Positions 1 through 64,000 of a stretch of DNA of 64,000 bases are shown here, one piece after another. Where the stretch lies: contig MCGO01000021.1 of NCBI GenBank assembly GCA_002104985.1, positions 310,001 through 374,000 on the forward strand, given 5' to 3'. This DNA comes from Rhizoclosmatium globosum. Its lineage: Eukaryota > Chytridiomycota > Chytridiomycetes > Chytridiales > Chytriomycetaceae. The notes below the pieces were generated by a model. The model made no database searches, was not told where the DNA came from, and worked only from the letters and a program-made list of their open reading frames with translations. A program made the position numbers and the translations under genes. The number at the start of each line of letters is the position of its first letter. Within the stretch, counting starts at the first letter, position 1.

Positions 1-1037
1 CTAGTTGATCAACAAAACTCACGTTCTCCATAAGTGAAAAACGAGTTGCCCTTTCTAACGTTGTAAGCAACTCCAGCAATATATGCACCAGTTTCCATCG
101 CATAACTTGAAAACGAAACGCCTAGAGCTGACTCTTGCGAAATGATTTTCAAAATCTGAGGAAGCTTGATGAAAGCTCCTCCAGCGACCAATCCAAATCC
201 CAATATTTTGGATAGAAACAGGCAAGTGCAATCAAATCGAGACAGCCATTGGAAACTGAGGAGAGAGTTGGAGCATTCTGCGCCAATAAGGGGGCGAATA
301 AAAACCGCTTGAAGGAAACCAAAGAACCCATGAAATTGAATCACATTTATAGATGGGGTTGTCCCATTCTTAGATTCTATGTCGCCCAATTCACTCTTTA
401 AGACACCAGAATCTGAGGATCTAACGGTGGAAATTACAGCAATTCCACTTGAAGTAACATCATTGTTGTCAGTGGGCAAGAGATCCTTTGATTTCCATCC
501 TGTTTCGTTGGAGTAGAGTTGAATTTTGGACTCAATGTATTCCATTAGAGGCACCGGCCACTCGTCTCCCTTGTACTGCTCAATGAATGCACCATTATGA
601 TACAGGAATACTTGTGGAAAGTCGTCTAAGTTGACGCCCTTCTGCTTGCACCAAGCCGGAGAGTCTCGACAATCCATCTTTGCCATATTGAATACAAATT
701 CCGGGTAATTTCGCTTGTAAAGTTCCTGTTGTACATCAAGCCATACCCTCGAGAACTTCTTGCTGAACTTTTCGTAGCGATCAGCATAAAAGATGAGCCA
801 GGTACTATTCTTTGACTGGATAACTTGTTCTTCAAGTTGAAAGTCTCGAATAAAGCTGATTTGGCGATCCGACTCTGATGGCCATTGACGATATAAGTCT
901 TGTTTGGATTCGCCCTGAATAGTCGGAAGGCAGCGTTAGTAGCCGATCAGGTCAAACACTGTCCCACTAAGTACCCCATGACTTAAGCATCTTCCTATCA
1001 AATAGGCGAGGACGAAGGACAGTTCCTTCCAGAGCAT
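1..1037 (-). CDS. Thioredoxin-domain / MPDU1-like PQ-loop fusion protein (3' end beyond window)
   Basis: The 3' part resembles MPDU1/Lec35, the ER PQ-loop protein needed for use of dolichol-phosphate mannose and glucose; KLPQILKII is its PQ-loop signature, followed by a second membrane segment and GEN. Ahead of it lies a thioredoxin-like fold (STWLIFYADRYEKF, then DDFPQVFLYHNG) with no CxxC pair at the expected place, so probably not a redox enzyme. I start at the ATG at 1037-1035 because it opens a hydrophobic signal-like stretch (MLWKELSFVLAYLIG) and splices in phase, after a CTAAC branch and TTCAG acceptor, to GESKQDL. The coding frame leaves the window through an intron whose donor GTGAGT lies at about position 20. 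The next gene diverges with only 30 bp between start codons. The domain fusion is inferred from one continuous spliced frame. Confidence 0.75.
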
Positions 1038-1067
1038 GCCCTGTTTGTTGCAATTTTTGCTTCCAAA

Positions 1068-2915
1068 ATGCCATTACTGACAGAGGAGGAGCTGGGCACG
1101 GATCCTACCAGAGTCTTTGAGCTTCAGGACCAAATCGGCGAAGGGTGATTAGGCGTTTTCTTTGGTGCTAGGGAAGTGGGTCTGACGTTACTTTCGCCAT
1201 CGTGACAGGTCGTTCGGGACTGTTCATCGTGCGATTCATTTGCGAACAAATACTGTAGTGGCCATCAAGATATTACCGACGGGGAAGGCGGATTTGAGCG
1301 AGAGCATCAAGGAAATCACATTCATGACGGGCATTCATTCGGAGTTCCTCGTTGAATATTACGGCAGTTACCTTCGAGATGCGGAACTTTGGGTGCGTTT
1401 CATCTAGACTTATTGTTGGGATTGGCTTAGATGGTGACTGGGTGGACTAAACCTGAGATATTGATGCTGTTTCATCCGCAGATTGTCATGGAATACTGCG
1501 GCGCTGGATCTGTTTCGGATCTTATGGAGTTCTGCAATATGACACTTTCCGAAGATCAGATATCGGTTGTTTGCCGATACGCCCTTAAAGGCTTAGCTTA
1601 TATGCATTCAATGAGAAAAATCCATCGAGACATCAAAGCAGGGTCAGTTGAAGATCATTACTCGCTTATTGCCGAAAACTTAAACGAATCAAATAGCAAT
1701 ATTTTGATCAACACACGGGGAGAAGCGAAACTGGCGGACTTTGGTGTATCTGGCCAACTATCTGATGCATCATCGAAACGGCAGACTGTCATCGGAACTC
1801 CGTTTTGGTAAGTTTAAATACGTTCAAAAAGACTAATGCTGACCCTTTGCATAGGATGGTAATGGTTTTAGTCTTTTTTAATGGGAATTCTGATTGTGTT
1901 CGAAAAAGGCACCTGAAGTCATTCAAGAAGTAGGATACGGCACACCGGCGGATATTTGGTCACTGGGAATTTCATGCATCGAAATGGCGGATGGCAGGCC
2001 ACCGTATCACGATATTCATCCTATGAGAGCAATATTCATTATTCCAACAAAGCCTCCACCACGATTAGAAGATGAGGAACGATATTCAAAAGTTTTTCGA
2101 TCATTTGTTGCAAGATGTTTGACGAAAGACCAGAAAGCGCGACCGACCGCAGAGGAGCTGCTTAATGTTTGATGTTTCTTTCATTTCCAGGTATTTTCTC
2201 ACTATTCCTCAGGACCCTTTCATTCGCCGAAATCCATCCATAAATGCTTTGTCGCCTTTATTAGCCGCAGTCTTAGATCCGCGAAGAGGAGTCACTGAAT
2301 ATTTGTCAGATCCAGATGACGAAGTCCTTGTCAGTAGTGAAATGGATGAGCCTACGTACCTGGAAGAAACAGCTGCATACCCTCTTCAGGCCCTAGATCC
2401 TGGAAGTCGCGATACAGTCCTCGAACGAAATGATGGTAGTGGCTTTGGAGATGAAGACTATGCCATTTATGAGGACTACGTTCAAAATGGTTTGTTCAGG
2501 TCATAATAACTGAAAGTATTCTGAAATCTCACAACCAGACTCTCGACCAACTTCTCCCGAACAATCAGACACATTATCAACAAGTGCCATTTCTGTTCCA
2601 GCTGAGCGGCCAAAACGAAGCTACGGAATCGGTTTCATCACAAGAGCTATTGAATATCTCTCCACTTCACCTCCTCCAAATGTGAGCTCCATCTTAATAC
2701 CTCCTGGAATGCCCACGCCTAGCGCAATGAAATCTGGGAGAACACCTTCCCCAGGAGATAGCGTCCGTGCTCGAAAACGGTCTATTACTGATGAAAGGCT
2801 ATTTATGTCCCTGGAAGATGTGAAGGATGCAGAAATTGCTGCTGTGAAGGCGAAATATCAAAGGCGGAAACAGGCAGTCATTGATGCAATTTTGATGAAG
2901 GGTGGAAGTGTATAA
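1068..2915 (+). CDS. MST/Hippo-type Ste20 kinase with C-terminal SARAH helix
   Basis: Ser/Thr kinase of about 480 residues. Visible: glycine loop GEGSFGTV, VAIK lysine, HRDIKAGNILI catalytic loop, ADFG, activation segment TVIGTPFWMAPEVIQE, and ADIWSLGI followed by HPMRAIF, all very close to animal MST1/2. A long acidic disordered linker follows, and the end (EIAAVKAKYQRRKQAV, then IDAILMKGG) matches the dimerising half of the MST SARAH helix. This separates it from the GckIII/Kic1-type kinases usual in fungi. Eight exons: introns 1145-1208, 1393-1481, 1643-1696, 1808-1854, 1859-1908, 2167-2212 and one near 2492-2538. The piece between the fourth and fifth introns is a 4-nt exon (1855-1858) required to encode W-M. 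The gene is convergent with the carrier gene, stops 45 bp apart. Confidence 0.9.
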
Positions 2916-2959
2916 AAACATTAAAGACTGTTAAATAGTTTGTATTTGATGGGAGTGAA

Positions 2960-4686
2960 TCAGACTCCAAAAGATTTCATGCTACGAGCCCTTATTCCTC
3001 CAAATAATTGCGAAGCTGTTGTCTTTTCTTGATATATCCGTTGAATTTCTTCTGTCATTCTTGGGTACTCATCAAACGAGATTTTAGCGTCGTTATTAAC
3101 ATCTGCCTGAGCAAGGATACGCATTGTTGCATCCAAAATCTGTCGTATATCGTGTTAACAGCGTTATCTATAATGAAACGTGCCATACCATATGCTCATA
3201 CTCGGCATCTTCAAATCCTGTTTTTGGTATCACTTCTCTCATAACATCAGCCAATTCTTTCTTGTCAAGAACCCCATTGCCGTCTTGGTCAAACTTTTTG
3301 AACGAGTCACGCATATCCAAGTAAGTATATGCCTCAGCAAGTTGTCTCCGGAACATTCCCAAAAACACAAATGTCACTAGAAAACTCGTTAGAGGATTAT
3401 AGTTAAAACAAAGGTAAGGCTTACAACAGAAGTGGGGACCAATACGCAAGAAATGCGTTGTAAATCCTTTGTAAAACGCAGACACTCCCTCCACCTTCAC
3501 AATGTGAGTAACCTGACATTAATGTTAGTACACATCAAACAGTCAAAATGAGCCAAACTTACGGCATCAAGTCCACTTGAATAAAGAGTCCCCTTTCCAT
3601 TCACATACGGTTGATTATAATATCGTGTACGAACAACGTCAATAGGATTCATAGCAGCACAACTCATGACACCTGAACTCATCCCAGCAATCATGTCCAA
3701 TACCCAATCATCCTTCCAATTCTTTTTCAAAATCAAATACTCCTTCATCATACTATACGTAGTCAAGTTGACACCACTCCCAACAAAGCTCCGTGCCATA
3801 CTGAGAACAGAGCCTCTGTAGAGCCCTTTCAGTCCATCCGCCTTTAGAGTTTTAACAAACGCATCCCATGTATTTTTATAAGCAAACTGGTGTCCGACAG
3901 CCTGATGTGAATTTTGCGCCGAAACTTGTGATTGTAGACGTGTTTTGATGAGTTCAAAAGGATTACAAGCAAACGCGCCCATAACACCACACAATGATCC
4001 CGCAAGCATTCGTTTCCAAGGTGGAGAAGATCCCGTCTTTGGGTCATGGATCATAGTCATTATCGGATCATACATTCCAATTCTGAAGAAATTCTTGCTC
4101 CCCTCCTTCAGCACGGCTGGAAACAAGCCTTTTTGAATCCCTCTGATTCCTTCGTGTTTAAGAATTTTGAATATGGCATCAAAACTGTTCTTGTAGACCT
4201 ATTATGGCAAAGGAACGTTGACACGTGTTATTGATGTCCGATCCTCAAAACGAGGGTATTGGTCAAGCAATTACCACAGCTTCTGTTGCAATAGCGCCGT
4301 TTGCAGCACCAGCTTTTATTGCGGTTGCGCGTTGTCCTTGTAGCTGCAGCCGAACCCTACAGATAAGGAACATATGTAAGGGCCCAGTCATCGGCACATA
4401 ACAGTTAGATTAAAGACATACTTTGCTGTATCGAATGGATTTGTGAAGAACACGGCAACTGTTGTTTTGGCAACGATTAATATCTTTAACCTCAAGGGTT
4501 TTGTCAAGATCAAAGTCGCAGCCACCAAACGACACACAAGGACGAATCTATACCTGCTGGAGCCAAAGCACTTAGTCCGAATCGTTCGGCAGCACCGAGC
4601 TTGCGTGGTTGCCCTTTCTTGGGGTAGAGGGCGGGGATTACAACTTGAGATGTCGGGCCACCTCCCATTACAGAATCTGCGCTCAT
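2960..4686 (-). CDS. Mitochondrial carrier (SLC25A34/35-Oac1-like) with C-terminal EF-hand pair
   Basis: About 450 residues. Three carrier repeats are visible: NPFDTAKVRLQLQG, NPFELIKTRLQSQ and NPIDVVRTRYYNQP, ending with RIGPHFCLTFVFLGMFRRQ as in Oac1/SLC25A34-35 carriers, so an inner-membrane dicarboxylate-type substrate is likely. The same frame continues, without any stop, into two EF-hands: loop DQDGNGVLDKKE and, after a 40-nt intron, DVNNDAKISFDE, then a basic tail ending MKSFGV. Known Ca-regulated carriers (SCaMC, aralar) carry EF-hands at the N-terminus, so this order is unusual. Introns separate AVAVFF, AKVRLQ, VVYKN, DAVTH, FCLTF and WHILD. A possible 5' UTR intron ends just before the start codon (AATCTAG). 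The Ca-control is inference. Confidence 0.85.
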
Positions 4687-4954
4687 TCTAGATTGTAATT
4701 GCGTGTGTTAGGTTCAGGAAGATAGATGATGCGGAGGGAAAACTGCTCCACCTGTCGTTGTTGTTGTGTCTTTCGGAACGCCGATGATTTGGTCGAAATT
4801 GCAAGATGTTCTAAAAAAAGACCAAATAAAGTATCTTAACAGTAACATGATTCTAGCATTTTAACAGTGTATTCTGAGTGAAAGAAACGATATGTACTCA
4901 AGTGTCATGGAATTCCCAAACAAGTAAGAAGAATTGACAGATGCTTTGAAGACA

Positions 4955-6007
4955 TCACTTTGGAAGTGCGAGGGAGAAAGACTTTGCCGCCGGTGCTATC
5001 ATGACTGCTGGAGGACGACTGTTAACAACAGGTGGACGCGACACAGCCGGCTTTGGTTTCGAATTTGTCACAGGGAGCTGAACGACTTTCGGAGGTGGTC
5101 TGTGCTGCGAGACGGGAGCTTTACTGTGAGACGTAGACAATGCACGCGAGCCGCTACTTCCAATTCCACTGGCCATCGAAGAGTCATACCGGATTGTGCT
5201 GATTTTCATTTCCTTCTTGACAGCATTCACGGCTCTTCCCATAACACTCGTCGGTCTGGACTGTGCAGAATGACCCCACCAAGATTTTTTAGGAGGTGGT
5301 GGTGCGTGTTGCAGGGATTTGGTTTGGTGAAGTTTCTGATGTTGTTCTGCGTCCTTGTACGAGCTTTTGATGTTGGCTCTTGCACGAATGAGTTTATCGT
5401 CGCGTTCCTTCTTCTTTTCCTGTATTTTGTTTGGGGTATCCGAGTTAGTGATGGTTGGAATTGTTCACATTGGAATGTCAAAGGACAAATTCACCAGATA
5501 CAGCTCTCGCCAGCTTGCAGGCTCTTGGAAATCCGGGTGTTCGGCTTCTTTGCGCAATAATATAAAGTCTTTGAGTGCTGCTGTCCTGTAATGCACTGTT
5601 TCTAATTGGTTAGAACCGTAACCCAAAATCGACCACCAAAACACCGAATCCAGAAAGATACAAACTATTCAAATCTTCATTCAGCTCGTATTCCATATGC
5701 GGGTTGTATTCCACGAGTTTCTCGAGCTGTCGAATTGTAAAGGTTACACAAACCCCTTGAAAGCAAGTATAACATACCTGCAGGAAGTTGACAGTCTTTG
5801 GAATGATTTGTTTGAGAAGGTGGCTAGGAAGGTCTCCGCGCGAGGTGCTCAAGTAATAGACCTCTGCATGTAGATCAGTATGCTGTGATGTGCAAGAAGT
5901 GCAAAGAGAAGAAGACCACTCACGATCAAAGCGTCGCTGTAGCTTATTGATACAGAGGGTCATGAGGGAGGGGACCTCGCGTTGCCGGTGATGCATTGAT
6001 GTGTTCA
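4955..6007 (-). CDS. Elongin A (transcription elongation factor B subunit 3) homologue
   Basis: Short fungal-type elongin A, roughly 260 residues. The N-terminus REVPSLMTLCINKLQRRF matches the BC-box/cullin-box helix that binds elongin C. It is followed by YYLSTSRGDLPSHLLKQIIP, QLEKLVEYNPHM and SWRELYL, the collinear elongin A signature. A lysine/arginine-rich coiled region (EKKKERDDKLIRARANIKSS) and a proline-rich basic tail complete it. Four introns were placed by signal and frame: at FDQ/VYY, LQ/LEK, DLN/MHY and LYL/EKK. Elongin A acts in the nucleus as an RNA polymerase II elongation factor and as an adaptor of cullin E3 ligases that ubiquitinate stalled polymerase. The start at 6007 is the first in-frame ATG ahead of the domain. 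Confidence 0.85.
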
Positions 6008-6332
6008 TAGTGTCGTTGAGAGCCAAAGAGACAATGCGATTTTTCTGCCTCCACCCAACACCAAAGGTTGGAAGGGGCTCAGAAGAGACAGAAGAGAGTT
6101 TTCTTTGATTGATTGATTGTTTTTAATATCATATGCGATGCAGATAAATAGCTTCCAGAGTAGCGAAAGTATGGATGTTTCCCATTTTCAATAAATCAAC
6201 TAATACTCGAGTGGAAGCTAGACCACCTATGCATGCACCGCGACTCCTTCTAGTGAATTTAAAAGTGATGAAGTAGTCAGCTTTCCATTCACCTTGTTTG
6301 CCCTAACAAGAGGCAAAACCCAAATTGGAAAA
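6008..6332. promoter_or_regulatory. Divergent intergenic region elongin A / alpha-1
   Basis: 325 bp between two divergent start codons. It is AT-rich with short direct repeats of TTGATTGATTG near 6108. It must hold promoters for both genes; no specific factor site could be assigned. Confidence 0.4.
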
Positions 6333-6755
6333 ATGACCTTCGACATTACGAACCTGTTCTCCTTCAACGGTAAAGGGCACACCAACGATCGTGCCAAGAA
6401 TGCACAGCGCTCGACAGGACTTGCGACATCCCCGCCAAACGCAGGGCTCGCAATGGGGCTCGGGCGATCAAAGTCAATTGGACGGTCGTTTGTTCCCCGC
6501 CGCGACTCAAACCACAGCGACAAATCCGCGTCCTCTAATGTCTCAAGTTTTCTCGGAGTCTTTCAAGGACCGGCGGGAACCAATAATCGCATTCGATTGA
6601 ATTCATCGACAAATAGCCGTGTTTCGTCGGAGAGCGATAACTCGATTAGTACCGCCTCGACGAAGGAGCCACAGACCCCTGTCGAGTTTATTGTGTTGCC
6701 TGTACTTCCCAAAGGTATGGGTCCTCGAAAGACAAGTGGTCAAGTGAAAGAGTGA
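6333..6755 (+). CDS. Small disordered protein, alpha family member 1
   Basis: Intronless, 140 residues, no recognised domain. The protein is Ser/Asn/Arg-rich and apparently disordered. Near the C-terminus (bases 6678-6710) it carries P-V-E-F-I-V-L-P-V-L-P followed by basic residues. This block recurs in genes at 13972, 48410, 50115 and 51245 and weakly at 49753. The ATG at 6333 is chosen as the first in-frame one, giving MTFDITNLFSF. Polyadenylation-like AATAAA elements lie at about 6839 and 6862. Function unknown; the strict conservation of one short hydrophobic block inside otherwise unlike sequence suggests a docking motif (inference). Confidence 0.7.
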   Translation: MTFDITNLFSFNGKGHTNDRAKNAQRSTGLATSPPNAGLAMGLGRSKSIGRSFVPRRDSNHSDKSASSNVSSFLGVFQGPAGTNNRIRLNSSTNSRVSSESDNSISTASTKEPQTPVEFIVLPVLPKGMGPRKTSGQVKE

Positions 6756-7469
6756 CGAGAGATCGGGCTTTCGCATCACAACCTTGAACCACAGGTACCT
6801 CAACAGTTACTTTATGAATAGAGAAGATACCAAATAGCTAATAAAATACCCCCAATACCCAATAAAATGGTCGTGTCTCCTGTTTTACCTTGAACGCTTT
6901 CCACAACTAAATAGTTTAATTGAAAAGGTTACTAGTTATTTGAATTATAACTACAGCAATTGCTTACGGCGTACAAAACCAGCATGAAAGCTTTAAATGA
7001 AGAGAATTCTACAGTTTAATGTAAGTTCCTCACTTTCATGCACAATAAAGCTATCATACAGTCTTCTCTATTACAATCTTTGATTAGTTTCAGTGAGAAA
7101 CAAACAAGGGTTGCCATAGACACTTGGAGAAGATGCAAGCCCATTATCTGGAGACGCCTCGTGGAATCACACTCTTTAGGCAACATTATACTTCTGCGTT
7201 CATAGTGCGTGTGTGATTTCAATCTTGGACCAACCAAGCAAATGGTCCAAAACGGGAGTTTGTTTGGAATTGATACTCTGCTCTTAACTTATGTATTCAT
7301 GAACAAGAATAAAGAGAGTTACTCGCAGGAAATTACAGTGAAGAGCGAAGGGACGTTGAGCAATAGATTTGAGTTCAGAAGGTGGTATTGAATTGCAGTG
7401 GAAGTGAGGAAAGACACACAAAAACTTCTTAGAAATTGCCAGCTGGCACATCCAACCAACCAACCAACA
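6756..7469. other. Intergenic region alpha-1 / beta-1
   Basis: AT-rich. It begins with two AATAAA-type signals for alpha-1. The probable 5' leader of the next gene ends in a CCAA repeat (7452-7468). No credible coding sequence seen. Confidence 0.5.
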
Positions 7470-7913
7470 ATGACACCGATACCCTCACCAACACCTTCAC
7501 ACGATGCATTCGACTATGCGGCACCTCCACTGCCACTCAGCAACGGGTTCCGACGGCCCGCATCAATGGCAGCCGTGGTTCCACTGACAATGTCTCTGTC
7601 CATGTTCAGCCTCGACGCCGCAACCTCCACCGTCGCACCGTCGCCACTACAGCACCATCTCGCCATCCCAGCCGCTCCATCTCAGGGCGCCAGAAGCCGC
7701 ACGCCGCCGGCCGATGCACCCCCAAACTCAAACTCATCCACCACCACCAACAACAACACCAACAACACCTCTGCCTCGTCCCGTCCCCGTCGTCGTGGTC
7801 GCACCAGACTCAATTGTCTGAGTAGTAGAGATAGGCCGTCGCAAGCTGATTTGCAGCTGCGTCCTGATGATCTGGCTCTGATGCAGATTGACACAGACGC
7901 CTTGTGTGTCTAA
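7470..7913 (+). CDS. Small disordered protein, beta family member 1
   Basis: Intronless, 147 residues, low complexity: Pro/Ala-rich first half, then a Thr/Asn run. Residues 108-129 carry the beta motif: RGRTRLNCL, then DRP, then ADLQL, followed by an acidic-leucine end (RPDDLALMQIDTD). The same ordered block closes the proteins at 9130, 10702, 11538 and 12200 in the same orientation, so these are tandem paralogues that kept only the C-terminal motif. Start: ATG after a CCAACCAACCAACAA leader. The composition is much GC-richer than the flanking DNA. No known domain; function unknown. Confidence 0.7.
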   Translation: MTPIPSPTPSHDAFDYAAPPLPLSNGFRRPASMAAVVPLTMSLSMFSLDAATSTVAPSPLQHHLAIPAAPSQGARSRTPPADAPPNSNSSTTTNNNTNNTSASSRPRRRGRTRLNCLSSRDRPSQADLQLRPDDLALMQIDTDALCV

Positions 7914-9129
7914 ATGTCTGTCTAACTCCGCTTGACTCCAACTTTACTACTACTGCATGCATCCACCCACTACAACAACTACTACTACTTCTAATGTCTG
8001 ACAAACCACTACTTCCATTATGACTATCACAAAATTATCCTTATAATGTTGCATTTTTCCCTTCTCTACTCTCTTACTATACTTGCCGTGGAATAATCTT
8101 GATAATGCCCTTTTCTCTATTAATCATAGTATCTTACATAAAAAGTAATAAATATTCTGTAACCTAACGAATGTCTTGGACTCATCAATATGGGATTCGT
8201 GATACCATAGTATCGTACTATCACCACAATAATAGCCAACAGCTACAACTGATTTAGCAACGATCATTTCAAATTTGAGCTCTGGTTTGTCACCAGCAAA
8301 GACATTTCGCTTCTGTGTGAATTTCGTCTGACTCAGCCAAAAAGGGAGGAGAGCCACCGTTGCATCTCTCACAACAGGGTCCAACATCCCTGACTCAACC
8401 AACAATCATAATTTGAAATCATCACACAGTTTGTGAGAGTTGTTGACTTATGGTTTCCCTTCACAGACGCTCTTTAAATTATCATTAATGACATTATATA
8501 TCCGCAGACTCAAATTAGGATGGCTTATTGAATTCGAATCGAGTAATAACTTAGACAATTATGATTACAGTATTGATTGACATGAGTTTCATATTGATAT
8601 CAATACTAACTGTGCCAGAGCCAAGCACCTCGTATATACCCGTTTCTTTTTATTTTCTGTGAGTGACCAAATAGGGCCCAAGCCCACCCGATCTCTCCAA
8701 TGTCCCACCAGTTTTTTTTGAACCAAAATGACTCAAAGTTACTTGATATGATGTTCTTATCAATCGAACGCCAGAAAATTGAAATGACGCCAGGTGAAGT
8801 CAACTGTGTTTCTTTGTCAGCGCTGTCATTGCTATCAGAACTTTAGTGATTGATGTGTAAATTAATTGACCCAATGGCCGTGAAGTATTGATGAGAATGA
8901 ACAAAGAGAAGTTATTTAATACGGATTAGATGAAGAAAGCGTTGAGAATAGATTCAGATTTAGAATGAAAATACCCATAAAGAACTTGTTTGAAGAGGAC
9001 ACCATTTGATTGTACTCATCACACACAGGAATACATGACTCGTATTCCAGCGCTTCCAGTATATACGATTTGAAATCCGTGTGCAGCAATGTTTGACCGC
9101 ATTACAAGAAATTTCTTCTTCCAAAAACG
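7914..9129. other. Intergenic region beta-1 / beta-2
   Basis: 1.2 kb of AT-rich DNA. An AATAAA at 8147-8152 probably ends the beta-1 transcript. ATGACGCCAGG at 8784-8794, followed by GAAGTCA, recurs at 9785 ahead of beta-3. Short open frames here have no coding character. Confidence 0.45.
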
Positions 9130-9558
9130 ATGTCACAAACACCAACGCCGCTGACGCCAAAGCTCACGCGCGAAACCAGTCTGGAATCGCTGCTTGACTC
9201 ACTCGCGCCGGCATCGCCGTCGTCGTCCACGTCGTCATCGCCGCGACGGAGCCTTCGCCTTGGACCGGGCCTTGACTGCGACTTTGAGTTTGAGTTTGGG
9301 CCTTTTGCGAGGACCGCCGCGTTTGAGCCGCCGCCGAAACTCGAAGTGCCGCACAAGACGTCGGCGCGAATTGCTTTTCGCGGGTCGATCAGGGACTTGG
9401 CGGCGTCGTCGTCGTCTTCGTCTCTGTCTCACTCTCAACCAACAACAACAACCCAGAGAGGCCGCAGACAGCGCATGAACTGCCTGACCGAACTCGATCG
9501 CCCGAATCCAGTGTCGCTGGAACTGTCGCCAGAAGACGAGCTGCTGCTCCTCTTATAG
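9130..9558 (+). CDS. Small disordered protein, beta family member 2
   Basis: Intronless, 142 residues. Ser/Thr/Pro-rich with an internal poly-Ser run and an acidic-aromatic patch (DCDFEFEFGPF). The C-terminus carries the beta motif RGRRQRMNCL, DRP and VSLEL, then the acidic-leucine tail SPEDELLLLL. It aligns residue for residue with the ends of beta-1 and beta-3. Start follows an A-rich leader. A (CAC)n tract lies just after the stop (9574-9593) and AATAAA at 9649-9654. Unknown function; the motif end resembles a docking or amphipathic helix (inference). Confidence 0.7.
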   Translation: MSQTPTPLTPKLTRETSLESLLDSLAPASPSSSTSSSPRRSLRLGPGLDCDFEFEFGPFARTAAFEPPPKLEVPHKTSARIAFRGSIRDLAASSSSSSLSHSQPTTTTQRGRRQRMNCLTELDRPNPVSLELSPEDELLLLL

Positions 9559-10701
9559 TCTTCTGCGCCCCTACACCACCACCACCACCACCATCCGCCT
9601 GTTCTATGACTCTTCTATGCTTCTCAAACTTACCCTGTATTAATGCTTAATAAACTTATCAGTTAATGCCCTTAACACTTCTTTGCAATCCTGTGTGTTC
9701 AAAGTGAAATGGGAGGCGGCCTAGGGAGATGAAGGTGGCACTCTTTGCCCAATGCCACCACACGTGTTTCTTGCATCTGACTCAATGACGCCAGGAAGTC
9801 ACCTGAATTGGGAGAAGACGCAATGCACGTTTTTTTCTTCTGTTCCCCGTGTTTGTGTTTTCTGGAGTTTGAGTGGAGTTTGAGTGTCTATTGACAGTGT
9901 CAAGGAAGTACATGAATTCTAAGTCTCCAATAGCTCTGCAATGCTCATTCGTTCAAAGTTGAAATGCTCACTAGCTTGTACACTTATTTGGGCAATATAA
10001 GTCAAAAAGTCTGGCCCTCTTTTTACGTCTCAGAGCATAAAAATTCGATTTCTGAGTTTCTGCGCCGTAAAAATCACTGATATCACACAAATAGGTTCGT
10101 GTGCTTGCAAGCTTGAAGTAAAATGTCATTCGTGGCAGTGCTCCACAGAAAGATTAACTGAAAAACCAAGACATAACACACGAAAACTAGAAAAAGAAGA
10201 TGTACATCCCTATTATTGCAAGTAGCAATGCAACTAAAAACCAAAACTTCGTTTCTCTCTCGAGTCAAATGATTTGTGCGTTTAATATAGGAATGAAGTA
10301 ACTTTGTAATAAGCGCAATCCTGACATTCTGACATTGAACGAAGCTGTCTTTGCCCAACACTCATTTCATTTCATTTCGATTTAAGCTTTAGTTATACAT
10401 GATTTGTGGCGTTCCAACTTTGATACCTTATCTTCATGAGATTGAGTGTTTTCAACATTTGGTTGTTTTGAGTCGAGAACCAAACCTCATTCGTCTTTGA
10501 CAATAATTGGAACCGCTGTGAATTCCAAAAGCAACCCTTTCTCAGGGAGATCACGTTGAAATCCATGGCCAAATAAACAAGTGGCTTTGGCAGGAAATTT
10601 GCCGCTCTTATCAAAAGAATTAAAGGAGATTACCTCTGGTTGAAAGAAGAAAGAGATAAGAGAAGAGACAGAAAATTCGGAAAATAGTGCGCTTCATTGC
10701 C
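9559..10701. other. Intergenic region beta-2 / beta-3
   Basis: 1.1 kb. Holds a (CAC)n tract (9574-9593), AATAAA (9649-9654) and the second copy of ATGACGCCAGG (9785-9795) followed by AAGTCACCTG. No gene seen. Confidence 0.45.
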
Positions 10702-11082
10702 ATGGTGGACCGTCAAACCACAGTCTCACCCCCACCTGACCAAGATCCCTTGATCCGACTCACACGACGACCGCGAAACATATCCTTCCGAAATGACCAC
10801 CACCATATATCAGAGTCCCACCACGACCATCTCAGGAAATTCGAACCGCTCACCGTGTCTGATCACCCTCCCTCACGCATCCACAGTCCCCCTGTATCAG
10901 AGATATCGTCACCGCCTCCCATGAGGGCACCTGTAGGTCGACGGCCGCGGATGAATGCGTTGGGACATTTAGATAAACCGAATCTTGCGGATTTGATTCT
11001 CACAGAGGAAGATGAATTGGACTTGGATGTTACATCGATACGGCTGCAGGAGAACGCAACGCCGCCGTTGAGTCCACCGTAA
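10702..11082 (+). CDS. Small disordered protein, beta family member 3
   Basis: Intronless, 126 residues. His/Pro/Ser-rich N-terminal part (several HH and SPPP segments). From about residue 77 comes the beta motif VGRRPRMNAL, LDKP and ADLIL, then an acidic block TEEDELDLDV and a Pro-rich end. Here the usual DRP is DKP and NCL is NAL, which helps define which positions tolerate change. Start taken at ATG 10702; an upstream GTG-led extension has no support. Product function unknown. Confidence 0.7.
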   Translation: MVDRQTTVSPPPDQDPLIRLTRRPRNISFRNDHHHISESHHDHLRKFEPLTVSDHPPSRIHSPPVSEISSPPPMRAPVGRRPRMNALGHLDKPNLADLILTEEDELDLDVTSIRLQENATPPLSPP

Positions 11083-11537
11083 TCATAGAGGTTGCCATTT
11101 TGTTGACGGGTTTTTGTTGCTGTGGGGCGCCTTCAGCGCCTTGACGAGATAACGACCCTGTCTGTCGGAGATCCTGACCAAAGAGATATAACCCCCCGCT
11201 CAATTCAACCTATCATTTCCACTAATTTTATTCTATATTTTGCCGCTGCGCAAATGTTTCTTCTTGCAGATCTTTTAATTGTTTATATACTTTTGTGCAT
11301 TTGCCCTGTTGCTTGCGGCAAACCCCCTTTTTCCTTCTAGACCAAACAAATAAAGTAAATCCTATACCCCTTGCAAATTAGGCCCCCTTTTTTTTGAAAT
11401 GAAGTGCGAATGTGACCTTGCGTGTTTCCCTTGGCGCGTGCAGGTCACGTCATGTCAAATGTGTGAAATTTGGGAGATTTTGGTTCATTTTCAATCTGTT
11501 TCATGTTGAAGAAAAAAACGAGGGAGGGATTCTGTTC
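11083..11537. other. Intergenic region beta-3 / beta-4
   Basis: Contains an AATAAA at about 11349 and an 8-T run at 11389-11396. No gene recognised. Confidence 0.4.
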
Positions 11538-11792
11538 ATGTCAAGTCCTCCACTGCCCCGAGAGTTCAAGAAACCTCATTCGTTCAGCTTTCCGTCGAAT
11601 GCGTTGAGGAAGGTGCTGCCTGTCGTGGACTCTGTGTTTGGAACTGGTTCGACAACTGATGCCGTTGGACCTTGTCGCCAGCCACAGCCGGTCATGGACT
11701 CCAGGGCTCGGAGTCGTATGATGTCATTGAGGCATTCTGATCGTCCTTGTCTATCGACTTTGGAAGCGAAGGAGGCTGATGTTCGTGTCTGA
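11538..11792 (+). CDS. Small disordered protein, beta family member 4
   Basis: Intronless, 84 residues from the in-frame ATG at 11538. The final 29 residues hold the beta motif in diverged form: RARSRMMSL, SDRP and LSTL, ending EAKEADVRV. The earlier part is Pro/Ser/Phe-rich (EFKKPHSFSFPSNALRKV). The frame is open further upstream to about 11412 but that part has no homology to its sisters. It lies in the same orientation as the other beta genes. Unknown function. Confidence 0.6.
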   Translation: MSSPPLPREFKKPHSFSFPSNALRKVLPVVDSVFGTGSTTDAVGPCRQPQPVMDSRARSRMMSLRHSDRPCLSTLEAKEADVRV

Positions 11793-12199
11793 CGAGCCCT
11801 TCCTTCCTTCCTTCTTGCCCTCAATATCTTCATCAACGTCATCAACTTAATTAACTTCAAGCAAAGCGCATCCGTTTATTAATTCTATTTCATGGCTTTT
11901 TGGCCATTATGACCGTTCATACGCTACAGGAACTTAATATCGTAATCTCCTTGTTCTCTTGCATCACTTGCACCTTATCCAACCACTTAATAAAGATAAT
12001 GATAAGAGATAATCTATACAAACATCCCATGAGTTAACGGCGGCGATTGCTAAGCACCCAAGGAGCGGTGGCGGCCGCCGGATATAACAACACAAAAACC
12101 ACTTTCAAAAACTCCGCCTCCCAACACTAAGTCATCACTTCAACTATCGTTCTCAAAATACCCCCTGCAACCAACCTGAATCAAACCAAACCAAACGCA
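11793..12199. other. Intergenic region beta-4 / beta-5
   Basis: Begins with a CCTT repeat (about 11798-11815). AATAAA lies at 11989-11994. A CGG-rich block with GCGGCCGC occurs near 12070, about 130 bp ahead of the next start. Confidence 0.4.
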
Positions 12200-12409
12200 A
12201 TGTCGTCTCAATCCGTTCCTATCGTTGTTTCGCCTCCATCCGTGGGCAGTGCAGCCACTATGGCCCGCACACCAAGCAATCGGCCCAGGCTCTACGCACT
12301 GAGTGCCATCGATCGGCCCACCATGAGTAGCCTTGCAAACTTGTCGGGTACAACGGGACAGTCGCCTGATGCATCGCCTGTTCCTGCCACGACACCACGG
12401 TCCCCGTAA
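12200..12409 (+). CDS. Small disordered protein, beta family member 5 (shortest)
   Basis: Intronless, 69 residues. It carries a central beta motif: NRPRLYAL, IDRP and MSSLANL, followed by a Ser/Pro/Thr tail. It is the smallest member, showing that the motif can stand almost alone. Start ATG lies after a CAAACCAAACCAAACGCA leader similar to that of beta-1. Short length and low complexity keep confidence moderate; the motif match in tandem position is the main support. Confidence 0.6.
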   Translation: MSSQSVPIVVSPPSVGSAATMARTPSNRPRLYALSAIDRPTMSSLANLSGTTGQSPDASPVPATTPRSP

Positions 12410-13067
12410 ATGGTGGTTAACGTGGCTCAATGTTCTTCCTCCCCCTAAACTTCCCTCCCCATCTAATACTGAAAGAACCCCATTTTGCTTTTACTTTACT
12501 ATTTCTCGTAGCGTGTTGAATCTAGTAGTACCATTTAATAAAACCTCTTAGAATATGTGATCCATGAATTTATTATTCAATGTAGTACGTAAATACAAAC
12601 GATAGGGTATATTTTGATGTTCAGAGAAGTGTTTGAGGGAACTCAGATCAGTGTCAACAAATATGCAAATGTTCCATCTTCAGCTTACTAAAGTTCTACC
12701 ATAACAAGTTCTTTCAAGAGCTTTACTTGAATTGATCCTGTTCTGCCTTGTATGAGTGAAGCCAGTGAATATTCTTTACCAGCAAATACCACAATGAGCA
12801 TAATATCAGATTTGCACAGCAGACACGTTGTAATCCCACAATCGGAAATTAAAGCAAAAGGGCTGGATTTGCGGGGGCCCGCTTTTGCTTGGTCAGCGGT
12901 GGTGGTCCAGACACAGATTTTTGCTTTGTGCTTTGCAGTCTCGACCAACGCGCGCCCCCCGACCCAAAGCAGTCAAAAACGTGGTTTTTCCCATTCGACA
13001 GTCTCTCAAAAACAAGCGACACACACACACACACACACACACGTAACCTAAAGAACAACCACGTACA
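12410..13067. other. Intergenic region before the 13068 gene
   Basis: AATAAA near 12536 ends the previous gene. An (AC)12 tract lies 26 bp ahead of the next start. Open frames in both strands are GC/CA-rich chance frames. Confidence 0.4.
13019..13042. repeat. (AC)12 microsatellite
   Basis: Perfect dinucleotide repeat in the 5' leader of the gene starting at 13068. Confidence 0.9.
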
Positions 13068-13427
13068 ATGAACCGAACACTCTCCCGATCGCCATCACTC
13101 TCCCTCCCTCTTCCACGCGTCTTCCGCAGCCCACGCAGTCCGAGCATCGAAGTCGAACGCCCACGATCAGCCGCGTCTTCGCCAAAGATGTCGCCGCTCT
13201 GCCTTGGCGCGTCCATGATTTGCAACGACTCAGAGTCAGAGTCAGAGTCAGAGTCAGAGTCAGAGTCAAGGCAGGACTCGGAGGACGACGAGGATTCCCG
13301 CACCGCAATCGGACTTGCCCTGTCGCTCACTCCGGATTCGCCGATGGAATGGACCCCGCGGGATGTCTCGGACGCGACTCCGCGACGACGACGCTCTCGG
13401 ACAGTCGCCTCAGTCTTCTTTCAATGA
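13068..13427 (+). CDS. Small Ser/Arg- and Ser/Glu-repeat protein
   Basis: Intronless, 119 residues, disordered. The N-terminal SR/SP-rich half is followed by an (SE)n acidic run encoded by a TCAGAG hexamer repeat (13231-13269), then DSEDDEDS and a basic end RRRRSRTVASVFFQ. The end resembles the C-terminus of the broken gene at 49378-49753 (RRSRTVATFLQL), tying it loosely to the alpha group, but it lacks a clear PVEF block. Function unknown. It sits in line with the tandem alpha/beta genes. Confidence 0.6.
   Translation: MNRTLSRSPSLSLPLPRVFRSPRSPSIEVERPRSAASSPKMSPLCLGASMICNDSESESESESESESRQDSEDDEDSRTAIGLALSLTPDSPMEWTPRDVSDATPRRRRSRTVASVFFQ
13231..13269 (+). repeat. TCAGAG hexamer repeat coding for (Ser-Glu)n
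   Basis: Six perfect TCAGAG units plus TCA, inside the preceding coding frame. Length change here would add or remove SE pairs without frameshift. Confidence 0.85.
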
Positions 13428-13971
13428 TCGGCGCCACTGACAAAGCACAAAAGACACATTCTTTGGGCCCCACTCTGCAAACATACCCCCCCTGTCATTT
13501 GGCTCGAAACACATTCAACATTCTTTTTTATTGTTTTGATGTATAGAACAGTAATAGTGTAATAATAAAGCAATTATCCTTGGAATACTGTACAGCCAAT
13601 GGTCTTTCTTTGACTGACATTTCACAAGCACTCTATTGTCCTGGCCTGCTTGGTTTTCCCGACGTTTTGGTCTATTGGAACAAAACCCTTATTCGTGTTC
13701 GTGACCTTTTTATTTCCCATTACTCAGCAGCTCCTCATCTTAGTAACCCTTCTTCACCACGAACGAGGTATGCTCATTTCTTTATGGACTATATCTTTTA
13801 TTTTGCATTGATTGATGGTACCAGAGCGAAATCAATACGCACCTTACCAGCTCCAAATTTCGAGGAAGCACTTCCACGCCCAAATGATCCGGCCCCTCCA
13901 ACCTTCCCACTTTTAAGACTTTGCACGCGTTGAAGCAAATTGGGTCCGGATGAAATCAACCCGAAAAAAAA
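13428..13971. other. Intergenic region before alpha-2
   Basis: AATAAA at 13564-13569 ends the previous gene. A 117-codon open frame (13580-13933) has no homologue among the local families and fills the expected promoter, so it is not called. Confidence 0.4.
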
Positions 13972-14415
13972 ATGAACCAAACCTCTTCCACCAAGATAGC
14001 TCCCAAAGTGTCCCTCCGTACCATCATTGCACGAACCCCGTCCTTCAAGTTCCCAAAACGATCAAACTCCCTCGATTCACCCGCCTCCTTAACGCCCGTG
14101 TTGGAGGGCGAGTTGATGGAAGCTCCACTATCGCCACCCATCGAATTCATCCCGTTGCCCATGGTACCTGATCGATGCAAGGCTCGGCCGAGTTTGGCAC
14201 TGTCTAAGCGATCCACGGATTGCATGAGCGACATGAGCTTTGACTCGGGCGTTGGTGGGCTTCAAGAGGATCGTGTCGCGGGAAATGATGTCAGGTCTCT
14301 TGGTGGAAGTGTAAGACGGTCTTTGACGGTTGATAAGCGAGTTCAAACACCGGATTTGACGGATTTGAGGCGATCCAAGTCTGTCAAGACAAAGAGTAGT
14401 GGACTTGTTATGTGA
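13972..14415 (+). CDS. Small disordered protein, alpha family member 2
   Basis: Intronless, 147 residues. The alpha motif P-I-E-F-I-P-L-P-M-V-P is at bases 14137-14169, preceded by PLSP and followed by a basic stretch (DRCKARPSLALSKRS). The N-terminus has RTPSFKFPKRSNSLDSP, and the C-terminus is Arg/Ser-rich (RRSLTVDKRVQTPDLTDLRR). Compared with alpha-1 only the motif and general basic Ser-rich character are shared. A purine leader AAAAAAAATG precedes the start. Unknown function; many S/T-P and R-x-x-S sites make phospho-regulation plausible (inference). Confidence 0.7.
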   Translation: MNQTSSTKIAPKVSLRTIIARTPSFKFPKRSNSLDSPASLTPVLEGELMEAPLSPPIEFIPLPMVPDRCKARPSLALSKRSTDCMSDMSFDSGVGGLQEDRVAGNDVRSLGGSVRRSLTVDKRVQTPDLTDLRRSKSVKTKSSGLVM

Positions 14416-14847
14416 GGAGAACCACCTTGCCCTACCGTTTTCACAAATTGGGTCACCGACAAATTCAATTCAATTGGGCTTACACAATCTTTTTTGCTCT
14501 CTCTTTTTCTCTTTCTTTTCCTTTCTCTTTTCTCTTTTCTCTTCCTATATTCCCTTTCTTAGACTGTATTATTCGCTAATCTAATAAATGTTTGCAACAA
14601 CACACACTAGAATTTGATTCAATTAACACATCATTATCAGACTGACACTGCATTTGTAAACAGAAATGACACGAGAGCACAAATTTGCCAAGCGGGAAAA
14701 CCGTCAAAGCAGTCGGAACCAAAAAGAAGGCACACGAGCTTGGTCTTCTATCAAGAAAAAACCTCGCATCAGATTCCAAGTCTTTTCCCACCAAACACAA
14801 CAGCCTATCCCATCCAAAACAAATCCTATTCCTAAACTACAACAACT
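14416..14847. other. Intergenic region with long pyrimidine tract
   Basis: CT-rich run at about 14490-14560 on the + strand and AATAAA near 14582. No credible gene. Confidence 0.4.
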
Positions 14848-15726
14848 ATGGTCAGTCTCAACCTCTTTCAGCGTGGAGTCCTCTACTTTACCGTCAAGGG
14901 CGGGAACATGCTGCCACTCATCAAGCACGGCATGGATGTCTACTACTACAAGAAGTATCTCGCATCTCAAGGTAAACCCTTCCATTCCACGTTGTTTATT
15001 CTTGCCACGTGCCAGCTGTTTCAACTCGTAACGATGTCCGAAGCTTAGCTGGGAGCGCGTTTTCTTACTTCAACCTCCTTCCTTCCTTCCTTCCTTCTTC
15101 CCTCCTCCGCCTTCCATTCAAGCTATTCAACAATCTAATTCTTTTGTGACAAAGGTGGCCAACCATGCCAGAAACTCCTCTTCCCGCTTGTCTGTTACGA
15201 TGACATTGGCACAGAATGGACAATCTACTCGGAACTTGGATGCGCGGACGTGATTGCCATGCTCACATGGATTCTGATTGCTTTCCACACGATTGTCTCA
15301 ATCTACTTCCTCGTTGTGAATTGTGGGACGCAGAAGGGGTCTCCGGACTTTTTGGCGGGAATGGAGGTTTGTTTGTCTGTTTTTTTCTTTATGTGAGGGA
15401 CTTACTAATGAGGCTATGGTTAGAGTGGTTGTTGTGGTGCTGGTGCTGTGTTTGTGTCGATGGGTGCGTATGATGTTGAGGTTGAGATTCATCGGAAGCA
15501 GGCCAACCCTAAATGGCGACGTGTTATGCGTGGAATCACTGCCATCTTTCAGTTTGTCATTCTTGTATTCATTTGCAGTGCCATTCGGATTGTCACTGGA
15601 TATGCTGGAGTCGAGATTCAAGAGTTTCAGTCATCAAGCTTGTACCTGTACCTGTTTTGCTTGTTCCTCAACTTGTTTACCATGACGGAACATTTGTTTG
15701 AAGGGTTCGCCTTCTCCTTTGTTTAA
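14848..15726 (+). CDS. Multi-pass membrane protein of unknown function
   Basis: 212 residues from three exons (14848-14971, 15155-15366, 15424-15726). Three clear hydrophobic segments: VIAMLTWILIAFHTIVSIYF, ITAIFQFVILVFICSAI and LYLYLFCLFLNLFTM. A Cys/Gly-rich loop SGCCGAGAVFV occurs in the middle, and the N-terminus VLYFTVKGGNMLPLIKH is not signal-like. The first intron is unusually long (183 nt) and contains a CCTT repeat. I do not recognise the family. It is convergent with the Gln-rich gene at 15863, stops 136 bp apart. Confidence 0.65.
15077..15096. repeat. CCTT tetranucleotide repeat
   Basis: Five perfect CCTT units inside the first intron of the membrane-protein gene. Confidence 0.85.
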
Positions 15727-15862
15727 TGTTGCTCTGACTGAGCATTGTATATATTATTGTATTTCCCCTTTTTCCTTTTATGAAAGTTAACCTAATATAA
15801 GTTTAAAGGATTGTTTTATTCTATCTTTGAATTGTATTGTTCAAACTCAAGTCTCTAAGAGA

Positions 15863-16745
15863 CTATTGAAGGTTGACGACACCTCTTCCTCTGGACTTGA
15901 TTGCTCCAGTTTGTAGAGTCACAGTCTCATCACTAGAAACCATGATGACAGCTGGTTTTTCTGGAGTTTGACTTGACGGCAGAATACTTTGTTCCGCACG
16001 TCCCTCCCATACCTCATCCTGATTATCAAACTGCTGCTGCTGTTGAATGTACATTTGAGGATGCGGTTGTTCCTGTATAAATTGCTGCTGCTGTTGTAGA
16101 GGTTGCTGAGAAAAGAGGGGACTTCCATTCCATCCATAATTTACATATTGCTGCTGAACAGGCTGCACTTGGGACTGTTGGTAGACAATTTGATGCTGCT
16201 GATTATATCCGATAGGCTCTTGAGGTTGATATGATGGTTGATGTTGTTGGGGATAGAACTGCGGGGCAGGTTGGTATTGATTTTGTTGTAGCTGAGGCAC
16301 GGGCTTCGTGGTTACAGATGTTAGCAGTCACACTAAGGAGTTACAGTTAGAGAGAACATACAGTTAATTCCGGTGGAGTCAAGTCGGCGCGATTGACAAA
16401 CACGATTGGAGTGTGCGACCTCTTTTGAGGGTACTCGGGTTCTTGAGGCACATCCGATGCAGTCACCCGATGTAGTTGTTGTTGTTGATGTTGGTGTTGG
16501 TGTTGTTGTTTTGGGGAAGAGTTATTCGAGGCAGTTGAGTTGTTTCGCCATTCGTTCGCCATTCGCAAAAGACCCTTTTGTCCAAGTCGATCGGCGATGC
16601 TCGGCCGAGGCGGCGCTGGTGCCGAAACTGTCGTCGAAACACCGGCGCCGCGTTGGCCGAGACGCGCGGAAATCGGTGGCTTCGACGGCCGAGGCGCAAA
16701 TGGCTCGGCTCGGGCGGCGACTCGCGACGATTCGTGTTTGGGCAT
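15863..16745 (-). CDS. Gln-rich low-complexity protein
   Basis: About 265 residues in two exons, with an intron between ELT and PVPQLQQNQ. The N-terminal half has two related short blocks, SARLGQRG and ADRLGQKG, in a Pro/Arg-rich context, then a poly-Gln/His stretch and HTPIVFVNRADLTPPE. The second exon is a long Gln/Tyr/Pro-rich, prion-like region ending with SRGRGVVNLQ. The composition suggests an RNA-binding or condensate-forming protein, but no domain is seen. The start codon lies 90 bp downstream of the stop of the same-strand ligase gene. Unknown function. Confidence 0.6.
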
Positions 16746-16834
16746 TGGTCAGAGAGAAGTGGTGGTCGTGGTGGTGTGATCGTTTGGAGGAAAGAAATTA
16801 AACAAATAGTTTATTAGCACATGCAGAACTCTTT

Positions 16835-18706
16835 TCATTTAGGAAGTAATGTAGATGTCGATCCATCTCCCATCATCATCGATGCTTGCTGGGATTCGGC
16901 TCCACCACGGTTTCGCATGGCTACAGGGAGACTAATTTGTAGTAACGAATCAAACTCTGTAGAATTCGTTTAGTTTGATTCATTTAACAAATAAAGACTC
17001 ACTTTGTCGGCAAATAGGACACTTTGGAGCACTGCCTGATCCTAATGCTCCTCCACTTGCATTCCTTCCCTGCATCCTTAACGTTTCTCCGCAAGTATGA
17101 CATAAACACAAGTGCCGGCAAGGTAACACAATCGTGTCTTTGAGTTCCGACATGCATACAACACATTCACGCATCGTTTGCAATTCCTCTGCTGGCAGGT
17201 TCAAGTTTGGATTGGATGCTCCAGTTCCAGTTGGATCGGTATAGCCAAATATATCCTGCAACAAATATGGTGTTCCATCAATCATCACTTTTTGCTTCAG
17301 CACTTTGACATTGTAGCTGGCTCGATCTTTGCTTTCTACCAAACTTGCATATGTAACTTGAATATTTGTTGATGTCTCATGCAACTCTTGAACTATCAAC
17401 AAACTGTGTCAATAGAATCCATAAAATCATGAATCAGAACTCACGTTCATCGCCAACATCTGAATTCTCGCCAAGTGCTTCCAAAACAATTACCAATGGG
17501 TAATACACTGACTCTCCATCCAACAATAATTGTCGTTGTTGTTCTTCATGAGCCTCGTCGTCCCCATTCTCCTCAGCACCATCTGTTCGATTTGCCTCAT
17601 TTTCCCCGTTTTCTTCAACACCGGCAGGCTCAATCTGAACTCTTTCTGAGCCATCTCCTGTCTCACAATTCCCTGCATTTACGTTTTGAGTTCCTTCATT
17701 TAACCCTGCTCCAGGACCAGCAATGGTACCAGCACCTGCTCTGGCACCATCACTACCACCGCCACCAGCAGCACTAAGTCCTCTTCGATCCACCTCTCCA
17801 TACACCAACTCCTCCCTCGTAAACCACCCACTTTCAAACGCATCCACCTCCGGAACAACAAACTTCTGCCCAATCCCAACCCCAAACGGCCCATACGTCT
17901 TCCCTCTCGGCCCAATCCCCTTCGCAAGCACGGGCCAATCCTTCACCTCGACACCCTCCGCAACGTCTGGGAAATGTTTTGGCGCGAACCCGAGTTTCTT
18001 GCGGCCATCGGGCATGAGAGCGAGAACCTCTTTGGAGACGTAGTGGATACGGATGAGGCATGGTAATGTCGTGTCGAACGTGAATTCGAGGAGGTGTTTT
18101 GATTTTGTGGGGTTGTTGTGCGTTGGTGAGGTTGTTGGAGGGGGTAAAGGGAGCGGGGTTAGTTTTAGGGTTGCCTTGCGGAGGTGAGTATGGGATTGGA
18201 CTGTTTGGGTTTGGTTTGTTTCGCCGAGTGGGGTCTAGGTATTTCTTTGTTAGTAGGTGTTGTGACAATTTTGTGATTTGATGGGAGTACCTGACGGTAT
18301 ATTCGAGCAATGTCGGCCAGTTCTTCTGCAGTGATTTTGTTTCCGAGATTCAGAGTCTTTTGAGTTGTTTGAGCAGTTGTGGGTGGCTGGGCTGGAGCAG
18401 AGACGGGTGGCGAAAGGAAGCTGAAGGGATTGAACAGAATGTTGTTGGCTGCAAGCGACGGCGATGCAGGATTCCGTGACTGCGCAGGACTTGTGATAAA
18501 GTGCGGGCCAAAGAAGAGATTCGCTGATTCGCCAAAGTAGGCGGCGGCAAGCTAGGTTGTTGGTTGACAGTTCTGATCAGCCTCTTTCTCAAGTCCCCAT
18601 TTAAAGGCAACAGGATCCTAACCTTCTCTTCTGGTGTCTGCTGAAACATTGGAGACAGCGGAATCTGTGGACTCTCTGTTCGCCGACTTGAGAACCAAGA
18701 GAACAT
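16835..18706 (-). CDS. MGRN1/RNF157-like RING E3 ubiquitin ligase
   Basis: C-terminal RING: CVVCMSELKDTIVLPCRHLCLC, then CGETLRMQG and CPICRQKFDSLLQISLP, the specific MGRN1/LOG2 arrangement with an added Gly/Ser-rich loop in the RING. Upstream is the MGRN1 substrate-binding region: SHTHLRKATLKLTPL, LLEFTFDTTLPCLIRIHYV and LPAEELQ. The N-terminal exon MFSWFSSRRTES leads through EEKLAAAYFGESANLFFGPH. An insert of about 100 residues rich in Gly, Glu and Asn interrupts the conserved half. Six exons, spliced in frame; the last short exon supplies KFDSLLQ and a Met/Ser tail. MGRN1-type enzymes monoubiquitinate membrane-traffic proteins such as TSG101 in animals; the target here is unknown. Confidence 0.85.
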
Positions 18707-18817
18707 GTGGGTACTGAAATTGGCAACAACAAATTTATTTGAAAGGAAGAGAAAGGAAATATAACTTATAAGACCCACACAGATTCAAAAACATACAAAC
18801 ACGTCTCTCACTAAATT

Positions 18818-20539
18818 TCAAATCATTCCACTCTCAAAATCGTATCCTTCTCGCAACAAGAACTGACTGACAGGCTCATATTGATACTGCTGCTGATACT
18901 CACTCCCAGGATCTTCATTGTTATTAGACCCAGCAGTTGTACCTCCATACAAAAATTCTTGTGTGCTTGCATCCAAATCTATGCTCACATCCGCCCCATA
19001 TCCAAGAACAGTGTTGTAATCTACATCGGTTGTGCTTCCATCAAAGACTGGAAGGTATGTTGGGTCTCGCGATGTATCAACGGACCAGTCGATGCCTCCT
19101 GCTGAATTATTCGTTGGCGTTTTGGAAGACCCAAGTTGCCACGAAAACATTTGGTTTCCAGCGTTATTGGCTTGGTTGTTACCAGAGGGGGCTGATTGAG
19201 GGAATGTGAGTTGTTGATCTATTTGTTGCTGTTCCAATTGGTGTTGAAGGTGTTGCTGTAATTGCTGTTGTTGGAGCAGTTGTTGTTGCGTTTGTTGGTA
19301 GCACTGATAAATTGAATTGTTGGTGCTGTCTTCTGACCACATATGCAGGGGAATTCCAAGATGGCCCGCAGCAGAGGCAGCTGTCACTGCAGCAGTGCTT
19401 GAGGCGTTGGTTCCGTTTCGTTGAATTGGTTGACCATTCGGTGTACCTGTCAAAGCATTCCCGAAAGAATTTCCAAAATGAAATGAAAATTCTTTTGGAA
19501 GCTGCCCGAGTTCTGGGGGAGTCAGGTTTGAAAACGACCCTAGCCTCGTTATTGGTGACGGTGTGTATTCTTGCATCGCATCGAGTCTTTGGCTAGGATC
19601 TGCGTTCATGTAATGTGAGAATATCATGTTTGCAGTAACTGGACTATTCCACTCATAATTAGAATATTGCGGAGACTGGAAGTACAAAGTTTGTGGGCTG
19701 TCATTGTTCGATTTTGCACCAGCAGCCATTGCGGGATTTGTTACCATTGACGCTGGCGCTCCCATCATCTGTGTGGGAGATGTTAATGAGAGACTGGTTG
19801 ATGAAGATTGTTGACGATTCAGATACAGTTGGCGATTGTTCTGGAGGGGGTAATCTGAATCGCAACCGAAACTTGGTGTTAAACTTGTCCGTGAAGAATG
19901 AGAATCAGTAGGCTTGGGTATGGTGGGTCGATGTACTGGCGCAGATGAAACGACTGGTCTTGCTGAACCGCGTTCAGAACGTTCAACCTTGACTCTCCAC
20001 CGAACATAGCATGCATTACAGTAATTCTATAATAATATTTATGTGTCAGTTTAAATAAGAAATATAGCAGAGTTAGATCACTTACTCTTTTCTTGTCTGG
20101 TCCTTTTCTCTTCAGGGGCGTGTCAGCCTCGCCCGCTCCGCATTGTACACACTTCCATTCTTCTCCTGGTGCCAAATCACCATCTCCGTTCTTACCCCTC
20201 TTTGGCTTCTTTTTTGGACATCTGTCAACTTTAAAGGGAAGATGAGGCAGCCGTGAGAGGTTAAAGGGGTTGCTTGACTTCAAGTTTGTGGTTGATTCTT
20301 GGCTTGGAGCATCAAGTCCTTGGAAACAATCAGCCAACGATTCGAGGGAGGATAAAGACACAAGAGAGTTCTCGTATTGATCTAATGGATTGAGTCGCGT
20401 TTCTTGGACGGCTGCTGAAGCAGCTGCTGTGAAATTGGGGTCGTAGGAGGGAATGATTGATGGGTTGATAGCGGTGAGGTCGAGGAATTTGTTGTCCAAA
20501 AACGGCTGAATACTCGAAGCATCTGATGTCCGTTGCATG
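18818..20539 (-). CDS. GATA-type zinc-finger transcription factor
   Basis: About 553 residues. The finger begins in exon 1 (CVQCGAGEADTPLKRKGP) and is completed across a 59-60-nt intron by NYCNACYVRWRVKVE. Spacing is C-x2-C-x20-C-x2-C, longer than the classical 17-18 loop and like the Ash1-type class. The rest is disordered, with a long poly-Gln tract (QQQLLQQQQLQQHLQHQL) and an acidic C-terminus, typical of an activation region. It is preceded by a basic KKKPKRGK run, a likely nuclear signal. Start is the first ATG (MQRTSD). Binding-site preference cannot be read from sequence. Confidence 0.85.
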
Positions 20540-20719
20540 ATTGATTCCACTTTACAAGTAAAAACAGTTGAATTTGGAATCAGCTGCAGTGTTGAGTGCG
20601 GAGAAGTGAGGGATGGCTCAATTCTAAGTTTCTTTGTGTTGAAACAACAATGAGACTGTGAAAACGGTAGAGGTTCTGAAAATGAACTTTCTCAAAACTA
20701 AATAATGCTTTTAATACTT

Positions 20720-22352
20720 TTAATTTTCTTCTGCGTCGACCCATTCGCATTCTGTCTCGGATTCGCCAGATTCGTTTTCAACATACTGAACTTCAGAACC
20801 AACAATAGTTTCATCTAATGATATTTTTGAGTCCGTTTTTTCCAACTCGTGTTTAGCTGCAACTGTCATCAGCTTTCTGACTAACTCGGCATCTTTTGAT
20901 TCACGAACAACTTCTTCCAACAATTGTGGGAACTGCATAATCAAGTTTTCCGCATCAAAACTGCTATATGCAACAACTTGAACTATTGCGACTGGTAAGT
21001 CAAATGGCGGGAGTGTATCACCACGAGACGACACTGCATTGACTCGTATTCTAAACTGTAACGAAATATCAGTGAAATATCTTCATAGAGACTCTAAATT
21101 AAACCTTATGTTCGATGTTGACACGGTTTGCGAACTGACCAGATGGATTGATTCCATAGTGTTTTGTCTCAAAAATTGAACTGGGCGGTGGAATACCAGA
21201 AGCCAGACGAGGAACTTCAAAAGTGAGCTAATGAAGAAGTTAAATTTGAATCTTTAAAAGTAGTTTCAACTGTACCTCTTGGATTGCATTCCAAAACTCT
21301 CCGTCAACCGTTTCCTCTCCTTTCCAACTGAGTAGATCCAAGGACAAATACTTTCTATCCAACGTAGTACCACTCATAAGATCAACTAAATCAACTGGGG
21401 AGCCTTCCATTTGTAGTTGTCGCTGACTGGATGTGTTCGCAGCCAATGAGTCTGCGCTAATACCAACTCCCTGAACCTCCTCCAACGAGACACGCACAGA
21501 AGTTATCTTGATTCTAGATTTTGGTTTCGGTCGAATGCGAAACTCAAACTTAATTTTGTCCCCAGGTCCAAATACTGTTGAGGAAAGAAATGCAGAATAA
21601 TCAAAGTTATGCCCCACACCGACGTTTTCATGCTCCCCAAACAAATCACTCTCGGACGACCAGTATCTTGCATTTTGGCCAGATTGAACGATGGCTTTCA
21701 AAGTTTGTGGTGAGTACTTGATCATTTGGATGGGCTGTTTTGATTTCAATGTGGACATAAAAAGCCTTTCGTATGACGATGTTATCATGGAAAAGTATGG
21801 ATTAAGTTCCAATTGGCGGTAAGTCGAAGATTTGTTGAATTTGGTTCCAACTTTTACAATTGCTTCAACATGATACGAGATTCTCGCCCCAAACCCCCAT
21901 TCCGGATTGGAAGCCGAGATTGAGTCGTGAATTTTGTTGATTCCTCCCCAAGAAATCGGAAACTTGAAAGGAGTGTCCCAAACTTTGAGTTCTGCATTCC
22001 ACAGATTCTCCCTCGCGTCCTGGTCTCCATCATCAGCAAACACCTCGTCAGGACCTATGGTTAGAAAGCTGAACGCCTCATATGGACTGTGCTTCCTTGC
22101 GTCTCCATTAGAAGTGAAGATCTTTCCGTCGAGGCTAGCAGAGACGCTGACAATAGGTTGACTCGATCTTATACGAATTATTCCTTCGACACGGATTGAA
22201 CTCAAGCCAAGATATCCATAAATTAGACTACTTGATCCTGGCGTTGGAAGTATCTCAACTTGACCCGGACTTGTGAGGTTGACGAGGTCCAGAATTGTCA
22301 TGTAGTTTTCAACACTCGAAATTAATGTAGAAGTGAAAGTAGAATACGGCAT
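20720..22352 (-). CDS. Arrestin-like protein
   Basis: About 510 residues in three exons (introns near 21057-21105 and 21229-21276). Arrestin-fold features: an N-terminal beta-sheet with VEGIIRIRSSQPIVSV, a WDTPFKFPISW segment placed like the arrestin core, ARISYHVEAIVKV closing the N-domain, and a C-domain FGPGDKIKFEFRI ending in RVNIEHKFRIRVN. The tail is acidic. Similarity is at fold level, so it may be an alpha-arrestin or a chytrid-specific arrestin. Arrestins adapt receptors or transporters for endocytosis; the rhodopsin-like receptors at 56-60 kb are possible but unproven clients. Confidence 0.65.
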
Positions 22353-22471
22353 TATCAACCCAGCCACGTTTGAGTTCTATTTCAAGAGATCGGGGGAGGA
22401 AAGGGTGCTTCCACAATTTTGCAGCACCCAACCTTTCCAACCGAAACAGCCACCTTCAAATCTTTCCACCA

Positions 22472-24062
22472 ATGACGAGGTTGCGGCCACTTCTGACAAC
22501 TCTCGTTGCTTTCAATTGCCTCGTAAATGCCGTGACAACACCTCAGGAGCCCCTCAGTAAGTGAAATAGTATGCAATGTTGAAACATACGTTCACACCTC
22601 GCCTTCAAGTCGATCTTGACGTGGCCGTCCGACAAAGCCAGTCATCAATATACGATATATGCACAGTCTGCCAGAGCGACATTGGCCCTATCCCAAGCTC
22701 ATGCAATATGAACCTTGTTGAACAGGAGTGCAACAATCCCAACGGCGTACCCACATACCACACGCTTGCAGGAGCCATTGTCATTCTACAAATCCGCTAC
22801 AATAGTAATTCAAACAGGAAGCTGGAGATTTTCTTTGCGGTCTGTCAACTAGTGTGGTGGGCCACCACTTACTGATTTTTGATTCACACAGAACAACAAT
22901 CCTGGAGAGGAAAGTATTACATCACTTAGTGATTACAAGAATCCGAGCAGTCCTGTCTTGGGTCCCTTTTATCCTCCTGACAAGGGTCACAACCCTGCTT
23001 TGTTCTATATAAAAGTACCAAACGTTTCTCCTGGAGACGGATACGCCATTTTCTACAGAGTAATATTTGTTTTTATGGTGAATTCCGTATTGATATCTCT
23101 ATTTGTAGTACTACCTACTCAATACCTTCACCGAATATAATGCCAGTACCATAGCGCTCTTGACTATTGACACCGATAAATCAACATGGATAACGCCGTC
23201 AATTACCACCCTGTCTTCAGCAACGCCAACAAACACGAATTCTTCATCAATTGATTCACCTTCATCGCCTGCCTCCACTGCATGGACAGCCATCATCATT
23301 TCCATGGTTGTAGTAGCTCTTGCTATGACGATTGGAGGATTTTTAGTTGGACGATTCATGAAGAAAAAGAAAGAAGCCGATCGTGTCGGGAATATGGCTT
23401 CTCCTGTATCAAGGGATCTTGTGTTGGCAGAAGCTGGACAGTTTCTTCCCTCAAACGGAGAAATCAGAGACAAAAGAGCCTCTGTTTTGCGAAATAGCGT
23501 TAGCGAGAATGGAGGGTTTCCAAATTTCAACACAGATGATGGGCATAATTCGGATGATGAAGTTATCATTTTTCGCAAGCCTGCAGACCGATCATACACA
23601 GCATCTGTAGTAAGCGGAGTATCAAGTGGAACGAATGGGTCTCAACCGAAATCAATATTGAAAAAGCGGGAGGAAGTTGAGCGAGAAGCTCTTGAAGCGC
23701 AAATGTATGACCCAATATTAATGAATCATCAGCATCAGCATCAAGAGCATACAGCACTTGCAGTTAATAATGTGAGGAATCAGAAATTCGTGAGCTTCCG
23801 GGAGGATGTACAGGTTGCTTCATTTGATTCCAAGGCTCCGGCGTCAGCGAATCCTGTGTTGCCCCAAAGTCTGTTTGCAGAGTCGGAAGAAGGGCAAATA
23901 ATTGCTGTAGAGGAGGAGGACTCTGAAGAAAATCCAGCATTAGATTTTTATGATGGAGGTGTGGAACGAGATGTGGCCATATTGATGGCCAAGGCTGTGG
24001 AAATCGAAGACGAAGATGAAGATTACAACTCGGATGTTTCTGATTCCTGGAGGCAAGAATAA
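22472..24062 (+). CDS. Gamma-1: type I membrane protein with SILK and RVxF PP1-docking motifs
   Basis: First of three tandem paralogues. Exon 1 encodes a signal peptide (MTRLRPLLTTLVAFNCLV); the splice to LDVAVRQSQ keeps frame. The ectodomain has YDICTVC and further cysteines, then FYPPDKGHNPALFYIKVP. A Ser/Thr-rich stalk leads to the membrane segment AWTAIIISMVVVALAMTIGG and a basic stop KKKKEADR. The cytoplasmic tail holds SILK (23652-23663), the block EVEREALEAQMYD, KFVSF (23784-23798), and an acidic end FYDGGVERDV...SDVSDSWRQE. SILK and RVxF are the standard protein phosphatase 1 docking motifs, in the usual order. The role as PP1 anchor or regulator is inference; the ligand-like ectodomain is unknown. 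Confidence 0.75.
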
Positions 24063-24137
24063 ACTGTGTTACTAGTTATGATTAAGAATTGATACTCTTT
24101 TTTTCTGTCATCATCTCCCATCCAATCAAGCGAAGAG

Positions 24138-25421
24138 ATGTACTACCACCTGGTGGTTATATGCATGCTATTCCTCTCGCTCTCGGTAGCCGCTCAACAG
24201 AGACTGAACATTACATTAACGGCGCCGACGTCTGGTGGTAAGGTTTCAAACTGTCCTTTCAAACTGAAACCAATATGCATTGCCAGTTCTTTCTATAAGC
24301 ATGCTTCCACCACAACAAGACGGCTTCTATAAGATATGCGACATGTGCTTGAATCAGAACTATGATCCCCTCAGCATCAATCAACTGTGTTCAAACTCGC
24401 CCTTGCAGTGGAAACTCTCCACCGAATGTGGCATTGGCAAACCAAATCCGTTTCATATGTTCCCCGGATCCATATTCAACGTCTCGGTTCAGTACGATGC
24501 GAATTCGTCAAAGCTGGTGCGGTTTGCACTGAAGTTTACTCCACCCTTAAGCAACGCTAGCTCGTACATACCAGTATCAGGTGACTTGAATGCTCAAGCT
24601 GTTGGATACTCTCCGTTTTCGTTTGCTCTTCAGGTTCCCACGACTGTGAGCGACTTTGGCTTGTTCTATTCTCTTGTGCAATTGGTGAGGATTAATTGGG
24701 ATGGGTCAAACCACTACTAACATGACCACAGTACTTCATTAACGGTACCGACAAAGGTCTTGTTTACGAAAAGATAGTATGCAATGTGACGATGGATGTT
24801 TCTAATAAGGATTGGGTATATGCAACATCTAACTCAACATTTCCTACCTGGGCCATAGCAGTCGTTGTCGGTATTGCCTGTTTTCTTATTGGAGGGGCCT
24901 TCTGGCTCTTCCAACGATGGAAGGAAGGAAAGAAAGCACAAATTGTTGCGCCACTGAGCAAGCCCGTCACATCAATTGAGCCTGACGAAGAGGAAGACAA
25001 CAAAGTTGTTGTATACCGAAAATCAATTGATGGCAATTTCCGCGATGCCAGTAGTCAGGCGTCACGCCGTTCAATTCTCAAAAATCGAGTGCAATCATTA
25101 GACGGCAACCTAGTGATGGCTGTACAAGATGAACCCATGAAAGAGAGCAAGCCTCGGTCGCAAGACGCAAAACGTGTGTTCTTCAAAGAGACTGTTCTAA
25201 CGGCTCTGGTGGATTTGAACCAGCCCCCAGCTGACGACAATGTCCCACCATCTAGCTTATTTGAGGATTCAGATGATGACGAAGATACTCATGTCGTATA
25301 TTTCAATGATGGCGGTATTGAACAAAACGTACGGGAACTGTTGAAACGTAATGTAATAGAGGAAGCGGGTGATGATACAGACAGTGATGTTTCTGACGGC
25401 TGGAGGAAAGAAGAAGAATAA
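24138..25421 (+). CDS. Gamma-2: type I membrane protein with SILK and RVxF motifs
   Basis: Begins 75 bp after gamma-1. Signal peptide MYYHLVVICMLFLSLSVAA; intron joins TSG to DGFYKICDMCLNQ, the same CxxC block as its sisters. The ectodomain has FHMFPGSIFNVSVQYDAN, matching gamma-3 HVLPGSRVFLQIEYN. Membrane segment WAIAVVVGIACFLIGGAFWL is followed by a basic stop. Tail: SILK (25071-25082), KRVFF (25170-25184), LFEDSDDDED, and FNDGGIEQNVRELL ending SDVSDGWRKEEE. Ectodomains are highly diverged while tail motifs are held. No family in memory matches; function is inferred only from the docking motifs. Confidence 0.75.
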
Positions 25422-25477
25422 ACATAATTGATAGATTAAACGATACTATGGACATTGTATTTTCTGAAAGGAATTCA

Positions 25478-27118
25478 ATGCGAATCCCAATCTCCCTCAT
25501 TGCACTGATGTCAGTGTCGGCCTTACCCACCAGTAAGCTACCTCATTATCTTTTGTGAGTACTAACCTGTTGATCTGGCAGCTACTCTTCCGCATGGGCC
25601 GCTCGGAGTCTCAGTCTCGCTGGCATCGCAGAACCCCGACATCTTCGACTATTGCGGCGTCTGCGAGCCGTACCTCCTCTCCTCAAACATCACCGTCCCT
25701 CAAACAACCGTTAATGTTCAACGCCTGACAGAATGCATAACATCAGGCTTTGACTTCCAGGACGAGTGTCAAGGTGGTACTAGGCCAATTCATGTCCTTC
25801 CTGGATCTAGAGTCTTTCTTCAGATCGAATACAATGTCAAAATTGCAAACAAAACACAGTTTGTGCTGAGGTATCTTCTACCGGTGAGTCCCTTGTGACT
25901 GTCCAATCAGATATTGGATGTGGTGGTTCTAATACACCCTTGAACAGCCAACTGTCAAAGACGCTATATTCCCTTGGAATGATACTCAAATATCGCCTCA
26001 ATTCTATCCTGCTGATTACCGCAGTGGTTTCGTGTATAACGTTTCAATTTGGCCCAATGTATCGGCAGTTGGTATTGGTGCCAAGAATTGGCTCTATCCC
26101 GATGGACACTATCAGCTTGGATACTTTGTAAGTACTCCAGGCCTTGCCACAAGTCTTAACCAGCCTCATTGACATCCTTAATTTATAGACTTTTGGTCTT
26201 ACTCAACAACCCACCGACTTTATCTTTCAAGTCATACGGAACGTTACGATTGATGCGTCTCGGCAGGATTGGATTGTCCTACCGTCGGCAACTGCCACCC
26301 TCGCAGTAACCTCGACACCAACTCCATCTCCAGCACCAACAGATAACAATGTGACGTACCTTTTAATTATAGCATGTCTTCTCGGCGCCACGATTATCTT
26401 TATGGTAGCAGGATTCTTGTATTCTCGTTACAGAAAGAAAAAGCGCGCAGAGGAAGCAGCCTCTCAATCCCCACCAAGCTTCTTTGGAAACAATCCAATT
26501 ATACCAGACCTCAACAATGACGATGCAAGCGATAGAGAATCCATGGTTGTCTTCAAAAAGTCCGGGCACGGAACGTACACACCGTCTATGGTTAGTTCTT
26601 CGGCGGTAGGGTCGTCGATTGGGCTCAAAGGAATTTTGAAAAGTCGAAAAGAGGTGGAGAATGAAGTGTTGGAAGCACAAATGTACGATACTGTTGTATT
26701 GAAGTTACAACAGCGACGGAGTATGCCTGATGCTCAGGCATCCGTGACAGGTGAAAACACTTGGCTCGAAAATACTTCGGAGGCGAGTAGTGGTGGTCGA
26801 GTTGGTGGAGGGTCAGGGAATGGAAAGCGTGTCATGTTCAAACCAATGGTGGAAATGGCTATTGTTGATCTATCGAAGCCTCCTGCTTTGAACGCAATTC
26901 CAAACGGTCTTTTTGATGATTCTGACGAAGAGGATGCCGAGGAAGAAGATTCTACAGGCTTTGTGGATTATCACGATGGAGGAATTGAGAAGGGCATGAA
27001 AGGGATTCTTGGAAAGAAGGTGGAAATTGAAGACGATGAAATTGAAAGCGACAAGAAGGAGCTGGAAGATGGTGATGACAGTAGTGGTGATGATGATGAT
27101 TGGAGGAAAGGGGAATAA
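25478..27118 (+). CDS. Gamma-3: type I membrane protein with SILK-like and RVxF motifs
   Basis: Begins 57 bp after gamma-2. Signal peptide MRIPISLIALMSVSALP, then LGVSVSLASQNPDIFDYCGV with the CxxC block, HVLPGSRVFLQIEYN, several N-glycosylation sequons, and a Thr/Pro stalk. Membrane segment TYLLIIACLLGATIIFMVAG; basic stop YRKKKR. Tail: GILK (26630-26641, fits [GS]IL[RK]), EVENEVLEAQMYD, KRVMF (26825-26839), LFDDSDEEDAEEED, YHDGGIEKGM and an acidic DDDDWRKGE end. Four exons (introns near 25532-25581, 25884-25947 and 26130-26188), the same plan as the sisters. PP1 recruitment is inference. Confidence 0.75.
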
Positions 27119-27204
27119 GCTGGAGACCAACACTCATTCTATTATCCAAGTTTTGTGTATATAACAGTAATAAAGAATCTCATTCTTTGTGAGCTACTTC
27201 TATT

Positions 27205-28128
27205 TTATTCGTGGGCCTTTTGAAACGTTGATGCAGCTCGTCGCAAAGTTTTGACACTTGCATCACATTCCCTTGCAACCAGATCGTCACCATGGGCAAC
27301 TGATATATGAAGTACATTCAGCTTACGTGCCGCTTCTGCCAACTCCTCTTCAGCCCACTTTCTTGCCACGTCCTTGTTTTCAACAAACATGAACCGTCCA
27401 ATTGCAGTGCATCCAAATCCGCATGCCGTTCCAATTGTGAGTAAAATTGGGTCACAGTCATTCGAAGTAGGATCAATATTGAAGAGAAGATCACACACGA
27501 TAAGCGAATGTGCGTTATTTGGCGACCCTTCATGTTTTACGAAGTAAACCAATTCCCCGGCATCAGGATAAAGACCTTTCGGTTCCATGTAAAGAATTCT
27601 ATCATTTTGCACAGATTTTGACGGATCGTACTTTGTGAATGTATCCTCCACGGTCTGTGAGACTTTGACAGCTTTTGAAACCTGGGTGATTGCTTTTGAA
27701 GGACAAACCACCTTCGCATCAGGATACTCCCTGGCCCAGGCAGCTGCATCCAAGCGATGCATTTCGTTTGGAACGATAATAAAAGCGACTTTTCCGAGCG
27801 AGTTGAGTTCGTCTTTCACGGACTGGTTCACGCAGATTGGCGAGTGGACACACAGGCCCTGCTCCGTGCGCACAACGACCATGCGCCGCTTCATGCGCGG
27901 ACCATTCGGCGGCAGCGACGCGACGAGAGTCCACACATTCGGCGCGACTTGTTTCAGCGCCGGCGAGTGCGGGAACACTTTCATCTTCCAGTGCACCGCG
28001 GCGTCGGGCACGGGCGTCCACGTGCGCATCGCCGTCACGGCCACGCGCCGCTTCAGCCACCGTGGTACTACGTATAACAAGCCGGCGAGGACGCCGAGCG
28101 TCGTGAACAACACAGCGATCAATCCCAT
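27205..28128 (-). CDS. DUF4336-type protein with N-terminal membrane anchor
   Basis: Intronless, 307 residues. N-terminal hydrophobic segment MGLIAVLFTTLGVLAGLLYV, then KRRMVVVRTEQGLCVHSPI and LNSLGKVAFIIVPNEMH, the recognisable start of the DUF4336 family, a metallo-beta-lactamase-like fold whose biochemical role is not established. Later blocks: YPDAKVVCPSKA, GELVYFVKHEGS and LNVLHISVAHGDDLV. GC-rich first third (bases 27840-28100). Transcription is convergent with the gamma genes and divergent from delta-1. Start is the first ATG ahead of the anchor; upstream in-frame sequence is AT-rich. Confidence 0.75.
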   Translation of the reverse strand: MGLIAVLFTTLGVLAGLLYVVPRWLKRRVAVTAMRTWTPVPDAAVHWKMKVFPHSPALKQVAPNVWTLVASLPPNGPRMKRRMVVVRTEQGLCVHSPICVNQSVKDELNSLGKVAFIIVPNEMHRLDAAAWAREYPDAKVVCPSKAITQVSKAVKVSQTVEDTFTKYDPSKSVQNDRILYMEPKGLYPDAGELVYFVKHEGSPNNAHSLIVCDLLFNIDPTSNDCDPILLTIGTACGFGCTAIGRFMFVENKDVARKWAEEELAEAARKLNVLHISVAHGDDLVARECDASVKTLRRAASTFQKAHE

Positions 28129-28328
28129 TTTTGTTGATTTTATTAATAATAATATGGAAGAGAAATAGAAATAGAGAAAGTACCAGATAAAAATAATTTT
28201 AAGCAAATAAAGGTTCTTCAATCGTCCCGTCGGCTCTATGAAGCTGTCTCCCTCATTGAGATAGATCCACACGGAACTGTCCCGCCCTCTTTAAAACACT
28301 TGCCAATTCACTGACTTCTTATACAAGA

Positions 28329-28613
28329 ATGAAATTCAACATGGCAGCGTTCATTGGCACAGTTGTATTCTTGGAAGGCATTGCTGCTTCTACAACTTCA
28401 AATTCCAAGGGCAGCATACATAGGCGAGCCGCAGTGGATGCCCAACTCGCATTCTCTACAATTTTTGTTATTCTCGTGTGTTGTGGCCTAATTTGGGCTG
28501 CACTGGCCTTCCTGTGTCAGCCCAAAGAAGAGGAACGACCAGTTTTCCCTGAAATGGCGTCTCTGGCTTCACCACCTCGCAACACTCAGCAGTATATTGT
28601 GGTCGTCGGTTGA
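28329..28613 (+). CDS. Delta-1: miniature type I membrane protein
   Basis: Intronless, 94 residues. Signal-like N-terminus (MAAFIGTVVFLEGIAAS), a short luminal part with dibasic HRR, membrane segment FSTIFVILVCCGLIWAALAF, and a short tail ending QYIVVVG. The plan (signal, dibasic pair 8-12 residues before the membrane, single pass, hydrophobic C-terminal tetrapeptide) recurs in the next three genes. A Kex2-type cut at RR would release a very short peptide (inference). Unknown function. Confidence 0.6.
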   Translation: MKFNMAAFIGTVVFLEGIAASTTSNSKGSIHRRAAVDAQLAFSTIFVILVCCGLIWAALAFLCQPKEEERPVFPEMASLASPPRNTQQYIVVVG

Positions 28614-28864
28614 TGCTTCTCGTTGTATTTTACGTGACCGTAAATCCCGTTTCATTCGAAGTACAGTTGGAGTTAAAGTTGTAGTTAATTGATAAATAAA
28701 TCAACAGAGTATGTTATTAACGTAGATAGTCTTTCAATATTTTAAGAGAAGGCAATCAATTGGCACAATTAAACGGCGGCAAGTGAATTGGTTTTGAATT
28801 TTGGCGGCATCCCAAACTTCACAAAAGCCCCGGCTCTAGACTTCAAAATACTCAATTCACAGTC

Positions 28865-29137
28865 ATGCTAAACAATCTATACAAAGCAATTATAGTGTTG
28901 CCACTTCTTCAAATTACCATAGCATTTCCTCTGATGCTAACCCGGCGAGACTCTACTTCAGAAACTGGCCAACTTGTCTTTGGAGGTCTAGTCCTCATAT
29001 GCGTAGCATGTGCCTTGGGATACGTGATCATCACATTCCTACGAAATAGAACAGACAAGCAAACTAAAGTTGCTGGTGAAATTCAAGGCCAAGAAATAAA
29101 ACCCTTTGTCTTTCCTGGAGCATATATCCCTGTATAA
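28865..29137 (+). CDS. Delta-2: miniature type I membrane protein
   Basis: Intronless, 90 residues. Signal peptide KAIIVLPLLQITIAFPL, luminal MLTRRDSTSETGQ, membrane segment LVFGGLVLICVACALGYVII, tail with FVFPGAYIPV as the last residues. Nearly collinear with delta-3 (RRDSTSSTTQIAFGSLVLIC and FPGRYIPI), so the two are recent duplicates. The conserved hydrophobic C-terminus could be a PDZ-type or sorting signal (inference). An AATAAA overlaps the region after the stop. Confidence 0.65.
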   Translation: MLNNLYKAIIVLPLLQITIAFPLMLTRRDSTSETGQLVFGGLVLICVACALGYVIITFLRNRTDKQTKVAGEIQGQEIKPFVFPGAYIPV

Positions 29138-29267
29138 GTTGCCATTTATTTAGAGTCGTAATAAAGTCAGTGTTGTAAGCTACCTATGAAAACAAAATGT
29201 GGCTGCGCTCTTTTGATGTTTGACCAAGCTGAGGTTCTACAACACTCCCAAAAAACTATCATCACAG

Positions 29268-29558
29268 ATGCTGTCGATTCCATTCCTCGCATTCATAATG
29301 CTGCCATTCCTCCACCTCTCAATGGCGCTACCCCTGCACATTCAACCGCAGCATCGACGAGACTCAACTTCATCAACAACCCAAATCGCTTTTGGTTCCC
29401 TAGTCCTCATCTGTATAGTTTGCGCCATTGGATACGTTTCAATCACATTCGCGCGAAACAGGAGTCAACAAAGCGATAAGCAGGATGATCAAGAACAGCT
29501 GGTTGAGGCGAGGAAGAAGGACGAGGGTGCATTCCCTGGAAGATATATTCCAATTTAA
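29268..29558 (+). CDS. Delta-3: miniature type I membrane protein
   Basis: Intronless, 96 residues from the ATG at 29268. Signal peptide MLSIPFLAFIMLPFLHLSMA, luminal part with HRRDSTSSTTQ, membrane segment IAFGSLVLICIVCAIGYVSI, charged tail and terminal FPGRYIPI. The upstream in-frame extension would destroy the signal peptide, which decides the start. Nearest relative is delta-2. Confidence 0.65.
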   Translation: MLSIPFLAFIMLPFLHLSMALPLHIQPQHRRDSTSSTTQIAFGSLVLICIVCAIGYVSITFARNRSQQSDKQDDQEQLVEARKKDEGAFPGRYIPI

Positions 29559-29631
29559 TTAAGGAATAGGAAGAATAAAGAATCGATTTAGTGTTCTTGT
29601 TTTTATCCACAAATTGCGTGTGTCTTGCTCA

Positions 29632-30098
29632 ATGATCCACGCACTCCTGTTCCTTCTCTCATCGGCTCTTGCGGCGGTTGCCCTTCCAGGTACGGCTTAT
29701 AAGCTTCCTTATCAATTGATCTATCGAGCTCCTGAAGTTGGCAGTCGGATTGGTGGTGGTTGTCTCACAATCACTCAATCACTAATGCTCTCCTTCACCC
29801 ACCATCACCTCCTCCCAATCCCAACTCTAATCCCTTGATGCCAATCTAACTCAATACTCTGCAATACGTAGCCATGTCCAACTCCCATGAGCTTGTTCGA
29901 CGAGGAACCGTAGACGGACTCGCCCAAAAGATCTTTATCGTCATCTTCTGTACACTGATTGGAGGTGCATTGATTTACGTTGCCGTTGGATTCATTCGAA
30001 GTGGAGCGGAGGACAGGAAGAAGCGGAAGGTGAAGGAGGCAGCCGCAAAGGCTCAGGCTGCTGAGGCCCAGATGCACACTTCCATTGCCCCGCAGTGA
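29632..30098 (+). CDS. Delta-4: miniature type I membrane protein (spliced)
   Basis: Two exons. Exon 1 codes for the signal peptide MIHALLFLLSSALAAVALP; a long intron (about 29689-29872) ends AATACGTAG; exon 2 gives MSNSHELVRRGTVDGLAQ, membrane segment IFIVIFCTLIGGALIYVAVG and a Lys/Ala/Gln tail ending SIAPQ. It keeps the dibasic RR ahead of the membrane but has lost the YIP-type end. The tail is a predicted charged helix. Unknown function. Confidence 0.6.
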
Positions 30099-30231
30099 GC
30101 GAGCACCTCCGCGGCGGCTAACCTTGAAAACCAACCAACTTGGAACTCTTTGATAGATGAATCTCATTTCGGGCGCAAACAACATTCAAAATCACTTCAA
30201 TAAACATGACTTTATCTCATATTTTGGCCCC

Positions 30232-33121
30232 TTATTGGAACCCACATCGCAACCGCGCATTCTCTTCCCGCAATCGCACGACTTCTTTCAGTAACGCCTC
30301 TGTTGGGCTGTTTTCTTGGAAGAGTTGGCTAATCTCATTCTAAACAAGTCACATCAGCTTGAACCTAACAACCAAATAAGTATACCTTTTGTATATAAAA
30401 CTGCCTCAATAGCTCCAAATGCATATTCTGGATATCCTCTTTAACCTGCTTCCGAAAATCTTGTAGACACGATTCGAGTACAGCTTCCAACACCTTGTGT
30501 GCATAACCACCACTCGCTTCCGCAGAGTCCTTTACTACTTCTTCCGATTTCGTTTTCAACGCAGGTACATCCACAGGCTCTGACGCCATCATGGACGTGG
30601 GCGGCGAAAATTCGTCACCAACAAGTCCGCCTGTCCACTGTTTTCCCTCAACTGACCGAGGAACGTCCAAGTCTGCCCCCAACACCTCCTTCGTCAACCA
30701 AATATCAGTATCATCATCTTGCTCTTCTTCATGATGCTCCATAACCTCAATATTCCCTCCCTTTTCCGGTAATGACCTACTCGCATCTTCCTTCGCATCA
30801 AATTTGGAAAACAGAGCCTCCGAAACCTTGACAGTAACATGTCCAGGGCTTCCAGGCAAATTTTTCAATGCAACTGATTCCCTCGCTTTGCCTACATCCA
30901 ATTCAAGCAACGACGTTTGTCTTGACAGCCTTCCAGTATGGGTGACACTTCCAGGCATTGGTAAATTCTCTTGCGACGCTGCTGTAAAGATAGGAGACAT
31001 GGGTCGAGAATAGTGAGGAGTGTTTCTGCCCATTGTGTCCTCAGGGGTGGTGGACTTGACAGGTGTTTTTGATTTCAGTTGATTCAATGCATTTTGGAGG
31101 CGTGCAATTGGATCGGAGGTTTGATGTGTGGGTTTTGAAAGGAAGGGGTCCGATTCAGATGTTGGCGTTTTCAATGGGGGTGACGATGAGAGAGGAGGTT
31201 GTGTCGATTTGCCAGTTGTTCCAGCAAGAGGAGAAAAGAGATCTAGAGCTGTTTACGCTTCGTTAGACGAAGTTCATCAGAAATTAGACTCCTACTCACT
31301 GTTTGGAGCTTGAGATTCTTTCTTCACCCGATTCAGAAGCACGGGAGTTATTGAAACGTCTTCGGAATCCTCTGCTTCTTCATTGGCAGTCATAACTTCA
31401 CGCAAGTTTGAACTTCCACCAATAGTGGATAGAGTTTTTGTGTCCACGGAAGGATCTGAAAAAATTCATCAAATTTCTGGAGACGTTAGAATAATACGAA
31501 CCAGTTCGGAACGCTGGTTTGACAGGACTGAAGAGATCCATTAATCCAGCCTGTTTCTCCTTCACAGCGGCCATACGTTCTTTCAGAGCAGCAACAACTG
31601 GGGACCCAGACCCTGGAGGATTGTGGTCAACAGCTGATGAGTTCGGTGCTGTTGTGGAACTCGGTTTGAAAGGCTGTGGTTTCTGTGCCAAAGTCTTTGA
31701 TCCTGAATTCATTCCTCCTTGGTCTCGTTGTGAAGTTTCTTGGGCCCACTAAATCAAATAATTTAGCTCATTGATTTGAAGCTAACGAACAAACCTGAGG
31801 CGGCTCGAACGCTAATGAAGTGATAGGCTCTCCAGTGCTGGTGGCATGGAAATACAAGGATGATTTCCGTGTACGAACATCGAATAGAGTAATTTTGCCT
31901 GTGCATTTGTCAATAGTTAACAAACAATTTGTTCTTGGTTCAATTGATTCGCACCAGAAATGGATCCCGCGGCAATGAGAAAGTCATCATTCACAGCAAG
32001 ACTTGTGATGGGAGAGTCGGCCTCAAATTTCAATAGAATTTTGCTGGAATATAATGGTTACTGGATGGCTTGTTTGGCAAACGTCAGGCAACCTCACCCA
32101 TTCTCATCTTTGTTGTAAACCAAAACTTTTCGGTCCAATCCAGCAGTAGCAAATAATGATTTGTTGCATGGAGACCAGCAGAGCCCCTGTATCGGAGCCA
32201 CGTGGGCATCTTTAACGATAAACATGGGTTGTGTGGAGGTGTTGAAGTCCCAAACAACTACACAGCCGTCATCTCCTACAGCGGCAATTGTAGACTTTTT
32301 GAATGGAGAGAATGCACATTTGTTGACGTTCTGGGAGAGAAAGGGGTTAAGTATTATTCTAGCAGGAACATTGCAGCATACTTGAGTCAAAGGCGAGGAG
32401 AGGGTAGTGGACGTATTCGTTTTGAGTGAATGAATTTTGAGTTCACCGTTCGCTGAACCTGATGCGAGGGTAGTCTCATCGACATTGACTGCAACGGCTG
32501 TGACTTTGTCTGTGTGGCCCTGCAATCGCATCAAAAGTCAGCATGGCACACGCCAGAGCACCAGACAAACACACCGCAAACTTGAGGACAATTTTCTTAT
32601 CTCTGCGGTCCCAGGCAAGAACGGCGCGGCCACTCGCCAAGTACAAAACACGACTCGAGCGGCGTGTCCCAAACGCGACAGCCGCCACCTTTTCCGAAAG
32701 AGACGATGAGTCAGCACCTTCTTTGGTTTCGAAGTCGACTTCGAAGTAGTGGAAACACGACGCACCTCGCCGGGACTCGGAAGCGTGGCACTTGGAACAA
32801 CTTCGACGGCCCGACCCTCGCCCGCATCGCGAATCGACACGGCGACAGCATTCGACGCTGTTGTTGCTGTTGTTGTTGTTGTTGACGCGTTGTTTGTGGT
32901 CTTGTTTGACAGCGGCGTTGCGAGGAGTCGGCCTGTAGTGAGTTACAGCAACTACTGTACTAGCGACAACACCCACCATCCGCACTCCACGACACATCGC
33001 TGGCGCCCTCGATGGCCGTCTGTGTCTGGGCTGTGTGCGCAGTGCCTGTGATGCTCCATGTCGTCAGTCCCCGCGGTGTCAACGCCGCAAGTCGCGTTGA
33101 TGTTTGTGCTGTTGCACTCAT
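30232..33121 (-). CDS. NEDD1: NEDD1 homologue (gamma-tubulin ring complex targeting factor)
   Basis: WD40 propeller in the N-terminal half: VAAVAFGTRRSSRVLYLASG, AGHTDKVTAVAVNVDETTLA, VNKCAFSPFKKSTIAAVGDD and PIQGLCWSPCNKSLFATAGL. A Ser/Pro-rich linker follows, then a C-terminal helix EDIQNMHLELLRQFYIQKNE and LLKEVVRLREENARLR, which is the diagnostic NEDD1 segment that binds gamma-tubulin complexes. NEDD1 recruits microtubule nucleation to centrosomes and basal bodies, consistent with a flagellated zoospore. At least eight exons; N-terminal splices (SWSADG/GRLL and VVP/DFETK) were placed from signals plus frame and are less certain. Starts 152 bp from the divergent histidine kinase. Confidence 0.85.
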
Positions 33122-33273
33122 TTGTCCGTGCTTGGCTTCAACAAATTCGGACCTTCAAATCCAACAAAGAATATTTTAATACTTAATTTTGTGGAAGTTT
33201 GAAACCAGTTTGTTGGCGATTTTTGTAATAGAGTCTCACTGTGGCATTGTTCTCATTTGGCCACGACATCAGC

Positions 33274-36200
33274 ATGAAGGAAACACACATGGATTCTGAT
33301 CAGAAGGACGGGCAAGATACTCAGCCTTCAATCAAGGATCAAGGTACGCGTTTGAAGCTCTTCTGACAACACCATCACTCTGTGATTACTGACTGTCTCC
33401 TCTTAACTTCCAGAATGTCAACGAAATGGCCTCGATAAGTCATCAGCAAAACTAAATCTTGACACTGCAATTCTGTTCAAAGAAGAAGTTGCTGAAACCC
33501 TCAAGTTGAGTGTCCTTGTCATCACCTGAAAACCCAAAAGATGGGAGAACAACATATAGAACGAGATGCGACTCCATGCTAATTTCGATTGATAGGCAGC
33601 ATTATTCGCAAGTCAGAATCGAGTGTTGCGAACTGGAAAACGCCATGAAAATAAAACAAGCAGCAGTCATCAAAAAGAAGGAGGCCTCATTTCAGTCCTT
33701 AAGGAATGAGATTGAGATAAATCAATTGAAGAATCATCAACATATGGAAGTGAAGTACTCAAAGGCGTATTTTGAGACATTTATGGCAGCCGTCACGAAA
33801 CACAAAGAATTTAAAACCTTAAATAGAGAGTTCTCGTTGCAAGCGAAGGTTCTTGTTACATCTACTCTATGTTATGCACTAATTCCGCAACTCTACAGAT
33901 GCGTGACTTGAAAATACTTCAGCAAGAAGGAAGCTCTGCTCTTATAAGCAGAATGGAATTTATTCTACAGGAAAATCGAGCGGAATTCACAGAAACTGTC
34001 AGTCACGTTGAAGAAATCCATGCAAAAAAATACAAGAATCTGCTCGATCTGCAAGAAAGCCACAACCGCACCATAAAGGCCATTAATGATTTAGAGATAA
34101 ATCACTTGCATGAAGATATCAGAGGCGTTATGGCAAAGCGATACCATATGAAGCAAAATCACCAAAGAGCTCTTGACAAAAAGGCCGCAGATCATCTGAA
34201 AGAATTACAAGCGCGAGAAATGAAACACGTCAAGGAGCTCTTTGACTTCAAACTCGTATCAACTGACAACGTCTTTCAGGTGAAACAAAGGCACCAAGAA
34301 GAACTGCAGACACTTGAGGTTAAACACTACAAAGAGCGAATGGAGCATGAAGACAAGTTGACAGAATTAATAGATATCTTTCACTTGAAACAACTACAAG
34401 AGACTCACGCCAAGGAGTTGAAAAAGTTGACTGAAGCTCACAAATTAACACTACATACCATATCAAATATTCACTCTCAACGCTTGACGAGCATCCAAAT
34501 GACACCAAGCGAATCGCTAATTCAGCGAGTTTACTTGAATCACTTCAGGTGGGGAGAATCAATTTTGGAAGGCATTGTATATGACGACAAAATCGATTTT
34601 GATGCAACGCTCATCCCCTCCGAAACCCCTGAAACAAAAGCAAGCATCAACCACATTCTTCAAGCAAAAAAAGACTTGAAGGAATTGAAGGAAAAGCAAT
34701 TTGCTGCACGATTCGAGTTAATTCAGTCACACTGTACTGAACTGGCGGAACTTCAGGAGTCTCAACAACAGGAAATAATGGACCTGAGGACAGTTCAAGA
34801 GGCTGATATTATAGAGTTACAGACTCAACAAGAGAATGAACTTTCTGAAATGAAAGCTGTTCAAGACAGGGAAATCACGATGGAGCAGAGTATACACGAC
34901 GCCGAGTGTGAAGCGCTGATGGAGCGAAGAATTCTTAGTAGTGTGCTGGATTCTGTGATTGATGGTGGGTACTATTTTGATCGTGCAACAAGTTGCCTTC
35001 TGAAACCAACGCTATAGGTATCATCATTATCGACACCAGCGGAATCATCAGGCGACTTAATACAGCCGTTGAAATAATTTTCGATTATAAGTCTGAAGAA
35101 ATAGGTGAGCTTGAGAACTGCTGGTCGAAATTGCAATAAAACTCAACTCAACCTCAAATTTCAGTCGGCAAAAACGTCAACATTTTAATGCCAGTTGAAC
35201 TTGCAAAACGTCATGATGAAATTATCGCCAATTATCTTCGAACTGGGGTCAAGAGCGTTATTGGTGTGGGACGGAAACTGCTTGGAAAACGGAAGAATGG
35301 TCAACTCTTCAACATTCACTTGGCTGTGACGGAGGTGAAACAAGAGGGAGTACATTTATTTACCGGAGTGATTCGTGATATCACCAATGAGTCTATTCAA
35401 GAGGAAATGCTTGCAGAGCAAAGAAGAAAGGAGGAACAACTTCAGTTACAGATGCTGGCAGCCGAGAAGAAGAGAGCAGACGAAGCCGAGCAATCAAGAA
35501 AACAGCAAGAACGATACATAGACATGGTAAATAAGATTACTCAGTAAATTTATTGATATGGACTTTCAGATCTGTCATGAAATCCGTAACCCATTGAATG
35601 GCATTCAAAACAACAACGAACTACTCTCAGACTTGATCAAAGATATATCCGAGCACTTGAAAAACAACGGCGTCAGAAACAACAAAGTCGATCAGATTCT
35701 TGAGGCAAGCGCGAGTGCTATTCAAGCCATCAATCACTGCGCGCGACATCAAAAAACAATAGCAGACGATGTCCTCAACATGTCCAAGCTTAGTATGAGT
35801 CTAATCAGAATCAGCAATACAACGCCGATTGATCCAATAGCGCTAACGAATACAATTTTCGACACGTTCCGCGTGGAAGCCACCAAAAAGGACCTCGACT
35901 TAATACTTTTAGTGAAACCGACCCTCAAAGCAGTTCTTCATGACCATCAACTATCAAGTGACCCTGCAAGGCTTTCCCAAATCTTGATCAACTTGATAGC
36001 CAATGCAATTAAGTTTACAGAAAAGCAAAAAATTCGAAGAATTACAGTTGAAATCGATTCCTTTGAGTCCGTGCAAGGAGAAGATACTTATCAAATGTTG
36101 CAGTTTGCAGTTAGTGATACTGGAATAGGTATGACGGAAGCAGAACAAACGCTGTTGTTTCAGCAGTTCAGCCAAACCTCGTACAAGGTAATATACCTTC

Positions 36201-37068
36201 TTCTCAAATTGTATCTTATTGCATTCGTACAGACGTTTGCAGACTATGGTGGATCCGGGCTAGGATTGTACATTTCAAAGGAGTTGATTGTCTTGATGGT
36301 AAGAGCTGGCCAACTTTCTCCCACCGCTAACCATGATTTAGGGTGGTTCTATCAACGTAAAGAGTCAGAAAGGCGTTGGTACCACGTTTACCTTCACAAT
36401 CAAGGTAAATAAGGGAAGGCCCACAGAAGTCAGCGGAACAACTACTCAAGTGAATACACCAACCTGGAAAAATGCCGATTCATTCAGAGAATCAACCCCC
36501 GAAATAATATCAGAATCCCTCATCAAACTAGATTCCAACTCGAAAGGAAAACCAATCCTAATTGTTGGTCAGTCCAATTGAAAAACAGAAATGCAAACCC
36601 TAATCTTGGCAATCTAGACGACAACGCAATCAATCGAAAGGTCTTGAAAGCACATCTGGATCGAGCTGGATTCGCTTGTGAGGAGGTCGGAGATGGGAAG
36701 CAAGCTTTAGACCGATTCGTTGCAAACCCAAAAAAGTACGCCTTGATACTTATGGATCTAGAAATGCCAGTTATGGATGGATTGACTGCCTCCAAGCGAA
36801 TTCGAGAGGAGGAGGCGAAACTCATGGCGGCAAAAAAGCTGGAATATCAAGTACCGATTATGGCAGTGACAGGAAATGCTAGACATGATCCTGACTGCAA
36901 TCCGGAGCATTTTGGAATGCAAGGAGGTAATTGAAATATTTGGGGTCGTTGACTGTTTGCTAATTAGCCACCAAAGTCCTTCTGAAGCCCTATACTAGGA
37001 ACGAACTGATGAGCATTGTAGATAGATACGTTCAGGTGGAATCAGTTGAAGAGGATGCAAAGCCGTAG
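33274..37068 (+). CDS. Hybrid histidine kinase: coiled coil, FixL-like heme PAS, HisKA, ATPase, receiver
   Basis: Around 1,080 residues without membrane segments. N-terminal 500 or so residues are a long coiled coil (for example LKELKEKQFAARFELIQ). PAS domain (35020-35400) reads like bacterial FixL: GKNVNILMPVELAKRHDEI, IGVGRKLLGKRKNGQLF and LFTGVIRDITNES. The FixL heme-ligand His (codon 35212) and the ligand-sensing Arg (codon 35272) are exactly 20 residues apart, as in FixL. Then H-box MICHEIRNPLNGI, N-box LINLIANAIKFTE, DTGIGM and GGSGLGLYISKEL. Receiver: DDNAINRKVLKAHL, phospho-acceptor LILMDLEMPVMDG, and LLKPYTR. About ten exons. Oxygen or other gas sensing through heme is inference from those residues. 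Confidence 0.85.
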
Positions 37069-37191
37069 GTAGATACGAGACCCTTTTTATTTCGAGATGC
37101 CCAATTCGAAAGGTCTTCTGCCATACAGTTCCCATCCCTCATTCAATAGTTTACAGATACAAACGAAATAAATTGATCCAAATGAGACCAT

Positions 37192-37531
37192 TTAGGTGCT
37201 GGGAGGAAAGAAAGGAGTTAGTTGAGCTGTAAAGTGGCTCCAACAAGGCTACATACACAATAATGTTGTTGATTGGGATGTGGATGAGCTTCACAAAGAA
37301 GCCAATGAAGCCCATGATAACGAAACCCATACCAATGGCACCGGCCATCTGGAAGAACTCTGAAAGGGGAGTATTGGGTCAGTTAAGCGCAAACAAGTCC
37401 CCCTCAGACAGAAAGGAGACTTCTGATTGATTACGCACCAGTCTGAGTTGGCTTTGTGCACTTGTTGATGAGGTTGATTGAGTCCTTGACGAACTGCTTT
37501 GGTCCCTCGATGATGTCTGTGATGGCGTCCA
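37192..37531 (-). CDS. SSS1: SEC61 gamma subunit (Sss1)
   Basis: About 67 residues, the normal size of the single-pass gamma subunit of the ER Sec61 translocon. [37 protein letters not shown] and the membrane helix [20 protein letters not shown] are textbook. Three exons: introns fall after TQT and inside the final Val codon, where the strong donor GTATGT leaves only V-T-stop in exon 3. A TGA codon stands immediately before the chosen ATG, fixing the start. Divergent from cofilin, 325 bp apart. Confidence 0.95.
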
Positions 37532-37856
37532 TTCAGGCAGTGAAGAGAAGTTTTTTCGAAGGATTCGTGGTGGTCCAACCTCATTGGCCAGGAAACCATA
37601 GACTAATTGCACTTGAATGGAAACGAATTAGAATTACTATGATTTGTCTTTGCTTATTGTCTGCTCGTTGATTAGTAGCTGCTACATCCACCCCTTCCAT
37701 ATTAGCTCCACCCCATAATGGATACTAAAGCCCCCATGATTTCACGAATTGCATCCACCCCTTTCATTAATGCATAAAAACGGGCAATTGGTTTCAAGCG
37801 ATATCCACGGACCTCTTCCCCAACATCCACCCCATTGAAAAAATCATTCTGCAAAA

Positions 37857-38772
37857 ATGGTGAGCATCACGTACCTTCCCGCTCAGCGAGTTCCTTGTCT
37901 GGGCCTGCATCTCACAGCACCTTCTTGGATCAACATATGGACTCTTGTTTCGTGGGGGTCGTGCCTGAACTGTGGAGGGTGTTTTCGCTTTTGGGGGATC
38001 TCATGGACTAGAGTGCCAACAGCTCCTTGGATTGTACGCGCATTCATGGGATCGTATGCAGCTGGATTTGGGGGTTGCGGTGAAGAAGGCCGGGTTGAGG
38101 CAATATGGTTAAGGGCGTGGGCGTCTTGCCTTAAATTGGTTGTGTGTGCGCCCAAATAACTAACCACCTATTCTTTGTCCTATGTTACTTTAGTCATCTG
38201 GAGTTACTGCCGCCAACGACGTCATCACCATGGTAAGGATCGTGGTGTTTTCTTGGGCAGTTGCTGAGCGTCTACTCACTCAACCTTAAATCCAACAGTA
38301 CGAGGAGATGAAGCTCCGTCGTAAATTCGCCTACATCGTCTACAAGATTGACGGTGCCAGCATTGTTCCAGCTGACAGCTTGACCACTGAGGATGCCGAG
38401 AAGCTTGGATCTGAGGCTACCTACGAGAAGTTCGTGAGCCAATTCCCAGCTGGAGAGGGTCGTTACGGTGTTTACGACTTTGAGTTCGAGACCCCAGATG
38501 GTGTCAGAAACAAGTTGGTCTTCTTCTTGTGGTAAGTAGTTTCAATTTCACCACCAAGTTATGTTAACGTTTTTGTTTTCAGGGCCCCAGACACTGCTGC
38601 CATCAAGTCCAAGATGATCTACGCTTCTTCCAAGCAGGCTATCCGTCAAAGATTGGAGGGAATCCACACTGAAATTCAATGTACTGACGCCTCTGAACTT
38701 GCATACGAGTCTGCCTTTGAGAAGATTGCCGGAAAGGGTGCTAAGCCTCTCCTCAAGGCTCCAAAGGCCTAA
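37857..38772 (+). CDS. Cofilin / ADF
   Basis: Actin-severing factor of about 140 residues. Exon 1 contains only the ATG (37857-37859). A 334-nt intron follows, the longest in the window outside uncertain models. Exon 2 (38194-38232) gives [13 protein letters not shown], exon 3 (38299-38531) [17 protein letters not shown] to LVFFLW, and exon 4 from 38583 [20 protein letters not shown] to the stop. The actin-binding long helix ([18 protein letters not shown]) and the N-terminal Ser regulated in cofilins are present. A separate-ATG exon is common in fungal actin-cytoskeleton genes and such long first introns often raise expression. Confidence 0.95.
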
Positions 38773-38994
38773 ATACTTCAAGCATCTTATCGTTGAAGCT
38801 CCTTTTTCGTTGTTCTTTTACATTTGAAGAACGGGTGTGTGTATTTTGGGTTCAAGCTGCATGAATAAACCTTTTTGAGTAGCTCTGAGTATTGAATTAT
38901 GATGAATAAGTGTTCGTGTTTTCGCTGAATAAGCTGCTTCTAGTGTAAAGAGGCGCTTCCCTCTGGATCTTCTTCCAGAAACGTCTCAGAAACA

Positions 38995-39201
38995 ATGTGT
39001 TATCAAACAAAGTGCACAAAGTGCAACAAGACAACATGGGGTGGATGCGGAATGCATGTTGAATCCGCTATGGCAGGTGTCAAGGAGGACGATAAGTGCA
39101 AGTGCCCACGTGAGACGTAAGACATTCATATCGCTCTTAATGCATTGGTTTACTGAAACTGACCTTCTCGATTCAGAGGTGGAAGTTGTAACATCATGTG
39201 A
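38995..39201 (+). CDS. CxxC miniprotein, copy 1
   Basis: 48 residues in two exons (intron 39117-39176). CTKCNKTTWGGCGMHVESAM, then VKEDDKCKCPRE: the CxxCxKxTWxGCGxHxE signature of a tiny family scattered through eukaryotes and bacteria, role not established, probably binding one zinc through Cys/His. The second copy follows 166 bp later. The start is the only ATG ahead of the motif. Confidence 0.7.
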
Positions 39202-39367
39202 AACAACAGAAGCATACTGACTGACTGACTGAGAGGAGAATAAGGAGTAGAGGCTCGTCTAAGGTTCTTTAGCTACTAGTCTACATTAATAAATTGTCAT
39301 CAAGAGATGTTTCCAAGTTGTTGTTCTTGTTTGGGAGCTTCTTGGGAGTTTCTTTCATTCCAAAAAC

Positions 39368-39615
39368 ATGTGCTCTCCTGTACCCTGCCGTCAGTGTGGC
39401 AAGACTACTTGGGCCGGATGCGGGCTACACATCGAAGCAGCATTGTATGGGGTCAAGGAGGAGGATCGCTGCAAGTGCCCTCGAGGTAGTTAGTAGTTGT
39501 AGACCATTGGCGACATTGATGGATAACAACGATCGTCAATCCACAAATAGTTGTACCTGGCGCATCTGCTGCGCAAAAGCCACGACGCAAAGTTGAGCTG
39601 GAATACACAGAATGA
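39368..39615 (+). CDS. CxxC miniprotein, copy 2
   Basis: CRQCGKTTWAGCGLHIEAAL, then EEDRCKCPR, matching copy 1. The frame reaches TAG within the donor-like GTAGTT just after CPR. If the intron to AATAG is spliced, the protein gains a tail VPGASAAQKPRRKVELEYTE; if not, it stops at PRGS. The spliced form is favoured because it restores an intron at nearly the same place as copy 1. Confidence 0.65.
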
Positions 39616-39729
39616 CGAAAGCAAGTCGAAATTGAAATAAACTAATAAACTTGAATTGAACTTAATGGCATTAGTTTTGTATGCAATTCTTGGTTAAGAT
39701 TTCATTGTTCAAGAAACCAGTATTCTTTG

Positions 39730-40875
39730 ATGGCAGTCAAACTCCTTATTCTCGGAAGCGTAAAGGCGCCCGAACTGCAAAGGGTCGTCCGTGTTTGTAA
39801 AGTATGTCATCAAGGCCTTTTGAATCTACCTACCACGCGTTCCTCACATCATCGATTGTAGAAACTGGAAGCAACGCAGACTGGCAATCTTGAGATCAAC
39901 GTGGAGCAAGTAACTCCAATAGAATACCTGGAAAGACTTGATGCCTTAAAACAAGTATATATTTGAATGAAACTGGTAGGATGTTGGCTAAGGTTGTGAC
40001 AGGATATCAAGGATTTCATCCCGAGTCTATTCCCTGGTGTAACTGTTCGAGTTCTGACAGGTGGAAAAGTCAACGTACTCTCCGCAAAAAAGTTCATCGG
40101 ATGGGTAAAAGAAAAGCATCAAGTGGATGATGTTCACGGACAGGACTTGGGAGTTGAGGACAGTCTTGTCCAAGAAGAACTAGAAAAACAAGGACAGTTG
40201 GCGTTCGAAACGTATATCAAGGGATTGAAGGTAATGTGAAGTTTGAAAAATAGGAAGTTATTAACATGACTTTAGCACACTGTTGTTCATATGGATGTTC
40301 AAGTTGGAAGTAATTTCAATGGACGCCTTTGGTTTGAACTATATAACGATATCGTGCCTCGATCTACAGCCCATTTTGTTTCACTCATTCAAGGCACATC
40401 TCCAGATCCTAATGGTGGAGACCCCTTGGGATACAAGGGTACTTTGGTGAATAGAATCATCAAAGAAGGGTGGTTTCAAGCCGGAGGTTTGGAACATTCC
40501 CATTCCATTCGAACAATATTAATATATTTATCTTCAGAGATTTTCGATGCAACGGGAGCTGTTGTAGTGAATGAATACTTGTCAGATGAAAACTTCATCG
40601 TTCCACACAACCATCGCGGAAGTCTTTCATTTGTTAACAAGGGACCCCATAGCAATTTTTCGCAATTTATGGTGACATTAAGGCCAATGCCTTATTTTGA
40701 CCGAAAGTTTGTTTGTATTGGTCGATGTTTGGATGGTGATGACGTGCTGCAAGCGATTGACAACGTTAAAACGCGCTATGAAAAGCCAACTGCCTCAATT
40801 AGAGTCACTAAGTGTGAATTGTTTTGCGACGGCATAATTCCGCCGGAAAAGGACCGCCTCCCAACGTTCTTTTGA
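39730..40875 (+). CDS. PPIL6: PPIL6-like cyclophilin
   Basis: Cyclophilin domain with the divergent PPIL6 pattern: GRLWFELYNDIVPRSTAHF, NRIIKEGWFQAGG, SDENFIVPHNHRGSLSFVNK, SNFSQFMVTLRPMPYFDRKF. The N-terminal region (KLLILGSVKAPELQRVVRV and EQVTPIEYLERLDAL) corresponds to the PPIL6-specific extension. The PPIase active-site Arg/Phe set is only partly kept, so catalysis is uncertain. In animals PPIL6 is linked to cilia-bearing cells, in keeping with a zoospore. One intron (GTTTGG near 40485 to TTCAG) is stop-free and in frame; removing it gives the family sequence GGEIFDATG. Confidence 0.85.
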
Positions 40876-41011
40876 GGCCAAATAAGTAAACTCCGTTAAA
40901 TAAACAGCTTTCCTGCAGTGTCATGCATCCATATCTTTCTATAAATGAGATATCTATTGTAAATCTTGAAGGCAGTTTGTCAAGCGTGCGTGTGAGAGAA
41001 GTGGAAATCCC

Positions 41012-43995
41012 ATGTGCTCCAGCAAGAAAGATTCCCCAATGCCCACTCAGCCATCCGCAGCACTGAGCGGAACGTACCAGTTTCCGCCAGCGCAAGCTAA
41101 GAAACCATGTCTAAAACGCACCGGAAGTTCGGCCAAAGGAAATGGGAAACAGTTGTCGGAATCTGAACAGTCTTGTGCTCCGCCAGCAACAGATTTCCCA
41201 TACAGTCTCAAAGGAATCAACCATGGAATCACTTGGATACTAGACAGCACAAAAAACAACTTGGCCGTGAGAACTGAACCCCAAAAACGAGTTTCCTTTT
41301 CGCGAGATGTTCTAGGCTCTTCAAACGCGCAACCAAGAAGCGCCTCGACTGAAACGAACTACGAGAGCGGTTGTGAGAGTGATGATGAAGATGTGCAAGT
41401 TGGCCCCTCGCGTAATAGTCCCACAAGAAGTCTGAGACCCATCAATCCAAAAATCAAGTACAGAGAGGTCAGTTATCAACGTTAGGAATACGTGTAACTA
41501 AATAATGATCCAAAAGCTTACTATTGATGACCCGTTGCCTCACGAGACCAGTTCTAGAAAGCAGTTACCGACCATTTCCAAGAATCGCAACCCCAACTCG
41601 CCAAACACACAGTTACAAAAAAGTCTTCCAGTCCCATTGCTGTCTCTTCCGATGCAGAGCTCTCCAGAACCATCCGAATCTGATCGAGTGTTGATACCCG
41701 AACAACTGACCACTTCCTTTCTTACGTCAGTTATGTTCAGAAATAGCCCATGTCCAGAACCTGTTTGGGTCTCGTCCGGAGACTTACCCAAGCCAGTAAT
41801 CAAGCGCCAGTCGTTTGTGTCACGTTTCTTCTTTGGAGATGGCTCAAGGAGTAGTGATGAAGAGGATGTTGATGCTACCGCCGTGAACTCTCCCGAACGA
41901 AACCAAAACCTTTCAACATCAGAAACATCTATCGAACCTAAAATTTTGGAGCATCTCGGTGTATTAAGCCCTGTTTCAACTGATGATGACTCTCATTCGT
42001 CCTCCATCACTCTAACTGAACTCTCACCACCACTTGACAATAACCGTGCTCTTGAATTCGAAGTTTCTTCGACCTGTACCAGTGACTCTGAGTCCATTCC
42101 CCGCGTGTTCGCCGTCCCAAGCACAAAATACCAGAACATTCTCAAACCGCGACCTTTGACAACTCTAGCCAACTCTGTTCCAGCAACTCAGACACTTCTT
42201 AATGTCTTCCGGTCAACTACTCCTGAAGTCAATCATTTCAGGCTTGCAAATGTCGACTGCCTTGCGGGTGACGAAAGCACAATATACGGCCAACCATTGC
42301 CTCATTTTTTGAAACTAAAGCCAGAACCTCATAAACCAGACCTCTTTGACCTCAGTTCACCCAAGATCTCCTCTCCACAGCTTCCAGCTCCACCAACAAA
42401 CTCGGTACTTCACCGCCGCCAACAAAGGTTCAGCCAAATGATTTCGGACTACTCCAAAATCGACCAAAACAAGGCCCAAGATCCTTTCGAGTCACTTAGA
42501 ACCACTCCCCCGTCAACAGCAAGCCGCGTCACTTCATGGTTGGCAACAACATCATTAAAGACAGCAACCAAAGCCGTAAATTGCGCAAATTCCGTTTCAA
42601 ACACTGCCGTCGCTGCAACTGGTTATGTCACAGGAAATCCCACAGTTTTGGTAGACGCGCGGGATTCTGTGTTTGGAACAGCAAAAAGTATTGCTGGTTG
42701 GGTTTTTAGAGGAAAAACTGCCACGAAAATCATCTCCACTGCTCGCCATGCCGTACCACAAGTTGTCGACCATGCTGTCTCTAAAGTAATCGGCAGCGAA
42801 TGTGTGACTGGAGAGTCAGAACCACTGCTCTCATTCTGGAAGAAACAAGATACATTATTCCCCACCCATGACAAATTTATTGGGGCCAAAGCCGTAGATT
42901 TCTCCCACTTTTACGTGACATCTAAGACTGCTCAAGAGTGCGAGGATGTTGTGGAAGGCGAGGAAGAGTTTGAGGGCGGTGAATTTCGTCCCGCCAATTG
43001 TAAATCCCGTGTCGAATTTCGCAACGTTCCTTCCTTCAGCTTTTCTTCAGTTGCTGGTCCCTTAGACGCTCTTTACTCTGTCGGTGTTGCGGAAGGATTG
43101 TTGCAGCAGTTCAGAGGAGAGCTGTTCTCAAATCGTAAGGACGGATTCAAATGGCTGGGAAGCGGATACGGAGCCATCGTAGCTGCAGTTATGGCATTAA
43201 AGCTTGGTCAACCAGGACTGACTTCTGCAAGGAAACTGTTTGAAAACATTCACAATAGTTCCAGAACCAGGTAAGCTTATTTTCCCCTTTCCCAACAATA
43301 TCAATTCGGCTAACTTCAAAAAACTAGTCTGCTTGGCTCATTTGGTCAAATGTCAGACCTGTTGAAGCGTGAGTTGGAGATCTTGATTCCATCAAATGTG
43401 TATGAAGCGAATCACGACAACCTCCACATTTCCGTGACATTAATGCCAAGTATGGAGAACGAAATCGTCTCTCACTATCTTACCCGTGATGAACTGATTC
43501 AAAGTCTTTTGGCAACGTGTTACCTTCCCGTGAGTCATTGAAATTTTTTTCTCTCTTTTTGGGATTTTGGGAATCTCACACACCCAACCCCACACAGATC
43601 CTTCACGAAACGCCAATCATTCTCACAAACACCACCATGCGAGTCGAAAGCACAGCTATTGCAGGATCGTTTACAAACCGACTTCCTTTGTACAACTCTC
43701 TCACTGTTACGGTTTCACCTATCCCTGGTGAAGCAAACATCTCGCCATGGTGCAACACGAAATCAGTGTGGAACCACAACGCTGGGGCTGCAGTGTTTGG
43801 TCGGGTCCTGTTGAGGACTCGGATGTTGTCGGGTTTTATGGAAGCTCGATGGAGCTGTTGTTGGAGCAAGAAGGAGGTGGGGAGACTGCGGTGGCGAAGG
43901 AGCGGTTGAAGGGAAAGAGGGACGCTGGTCTCTGGATAGACGAGATCTATCAGAGTGGGCACTTCACCTACTCTGCCTTTGCCGCAATGGTCTAA
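41012..43995 (+). CDS. ATGL-like patatin-domain protein lacking catalytic Ser and Asp
   Basis: About 926 residues, five exons (introns 41469-41515, about 43271-43327, 43530-43599, and 44 nt inside 43752-43795). The N-terminal ~650 residues are disordered, with KPCLKR and the RVxF-type KRVSF (41285-41299), then an Ala/Thr-rich amphipathic stretch. The C-terminal domain follows PNPLA2/ATGL: LYSVGVAEGLLQ, HISVTLMPS, IVSHYLTRDELIQS, NRLPLYNSLTVTVSPIPGE. The lipase motif GxSxG reads G-S-G-Y-G, so the serine is Gly, and the DGG of the dyad reads A-G-S. Both catalytic residues are therefore missing. It probably acts as a lipid-droplet scaffold or regulator (inference). Confidence 0.8.
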
Positions 43996-44254
43996 GAAAG
44001 GTAGATCACGGCTGCCGCGCCTTTTTATTTATTTATTTTTGTTGGGGGTCATGGTTTGACCCAAGGTTGTTTCGTTGAGCCTACAAAGTCCAGTGTGTGA
44101 GATAGCTTGCCAAGTGTGTGAATGTGTGTGAATTGTGTGTTACTGTCCCATATTTCTCTAAAATCTTTTCCTTTTTCCCCATTTAATCATTAATAAATCT
44201 GTAAAATATTAGTTCATTGTTTCTCCTCTTTGTTCTGGAACAAGAGTCCACTTT

Positions 44255-45873
44255 ATGAACCACTCAAACAAACATATGTCCTCATCAACTCCGAGAGAGT
44301 CAACCCAAAACAAGAAAATGAATCAATCCAAAAGCCCACAAGTGCTACATTAAGTTCCCATACCCCACAGAACCACTCAAAACCAGCAACACCACAAACA
44401 CATCCCACAAGCCCAATCCTTCTCCCCACGACTATAAATACTATAAAACCCAGCCATCACCTTTCTTTCATCCATATTACAAACGGCCCAAATCCACCTT
44501 CGCTCGCAGGCGCCATCAGTCTGAACGAAACAACCTTCCGCAATGCAATTGCCTCTCACGCGTCAGGCCATCACCCATTACATCACGTCAAAAAACCAGA
44601 ATCCACAACCCATGATTCTTCAGAAATAGAAGACGCGAGTCATGGACGAGGCTTGGGCAAGAGCTTGAGCGTTGTTGTCAAGGGAACCATTATGGAGAGA
44701 CTATCAGCGATCTCGAAGTCTGTATCGGAGGTGCAGTGACGAGGGCTGTATTTGTACAGGAGGCGGTTGAGCGTGTCGATTTGGTTGGTGATGGGATTCC
44801 AGTTGTTGATGAGGAGACGCAGGTGAAACCCTGCTGAAATCAAAGTGTCGCAGATTCTCGTTGGGAAGGTCTGAAACAGTTGTGGTGCAGGGCATCAAGC
44901 TGATGAGTCGTCATTGCAATTGAATAGCAGAGAATACAACAGCACCAGTTGTGATTATAGCGACACCAGTAGTGGAACGAGAATCTGTACTGATTGAAGT
45001 CCCTGTTTCTACGATGATTGAGTGAAACCAGTTGAAGTTGTTCCCTGGTTGAAACTAGCTCTGGTGATACAGCATCTGTTGAGCCAATTTCAGCACCGAT
45101 TGAGTCAATTCCAGCAATTATTCCGCAAGTTCCAGATATTTCAAGTGACTTGGATAACCATCCATCAATTCCACAAGTTCTTGATACTGAACCAAATGTT
45201 GGAAAGGAAGATACACTCAAATCGGACATTACCGTGCACGAAATCTCGCTCTTGGCTGACCACGAAACTCATGAAAACGGCCAAAGTGCATTCAATGATG
45301 TATTAGAAACGACTGCTCCAATAATACCAGGAAACAAAGAGCTACACCCCCACCACCTGTCCCCCTCCTCCCCACGTCCCCTTCCCTCAAAGTAACATTA
45401 CCACTTCTCATGACCACATCATACAACCTCCAACAAATGGGTCCACCACCCACAGGGACATCCCACAAACGGCGCCTCGAAACCCTCGGAATCTTCCTCC
45501 CAACACTCTCACAAAAATCCACTGCTGCTCCCACAACAAAACCACGCCATCGATTCGCAATCTCGAATAAACCACACCCAATGTCGCGTCCTGGCAACAC
45601 CGCTTTCCACACCCGTTCCACAAATACCAAGGCGATAACACGGTACGTCATGAAGGGCATATGTTTGGAGACCCGAGTGCTGTGATGGACGGTGCGCAGC
45701 GGAGTCCTGGGTTTCGCGTTTTGCAGAAGGATGGACGGGTTGGATTTGAGTTGGCACCGATGGCTGCTTTGGGGTGGTTGAAACGGATTGGAGGGGAAGG
45801 GAAGGAGAAGCGTGTTAATTTTGGGAGTGGGCCGAGAGGGAGGGAGGGGTTTGTGATTGGACGACCGAAATAA
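44255..45873 (+). pseudogene. Low-complexity coding-like locus with broken frames
   Basis: A chain of open segments in shifting frames: MNHSNKHMSSSTPRES, HTPQNHSKPATPQTHP to GKSLSVVVKGTIMERLSAIS, EAVERVDLVGDGIPVVDEE, ENTTAPVVIIATPVVERES, SIPAIIPQVPDISSDLDN to LSPSSPRPLPSK, MTTSYNLQQMGPPPTG, and finally RVLQKDGRVGFELAPM to EKRVNFGSGPRG. Codon use and composition look protein-coding on the + strand. Candidate introns bridging some segments are only 29 nt, shorter than any well-supported intron here. It may be one disordered-protein gene damaged by missing bases, or a pseudogene. An RVxF-like RVNF is in the last segment. No function assigned. Confidence 0.35.
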
Positions 45874-46007
45874 AAGTTGAGTTAACATTTAGAAGATTGA
45901 AGTCGATTGGAGGAATCCGTACGCCAGTTTTTTGAGTGCTTCATGCAATATGATTCCATCTTACAATAATAATTTTATTATCACATCACGATTCATGCAA
46001 CACCCAA

Positions 46008-47114
46008 CTCAAACAGTTTGCAGCCATGACTTCACCACTTCAATATTCTCTGATGGCGCCTTCTTTTCTTTGTATATAGCTTCAATCTTGTCCCCAGCCA
46101 ACTTGTTGAGCAATTTCAAGTCCTCCGGTGAGGAATATCGATTGACGAGTCCGCAGCGGCAACAGCAGCAACAGTATTACTCTTCTTGTTGTTGACAGGA
46201 GACTTTACATCCTGAGCAGGTTGATCCAACAAGACACGAGTCACTTGACGCAGTCCATACCACGCGCGCAACGAGCCCCCACCCGTTCTGTCACTTCCAC
46301 AGCACTACAAAAGTATTTGAGAGCAACCGGATATTTCCCGAGTGTCATGTTGAGTTCGGCGTACCGAATGTGGTAGAGAAAATTGAATCCACCGAGAATC
46401 ATGCATTCTTCGAGAGCAAAAGCAGCTTGTTGGAACATGTTTGCACGGAGGTACAGGTTTGAGAGAGTTGTCCAGGCTTCGAGGTCGGCGTGGAAGTGGT
46501 CTAGGTAATGAACGAGGGTAGTGATGGCGACGTTTGACTTTCCTAAGGAGATAATGAAGGGTATTAGTGGTAGAAAGGAGGGTTGGATAAAGTGGGTTGT
46601 TACCTTGGTCAATAAGCACGGCCACTTTACGTTTTATGATTGGGGCATATGTCTCGTCCTGAGCCAAAGCCTTCTCGTACAGGGCCAAGGCCTTGTCGAA
46701 CTCAGCCTTTGCCTCGAGCAGCATTCCCTGCAACTTTGCGACTCTGAGGGAAGCAAAGACGATGTTCCCGTCCTTGTTTGTCGTAGTTGGAAACTCCTTT
46801 TCAAGGTCGTTCAATCGAATCGCGGCGTCGTCGATTCGTCCCGTTTCGAGGGCGGCGACAAAGACTTGTTCGATCTGCGAAAGGCGCTCGGCCTCGTGGC
46901 CAAACGCGTGCGCCGCGAGCAGAGACGTCCCCGCAACAAACACTTCGTTCGACGACACGCGCCCCGCCGCCTCGCTGCCAAACATCACTCCGCTTTCGCT
47001 GCCCGGCATCACCGCGAGGTCAACGCCGGACCGCACGTACAAGAGCGTGGCCTCGTTGACGGGTTGTGCTGTTGTGGGCCATCTTTTAATACAACAAAAA
47101 CACAACAAATACAT
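46008..47114 (-). CDS. EMC2: ER membrane protein complex subunit 2 (TPR), frame interrupted
   Basis: TPR solenoid of EMC2: GRIDDAAIRLNDLEKEFP, RVAKLQGMLLEAKAEFDKAL, YEKALAQDETYAPIIKRKVA, then after an intron AITTLVHYLDHFHADLEAW and HIRYAELNMTLGKYPVAL. EMC2 is the cytosolic scaffold of the EMC membrane-protein insertase. The C-terminal part (LRAWYGLRQVTRVLLDQP and YSSPEDLKLLNKLAGDKIEA) lies in other frames and needs one extra base near 46283 (in a G5 run) and another near 46145. Such breaks are implausible in a core gene and are probably missing bases. The 5' end is uncertain: the frame reaches an ATG at 47114, only 6 bp from the divergent start at 47121. Confidence 0.75.
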
Positions 47115-47120
47115 CAGAGA

Positions 47121-47955
47121 ATGCCTACTTTCATCCTCATTCGTCACGCTGAGAAACTCACTTGGCCTGCCGGTACTCCCCCAGCCACGATGCAAAGGCC
47201 TTCTACATTGACGACCACCAAGTTTGTACTCTCCGTCAATCAATCGACTTCTTGTTCACTCCCTGTAATACCACTTGTAGCTATCAGGCAAAGGCCTCGA
47301 AAGATCGCATGCACTCGTGGGATACTTTTTACATAGAAAGGAAATGATTGACCTGTATGAATCCGCTCCACTTGCGGCCATTGTGTGTCAAGCCGTAAAC
47401 CCAAATGGCAAAGGAAAATCAGAACGGCCCAAACAGACTATATACCCTCTCTATGAACATCTTAGTTCTACATTGACTCCCGGGGTTGTGACAGGTCATA
47501 TGAGTATGTCATCAAATGCAACACAACAACACCCATCGCGTTCAGCCGCCGCTTCTCTCGTGTCAACAACCTCGCCAGATACCAACATCAAATTCATGGA
47601 ATACACGAAATCCCAATTCGCGGAAATGGTGACTCGGTTGAGAACAGACACTCAGTTTCACGGAAAGACTGTGATTATTAGTTGGTCACATCAAACTCTT
47701 CCTCATCTTGCCCTCGCTCTTGGAGCGTCTCCGAATGTCGTTCCTGCGAAATGGGGCAAACGATTTGATGTCACTTGGGTTGTTCGTGGAAATACCTTGC
47801 AACAATATGCTCAGAAACTGTTGTATGGAGACCAAGATGATGTTTTCAAAGTGAAGGCGGGTGGATGCGTTGGACAGATTGAACAAGAAACTGCAGTCTT
47901 GCTCAATGGTGCATTTGCTGGTAATGACGATGATGGGGAAGATGATGATGAATAG
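47121..47955 (+). CDS. Histidine-phosphatase-like protein, frame interrupted
   Basis: N-terminus PTFILIRHAEKLTW contains the RHxE phospho-histidine motif. YSPSHDAKAFYIDDHQ and, after an intron ending CTTGTAG, LSGKGLERSHALVGYFLHRK follow, then ISWSHQTLPHLALALG supplies the second catalytic His. The tail is acidic. Between TWPAG and YSPSH one base is missing (about 47173-47177: GCCGGTAC would need GCCGGGTAC). Family members range from phosphoglycerate mutases to broad phosphatases; the substrate cannot be told from sequence. Divergent start codons with EMC2 leave almost no promoter, so one 5' end is probably mis-set. Confidence 0.65.
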
Positions 47956-48409
47956 AGTTCAATGGAGACTGTTTTCTAAATTTATGCTTGAAGCTTTTTT
48001 ATTTAGTATTGTTTTAGGAGAGCATCCGATTCTGAAGGAGCATCACATAACGATATCTAATGTCACGCATCTTATGGCTCAATGAACTGCCATTGCTCTT
48101 CATACAAACGATACAGTTAACTCAAGTAGACACATATTTTGAGATCTGACAAATGTAAAACTGTGTCTAACACAATGATGTGATTACAACAGAGTGTCTG
48201 GAATGCTGAGGGAAAGATAATAGTCAACTACTTCATTATAAAGACCAGATTATGTTTACAGTTAACCGTTTGAAGTGACTTTGTTGTCATCAAAGTGATA
48301 TCACAAAAGGAGCCAAATCGAATTCCCGCCGCGCTCTCCAAGCCAAATCGATAAAAATTTCCAAAATTGTTTGACACATCCACCTGACACCCTTTCCTCT
48401 CTCTCAACA
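47956..48409. other. Intergenic region before alpha-3
   Basis: 454 bp, mostly AT-rich, more GC-rich near 48320-48350. No gene or repeat recognised. Confidence 0.4.
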
Positions 48410-49097
48410 ATGGAGCCTCGCAACACCCTCTTCCCAACGCTTAAGCAAATCATCAAGCCTCGATTCAGCGAGCCTTCATTCGCCCAACAGAGCCCTCGTT
48501 CCTCCGATGAATCCTTGTCACCAACAGGATCAGGCCTGGGTCGAGGTGGCTCTGCAACCCAATCACAATCAACAGCAATCGTTGCAGAGTCTGCCACTAC
48601 AGCGCCACCACCACCACCAACAGGAACAACAGCGACAACATCTCAATCTATTCCGCCTAAAGTTCCCTCTCCCGCACACTCTCCCGTACACGACCAACCC
48701 GGTCCTCCTCCATTGGGGCTGCGGACTTAAGACACAACAACAACCACTTAAACAACAAACCAGTTGAATTCCAAGTCCTCCCCATCGCACCTGCATCCTT
48801 TGCAAACCGCCGTCGATCAATTGCGTCTTCAACAAACACGGACGACGACCTTATATCACTGGGAGTGCCCATGCGACGGACAAACAGTGGAACGATTGGG
48901 TCAAGGAAGAGTCTTGGGTCGATGGAGGGTGGAGATTGTCGGCACAGCAGTTGTTGGATGATGATGTGGGTGGACGTGGGATTTATGGGTGGGATGAGGA
49001 AGAGGCTGAACTTGCGAATCGAGAGTATGTTCAGTTTATGAAAACCAAGGGAGTTGTTGTGGGTCGGGTCAAGAGTGTGGCCAACTTTGCAGCTTAA
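48410..49097 (+). CDS. Alpha family member 3, frame interrupted twice
   Basis: MEPRNTLFPTLKQIIKPRFS opens a Ser/Pro/Thr-rich frame. The alpha motif P-V-E-F-Q-V-L-P-I-A-P (48760-48792) with FANRRRSIASS continues one frame away, as SLGVPMRRTNSGTIGSRKSL. The C-terminus GIYGWDEEEAELANREYVQF, then MKTKGV is in a third frame. Both breaks need one added base (about 48690-48730 and about 48915-48945). The C-terminal block is shared with alpha-5, which proves that these segments belong together. No known domain. Confidence 0.55.
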
Positions 49098-49377
49098 GCT
49101 ATGAACTTACTGTGGCGGGTTCGCTCCTTAACTGCTGTTTAAGGGTGTATCCCATCTTGAATCTACCTATTACACCAATGTTTTTTGTTATACTCATTTA
49201 ACCAATCTAGATACCTCAAATTAAAGTTGATATGATTTTATTGAAATGCACACAATTCTAATGAGAGAAAGAGAAGGAAAATAGAAGGAAAAACGGTAAA
49301 AGAAAGAAGAAAGAGGAGGGATACTTTATAGAACATGTGCAAAATGAACCTTGGTCCTGTTGAGAAGAACTCAAGAT
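49098..49377. other. Convergent intergenic region alpha-3 / alpha-4
   Basis: 280 bp between convergent genes, purine-rich around 49260-49320. Nothing further recognised. Confidence 0.35.
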
Positions 49378-49753
49378 TTACAGTTGTAGGAAGGTGGCTA
49401 CGGTTCGCGATCGCCTCTGCGGGATTGGTTGTATCAGGGGAATCTCAGCTTGCTCGACTGGGGTCGTTGAGAAAGTGTTTGATGATGAGAATATTGGCGG
49501 TGCTTGCCATTCGTGAACTGTGACAGGATCTTGAACCAGAAACAACGGCATCGCTGAAATATGAGCCTTTTCTTGCACCAACGAAGGGGCGTGGTTGAAT
49601 AGAAAGCAGGGTGCGGTTGGTACAGCTGTTGCGGCGAGCTTGGTGGAGAGGAGTCATACAGAGAAGCGAGGCTGAGCATTCACGCGGCCTCTTGAAGATA
49701 CGCGGCATGGGCAGACGTTGTTGAGAGTGTTGGTATTGTTGAGTAGCAGGCAT
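49378..49753 (-). CDS. Probable alpha-related protein, frame interrupted
   Basis: MPATQQYQHSQQRLPMPRIF begins a basic Ser-rich frame through SYFSDAVVSGSRSCHSSRMA; about 49470 the coding look moves to another frame reading TPVEQAEIPLIQPIPQRRSR and ending TVATFLQL. The ending resembles that of the 13068 gene (RRSRTVASVFFQ), and TPVE..IPLI.PIP is a weak version of the alpha motif. It is divergent from alpha-5. Low confidence because the frame change is opposite in sense to those in neighbours. Confidence 0.4.
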
Positions 49754-50114
49754 AGTTTGATATCAACTTTTTGATTCAATTGAAGTTGCTTTTCGAGTTG
49801 CAAGATGAACCTGAAATCAATAGCATTTTCGCCTCCTTTTGTTGGGTTGAGTTGAATCTGCTTTGCTGCTTTGTAATTGTCCGGTCCACGCTGAGTTCGG
49901 GTCCGTGTCCGACAAATGGTCTCGACCCCAAAACAACGTGGAACAAAACGAGACCGATCTTAATCAGCAGTTTGACCTCGTGATCTCCACCACCAAACCA
50001 GAACCAAGCATCAAGCGGCAACGAAGAAAAGAGCCACCGACTTGCACATTTAAACCACCTCCTTAATCTTTAATCCATCCATCAACTAAACCACCAAACA
50101 AACCAACATCAACA
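49754..50114. promoter_or_regulatory. Divergent intergenic region alpha-4 / alpha-5
   Basis: 361 bp between two divergent small genes, probably shared promoter. A CCAACAATG-like leader, as in beta-1 and alpha-5, stands before the + start. No specific site assigned. Confidence 0.35.
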
Positions 50115-50596
50115 ATGGACCCAACAATCGAAATGCGCAGATCAAAGTCCCTCAATCGATTCGAGTCGATCGTGAAAGGCCTCGCAAAACTGGGCGTCCG
50201 CAAGAACTCAACCTCTCGCCCTGCCTCACCACATCATCTCGGAGTGGAATCACCCGATCGCACGATCGACGCCCAGTCCCTTCCCTAGATTCAAGCACTC
50301 TGTCCATTTCATCGCGAAAGGCATCACTTGCCGACCAAGCACCCGTCGAGTTCCTTGTTCTTCCGGTCGCACCCGCTGCATTCCAGAAACGGCGATCAGC
50401 GGACCTGACAGTCCCTTCCATGACACGCCGAAGCATGTCGAGTTTCGCGTCACGGAAAAGTGTCGAGAGTTTCAAGTCACTCAAGAATGATGAGGAAGCG
50501 GGTGGTATTTACGGATGGGACGAAGAAGAGGCTGCAAAATACAATCGTGAATACGTTGAATTCATGAAAACGAAAGGTGTTCATGTTTCGTTGTAA
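50115..50596 (+). CDS. Alpha family member 5, frame interrupted once
   Basis: MDPTIEMRRSKSLNRFESIV begins the protein. After about 50210-50280 the frame must move by one base to LDSSTLSISSRKASLADQAP. Alpha motif P-V-E-F-L-V-L-P-V-A-P (50342-50374), then FQKRRSADLTVPSMTRRSMS. The C-terminus GIYGWDEEEAAKYNREYVEF, then MKTKGVHVSL matches alpha-3. This pair defines a second conserved block for part of the family: aromatic-acidic GIYGWDEEEA plus REYV.FMKTKGV. Unknown function. Confidence 0.6.
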
Positions 50597-50902
50597 GATG
50601 GGCGAGCTTGTACTTTCTTTTAGTTTATATCCCTTTTTTACATGTATATCTTAATAGACTGAATAAACAAATCTATGTGTGGAAGAAGATGTGGTTGTTT
50701 CAGCGGCCCTTATTTGGCGGAAATACTGACAAATCATTCGGAACGTGCAACCATAACGACCTATTAAATAAATAATGTATGACGCAATAAGTAATTATGT
50801 ATTAATGGGAAAATCATTTATTAGCCATATTATACTGAAGGCAATGAGCGAAATAAGGGGGCAACGATGCAATGCAATGATAATAGGAAGAAGGAAAAGA
50901 GA
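50597..50902. other. Convergent intergenic region alpha-5 / alpha-6
   Basis: 306 bp, AT-rich with AATAAA-type signals near 50662 and 50766. No gene seen. Confidence 0.35.
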
Positions 50903-51245
50903 TCAGGCTTTAGAATCGATAGCGCCAGTTTCATCAACAGCATGGGTTTCATCGACAGTAAGATCGTGATATCCAACATCAGGTGTCGCAGATCTGAGAC
51001 TCATACTTTTGCGTGATCTCGAACGCTGTCTTGACGCCGAGCGATGACTGTCTCGCTGTATCGTCTGGCTGGAACCATTGGAATCGGGATGAAAACAACT
51101 GGCGGCGTCGCAGGCTCAGGTTTCAGTTTAGGGCTCGCTTGTTGAGGCATTGGCATGCGGTTGGACCTTCTGCCGCTGCCTTCTTTTGCGGCTTATCGGC
51201 AGGAGGGAGAGACGTGCGAGATGGCAGGCGGAAACTGAATGGCAT
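50903..51245 (-). CDS. Alpha family member 6, frame interrupted twice
   Basis: MPFSFRLPSRTSLPPADKP, then (one base missing) GRRSNRMPMPQQASPKLKPE, alpha motif P-V-V-F-I-P-I-P-M-V-P (complement of 51070-51102) and ARRYSETVIARRQDS, then (one base missing) SRSRKSMSLRSATPDVGYHD and an acidic tail ending DSKA. The motif is closest to that of alpha-2. Divergent from GMP synthase with 392 bp between starts. Confidence 0.5.
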
Positions 51246-51637
51246 TTTCGAAAGAGTTTGTTGTTTCTTTTCGACACAGCCTCAAAAGGGGGATCTTATT
51301 TCGCGGAATTGGTTTTTTTGGCAGATGGGGTGGTGAGATTGAGGAATTTCCCCAAGGTTGCCAAGCATCGCAAAAGAACTAATGCAAATATTTTGAGCAA
51401 TATTCATATAGATGCCTGATTAATACTGGATGAATGTGAAGTTCAACGAAATATTGAGGACCTGAGCTACCAACAGTTGATATACCAAAACTAAATTAAT
51501 TCTATTCCTCGATATGAATGCAGATTCGAGAGAGAAGAAGATGAATAAATGCGGGGAAGGTTGAGGCTGGTGTCTCACTCATTCGTTTTTCTTTTTTGCA
51601 GAAAGCAGAAACGAAATCTCTTTCCAACTCACTCGAA
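51246..51637. promoter_or_regulatory. Divergent intergenic region alpha-6 / GMP synthase
   Basis: 392 bp holding both promoters and a short leader of the GMP synthase mRNA. No specific site recognised. Confidence 0.35.
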
Positions 51638-53670
51638 ATGGCTGCCACAGACGTCTCCCAAATCTACGGTAGGGAGAGCTTATCCCTTCCCCAAGCTTTT
51701 CCTGCGTTATAGAAACGCCTGTCCCTGAATGAAGTACTAAGAACGAATTTCAAAATACCAGACACGATCCTCATCTTGGACTTTGGATCCCAATTCTCCC
51801 ACTTGATTGCCCGCCGTATTAGAGAGCTCGGAATCTACTGTGAACTCCTTGCCTGCAACATTGACATCAAGAAGGAGCTCAAGTTTAAGCCAAAGGGTGA
51901 GTAGACCCTGTCGTTTTTTGTTTCTTCAGCCCTTCTGCCAACCACGTTGTTCTGACTGGATATCTGTTGGCAGGTATCATTCTCTCTGGAGGACCATACT
52001 CTGTTTATGAGGCCGGATCTCCTCACGTTGACCCAGCTGTTTGGGACCTCAAGGTTCCAGTGTTGGGAATTTGCTACGGTTTGCAAGAGATTGCTCACAC
52101 TATGGGAGGAAAGGTCCAGAAGTGCGATAAGCGCGAATACGGAAAGGCCGAGATTGACATTTTGGGACACTCTAAGCTCTTTGAGGGAATGAGCCATCCG
52201 ACTGTATGTTTTCCCCTCTTCTCCTCCATACAACTGTTATTAACAAGCCATTTCATTACAGGTTTGGATGTCTCACGGAGACTCCCTCTCTGCTGCTCCA
52301 ACTGGCTTCCAGGTCATTGCAAAGACCTCTTCCTCTCCATTCGTTGCTGTTGAGAACACTGAGAAGCAAATCTACGGAATTCAGTTCCACCCAGAGGTTA
52401 CCCACACCCCTGAGGGAACCATTTTGATCAAGAACTTTGTCTCTGGAATCTGTGGAATCAAGTCTGGTGGTTGGTCCATGGTATGTACCTCTACATCAGA
52501 TATAACTGGATACCTAACAATGTCGTTAAGAACTCTTTCATCGACACTGAAATCGAGCGAATCCGAACCATCGTTGGTCCAACTGCCGAAGTTATTGGAG
52601 CCGTTTCTGGAGGTGTCGACTCAACTGTTGCTGCCAAGTTGCTCAACATGGCGATTGGAGACCGTTTCCACGCTATCATGGTTGACAACGGGGTCATGCG
52701 TTTGAACGAGTGCAGAGACGCGAGCAAGGAGTTGAGAGACAAGCTTGGAATCAACTTGACTGTTGTTGATGCTGCTGACTTGTTCTTGGGCAAATTGAAG
52801 GGGGTGAGAGTTTTACTATGTTATGATTTTTTGGGAATGATTATGTGGCTAAACGATATCTTGAAAATTAGGTTACTGACCCAGAGCAGAAGCGTAAGAT
52901 TATTGGTAACACCTTCATCCACGTTTTCGAGGCAGAGGCAGCCAAGTTGGAGGCCGATGTTGAAAAGAAGGGACGCAAGATTGAGTTCTTGTTGCAAGGT
53001 ACTTTGTACCCAGACGTCATTGAGTCTGTTTCCTTCAAGGGACCTTCCGCTACCATCAAGACCCACCACGTAAGTCGGATTCATCTTGAAAATTACATAA
53101 CTGAATATTTCGATACAGAACGTCGGTGGTCTCCTTGCCAACATGAAGTTGAAGCTCATCGAGCCACTCCGCGAACTCTTCAAGGACGAAGTCCGAGCCC
53201 TCGGAGAGCTCCTCAAGATTGACTCCAACTTGATCTGGCGCCACCCATTCCCAGGACCAGGTATTGCGATCCGTGTCTTGGGAGAAGTCACTCCAGAGCA
53301 AGTGCGAATTGCTCGTGAGGCGGATTACATTTACATTGAGGAGATCAAGAAGGCTGGACTTTACCGAAAGATTTCTCAAGGTTAGTGGTGATATTCGGAG
53401 TCATGTAAAAGGCTGACTTTTTTTCTTCAAGCCTACGCTGCTCTCCTGCCTGTGAAGGCTGTCGGAGTTATGGGAGACCACAGAACTTACGAGCAAGTTA
53501 TTGCTCTCCGTGCTGTTGAGACCAAGGACTTTATGACAGCTGATTGGTTCGAATTCCCATACGACGTTCTCAAGACCATCTCTAGCAGAATCATCAACGA
53601 AGTCAAGGGAGTCAACAGATGTGTGTACGATATTAGCTCCAAGCCACCAGCTACCATCGAATGGGAGTAA
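51638..53670 (+). CDS. GUA1: GMP synthase (glutamine-hydrolysing)
   Basis: Full-length enzyme converting XMP to GMP. Glutamine amidotransferase half: [32 protein letters not shown], nucleophile [11 protein letters not shown], and [15 protein letters not shown]-pyrophosphatase half: P-loop [39 protein letters not shown] and IKTHHNVGGL, then the dimerisation domain [20 protein letters not shown] ending [18 protein letters not shown]. About eight exons with phase-preserving introns. No frame break, in contrast with neighbours. Convergent with homoserine dehydrogenase, stops 100 bp apart. Confidence 0.97.
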
Positions 53671-53770
53671 AACTGTTGGGTCAATCGTCTTATTCATTTC
53701 CTGTTATTTAATACACCTTGTTGCTGATTTGTCTGTTGTACTCTTGACTTTATTATTCGCTTATATAAGC

Positions 53771-55163
53771 TTATTCATGAGAATATCCAACACGTCCCGC
53801 AATCTTGAGAATATCAGAAAAGATTCCAAACGCAGTAACGGCGGCTCCAGCGCCCGCTCCCTGGACAATCAGTGGGTTGGGGAATCGCTTTGTAGTGAAA
53901 GCAATAATGTTGTCACTTCCCTTCAACGCGGCGAAAGGATGGCTAGCATCGTACCTAATTTTTGAGGATATGGTTAGAACGCGAGTAATTGTTGAAATTG
54001 ACGAGCAAAAGCTGGAATCCTCAACGAAATCTTCCTTCGTTTTGAAATTCCGCAGCAACAGTTAGGATTCTTTCGGTATCTCCTTAGACTCATTGATCCG
54101 TTGAATATTGATTTACTTTCAGAATTACAGGATACGATGTGGGAGTTGGATGAGAATGAACTCAAAACGAATAATACGAACTCGGCGAGACGGACACAGG
54201 AGCCACCGGATGGATCAACGACACCAACACATCTCAACACTTTTCCGTTGGCCTTTGCCTTATCGTTCAAAGCAGCAAAGTGGGCATCAAAGTCTGGCAA
54301 CTTTGACATGAATTCCGCAGAAGACGGAATGGCACGCAATGGCTCAGGAACAATGTTCTCGATTGGGAGAGTATCAAGGGAAAGGCGAAGACCCGCAAGA
54401 CGACCAAGGATGGTTACTTTTCGCCCAACATCCATTCCGTTCAAGTCATCGCGTGGATCAGGCTCAGTATAACCCTTTTCTTTTGCAACATTCACAATGT
54501 CAGAGAACTTTTGAGGAGAGGATGGGCCTGCAACTGAGTAGTTGTTGAAGATGTAACTGAGGGTACCAGAGAAGATTCCTTCAATCTTTACGATTTCATC
54601 ACCCGTAGCCACGAGGTCCGTGAGAGTAGAGAGGATGGGCAGACCAGCACTGTTTTTGAGTAAAGGCAGATAAGCATTTGATAAGAGATGCAATGACGTC
54701 ACTGAACGAACCCGACAGTTGCCTCATGGTAAACAAGCGGGCGCTTCCCCTTCTCGCCGCCCGTCTTCTGGGCAGCCTTGATTGCGTCGTAGAGTTCAAG
54801 GGAGCCCGAGAAGCCCTTCTTGTTCGGGGTGACAACGTGCAAGCCCCGTTTAAGCCAAGTGGGATAGAGCGCGGCGACGGCGTCAGACGAGGTGCAATCA
54901 ACAACAAGCCCACGAGTCGAACTTGAACTTGACTCAACCGCTGACACGGCGGCCCCCACAGAGTCGGCGCTTGGAGACAACTGAGACACGTCAAAGCGAG
55001 ACAGGTCAATGCCGCCCGCTGAGACTGTTGCCTTCGACGACGACGCGATCGCAACGACTCGCACGAGTGGCGCTACGTTCTTGGCCTGGTGCGCGGCGAG
55101 CTGCTCGAGGAGGGCCTTGCCAACTAGTCCAGGTCCGATAAGTGCAATGTTCAGTGTCGCCAT
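53771..55163 (-). CDS. HOM6: Homoserine dehydrogenase
   Basis: Reduces aspartate semialdehyde to homoserine in the Met/Thr/Ile pathway. N-terminal Rossmann motif IALIGPGLVGKALLEQL, then VVDCTSSDAVAALY, VVTPNKKGFSG and YHEATVGAGLPIL, IEGIFSGTLSYIFN, EPDPRDDLNGMDVGRKVTIL (catalytic Asp/Lys region) and HPFAALKGSDNIIAF with IVQGAGAGAAVTAFG. It lacks an aspartate kinase domain, as in other fungi. Three exons: an intron inside the Gly codon of ATVG, and one of about 200 nt joining RLAE to YDASHPFA. Start is the ATG ahead of the Rossmann strand. Confidence 0.93.
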
Positions 55164-55259
55164 TTTCACAGAAGGTTTTTAATGCATTTACAAATAGACA
55201 ATTAAATAGAGTGAGATTAATTCATAAAGAACAGGCGACAATTCCTTGATTCAATTAGA

Positions 55260-56150
55260 ATGCCACCAAAACCAGCTCCTGCCAAACCAGCTGCAAAAGC
55301 CGCTCCACTCCTGCTCCAGCCTCGAAAGGAAACGCCAAAGAAGCGTCTAAAAAGGGAGCTTCAGGTGCTCCTGCGACAACAGCTGCTTCAAAGCAACCTG
55401 AAAAATCATCCACATCTGATTCTTCAAACTATCTCAACATTGATCCTTCTCTCATGCAACGAACTGGTCTCAATTCTGTGCAACTCCAGGAGCTCATTGA
55501 AATATTCTCACTTGTCGATGTTGATCACGGAGGAACCATTTCGACGGATGAGCTGGGGGTGCTCATGAATACTCTTGGTCTTCATCCTTCACAGATGGAA
55601 CTTGAAGCGATGGTGAAAGAATTGGATTCAGAGAATACCGGAGAGATGATTTTGAGTGTAAGTTTTCAAGATTTTTGATTCTATTAACACAACTCACATT
55701 GTCATAATATATACATAGCTTTCGTGGGTGCTATGACGAAACAATTGGAAACCGAAGTAACTCCAGATGAACTCACAAAGGCCTTCAAAATGTACGAATA
55801 TAAAACCATATCTTGATACTAATCAAGAATCGCAGGTTCACACTGTTTGATGCATCCAATGAGCTCATTGTTCCCGATCATGAAGGAACAATGCCAAGGT
55901 CGCTTTTGGTTAGCATTCTAACATCGTATGGAGATTTAGATAAAAGGATGACAACAGCTGAAGCGGAGGACTTGATCAGCAGTGTAAGCTCCTTATCACA
56001 CAAGTATCTGTCGGCTTGTATCTGAGATTCTTTGAATAGGTTGCTCCTCATGGATCACATACGACTTTTGATTATGCCCAATTTATTCAGATGTACTTCC
56101 AAATTCCGTCTCCAATTCAGAAGGATAAAATAAAAATTCTTCACGTCTGA
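55260..56150 (+). CDS. EF-hand protein (calmodulin-like), N-terminal frame interrupted
   Basis: N-terminal Ala/Lys/Pro-rich tail MPPKPAPAKPAAKA; about 55300 one base appears missing, after which the frame continues STPAPASKGNAKEASKKGAS to SLMQRTGLNSVQLQELIEIF. First EF-hand: DVDHGGTISTDE in the canonical 12-residue form. The second (DSENTGEMI) and third (LIVPDHEGTM) are degenerate, and HTTFDYAQFIQMYFQ ends the last. Introns follow MIL, KAFK and LISS. Basic-tailed calmodulin-like proteins of this plan are often flagellar or centriolar; that placing is inference. Confidence 0.7.
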
Positions 56151-56294
56151 ATTTATAATCATTGGCAACAAATATGTCATCGTGCGTGCACGTCACATTG
56201 TTGTCGATACCAGAAAGGTCCAGCCCCTCCCTATGTGAGGTACAACAGAACAATCAAGATTCTCAACAATATAGTTACTAACCAAATATTAGCA

Positions 56295-57250
56295 ATGGAC
56301 GGACAAGACCTTATATTTGCGCTCGCGTTTAGCACTCAAGTGTTATTGCGCTGCTCTTGAACTTGCTTGTGATTGTCTGCAACCTTGCTAAAACCGTAAC
56401 GCTACAACCGAGCTCGTTTCTTGCGATTTGTCTCTGTTGTTCTGACTTTCTTAACAGTACCGTTAATGTAATTGTGGCAGCCATCAATTTCCTTGAAGCG
56501 AAAGGAACCACAAACCAACACTGCCGAGTGCTTGGATTTTGCAGCTATGTCGGTCACAGTACTTCACTTTTACTCGTTTTAAGTTTGACGCTATGTCGAT
56601 ACAAGTCAATTCTTCGGAACCAAAGGTTATCTCCTTCATTTGGATGGACTTGTGCATCATTTGCAGTCATTATCGCGATTGCAATTTGCACCATGCCAAT
56701 AATACTTCCGAACCAACAAGAAAATAATTATACGTTATCTACAAGTCGAGTTGCATGTGGTCTTGATTGGAGTGCCCAAAGTGTAAAGGGACGTGTTTTG
56801 ACTTCCCTCTTCCTGATTCTTATGCTCTGCCCCGTCACATTTATTATATATTCTTATTGGCGGATTTACGCGACTATGACCAAGTCCATTATGGAGATGA
56901 AGGACGCGTTAAGTATTGAAAGTGCCAGTAAAAAGAGCGGAACACTGCAAGATCTAAGTGTCCTTAAAATCGGGGAGTTAGACACGTGTAAACAAACGAT
57001 TCGGCTAGATGAAGAACAAAAGGAACTACTAATACAGAGCATCCTCATTTGTGCTTCTTTTGCAACAGGATGGAGTTGTTACGTTTGCATGATATTGTAC
57101 GAGTCCATTACAGGAAGAAAGTCTTCATCAGTGTTTGACTTTATGTCCACGTACTTGATTGTTTTGAATGAAGTGGTGGAGCCAATGATTGTTTTGAAGT
57201 GGAGCAAAGAAATTCGTAGGAATATGGCGGAAATATTCAAATTAAAATGA
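56295..57250 (+). CDS. Rhodopsin-family GPCR, array copy 1 (one frame break)
   Basis: Intronless seven-helix receptor. MDGQDLIFALAFST runs into a break at about 56334, where one missing base separates it from SSVIALLLNLLVIVCNLAK; paralogues are uninterrupted there (FGITSALSVLLNATVIL). Then LQPSSFLAICLCCSD, HCRVLGFCSYVGHS, LSLTLCRY (the DRY place reads CRY), RVACGLDWSAQ, a charged loop 3, and a seventh helix with LNEVVEP in place of NPxxY. TM3 and loop-2 cysteines are present. No Lys at the retinal position. Ligand unknown. Confidence 0.8.
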
Positions 57251-57360
57251 CCTTAACTATCGTATCCATTTTATTTTTATTTGCCATAAAGACACAGTGC
57301 ATGGGATATTTTGGAAGGAGTTGCGTTTGGACAATGGAAGACCAATGAATAATCCTCACA

Positions 57361-58344
57361 ATGATGGACAATAGTGAAGAACTAGTATATGCTATCTTGT
57401 TTGGTACCACGAGCGTGATAGCCGTGCTTCTGAACTTTCTTCTGATACTTTGTTCGATTTCCAAGGCTCACAAACTACAACCAAGCTCGTTCCTATCATT
57501 TTGCCTTTGTTGCTCCGATGGATTTAACAGCACGATTAACGTGATTGTTACGGCCATGAATCTCTTTGTGGCTGATGGCGGAGCCAGTCCTAAATGCCAC
57601 ATTCTCGGATTTCTCAGTTATACGGGGCATGCTATATCTCTGATTCTTGTTTTGAGTCTGACTTTGTGTCGATACCTGTATGTTCTTCGCCAACAACACG
57701 TCACGCATCGATTTGCTCGAAGATGCGCGTACATTTCCGTTGTAGTTGCCATTATGTGCTGTGTGATGCCCTTAGTCCTGTCACCTTTGAATGAAAACAA
57801 TTACACTCCATCCACGAGTCGAGTAGCGTGCGGTGCTGATTGGAGCGCGCGAAACCCTAAGGGCCGTATTATCACATCAATTTTCATGTCTGTGATGCTT
57901 TTACCAGTTTCTTTTATTCTGTTCGCGTACTGGCATATTTACATTACCATGTCCAAGTCTATTACGGAAATGAAGGTGGCATTGAGCAATCATGTGGAAA
58001 ATGGGAGCAGGCAAAGTGGGAAGGTTATGGTTGCTGGTGAAACTGAAAGTGTAACTGTTCTAAAATCTGCAACCGAAATGGGCGCAATGAAGCAAGCTTT
58101 GAAATTGGAAGAAGAGCAAAATTCCTTGTTGCTGCAAAGTGTGCTTATTTGCGTTTCTTTTGTCACTGGATGGATCACGTACGTTTGTATGATTCTATAT
58201 GAAGCAATCACAGGAAACCAATCATCTCCTATGTTTGACTTTGTTGCAACTTATTTGATTGTTTGTAACGAAATTGCTGGCCCGCTTATCATTTTACGCT
58301 TCAACAAGGAAATTCAAGCCAATCTTGCTGGGTTCTTTCAATAA
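57361..58344 (+). CDS. Rhodopsin-family GPCR, array copy 2
   Basis: Intronless, 327 residues, intact. MMDNSEELVYAILFGTTSVI begins helix 1; LQPSSFLSFCLCCSDGFN helix 2; KCHILGFLSYTGHAISLILV helix 3 with CRY at its end; VACGADWSARNPKGR in loop 2; long third loop with NGSRQSGKVM; LICVSFVTGWITYVCMILYE helix 6; CNEIAGPLIIL helix 7. It ends shortly after helix 7 with almost no tail. The closest relatives are the neighbours; early-diverging fungi are the only fungi known to keep rhodopsin-type receptors. Confidence 0.88.
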   Translation: MMDNSEELVYAILFGTTSVIAVLLNFLLILCSISKAHKLQPSSFLSFCLCCSDGFNSTINVIVTAMNLFVADGGASPKCHILGFLSYTGHAISLILVLSLTLCRYLYVLRQQHVTHRFARRCAYISVVVAIMCCVMPLVLSPLNENNYTPSTSRVACGADWSARNPKGRIITSIFMSVMLLPVSFILFAYWHIYITMSKSITEMKVALSNHVENGSRQSGKVMVAGETESVTVLKSATEMGAMKQALKLEEEQNSLLLQSVLICVSFVTGWITYVCMILYEAITGNQSSPMFDFVATYLIVCNEIAGPLIILRFNKEIQANLAGFFQ

Positions 58345-58413
58345 AGATGTTCAAGTTGAAGATTAGAGCTAAATTATAGATCAACAAAGACTGCCAGAGT
58401 TGACTCAAGTACA

Positions 58414-58590
58414 ATGGATCCGAGAATGGGGGGAGGCTGTATCTCTGCTATCAAGTTCAACTTCATCTGCGTTTCTTTGTTATTGTATGGATTACTTATG
58501 TTTGTCTAGCATTGAATGAACAATCTCCTTTTCGTAACCTACAAATTGCTAGTCCGCTTAGTTTTCGACATTACAACAAAGAAATGTAAG
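58414..58590 (+). pseudogene. GPCR relic A (helix 6-7 remnant)
   Basis: After a start-like ATG, the frame LCYQVQLHLRFFVIVWITYV followed by C matches the helix-6 region of copy 2 (FVTGWITYVC). NLQIASPLSFRHYNKEM matches NEIAGPLIILRFNKEI. Helices 1-5 are absent and internal deletions and a stop are visible. A decayed array copy. Confidence 0.7.
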
Positions 58591-58686
58591 CGAATCAAAA
58601 TAAATAAAATTAAGTTCTGTAGAATTTCGATTTAAATCCCAGAGTCACGTTGTTGACCAGCCAAGACAATCACTCAAGTAAGCACG

Positions 58687-58930
58687 ATGGAGGAAGAAGA
58701 ACTTGCGTACGCAATTGTTTTCTTCATTTTGTACTAGATGGGGAACCTATGTTTGCATGATACTCTACCAATCGTTCACTGGAATGGAAGTTTCTGCTTT
58801 TGCTTTTATAATAACATATTTGGTTTTGCTGAATGAAATTGCAGACTCGATGACAAGTAATAGAGCAAGAAAATTCATGGAAACGCAAACAGGATCTTCA
58901 AATAAACACCCAATAACGACTTTCAACTAA
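58687..58930 (+). pseudogene. GPCR relic B (start fused to helix 6-7)
   Basis: MEEEELAYAIVFF resembles the N-termini of copies 2 and 4, but is followed directly by TRWGTYVCMILYQSFTGMEV and IITYLVLLNEIADSMTS in another frame, equivalent to late helix 6 through helix 7. About 250 codons (helices 1 to early 6) are deleted at a single junction near 58720-58735. The tail TSNRARKFMETQTGSSNKHP is not found in intact copies. Confidence 0.75.
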
Positions 58931-59043
58931 TTGACATCTTTCTGTAATTGAATAAAGCGCTAAGGCAAATATGAGTAATGTTTTGTGTTTTAACTTCTTA
59001 ACTCATCCCTGAACAATGGCACAATTATTTCTCTGGAACCCTC

Positions 59044-59985
59044 ATGGAAGCCCATGAGATCACGTATGCAGCAGTTTTCGGTATTACAAGCGCCCTTTCC
59101 GTCTTGCTTAACGCTACTGTGATTCTTTGTAACGTAGCTAAAGCCGCAAAGCTTCAGCCCAACTCATTCTTGGCGTTTTGCCTCTGCTGCTCTGACGGCT
59201 ATAACAGCTTCATTAATGCACTAGTGTCAGTCTTGAACGTTTTTGCACCTCTGGAACAAGCAGAACATCGCTGTCATATTCTTGGTTATTTCAGCTACAC
59301 TGGCCATTCCATATCTCTTCTCCTCGTTCTGGGGCTGACCATATGTCGATACATGTTTATTGTGCTGGAGCTCAAAGTTCCTCGGAAGTTTGGGTGGGTG
59401 TACAGTTCGGTTGCTGTTGTAGCCTCTGCGATATTTTGCACAATGCCCCTATTGATTCCTCCGCAAAACGAGAATAATTACCTTCCATCAAAAAGTCGCG
59501 TCGCATGTGGATACATTTGGAATGATCCAGACACGAAGGGTCGAATCATATCTTCAATGTCGCTGGTTGTGATGGTTGTTCCAATCATATTTATCGTTTA
59601 TGCATATTCGAGGATATACACTCTAATGAAGCGATCAATTACGGAGATGAAACGCGTGTTGAGTGTTGGGAGCAAAAACAGTTTGGATCATCATCATGAG
59701 TCTCTTGCTGCGACAGCAGGAGCTTTGAAAAAATGTGTAGAGCTGGATGAAGAACAAAGAGCGCTATTGATTCAAAGTGTTTTCATTTGTGTTTCATTCG
59801 CAACTGGATGGAGTACGTACGTTGGAATGGTTCTGTATGAATCCTTCACAGGAAACGAAATTCCACCAGCCTTAGATTTTTCAGCAACGTACTTAATCGT
59901 GCTTAACGAAGTGGCTGGGCCTTTGATTGTGATGACATTCAACCAGGAGATTCAAGGAAATATAAAAGAAGCAATATTTAAATGA
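59044..59985 (+). CDS. Rhodopsin-family GPCR, array copy 3 (intact)
   Basis: Intronless, 313 residues. MEAHEITYAAVFGITSALSV, LQPNSFLAFCLCCSDGYNSF, HRCHILGYFSYTGHSISLLL, LGLTICRYMFI, RVACGYIWNDPDTKGR, HHHESLAATAGAL in loop 3, FICVSFATGWSTYVGMVLYE, and LNEVAGPLIVMTFNQEIQ. Same hallmarks as the other copies: CRY for DRY, no NPxxY, two conserved extracellular Cys. Convergent with KEX1, stops only 18 bp apart. Confidence 0.88.
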   Translation: MEAHEITYAAVFGITSALSVLLNATVILCNVAKAAKLQPNSFLAFCLCCSDGYNSFINALVSVLNVFAPLEQAEHRCHILGYFSYTGHSISLLLVLGLTICRYMFIVLELKVPRKFGWVYSSVAVVASAIFCTMPLLIPPQNENNYLPSKSRVACGYIWNDPDTKGRIISSMSLVVMVVPIIFIVYAYSRIYTLMKRSITEMKRVLSVGSKNSLDHHHESLAATAGALKKCVELDEEQRALLIQSVFICVSFATGWSTYVGMVLYESFTGNEIPPALDFSATYLIVLNEVAGPLIVMTFNQEIQGNIKEAIFK

Positions 59986-60002
59986 AGTTGAATCTACATT
60001 TT

Positions 60003-62383
60003 AATTTCGTTTACGTGGTGCATAAGAAGATGAAGATCCAGCTTCCAATCCCAACATATCATCAAGTTCATCGTCGCCCATTGCAGGGAACTCTTCATCA
60101 ACGTCGGATGGATCCAGTTTGATCCTAACGTGGATGTTAAATTCTTACAACACAGCAGGAGACATACCATTCATGCGATGTTTTTCCTCGTAGCCCACCC
60201 TGGAAAAAGGACGAAATCCACTCCCGATTAGCGCGATAACACAGATATCCGAACAGAAGCAAGATTGCTCCGAAGAGGAAGAGGGCACCTTGTCTGGGAA
60301 CGAATTAGAGAAATCCAATCAAAATGACAAAATATACCCGAAACTCGCTGGATCTTCTTTCTCTGTCGGATATGTGTCAGCCGGAATTACTTCATCGCTG
60401 GTTCCTGGGACCGGTAGAGGAACGACAGCTGCTGCCGAGGTGAACGCAACTGCAGTATTTGGTTTCACCGTCTTTGTAGGTTTCGCCGCGTGGCCTTTTC
60501 CTTCCGTTTTCAACTCAGACACGTATCCATTCGTTGCTCCAGGATCTTCCACCAATGAGCCAGCTAGACTCCCTGTCGCCCAATAAATCGATTAAACAGG
60601 TCTGTGCTTGCAATAGGGGAATCAACGGAACCATGTGAGACGCGTTGTACTTGAGAACAAACGTTAGGTTTCGTGCCGTCTGGTACCATCCTTCCACTGT
60701 ATTATCGATCGTCCATTTGTGGATGGTGCGTTCTAGTGGACCATCTTAATTTTTGATGCTTCAAGATTTGTGGCTCTAGAAAACTCACATTCATTCCTGT
60801 CGCTCCATTCCAAGTCATGGTTTCAACCATATCCCTGAGTCCAAACCAATTACAGATCAAGTCCATATCACCGCTAAATAGACAAGAGTTAGATTAAAGT
60901 AAGGCGCATACATGAAAAAATACATACTTGAAGAGCAAAACGTTGATGTTTCGCAACAAGTCCGGCAATAAGGTAACACTAGCCTCGCCAATATCCCCTC
61001 TCAATGAATTATGCACCCTGTCAGTACACTCTTCCCACACAGAGTCTCCAGTATGAACATCAGCCGGTATAACATGCACAGCCTTCTTGACATCAGCACG
61101 TCCCAAGTATGCCTTCATCTCACTCAAATGCGGTGGCCAAGAATACAACCCGCATCCTCCACTCGAGTCCTCGTCTTTTAACCGAATATCATACATATTC
61201 AAGCAAACTCCACCCCCATTCGAGAGGGTTGATGCGTCGAGGACGTAGTTCATGATAACTTCACAGTCATTTGATTTTATAGCTGTAGGGGACTTTTTGT
61301 ACGCATCTTCACAGCGTTTTGTCGCTTCTTTGGCACCAATGAGGTGATCGCCGGAGAGGAGGGAGTGGTGGAGGGAATACGCGAGTGTGGAGAGGTATTG
61401 AGATTTCGGGTCGATCCAGCCATTCCCAATCAAGATTCCTTTCAGATTAATCTATCGTATCATAAGCAGTTTAGAATAAAAAGAGGGGGGGAAGGAAGTG
61501 GACTCACTTCAAAGGAGTGTCCTTTGTTGAATGACGTATCTTGCAACAAGTTTTTGGCAATGTATGGAATAAATTGTCCCGCGTAACTCTCGCCGGCAAT
61601 GTATACTTCGGCGTGACCTAATTCCGCACCAAAGACTTGAAACCAGTGTTCCAAAAAGCCACGAAATCCTTGAGCGACTTGAGTGAGAGAGCGGGCGTAG
61701 CCCGAGTGCGAGGAGGGTTGCGAGTAACCAGTGCCGACAGGTTGGTCGACGTATACGACGGTTGCATCTTGGTTCCAGGAGGAAGAGCGGAGAGTGATTG
61801 ACTTATCCTTGTTTGGAATGAAGGGTCCGTTTTCCAGAAAGAGTCCATCCATAGAGGAGCAGCCTGGCCCGCCGTTAAGCCAGAATACCTGTTTGGAATA
61901 AAGGATGTAGGGTTGAGTTTTTTGATTGATGGAGTTTTGATGAAGGGGAAACCGAAAGTTGTACCAATTTAGGAGTGTTATGAGTGTTCCTGGCAGGAAA
62001 CATCCAGAAGAATAAAGATCCAAGGTCTTCTTTGTCTTTGCCGATTGGAAGGAGTCTATTCGAGTTTGAGCAGTTAACATGAATGAGGCTGTCAAGGAAA
62101 GGAACAGCGACCCCGCCCGCCATAGCTGGCAATGAAGCGGCAATCATTCAACAGCATCCAACAATAAACATGAATCAAGTTTAAGCAGTGACCAAATGAA
62201 GATGGAAGCCAAAGGGGAGACAGCACATACCCCGCATGCATTTTACCAAGAGACTCCAAGTCCTTGTCGGACAGACCCGGCAGAGATTTCACCACAAAGT
62301 TCTCTTGAGAAAGGGAATCTAGAAGAGAGAAGAGGGGCAGTTGAGTTGGAAGCTGTGGCAGTGAGTCACGCACCTCTCTTCAT
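60003..62383 (-). CDS. KEX1: KEX1-type serine carboxypeptidase with C-terminal membrane anchor (frame breaks near 60.6 kb)
   Basis: S10 carboxypeptidase that trims C-terminal Lys/Arg after Kex2 cleavage in the late Golgi. Substrate site [15 protein letters not shown], nucleophile [11 protein letters not shown], catalytic Asp region [13 protein letters not shown], and catalytic His NASHMVP. A linker with [19 protein letters not shown] leads to membrane helix [20 protein letters not shown] and an acidic tail [18 protein letters not shown], the KEX1 plan. Two single missing bases (about 60622 and about 60596) interrupt MVP/VDSPIAS and NRF/YWATGSL. The N-terminus [20 protein letters not shown] lacks a signal peptide, so an upstream exon is probably missed. 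It is divergent from the ankyrin gene by only 21 bp. Confidence 0.82.
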
Positions 62384-62404
62384 TTGTTCCTACTTTTTTA
62401 CTTG

Positions 62405-64000
62405 ATGCGGCGGCTCCAACGGCGGCGCCTCGTCCGCGATTCCTCGTCCGAATCCGAATCCGAGTCCTCCGAAACCGTCAAATCCGCGGCCGGTCCCGCA
62501 TCGAAACCAAGTCAACAAACAACAACTTCAACCGAATCAACCGAATCAACACGACCAACGCGCACGTCGCTGCGCCTCAAACGAAATCAGCGATCGAAAA
62601 CGCGCCAAATCATCGAACGCCAAGAACAAGAACGCAGGAAACGGAGGAAGCGCGTGCTCAACGACAGCGACTCAGACTCCGATTGTGACAGCGATCACGA
62701 GGACGAGGACGACGACGAAGAAGAAGAAGAAGAAGATGACGACGATGAACAAGATGAAGACGACTTTATTGTGGACGACGACAACATCGACGAACTTCAA
62801 CGCAACTCACACTCTCTTTCTCACAAATCATCTCTTGCAAATTCGGATTCGGCAACGATAACTTCCCGCCTCGCTCTCTGTCTTCACAAGGGCGATACCG
62901 ATCAGTTTGCTGCTATTCTCGCAAAGACAGCTCCAAAATCCCTACTTTTCAAACACGTCTCCGAAAACAATAATAGATCACTCATTCACTCGGCTTGTGC
63001 TCACAATCTTCCTGATATCTTGAGTCTCTTGATTGATTCTTTACCTCAAAAGTCAACTTCCTTGACTTGTGCCTCCATATTCTCGTACCAAGATAATGAT
63101 GGTCTCACACCCCTTCACATTGCAACTGTATATTCGCTTCCGTGCTTGGAATTGATTCGAAATTGTTGTACGGATCCTGATGCTACTGATGCCCTCTTGT
63201 TGACTCAAGACAATGGCGGATGCACTCCACTTACTCGAGGAATTCTTGCCTCTGCGCCTTCTCAGAATATCTTGTTTCTGATTCAATGGCTCTACGATCT
63301 TGGCTTGAGTATCGTTGAATCTAAGTCTGATGCGGGGCAGGATGATGCGGATGATTCCATCCATGACAACTCTGTTTTCTTTTCAGCAGCGCGAATGGCC
63401 AGAGTAGATGTATTAAAGGCGGTCCGTCAAGTGTATGGAACAGATACATTGAGTTTTGGTTTATCGGAACGTTCAAAGACTGGTGCGACGTGAGTCGTTC
63501 TCTTTCACCTTTTCAGCCTTCTCACTTTACACTTTCAACACAATTTTTTAACAGCCCTCTACACTACGCTTGCGCTACGGCATTTGCTTTGCGTACTACA
63601 GCTGCTCTCGAAACTGTTGAGTACATTGTGAAACATTTGCAGGTCAACAAACTCGAACGAATCATTCAAGCTCGTGATAAAGTTGATGCAAAAACTAAAC
63701 TTGGTGGACGTACAGCGGCATTATTTGCGGTTGGATCGGAAGTTCCTTGGGCTGTCCAAGGGAAAAACCAAGAGGACAATGAAGACGATGAAGATGGGTT
63801 CGGCGTTGAGAAATCGTTTTTTGAAGACGAAGAAGGAAACACCAAAAATACAGATGAAAATGAAAGTGAAGATCAGGCTTGGAAAAAACAAATTCAAAAA
63901 GATGCAAATCTCTTGAAAGTCGTTACGTGTCTTCTGGATGCCGGGATTTCGTGTTGGAGCACTGAACAGGGATCTGGTTTGTAGGCTGAGTATTCCTCTC
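62405..64000 (+). CDS. Ankyrin-repeat protein with acidic N-terminal region (3' end beyond window)
   Basis: MRRLQRRRLVRDSSSESESE opens a charged, disordered region with a basic RKRRKRVL run and a long Asp/Glu tract (62690-62780). Ankyrin repeats follow: SLIHSACAHNLPDILSLLID, GLTPLHIATVYSLPCLELIR, GCTPLTRGILASAP, and after an intron (63490-63554) PLHYACATAFALRTTAALET. A further acidic insert (DNEDDEDGFG) breaks the repeats. The frame reaches a donor-like GTTTGTAGG after GSG near 63978, so the gene continues outside. Acidic-basic composition suggests a nuclear, chromatin-associated role (inference). Confidence 0.75.

Follow-up and report, generated by a model that had tools for sequence, protein, structure and literature searches.

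Tandem membrane proteins of a chytrid with paired SILK and RVxF motifs in their tails, a candidate family of PP1 anchors

The specificity of PP1 comes from targeting subunits, and a locus of the chytrid Rhizoclosmatium globosum (Chytriomycetaceae, Chytridiales) raises the question of whether receptor-like membrane proteins could act as such subunits. The window analysed here is a 64,000-nucleotide stretch of contig MCGO01000021.1 (positions 310,001 to 374,000), and the assembly that bears it comprises 56.9 Mb in 420 contigs. Three tandem genes on the + strand (22472..27118) had been described, in a sequence-only reading, as encoding proteins with a signal peptide, a Cys-containing ectodomain, one membrane helix and a tail in which SILK precedes RVxF. 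The genes were spliced by hand, using short GT-AG introns picked individually (Table 1); the donor of gene 1 intron 2, at 22852, is uncertain. The public R. globosum protein BCR33DRAFT_716766 contains the residues of gene 3 identically, with 10 extra N-terminal residues. Single-sequence and profile protein searches returned no public protein for genes 1 and 2 among the matches listed, and these two models therefore rest on splice signals and paralogy.

Table 1. Gene models and tail features of the tandem trio, in window coordinates
Feature	Position	Strand	Details
Gene 1	22472..24062	+	482 aa; exons 22472-22556, 22610-22851, 22892-23059, 23109-24062; splice signals and paralogy
Gene 1 membrane helix	23292..23348	+	best hydropathy stretch
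Gene 1 SILK	23652..23663	+	
Gene 1 RVxF variant	23784..23798	+	KFVSF
Gene 1 LFAES to DGGVE blocks	23871..23966	+	LFAES 23871-23885; DGGVE 23952-23966
Gene 2	24138..25421	+	395 aa; exons 24138-24237, 24287-24684, 24732-25421
Gene 2 membrane helix	24855..24911	+	best hydropathy stretch
Gene 2 SILK	25071..25082	+	
Gene 2 RVxF variant	25170..25184	+	KRVFF
Gene 2 LFEDS to DGGIE blocks	25257..25322	+	LFEDS 25257-25271; DGGIE 25308-25322
Gene 3	25478..27118	+	488 aa; exons 25478-25532, 25582-25883, 25948-26127, 26189-27118; public protein BCR33DRAFT_716766
Gene 3 membrane helix	26363..26419	+	best hydropathy stretch
Gene 3 GILK	26630..26641	+	
Gene 3 RVxF variant	26825..26839	+	KRVMF
Gene 3 LFDDS to DGGIE blocks	26909..26989	+	LFDDS 26909-26923; DGGIE 26975-26989

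The gene models agree with the common plan attributed to the trio, as judged by eye for the signal peptides and by hydropathy for the single membrane helix. All three share a hydrophobic stretch at the N terminus, a Cys-containing ectodomain (207-237 residues precede the helix), 4-6 Lys or Arg within the 15 residues just after the helix, and a tail in which 19-22% of residues are acidic. Cysteines before the helix, signal included, number 6, 6 and 4 in genes 1, 2 and 3, and the tails have none. With 24-30% identity within the trio, the ectodomains have diverged as strongly as had been claimed, and may bind different ligands in each paralogue. Counted over 14 proteins of the family, the part preceding the helix has three times as many N-glycosylation sequons per residue (74 in 3,244 aa) as the part following it (25 in 3,253 aa), which fits type I topology; Chytriomyces tails (n = 4) nonetheless hold 3-5 sequons each. 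The cytoplasmic tails are probably disordered, and in one predicted model pLDDT is below 50 across residues 310-486, a value that the shallow alignment might also produce. A predicted structure of the Obelidium protein shows the ectodomain as a β-sandwich, at modest confidence. Pfam gave no match at or above cut-off in the window tails or in ten relatives, and the Mid2 and WSC domains of fungal wall sensors were absent from eight relatives (E ≤0.1) and from the other two (E ≤10). One Chytriomyces protein carries the source name "Mid2 domain-containing", despite having no Mid2 Pfam match.

The motif positions given by the sequence-only reading proved exact, and the tail blocks LF.[DE]S, DGG[VI]E and W-R-[QK] were present as claimed when reread in the spliced models. 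Among all ORFs of at least 60 aa in the six frames of the window (n = 449), [GS]IL[KR] occurs in 9 and RVxF in 120, and SILK followed by RVxF at a distance of 15-80 residues occurs in 3, exactly the trio tails. A loose RVxF by itself is uninformative: it appears in 15-33% of shuffled tails, and a published estimate places it in ~25% of proteins (PMC4794898; this and the other papers are cited for those parts of their text that were available). The ordered pair appears in 0.01-0.075% of shuffled tails (20,000 shuffles per tail).

A single-sequence search found 3 related proteins, and two profile searches returned the same 10 among the matches listed, from R. globosum, Siphonaria sp. JEL0065, Obelidium mucronatum, Podochytrium sp. 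JEL0797, Chytriomyces confervae, C. hyalinus and C. cf. hyalinus. All relatives among the matches listed thus belong to one group of chytrids, five genera counting Rhizoclosmatium. Two Siphonaria models hold two tails each and look like fused neighbouring genes, and two Podochytrium genes are numbered consecutively. In all there are 14 tails: three from the window genes, four from the halves of the Siphonaria models and seven from other proteins, with the public copy of gene 3 (P0001) counted once. In the orthologue check, set beforehand as a refuting test, [GS]ILK was followed 33-66 residues downstream by K-[FKRH]-V-[SFMVAI]-F in 14 of 14 tails from five genera, always with SILK N-terminal to RVxF, and the proposal was not refuted. 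The tails are homologous, so that they do not amount to 14 independent cases.

Removal of four near-duplicates left a ten-row alignment, in which 202 columns were ranked for conservation. The I, L and K of SILK and the K, V and F of the RVxF site are invariant in all ten rows. F ranks 2, the two motif Lys 8 and 9, I 11, V 17, L 27 and S/G 34, whereas the x positions of the RVxF site rank 68 and 148; this alternation of fixed and free positions in K-x-V-x-F is the pattern predicted by pocket-binding side chains. Between the trio proteins the linker separating the motifs is 8-18% identical, compared with 35-56% for the RVxF block. Other tail positions are equally conserved (V at F+4, D at F+10, DGG.E), and further blocks comprise LF.[DE]S, DGG[VI]E and, in most tails, D..WR. 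PP1 docking is probably not the sole job of the tail, since these additional blocks are unexplained by it. Hydrophobic residues occupy F+8 and F+9 in 9 of 10 rows each, where, on a spacing that we assume, a PhiPhi motif could sit. The first SILK residue varies from S to G only in the tails compared, the sole SILK variation accepted in the author response of PMC5005033. One Siphonaria tail has KKVAF, which has also been described as an RVxF-like motif in yeast eIF2-gamma (PMC6506691).

In a tree of the family, which contains long branches, gene 3 groups with copies from Obelidium, Siphonaria and Podochytrium (96/98), and gene 2 with a different Siphonaria copy (92/90), the latter grouping being less sure and marked as a potential long-branch join. 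These groupings make it probable that the trio diverged long ago. As genes 2 and 3 group with copies from other genera, it is suggested that the motifs outlasted old duplications.

How well the RVxF sites conform to published definitions depends on the definition used. All 14 tails match the original consensus [RK]x0-1[VI]{P}[FW]. Two later, stricter refinements are printed in PMC3792071: [KRL][KRSTAMVHNQ][VI]{FIMYDP}[FW] is matched by 8 of 14 tails, and [HKR][ACHKMNQRSTV]V[CHKNQRST][FW] by none, with 0 of the 3 window genes matching either, owing to F or M at x or to an F ahead of V. Hydrophobic x residues such as those read here are unusual for RVxF. S or T stands at x in over half of RVxF regulators (PMC10066265) and in 1 of the 14 tails, so the phospho-switching described for RV[S/T]F (PMC8786283) would not be general in this family.

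On the phosphatase side, a PP1-type N-terminal domain scores above cut-off at 11 places in the R. globosum genome. Reading these loci by eye points to at least four genes of PP1c type, which have second copies on other contigs, and to one gene of PPZ-like appearance that bears a long N-terminal extension. One hand-spliced PP1c is identical to human PP1-gamma at 253 of 294 positions (residues 7-300). In this PP1c, 8 of 8 residues of the SILK pocket and acidic patch are identical to human PP1-gamma, L55 being included on our own assumption, and of the 12 residues that we take to form the RVxF pocket 11 are kept, with M290 replaced by L. The remaining SILK-pocket and acidic-patch residues (54, 56, 86, 166, 167, 242 and 287) are those named in PMC10066265. 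The SILK site is reported to be kept in all fungal PP1 examined, unlike in PPZ (PMC8836105), and a SILK and RVxF pair would on that account favour PP1 over PPZ.

Taken from their sequences, the trio tails are likely to serve as membrane anchors for PP1, and the retention of both motifs in four other genera makes them promising candidates for a new family of this kind. The claim that the tails carry the established docking pair for PP1 thus holds for the ordered pair across five genera and for a PP1 whose docking residues are kept except at M290, and does not extend to the stricter RVxF definitions, which none of the window copies satisfies.

Other readings of the tails need to be weighed against PP1 anchoring. 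That the pair consists of chance motifs in fast-evolving disordered tails appears extremely improbable: a loose RVxF does arise readily on shuffling, but 20,000 permutations of the alignment columns never produced the pair in every one of the ten rows, and its presence in 14 of 14 tails already makes chance unlikely. It is less easily dismissed, and in our estimate still unlikely, that a different partner, or trafficking, accounts for the conservation of the tail, with SILK and K-x-V-x-F belonging to that other interface and only resembling PP1 motifs. Conservation of whole blocks beyond the two motifs could be driven by another binder, and the mismatch of the window copies with strict RVxF definitions points the same way. 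Against this, the pair is confined to the trio among the window ORFs, and the sequence of fixed and free positions is of the PP1 type. Three other docking patterns were sought in the last 240 residues of the 14 proteins, and LxxIxE (B56-type) occurs in 2, calcineurin PxIxIT in 0 and FxxRxK in 2, none of them family-wide.

A further possibility, which we regard as very unlikely, is that the proteins are membrane-tethered forms of Inhibitor-2 (PPP1R2/Glc8, PF04979), in which a third block, [HYDR][FY][NHY]DGG, would take the part of HYNE in capping the PP1 active site, and thus inhibit PP1 instead of targeting it. Inhibitor-2 shares with the trio [GS]ILK, an RVxF-like site and an aromatic and acidic block, in the same order, with H-F-N-D-G of the family tails, followed by acidic residues, resembling H-Y-N-E-G; in I-2 the active site is blocked by His148, Tyr149 and Glu151 (PMC10066265). 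Scored with a profile of the third block, a rat I-2 piece exceeds 99.5%, and an R. globosum I-2 piece 96.7%, of their own shuffles. However, this profile pairs acidic and R.L..K stretches and not HFND with HYNE, its scores of 7.3 and 8.2 bits are hardly higher than those of the reversed pieces (5.8 and 7.2), and it leaves a short Plasmodium piece unmatched. HYNE occurs in 0 of 10 tails and HFND in 5, and the His is replaced by D, Y, D or R in 4 of 10, all three window genes included. No IPP-2 (PF04979) match was obtained for eight relatives (E ≤0.1), nor for two others and the three window tails (E ≤10). Inhibitor-2 is, moreover, soluble, unlike the membrane-bound trio, and the genome already has a soluble I-2-like gene elsewhere, with matches just below the curated cut-off. 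Lacking both the profile match and the HYNE block, the family was rejected as a member of Inhibitor-2. Membership of the Ki-67/RepoMan KiR-SLiM group was likewise rejected: the family tails resemble it in having, after RVxF, two adjacent hydrophobic residues and a stretch of the D..[LM]P type, while the FDxxLP(P/A)N(T/S)PL motif that defines it in PMC5005033 is absent from the alignment as judged by eye.

Anchoring of PP1 by membrane proteins is in itself known, having been reported in animals for polycystin-1 and LAP1B. Polycystin-1 is an animal protein that passes the membrane several times. Like the trio, it carries an RVxF in the cytosolic tail, where the motif is conserved; the tail co-precipitates PP1, and V/F mutations block its dephosphorylation without abolishing binding (PMC3366979). 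Unlike the trio, it is not known to have a SILK. LAP1B, for which PP1 binding has been demonstrated, resembles the trio more closely in combining one membrane helix with RVxF and SILK in the same protein, but is a type 2 protein of the nuclear envelope whose SILK follows the working RVxF (PMC3792071). That SILK does not mediate PP1 binding and deviates in rodents (PMC3792071), a reminder that a SILK need not be functional. Fungal Glc7/PP1 regulators share RVxF docking with the trio, and Rif1 has a putative SILK and RVxF; none is described as a receptor-like membrane protein in the available text of this review of fungal phosphatases, which mentions no such family (PMC6506691). The full-text literature covered, which leaves out most subscription papers, likewise showed no fungal membrane protein with the SILK and RVxF pair. 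This agrees with the sequence-only reading, which knew of no such family in fungi.

What the sequences show is the architecture, the motifs and their conservation, and the docking residues kept on one chytrid PP1; that the proteins bind PP1, lie in the plasma membrane and have ligands and substrates is inference. On this model of PP1 anchoring, chytrids around Chytriomycetaceae would possess a family of type I, single-pass membrane proteins with cytoplasmic tails that act as PP1 regulatory subunits. The RVxF site would be the primary anchor in the hydrophobic groove of PP1 and the upstream SILK a second grip, while the membrane helix would tether PP1 to a membrane. Through the divergent ectodomains, different external ligands may be coupled to docking or to substrate access. 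It is conceivable, if rather doubtful, that surface receptors of zoosporic fungi here signal via a phosphatase and not a kinase, the ectodomain reading a cue and the SILK-RVxF tail, with its DGG block over the PP1 active site or substrate groove, switching membrane-held PP1 on or off. Binding, if shown, would validate RVxF variants with a hydrophobic x residue that scans with stricter patterns miss. If PP1 anchoring by these tails is true, a conserved, tandem family with variable ectodomains would extend PP1 targeting in fungi to receptor-like proteins.

The tandem cluster is surrounded by open reading frames whose coordinates are collected in the table. The Arrestin_C match has an E-value of 1.4e-4 and scores 22.6 bits against a Pfam cut-off of 27.7 bits. 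In the row of short ORFs, where a single membrane segment was recognised by eye and the second and third members look like paralogues, a Pfam scan of all four returned nothing above family cut-off.

Open reading frames around the tandem cluster
Feature	Position	Strand	Remarks
ORF with Arrestin_C match	21240-22376	-	Pfam, sub-threshold; adjoins the cluster
ORF with DUF4336 and metallo-beta-lactamase-like matches	27205-28290	-	Both sub-threshold
Four short ORFs	28260-30098	+	117, 116, 113 and 82 aa

Elsewhere in the assembly, contig C370 encodes a soluble Inhibitor-2-like protein carrying KGILK, ITEPKTP and QHYN, with an altered second copy of the gene on C65 (L033-L035); the Pfam matches fall slightly below cut-off. 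Inspection by eye gave at least four PP1 catalytic-subunit-like genes (L020, L024, L026, L028), two of which adjoin each other on the same contig. A fungal survey counts 64 PP1 across 57 species (PMC8836105).

Positions 1-9900 of contig C96 (L032) are 99.7% identical to window positions 25689-15778, and the start of this redundant contig falls within the third gene of the tandem trio. Since contig pairs also carry PP1 loci, the R. globosum assembly seems to contain two haplotypes or duplicated contigs.
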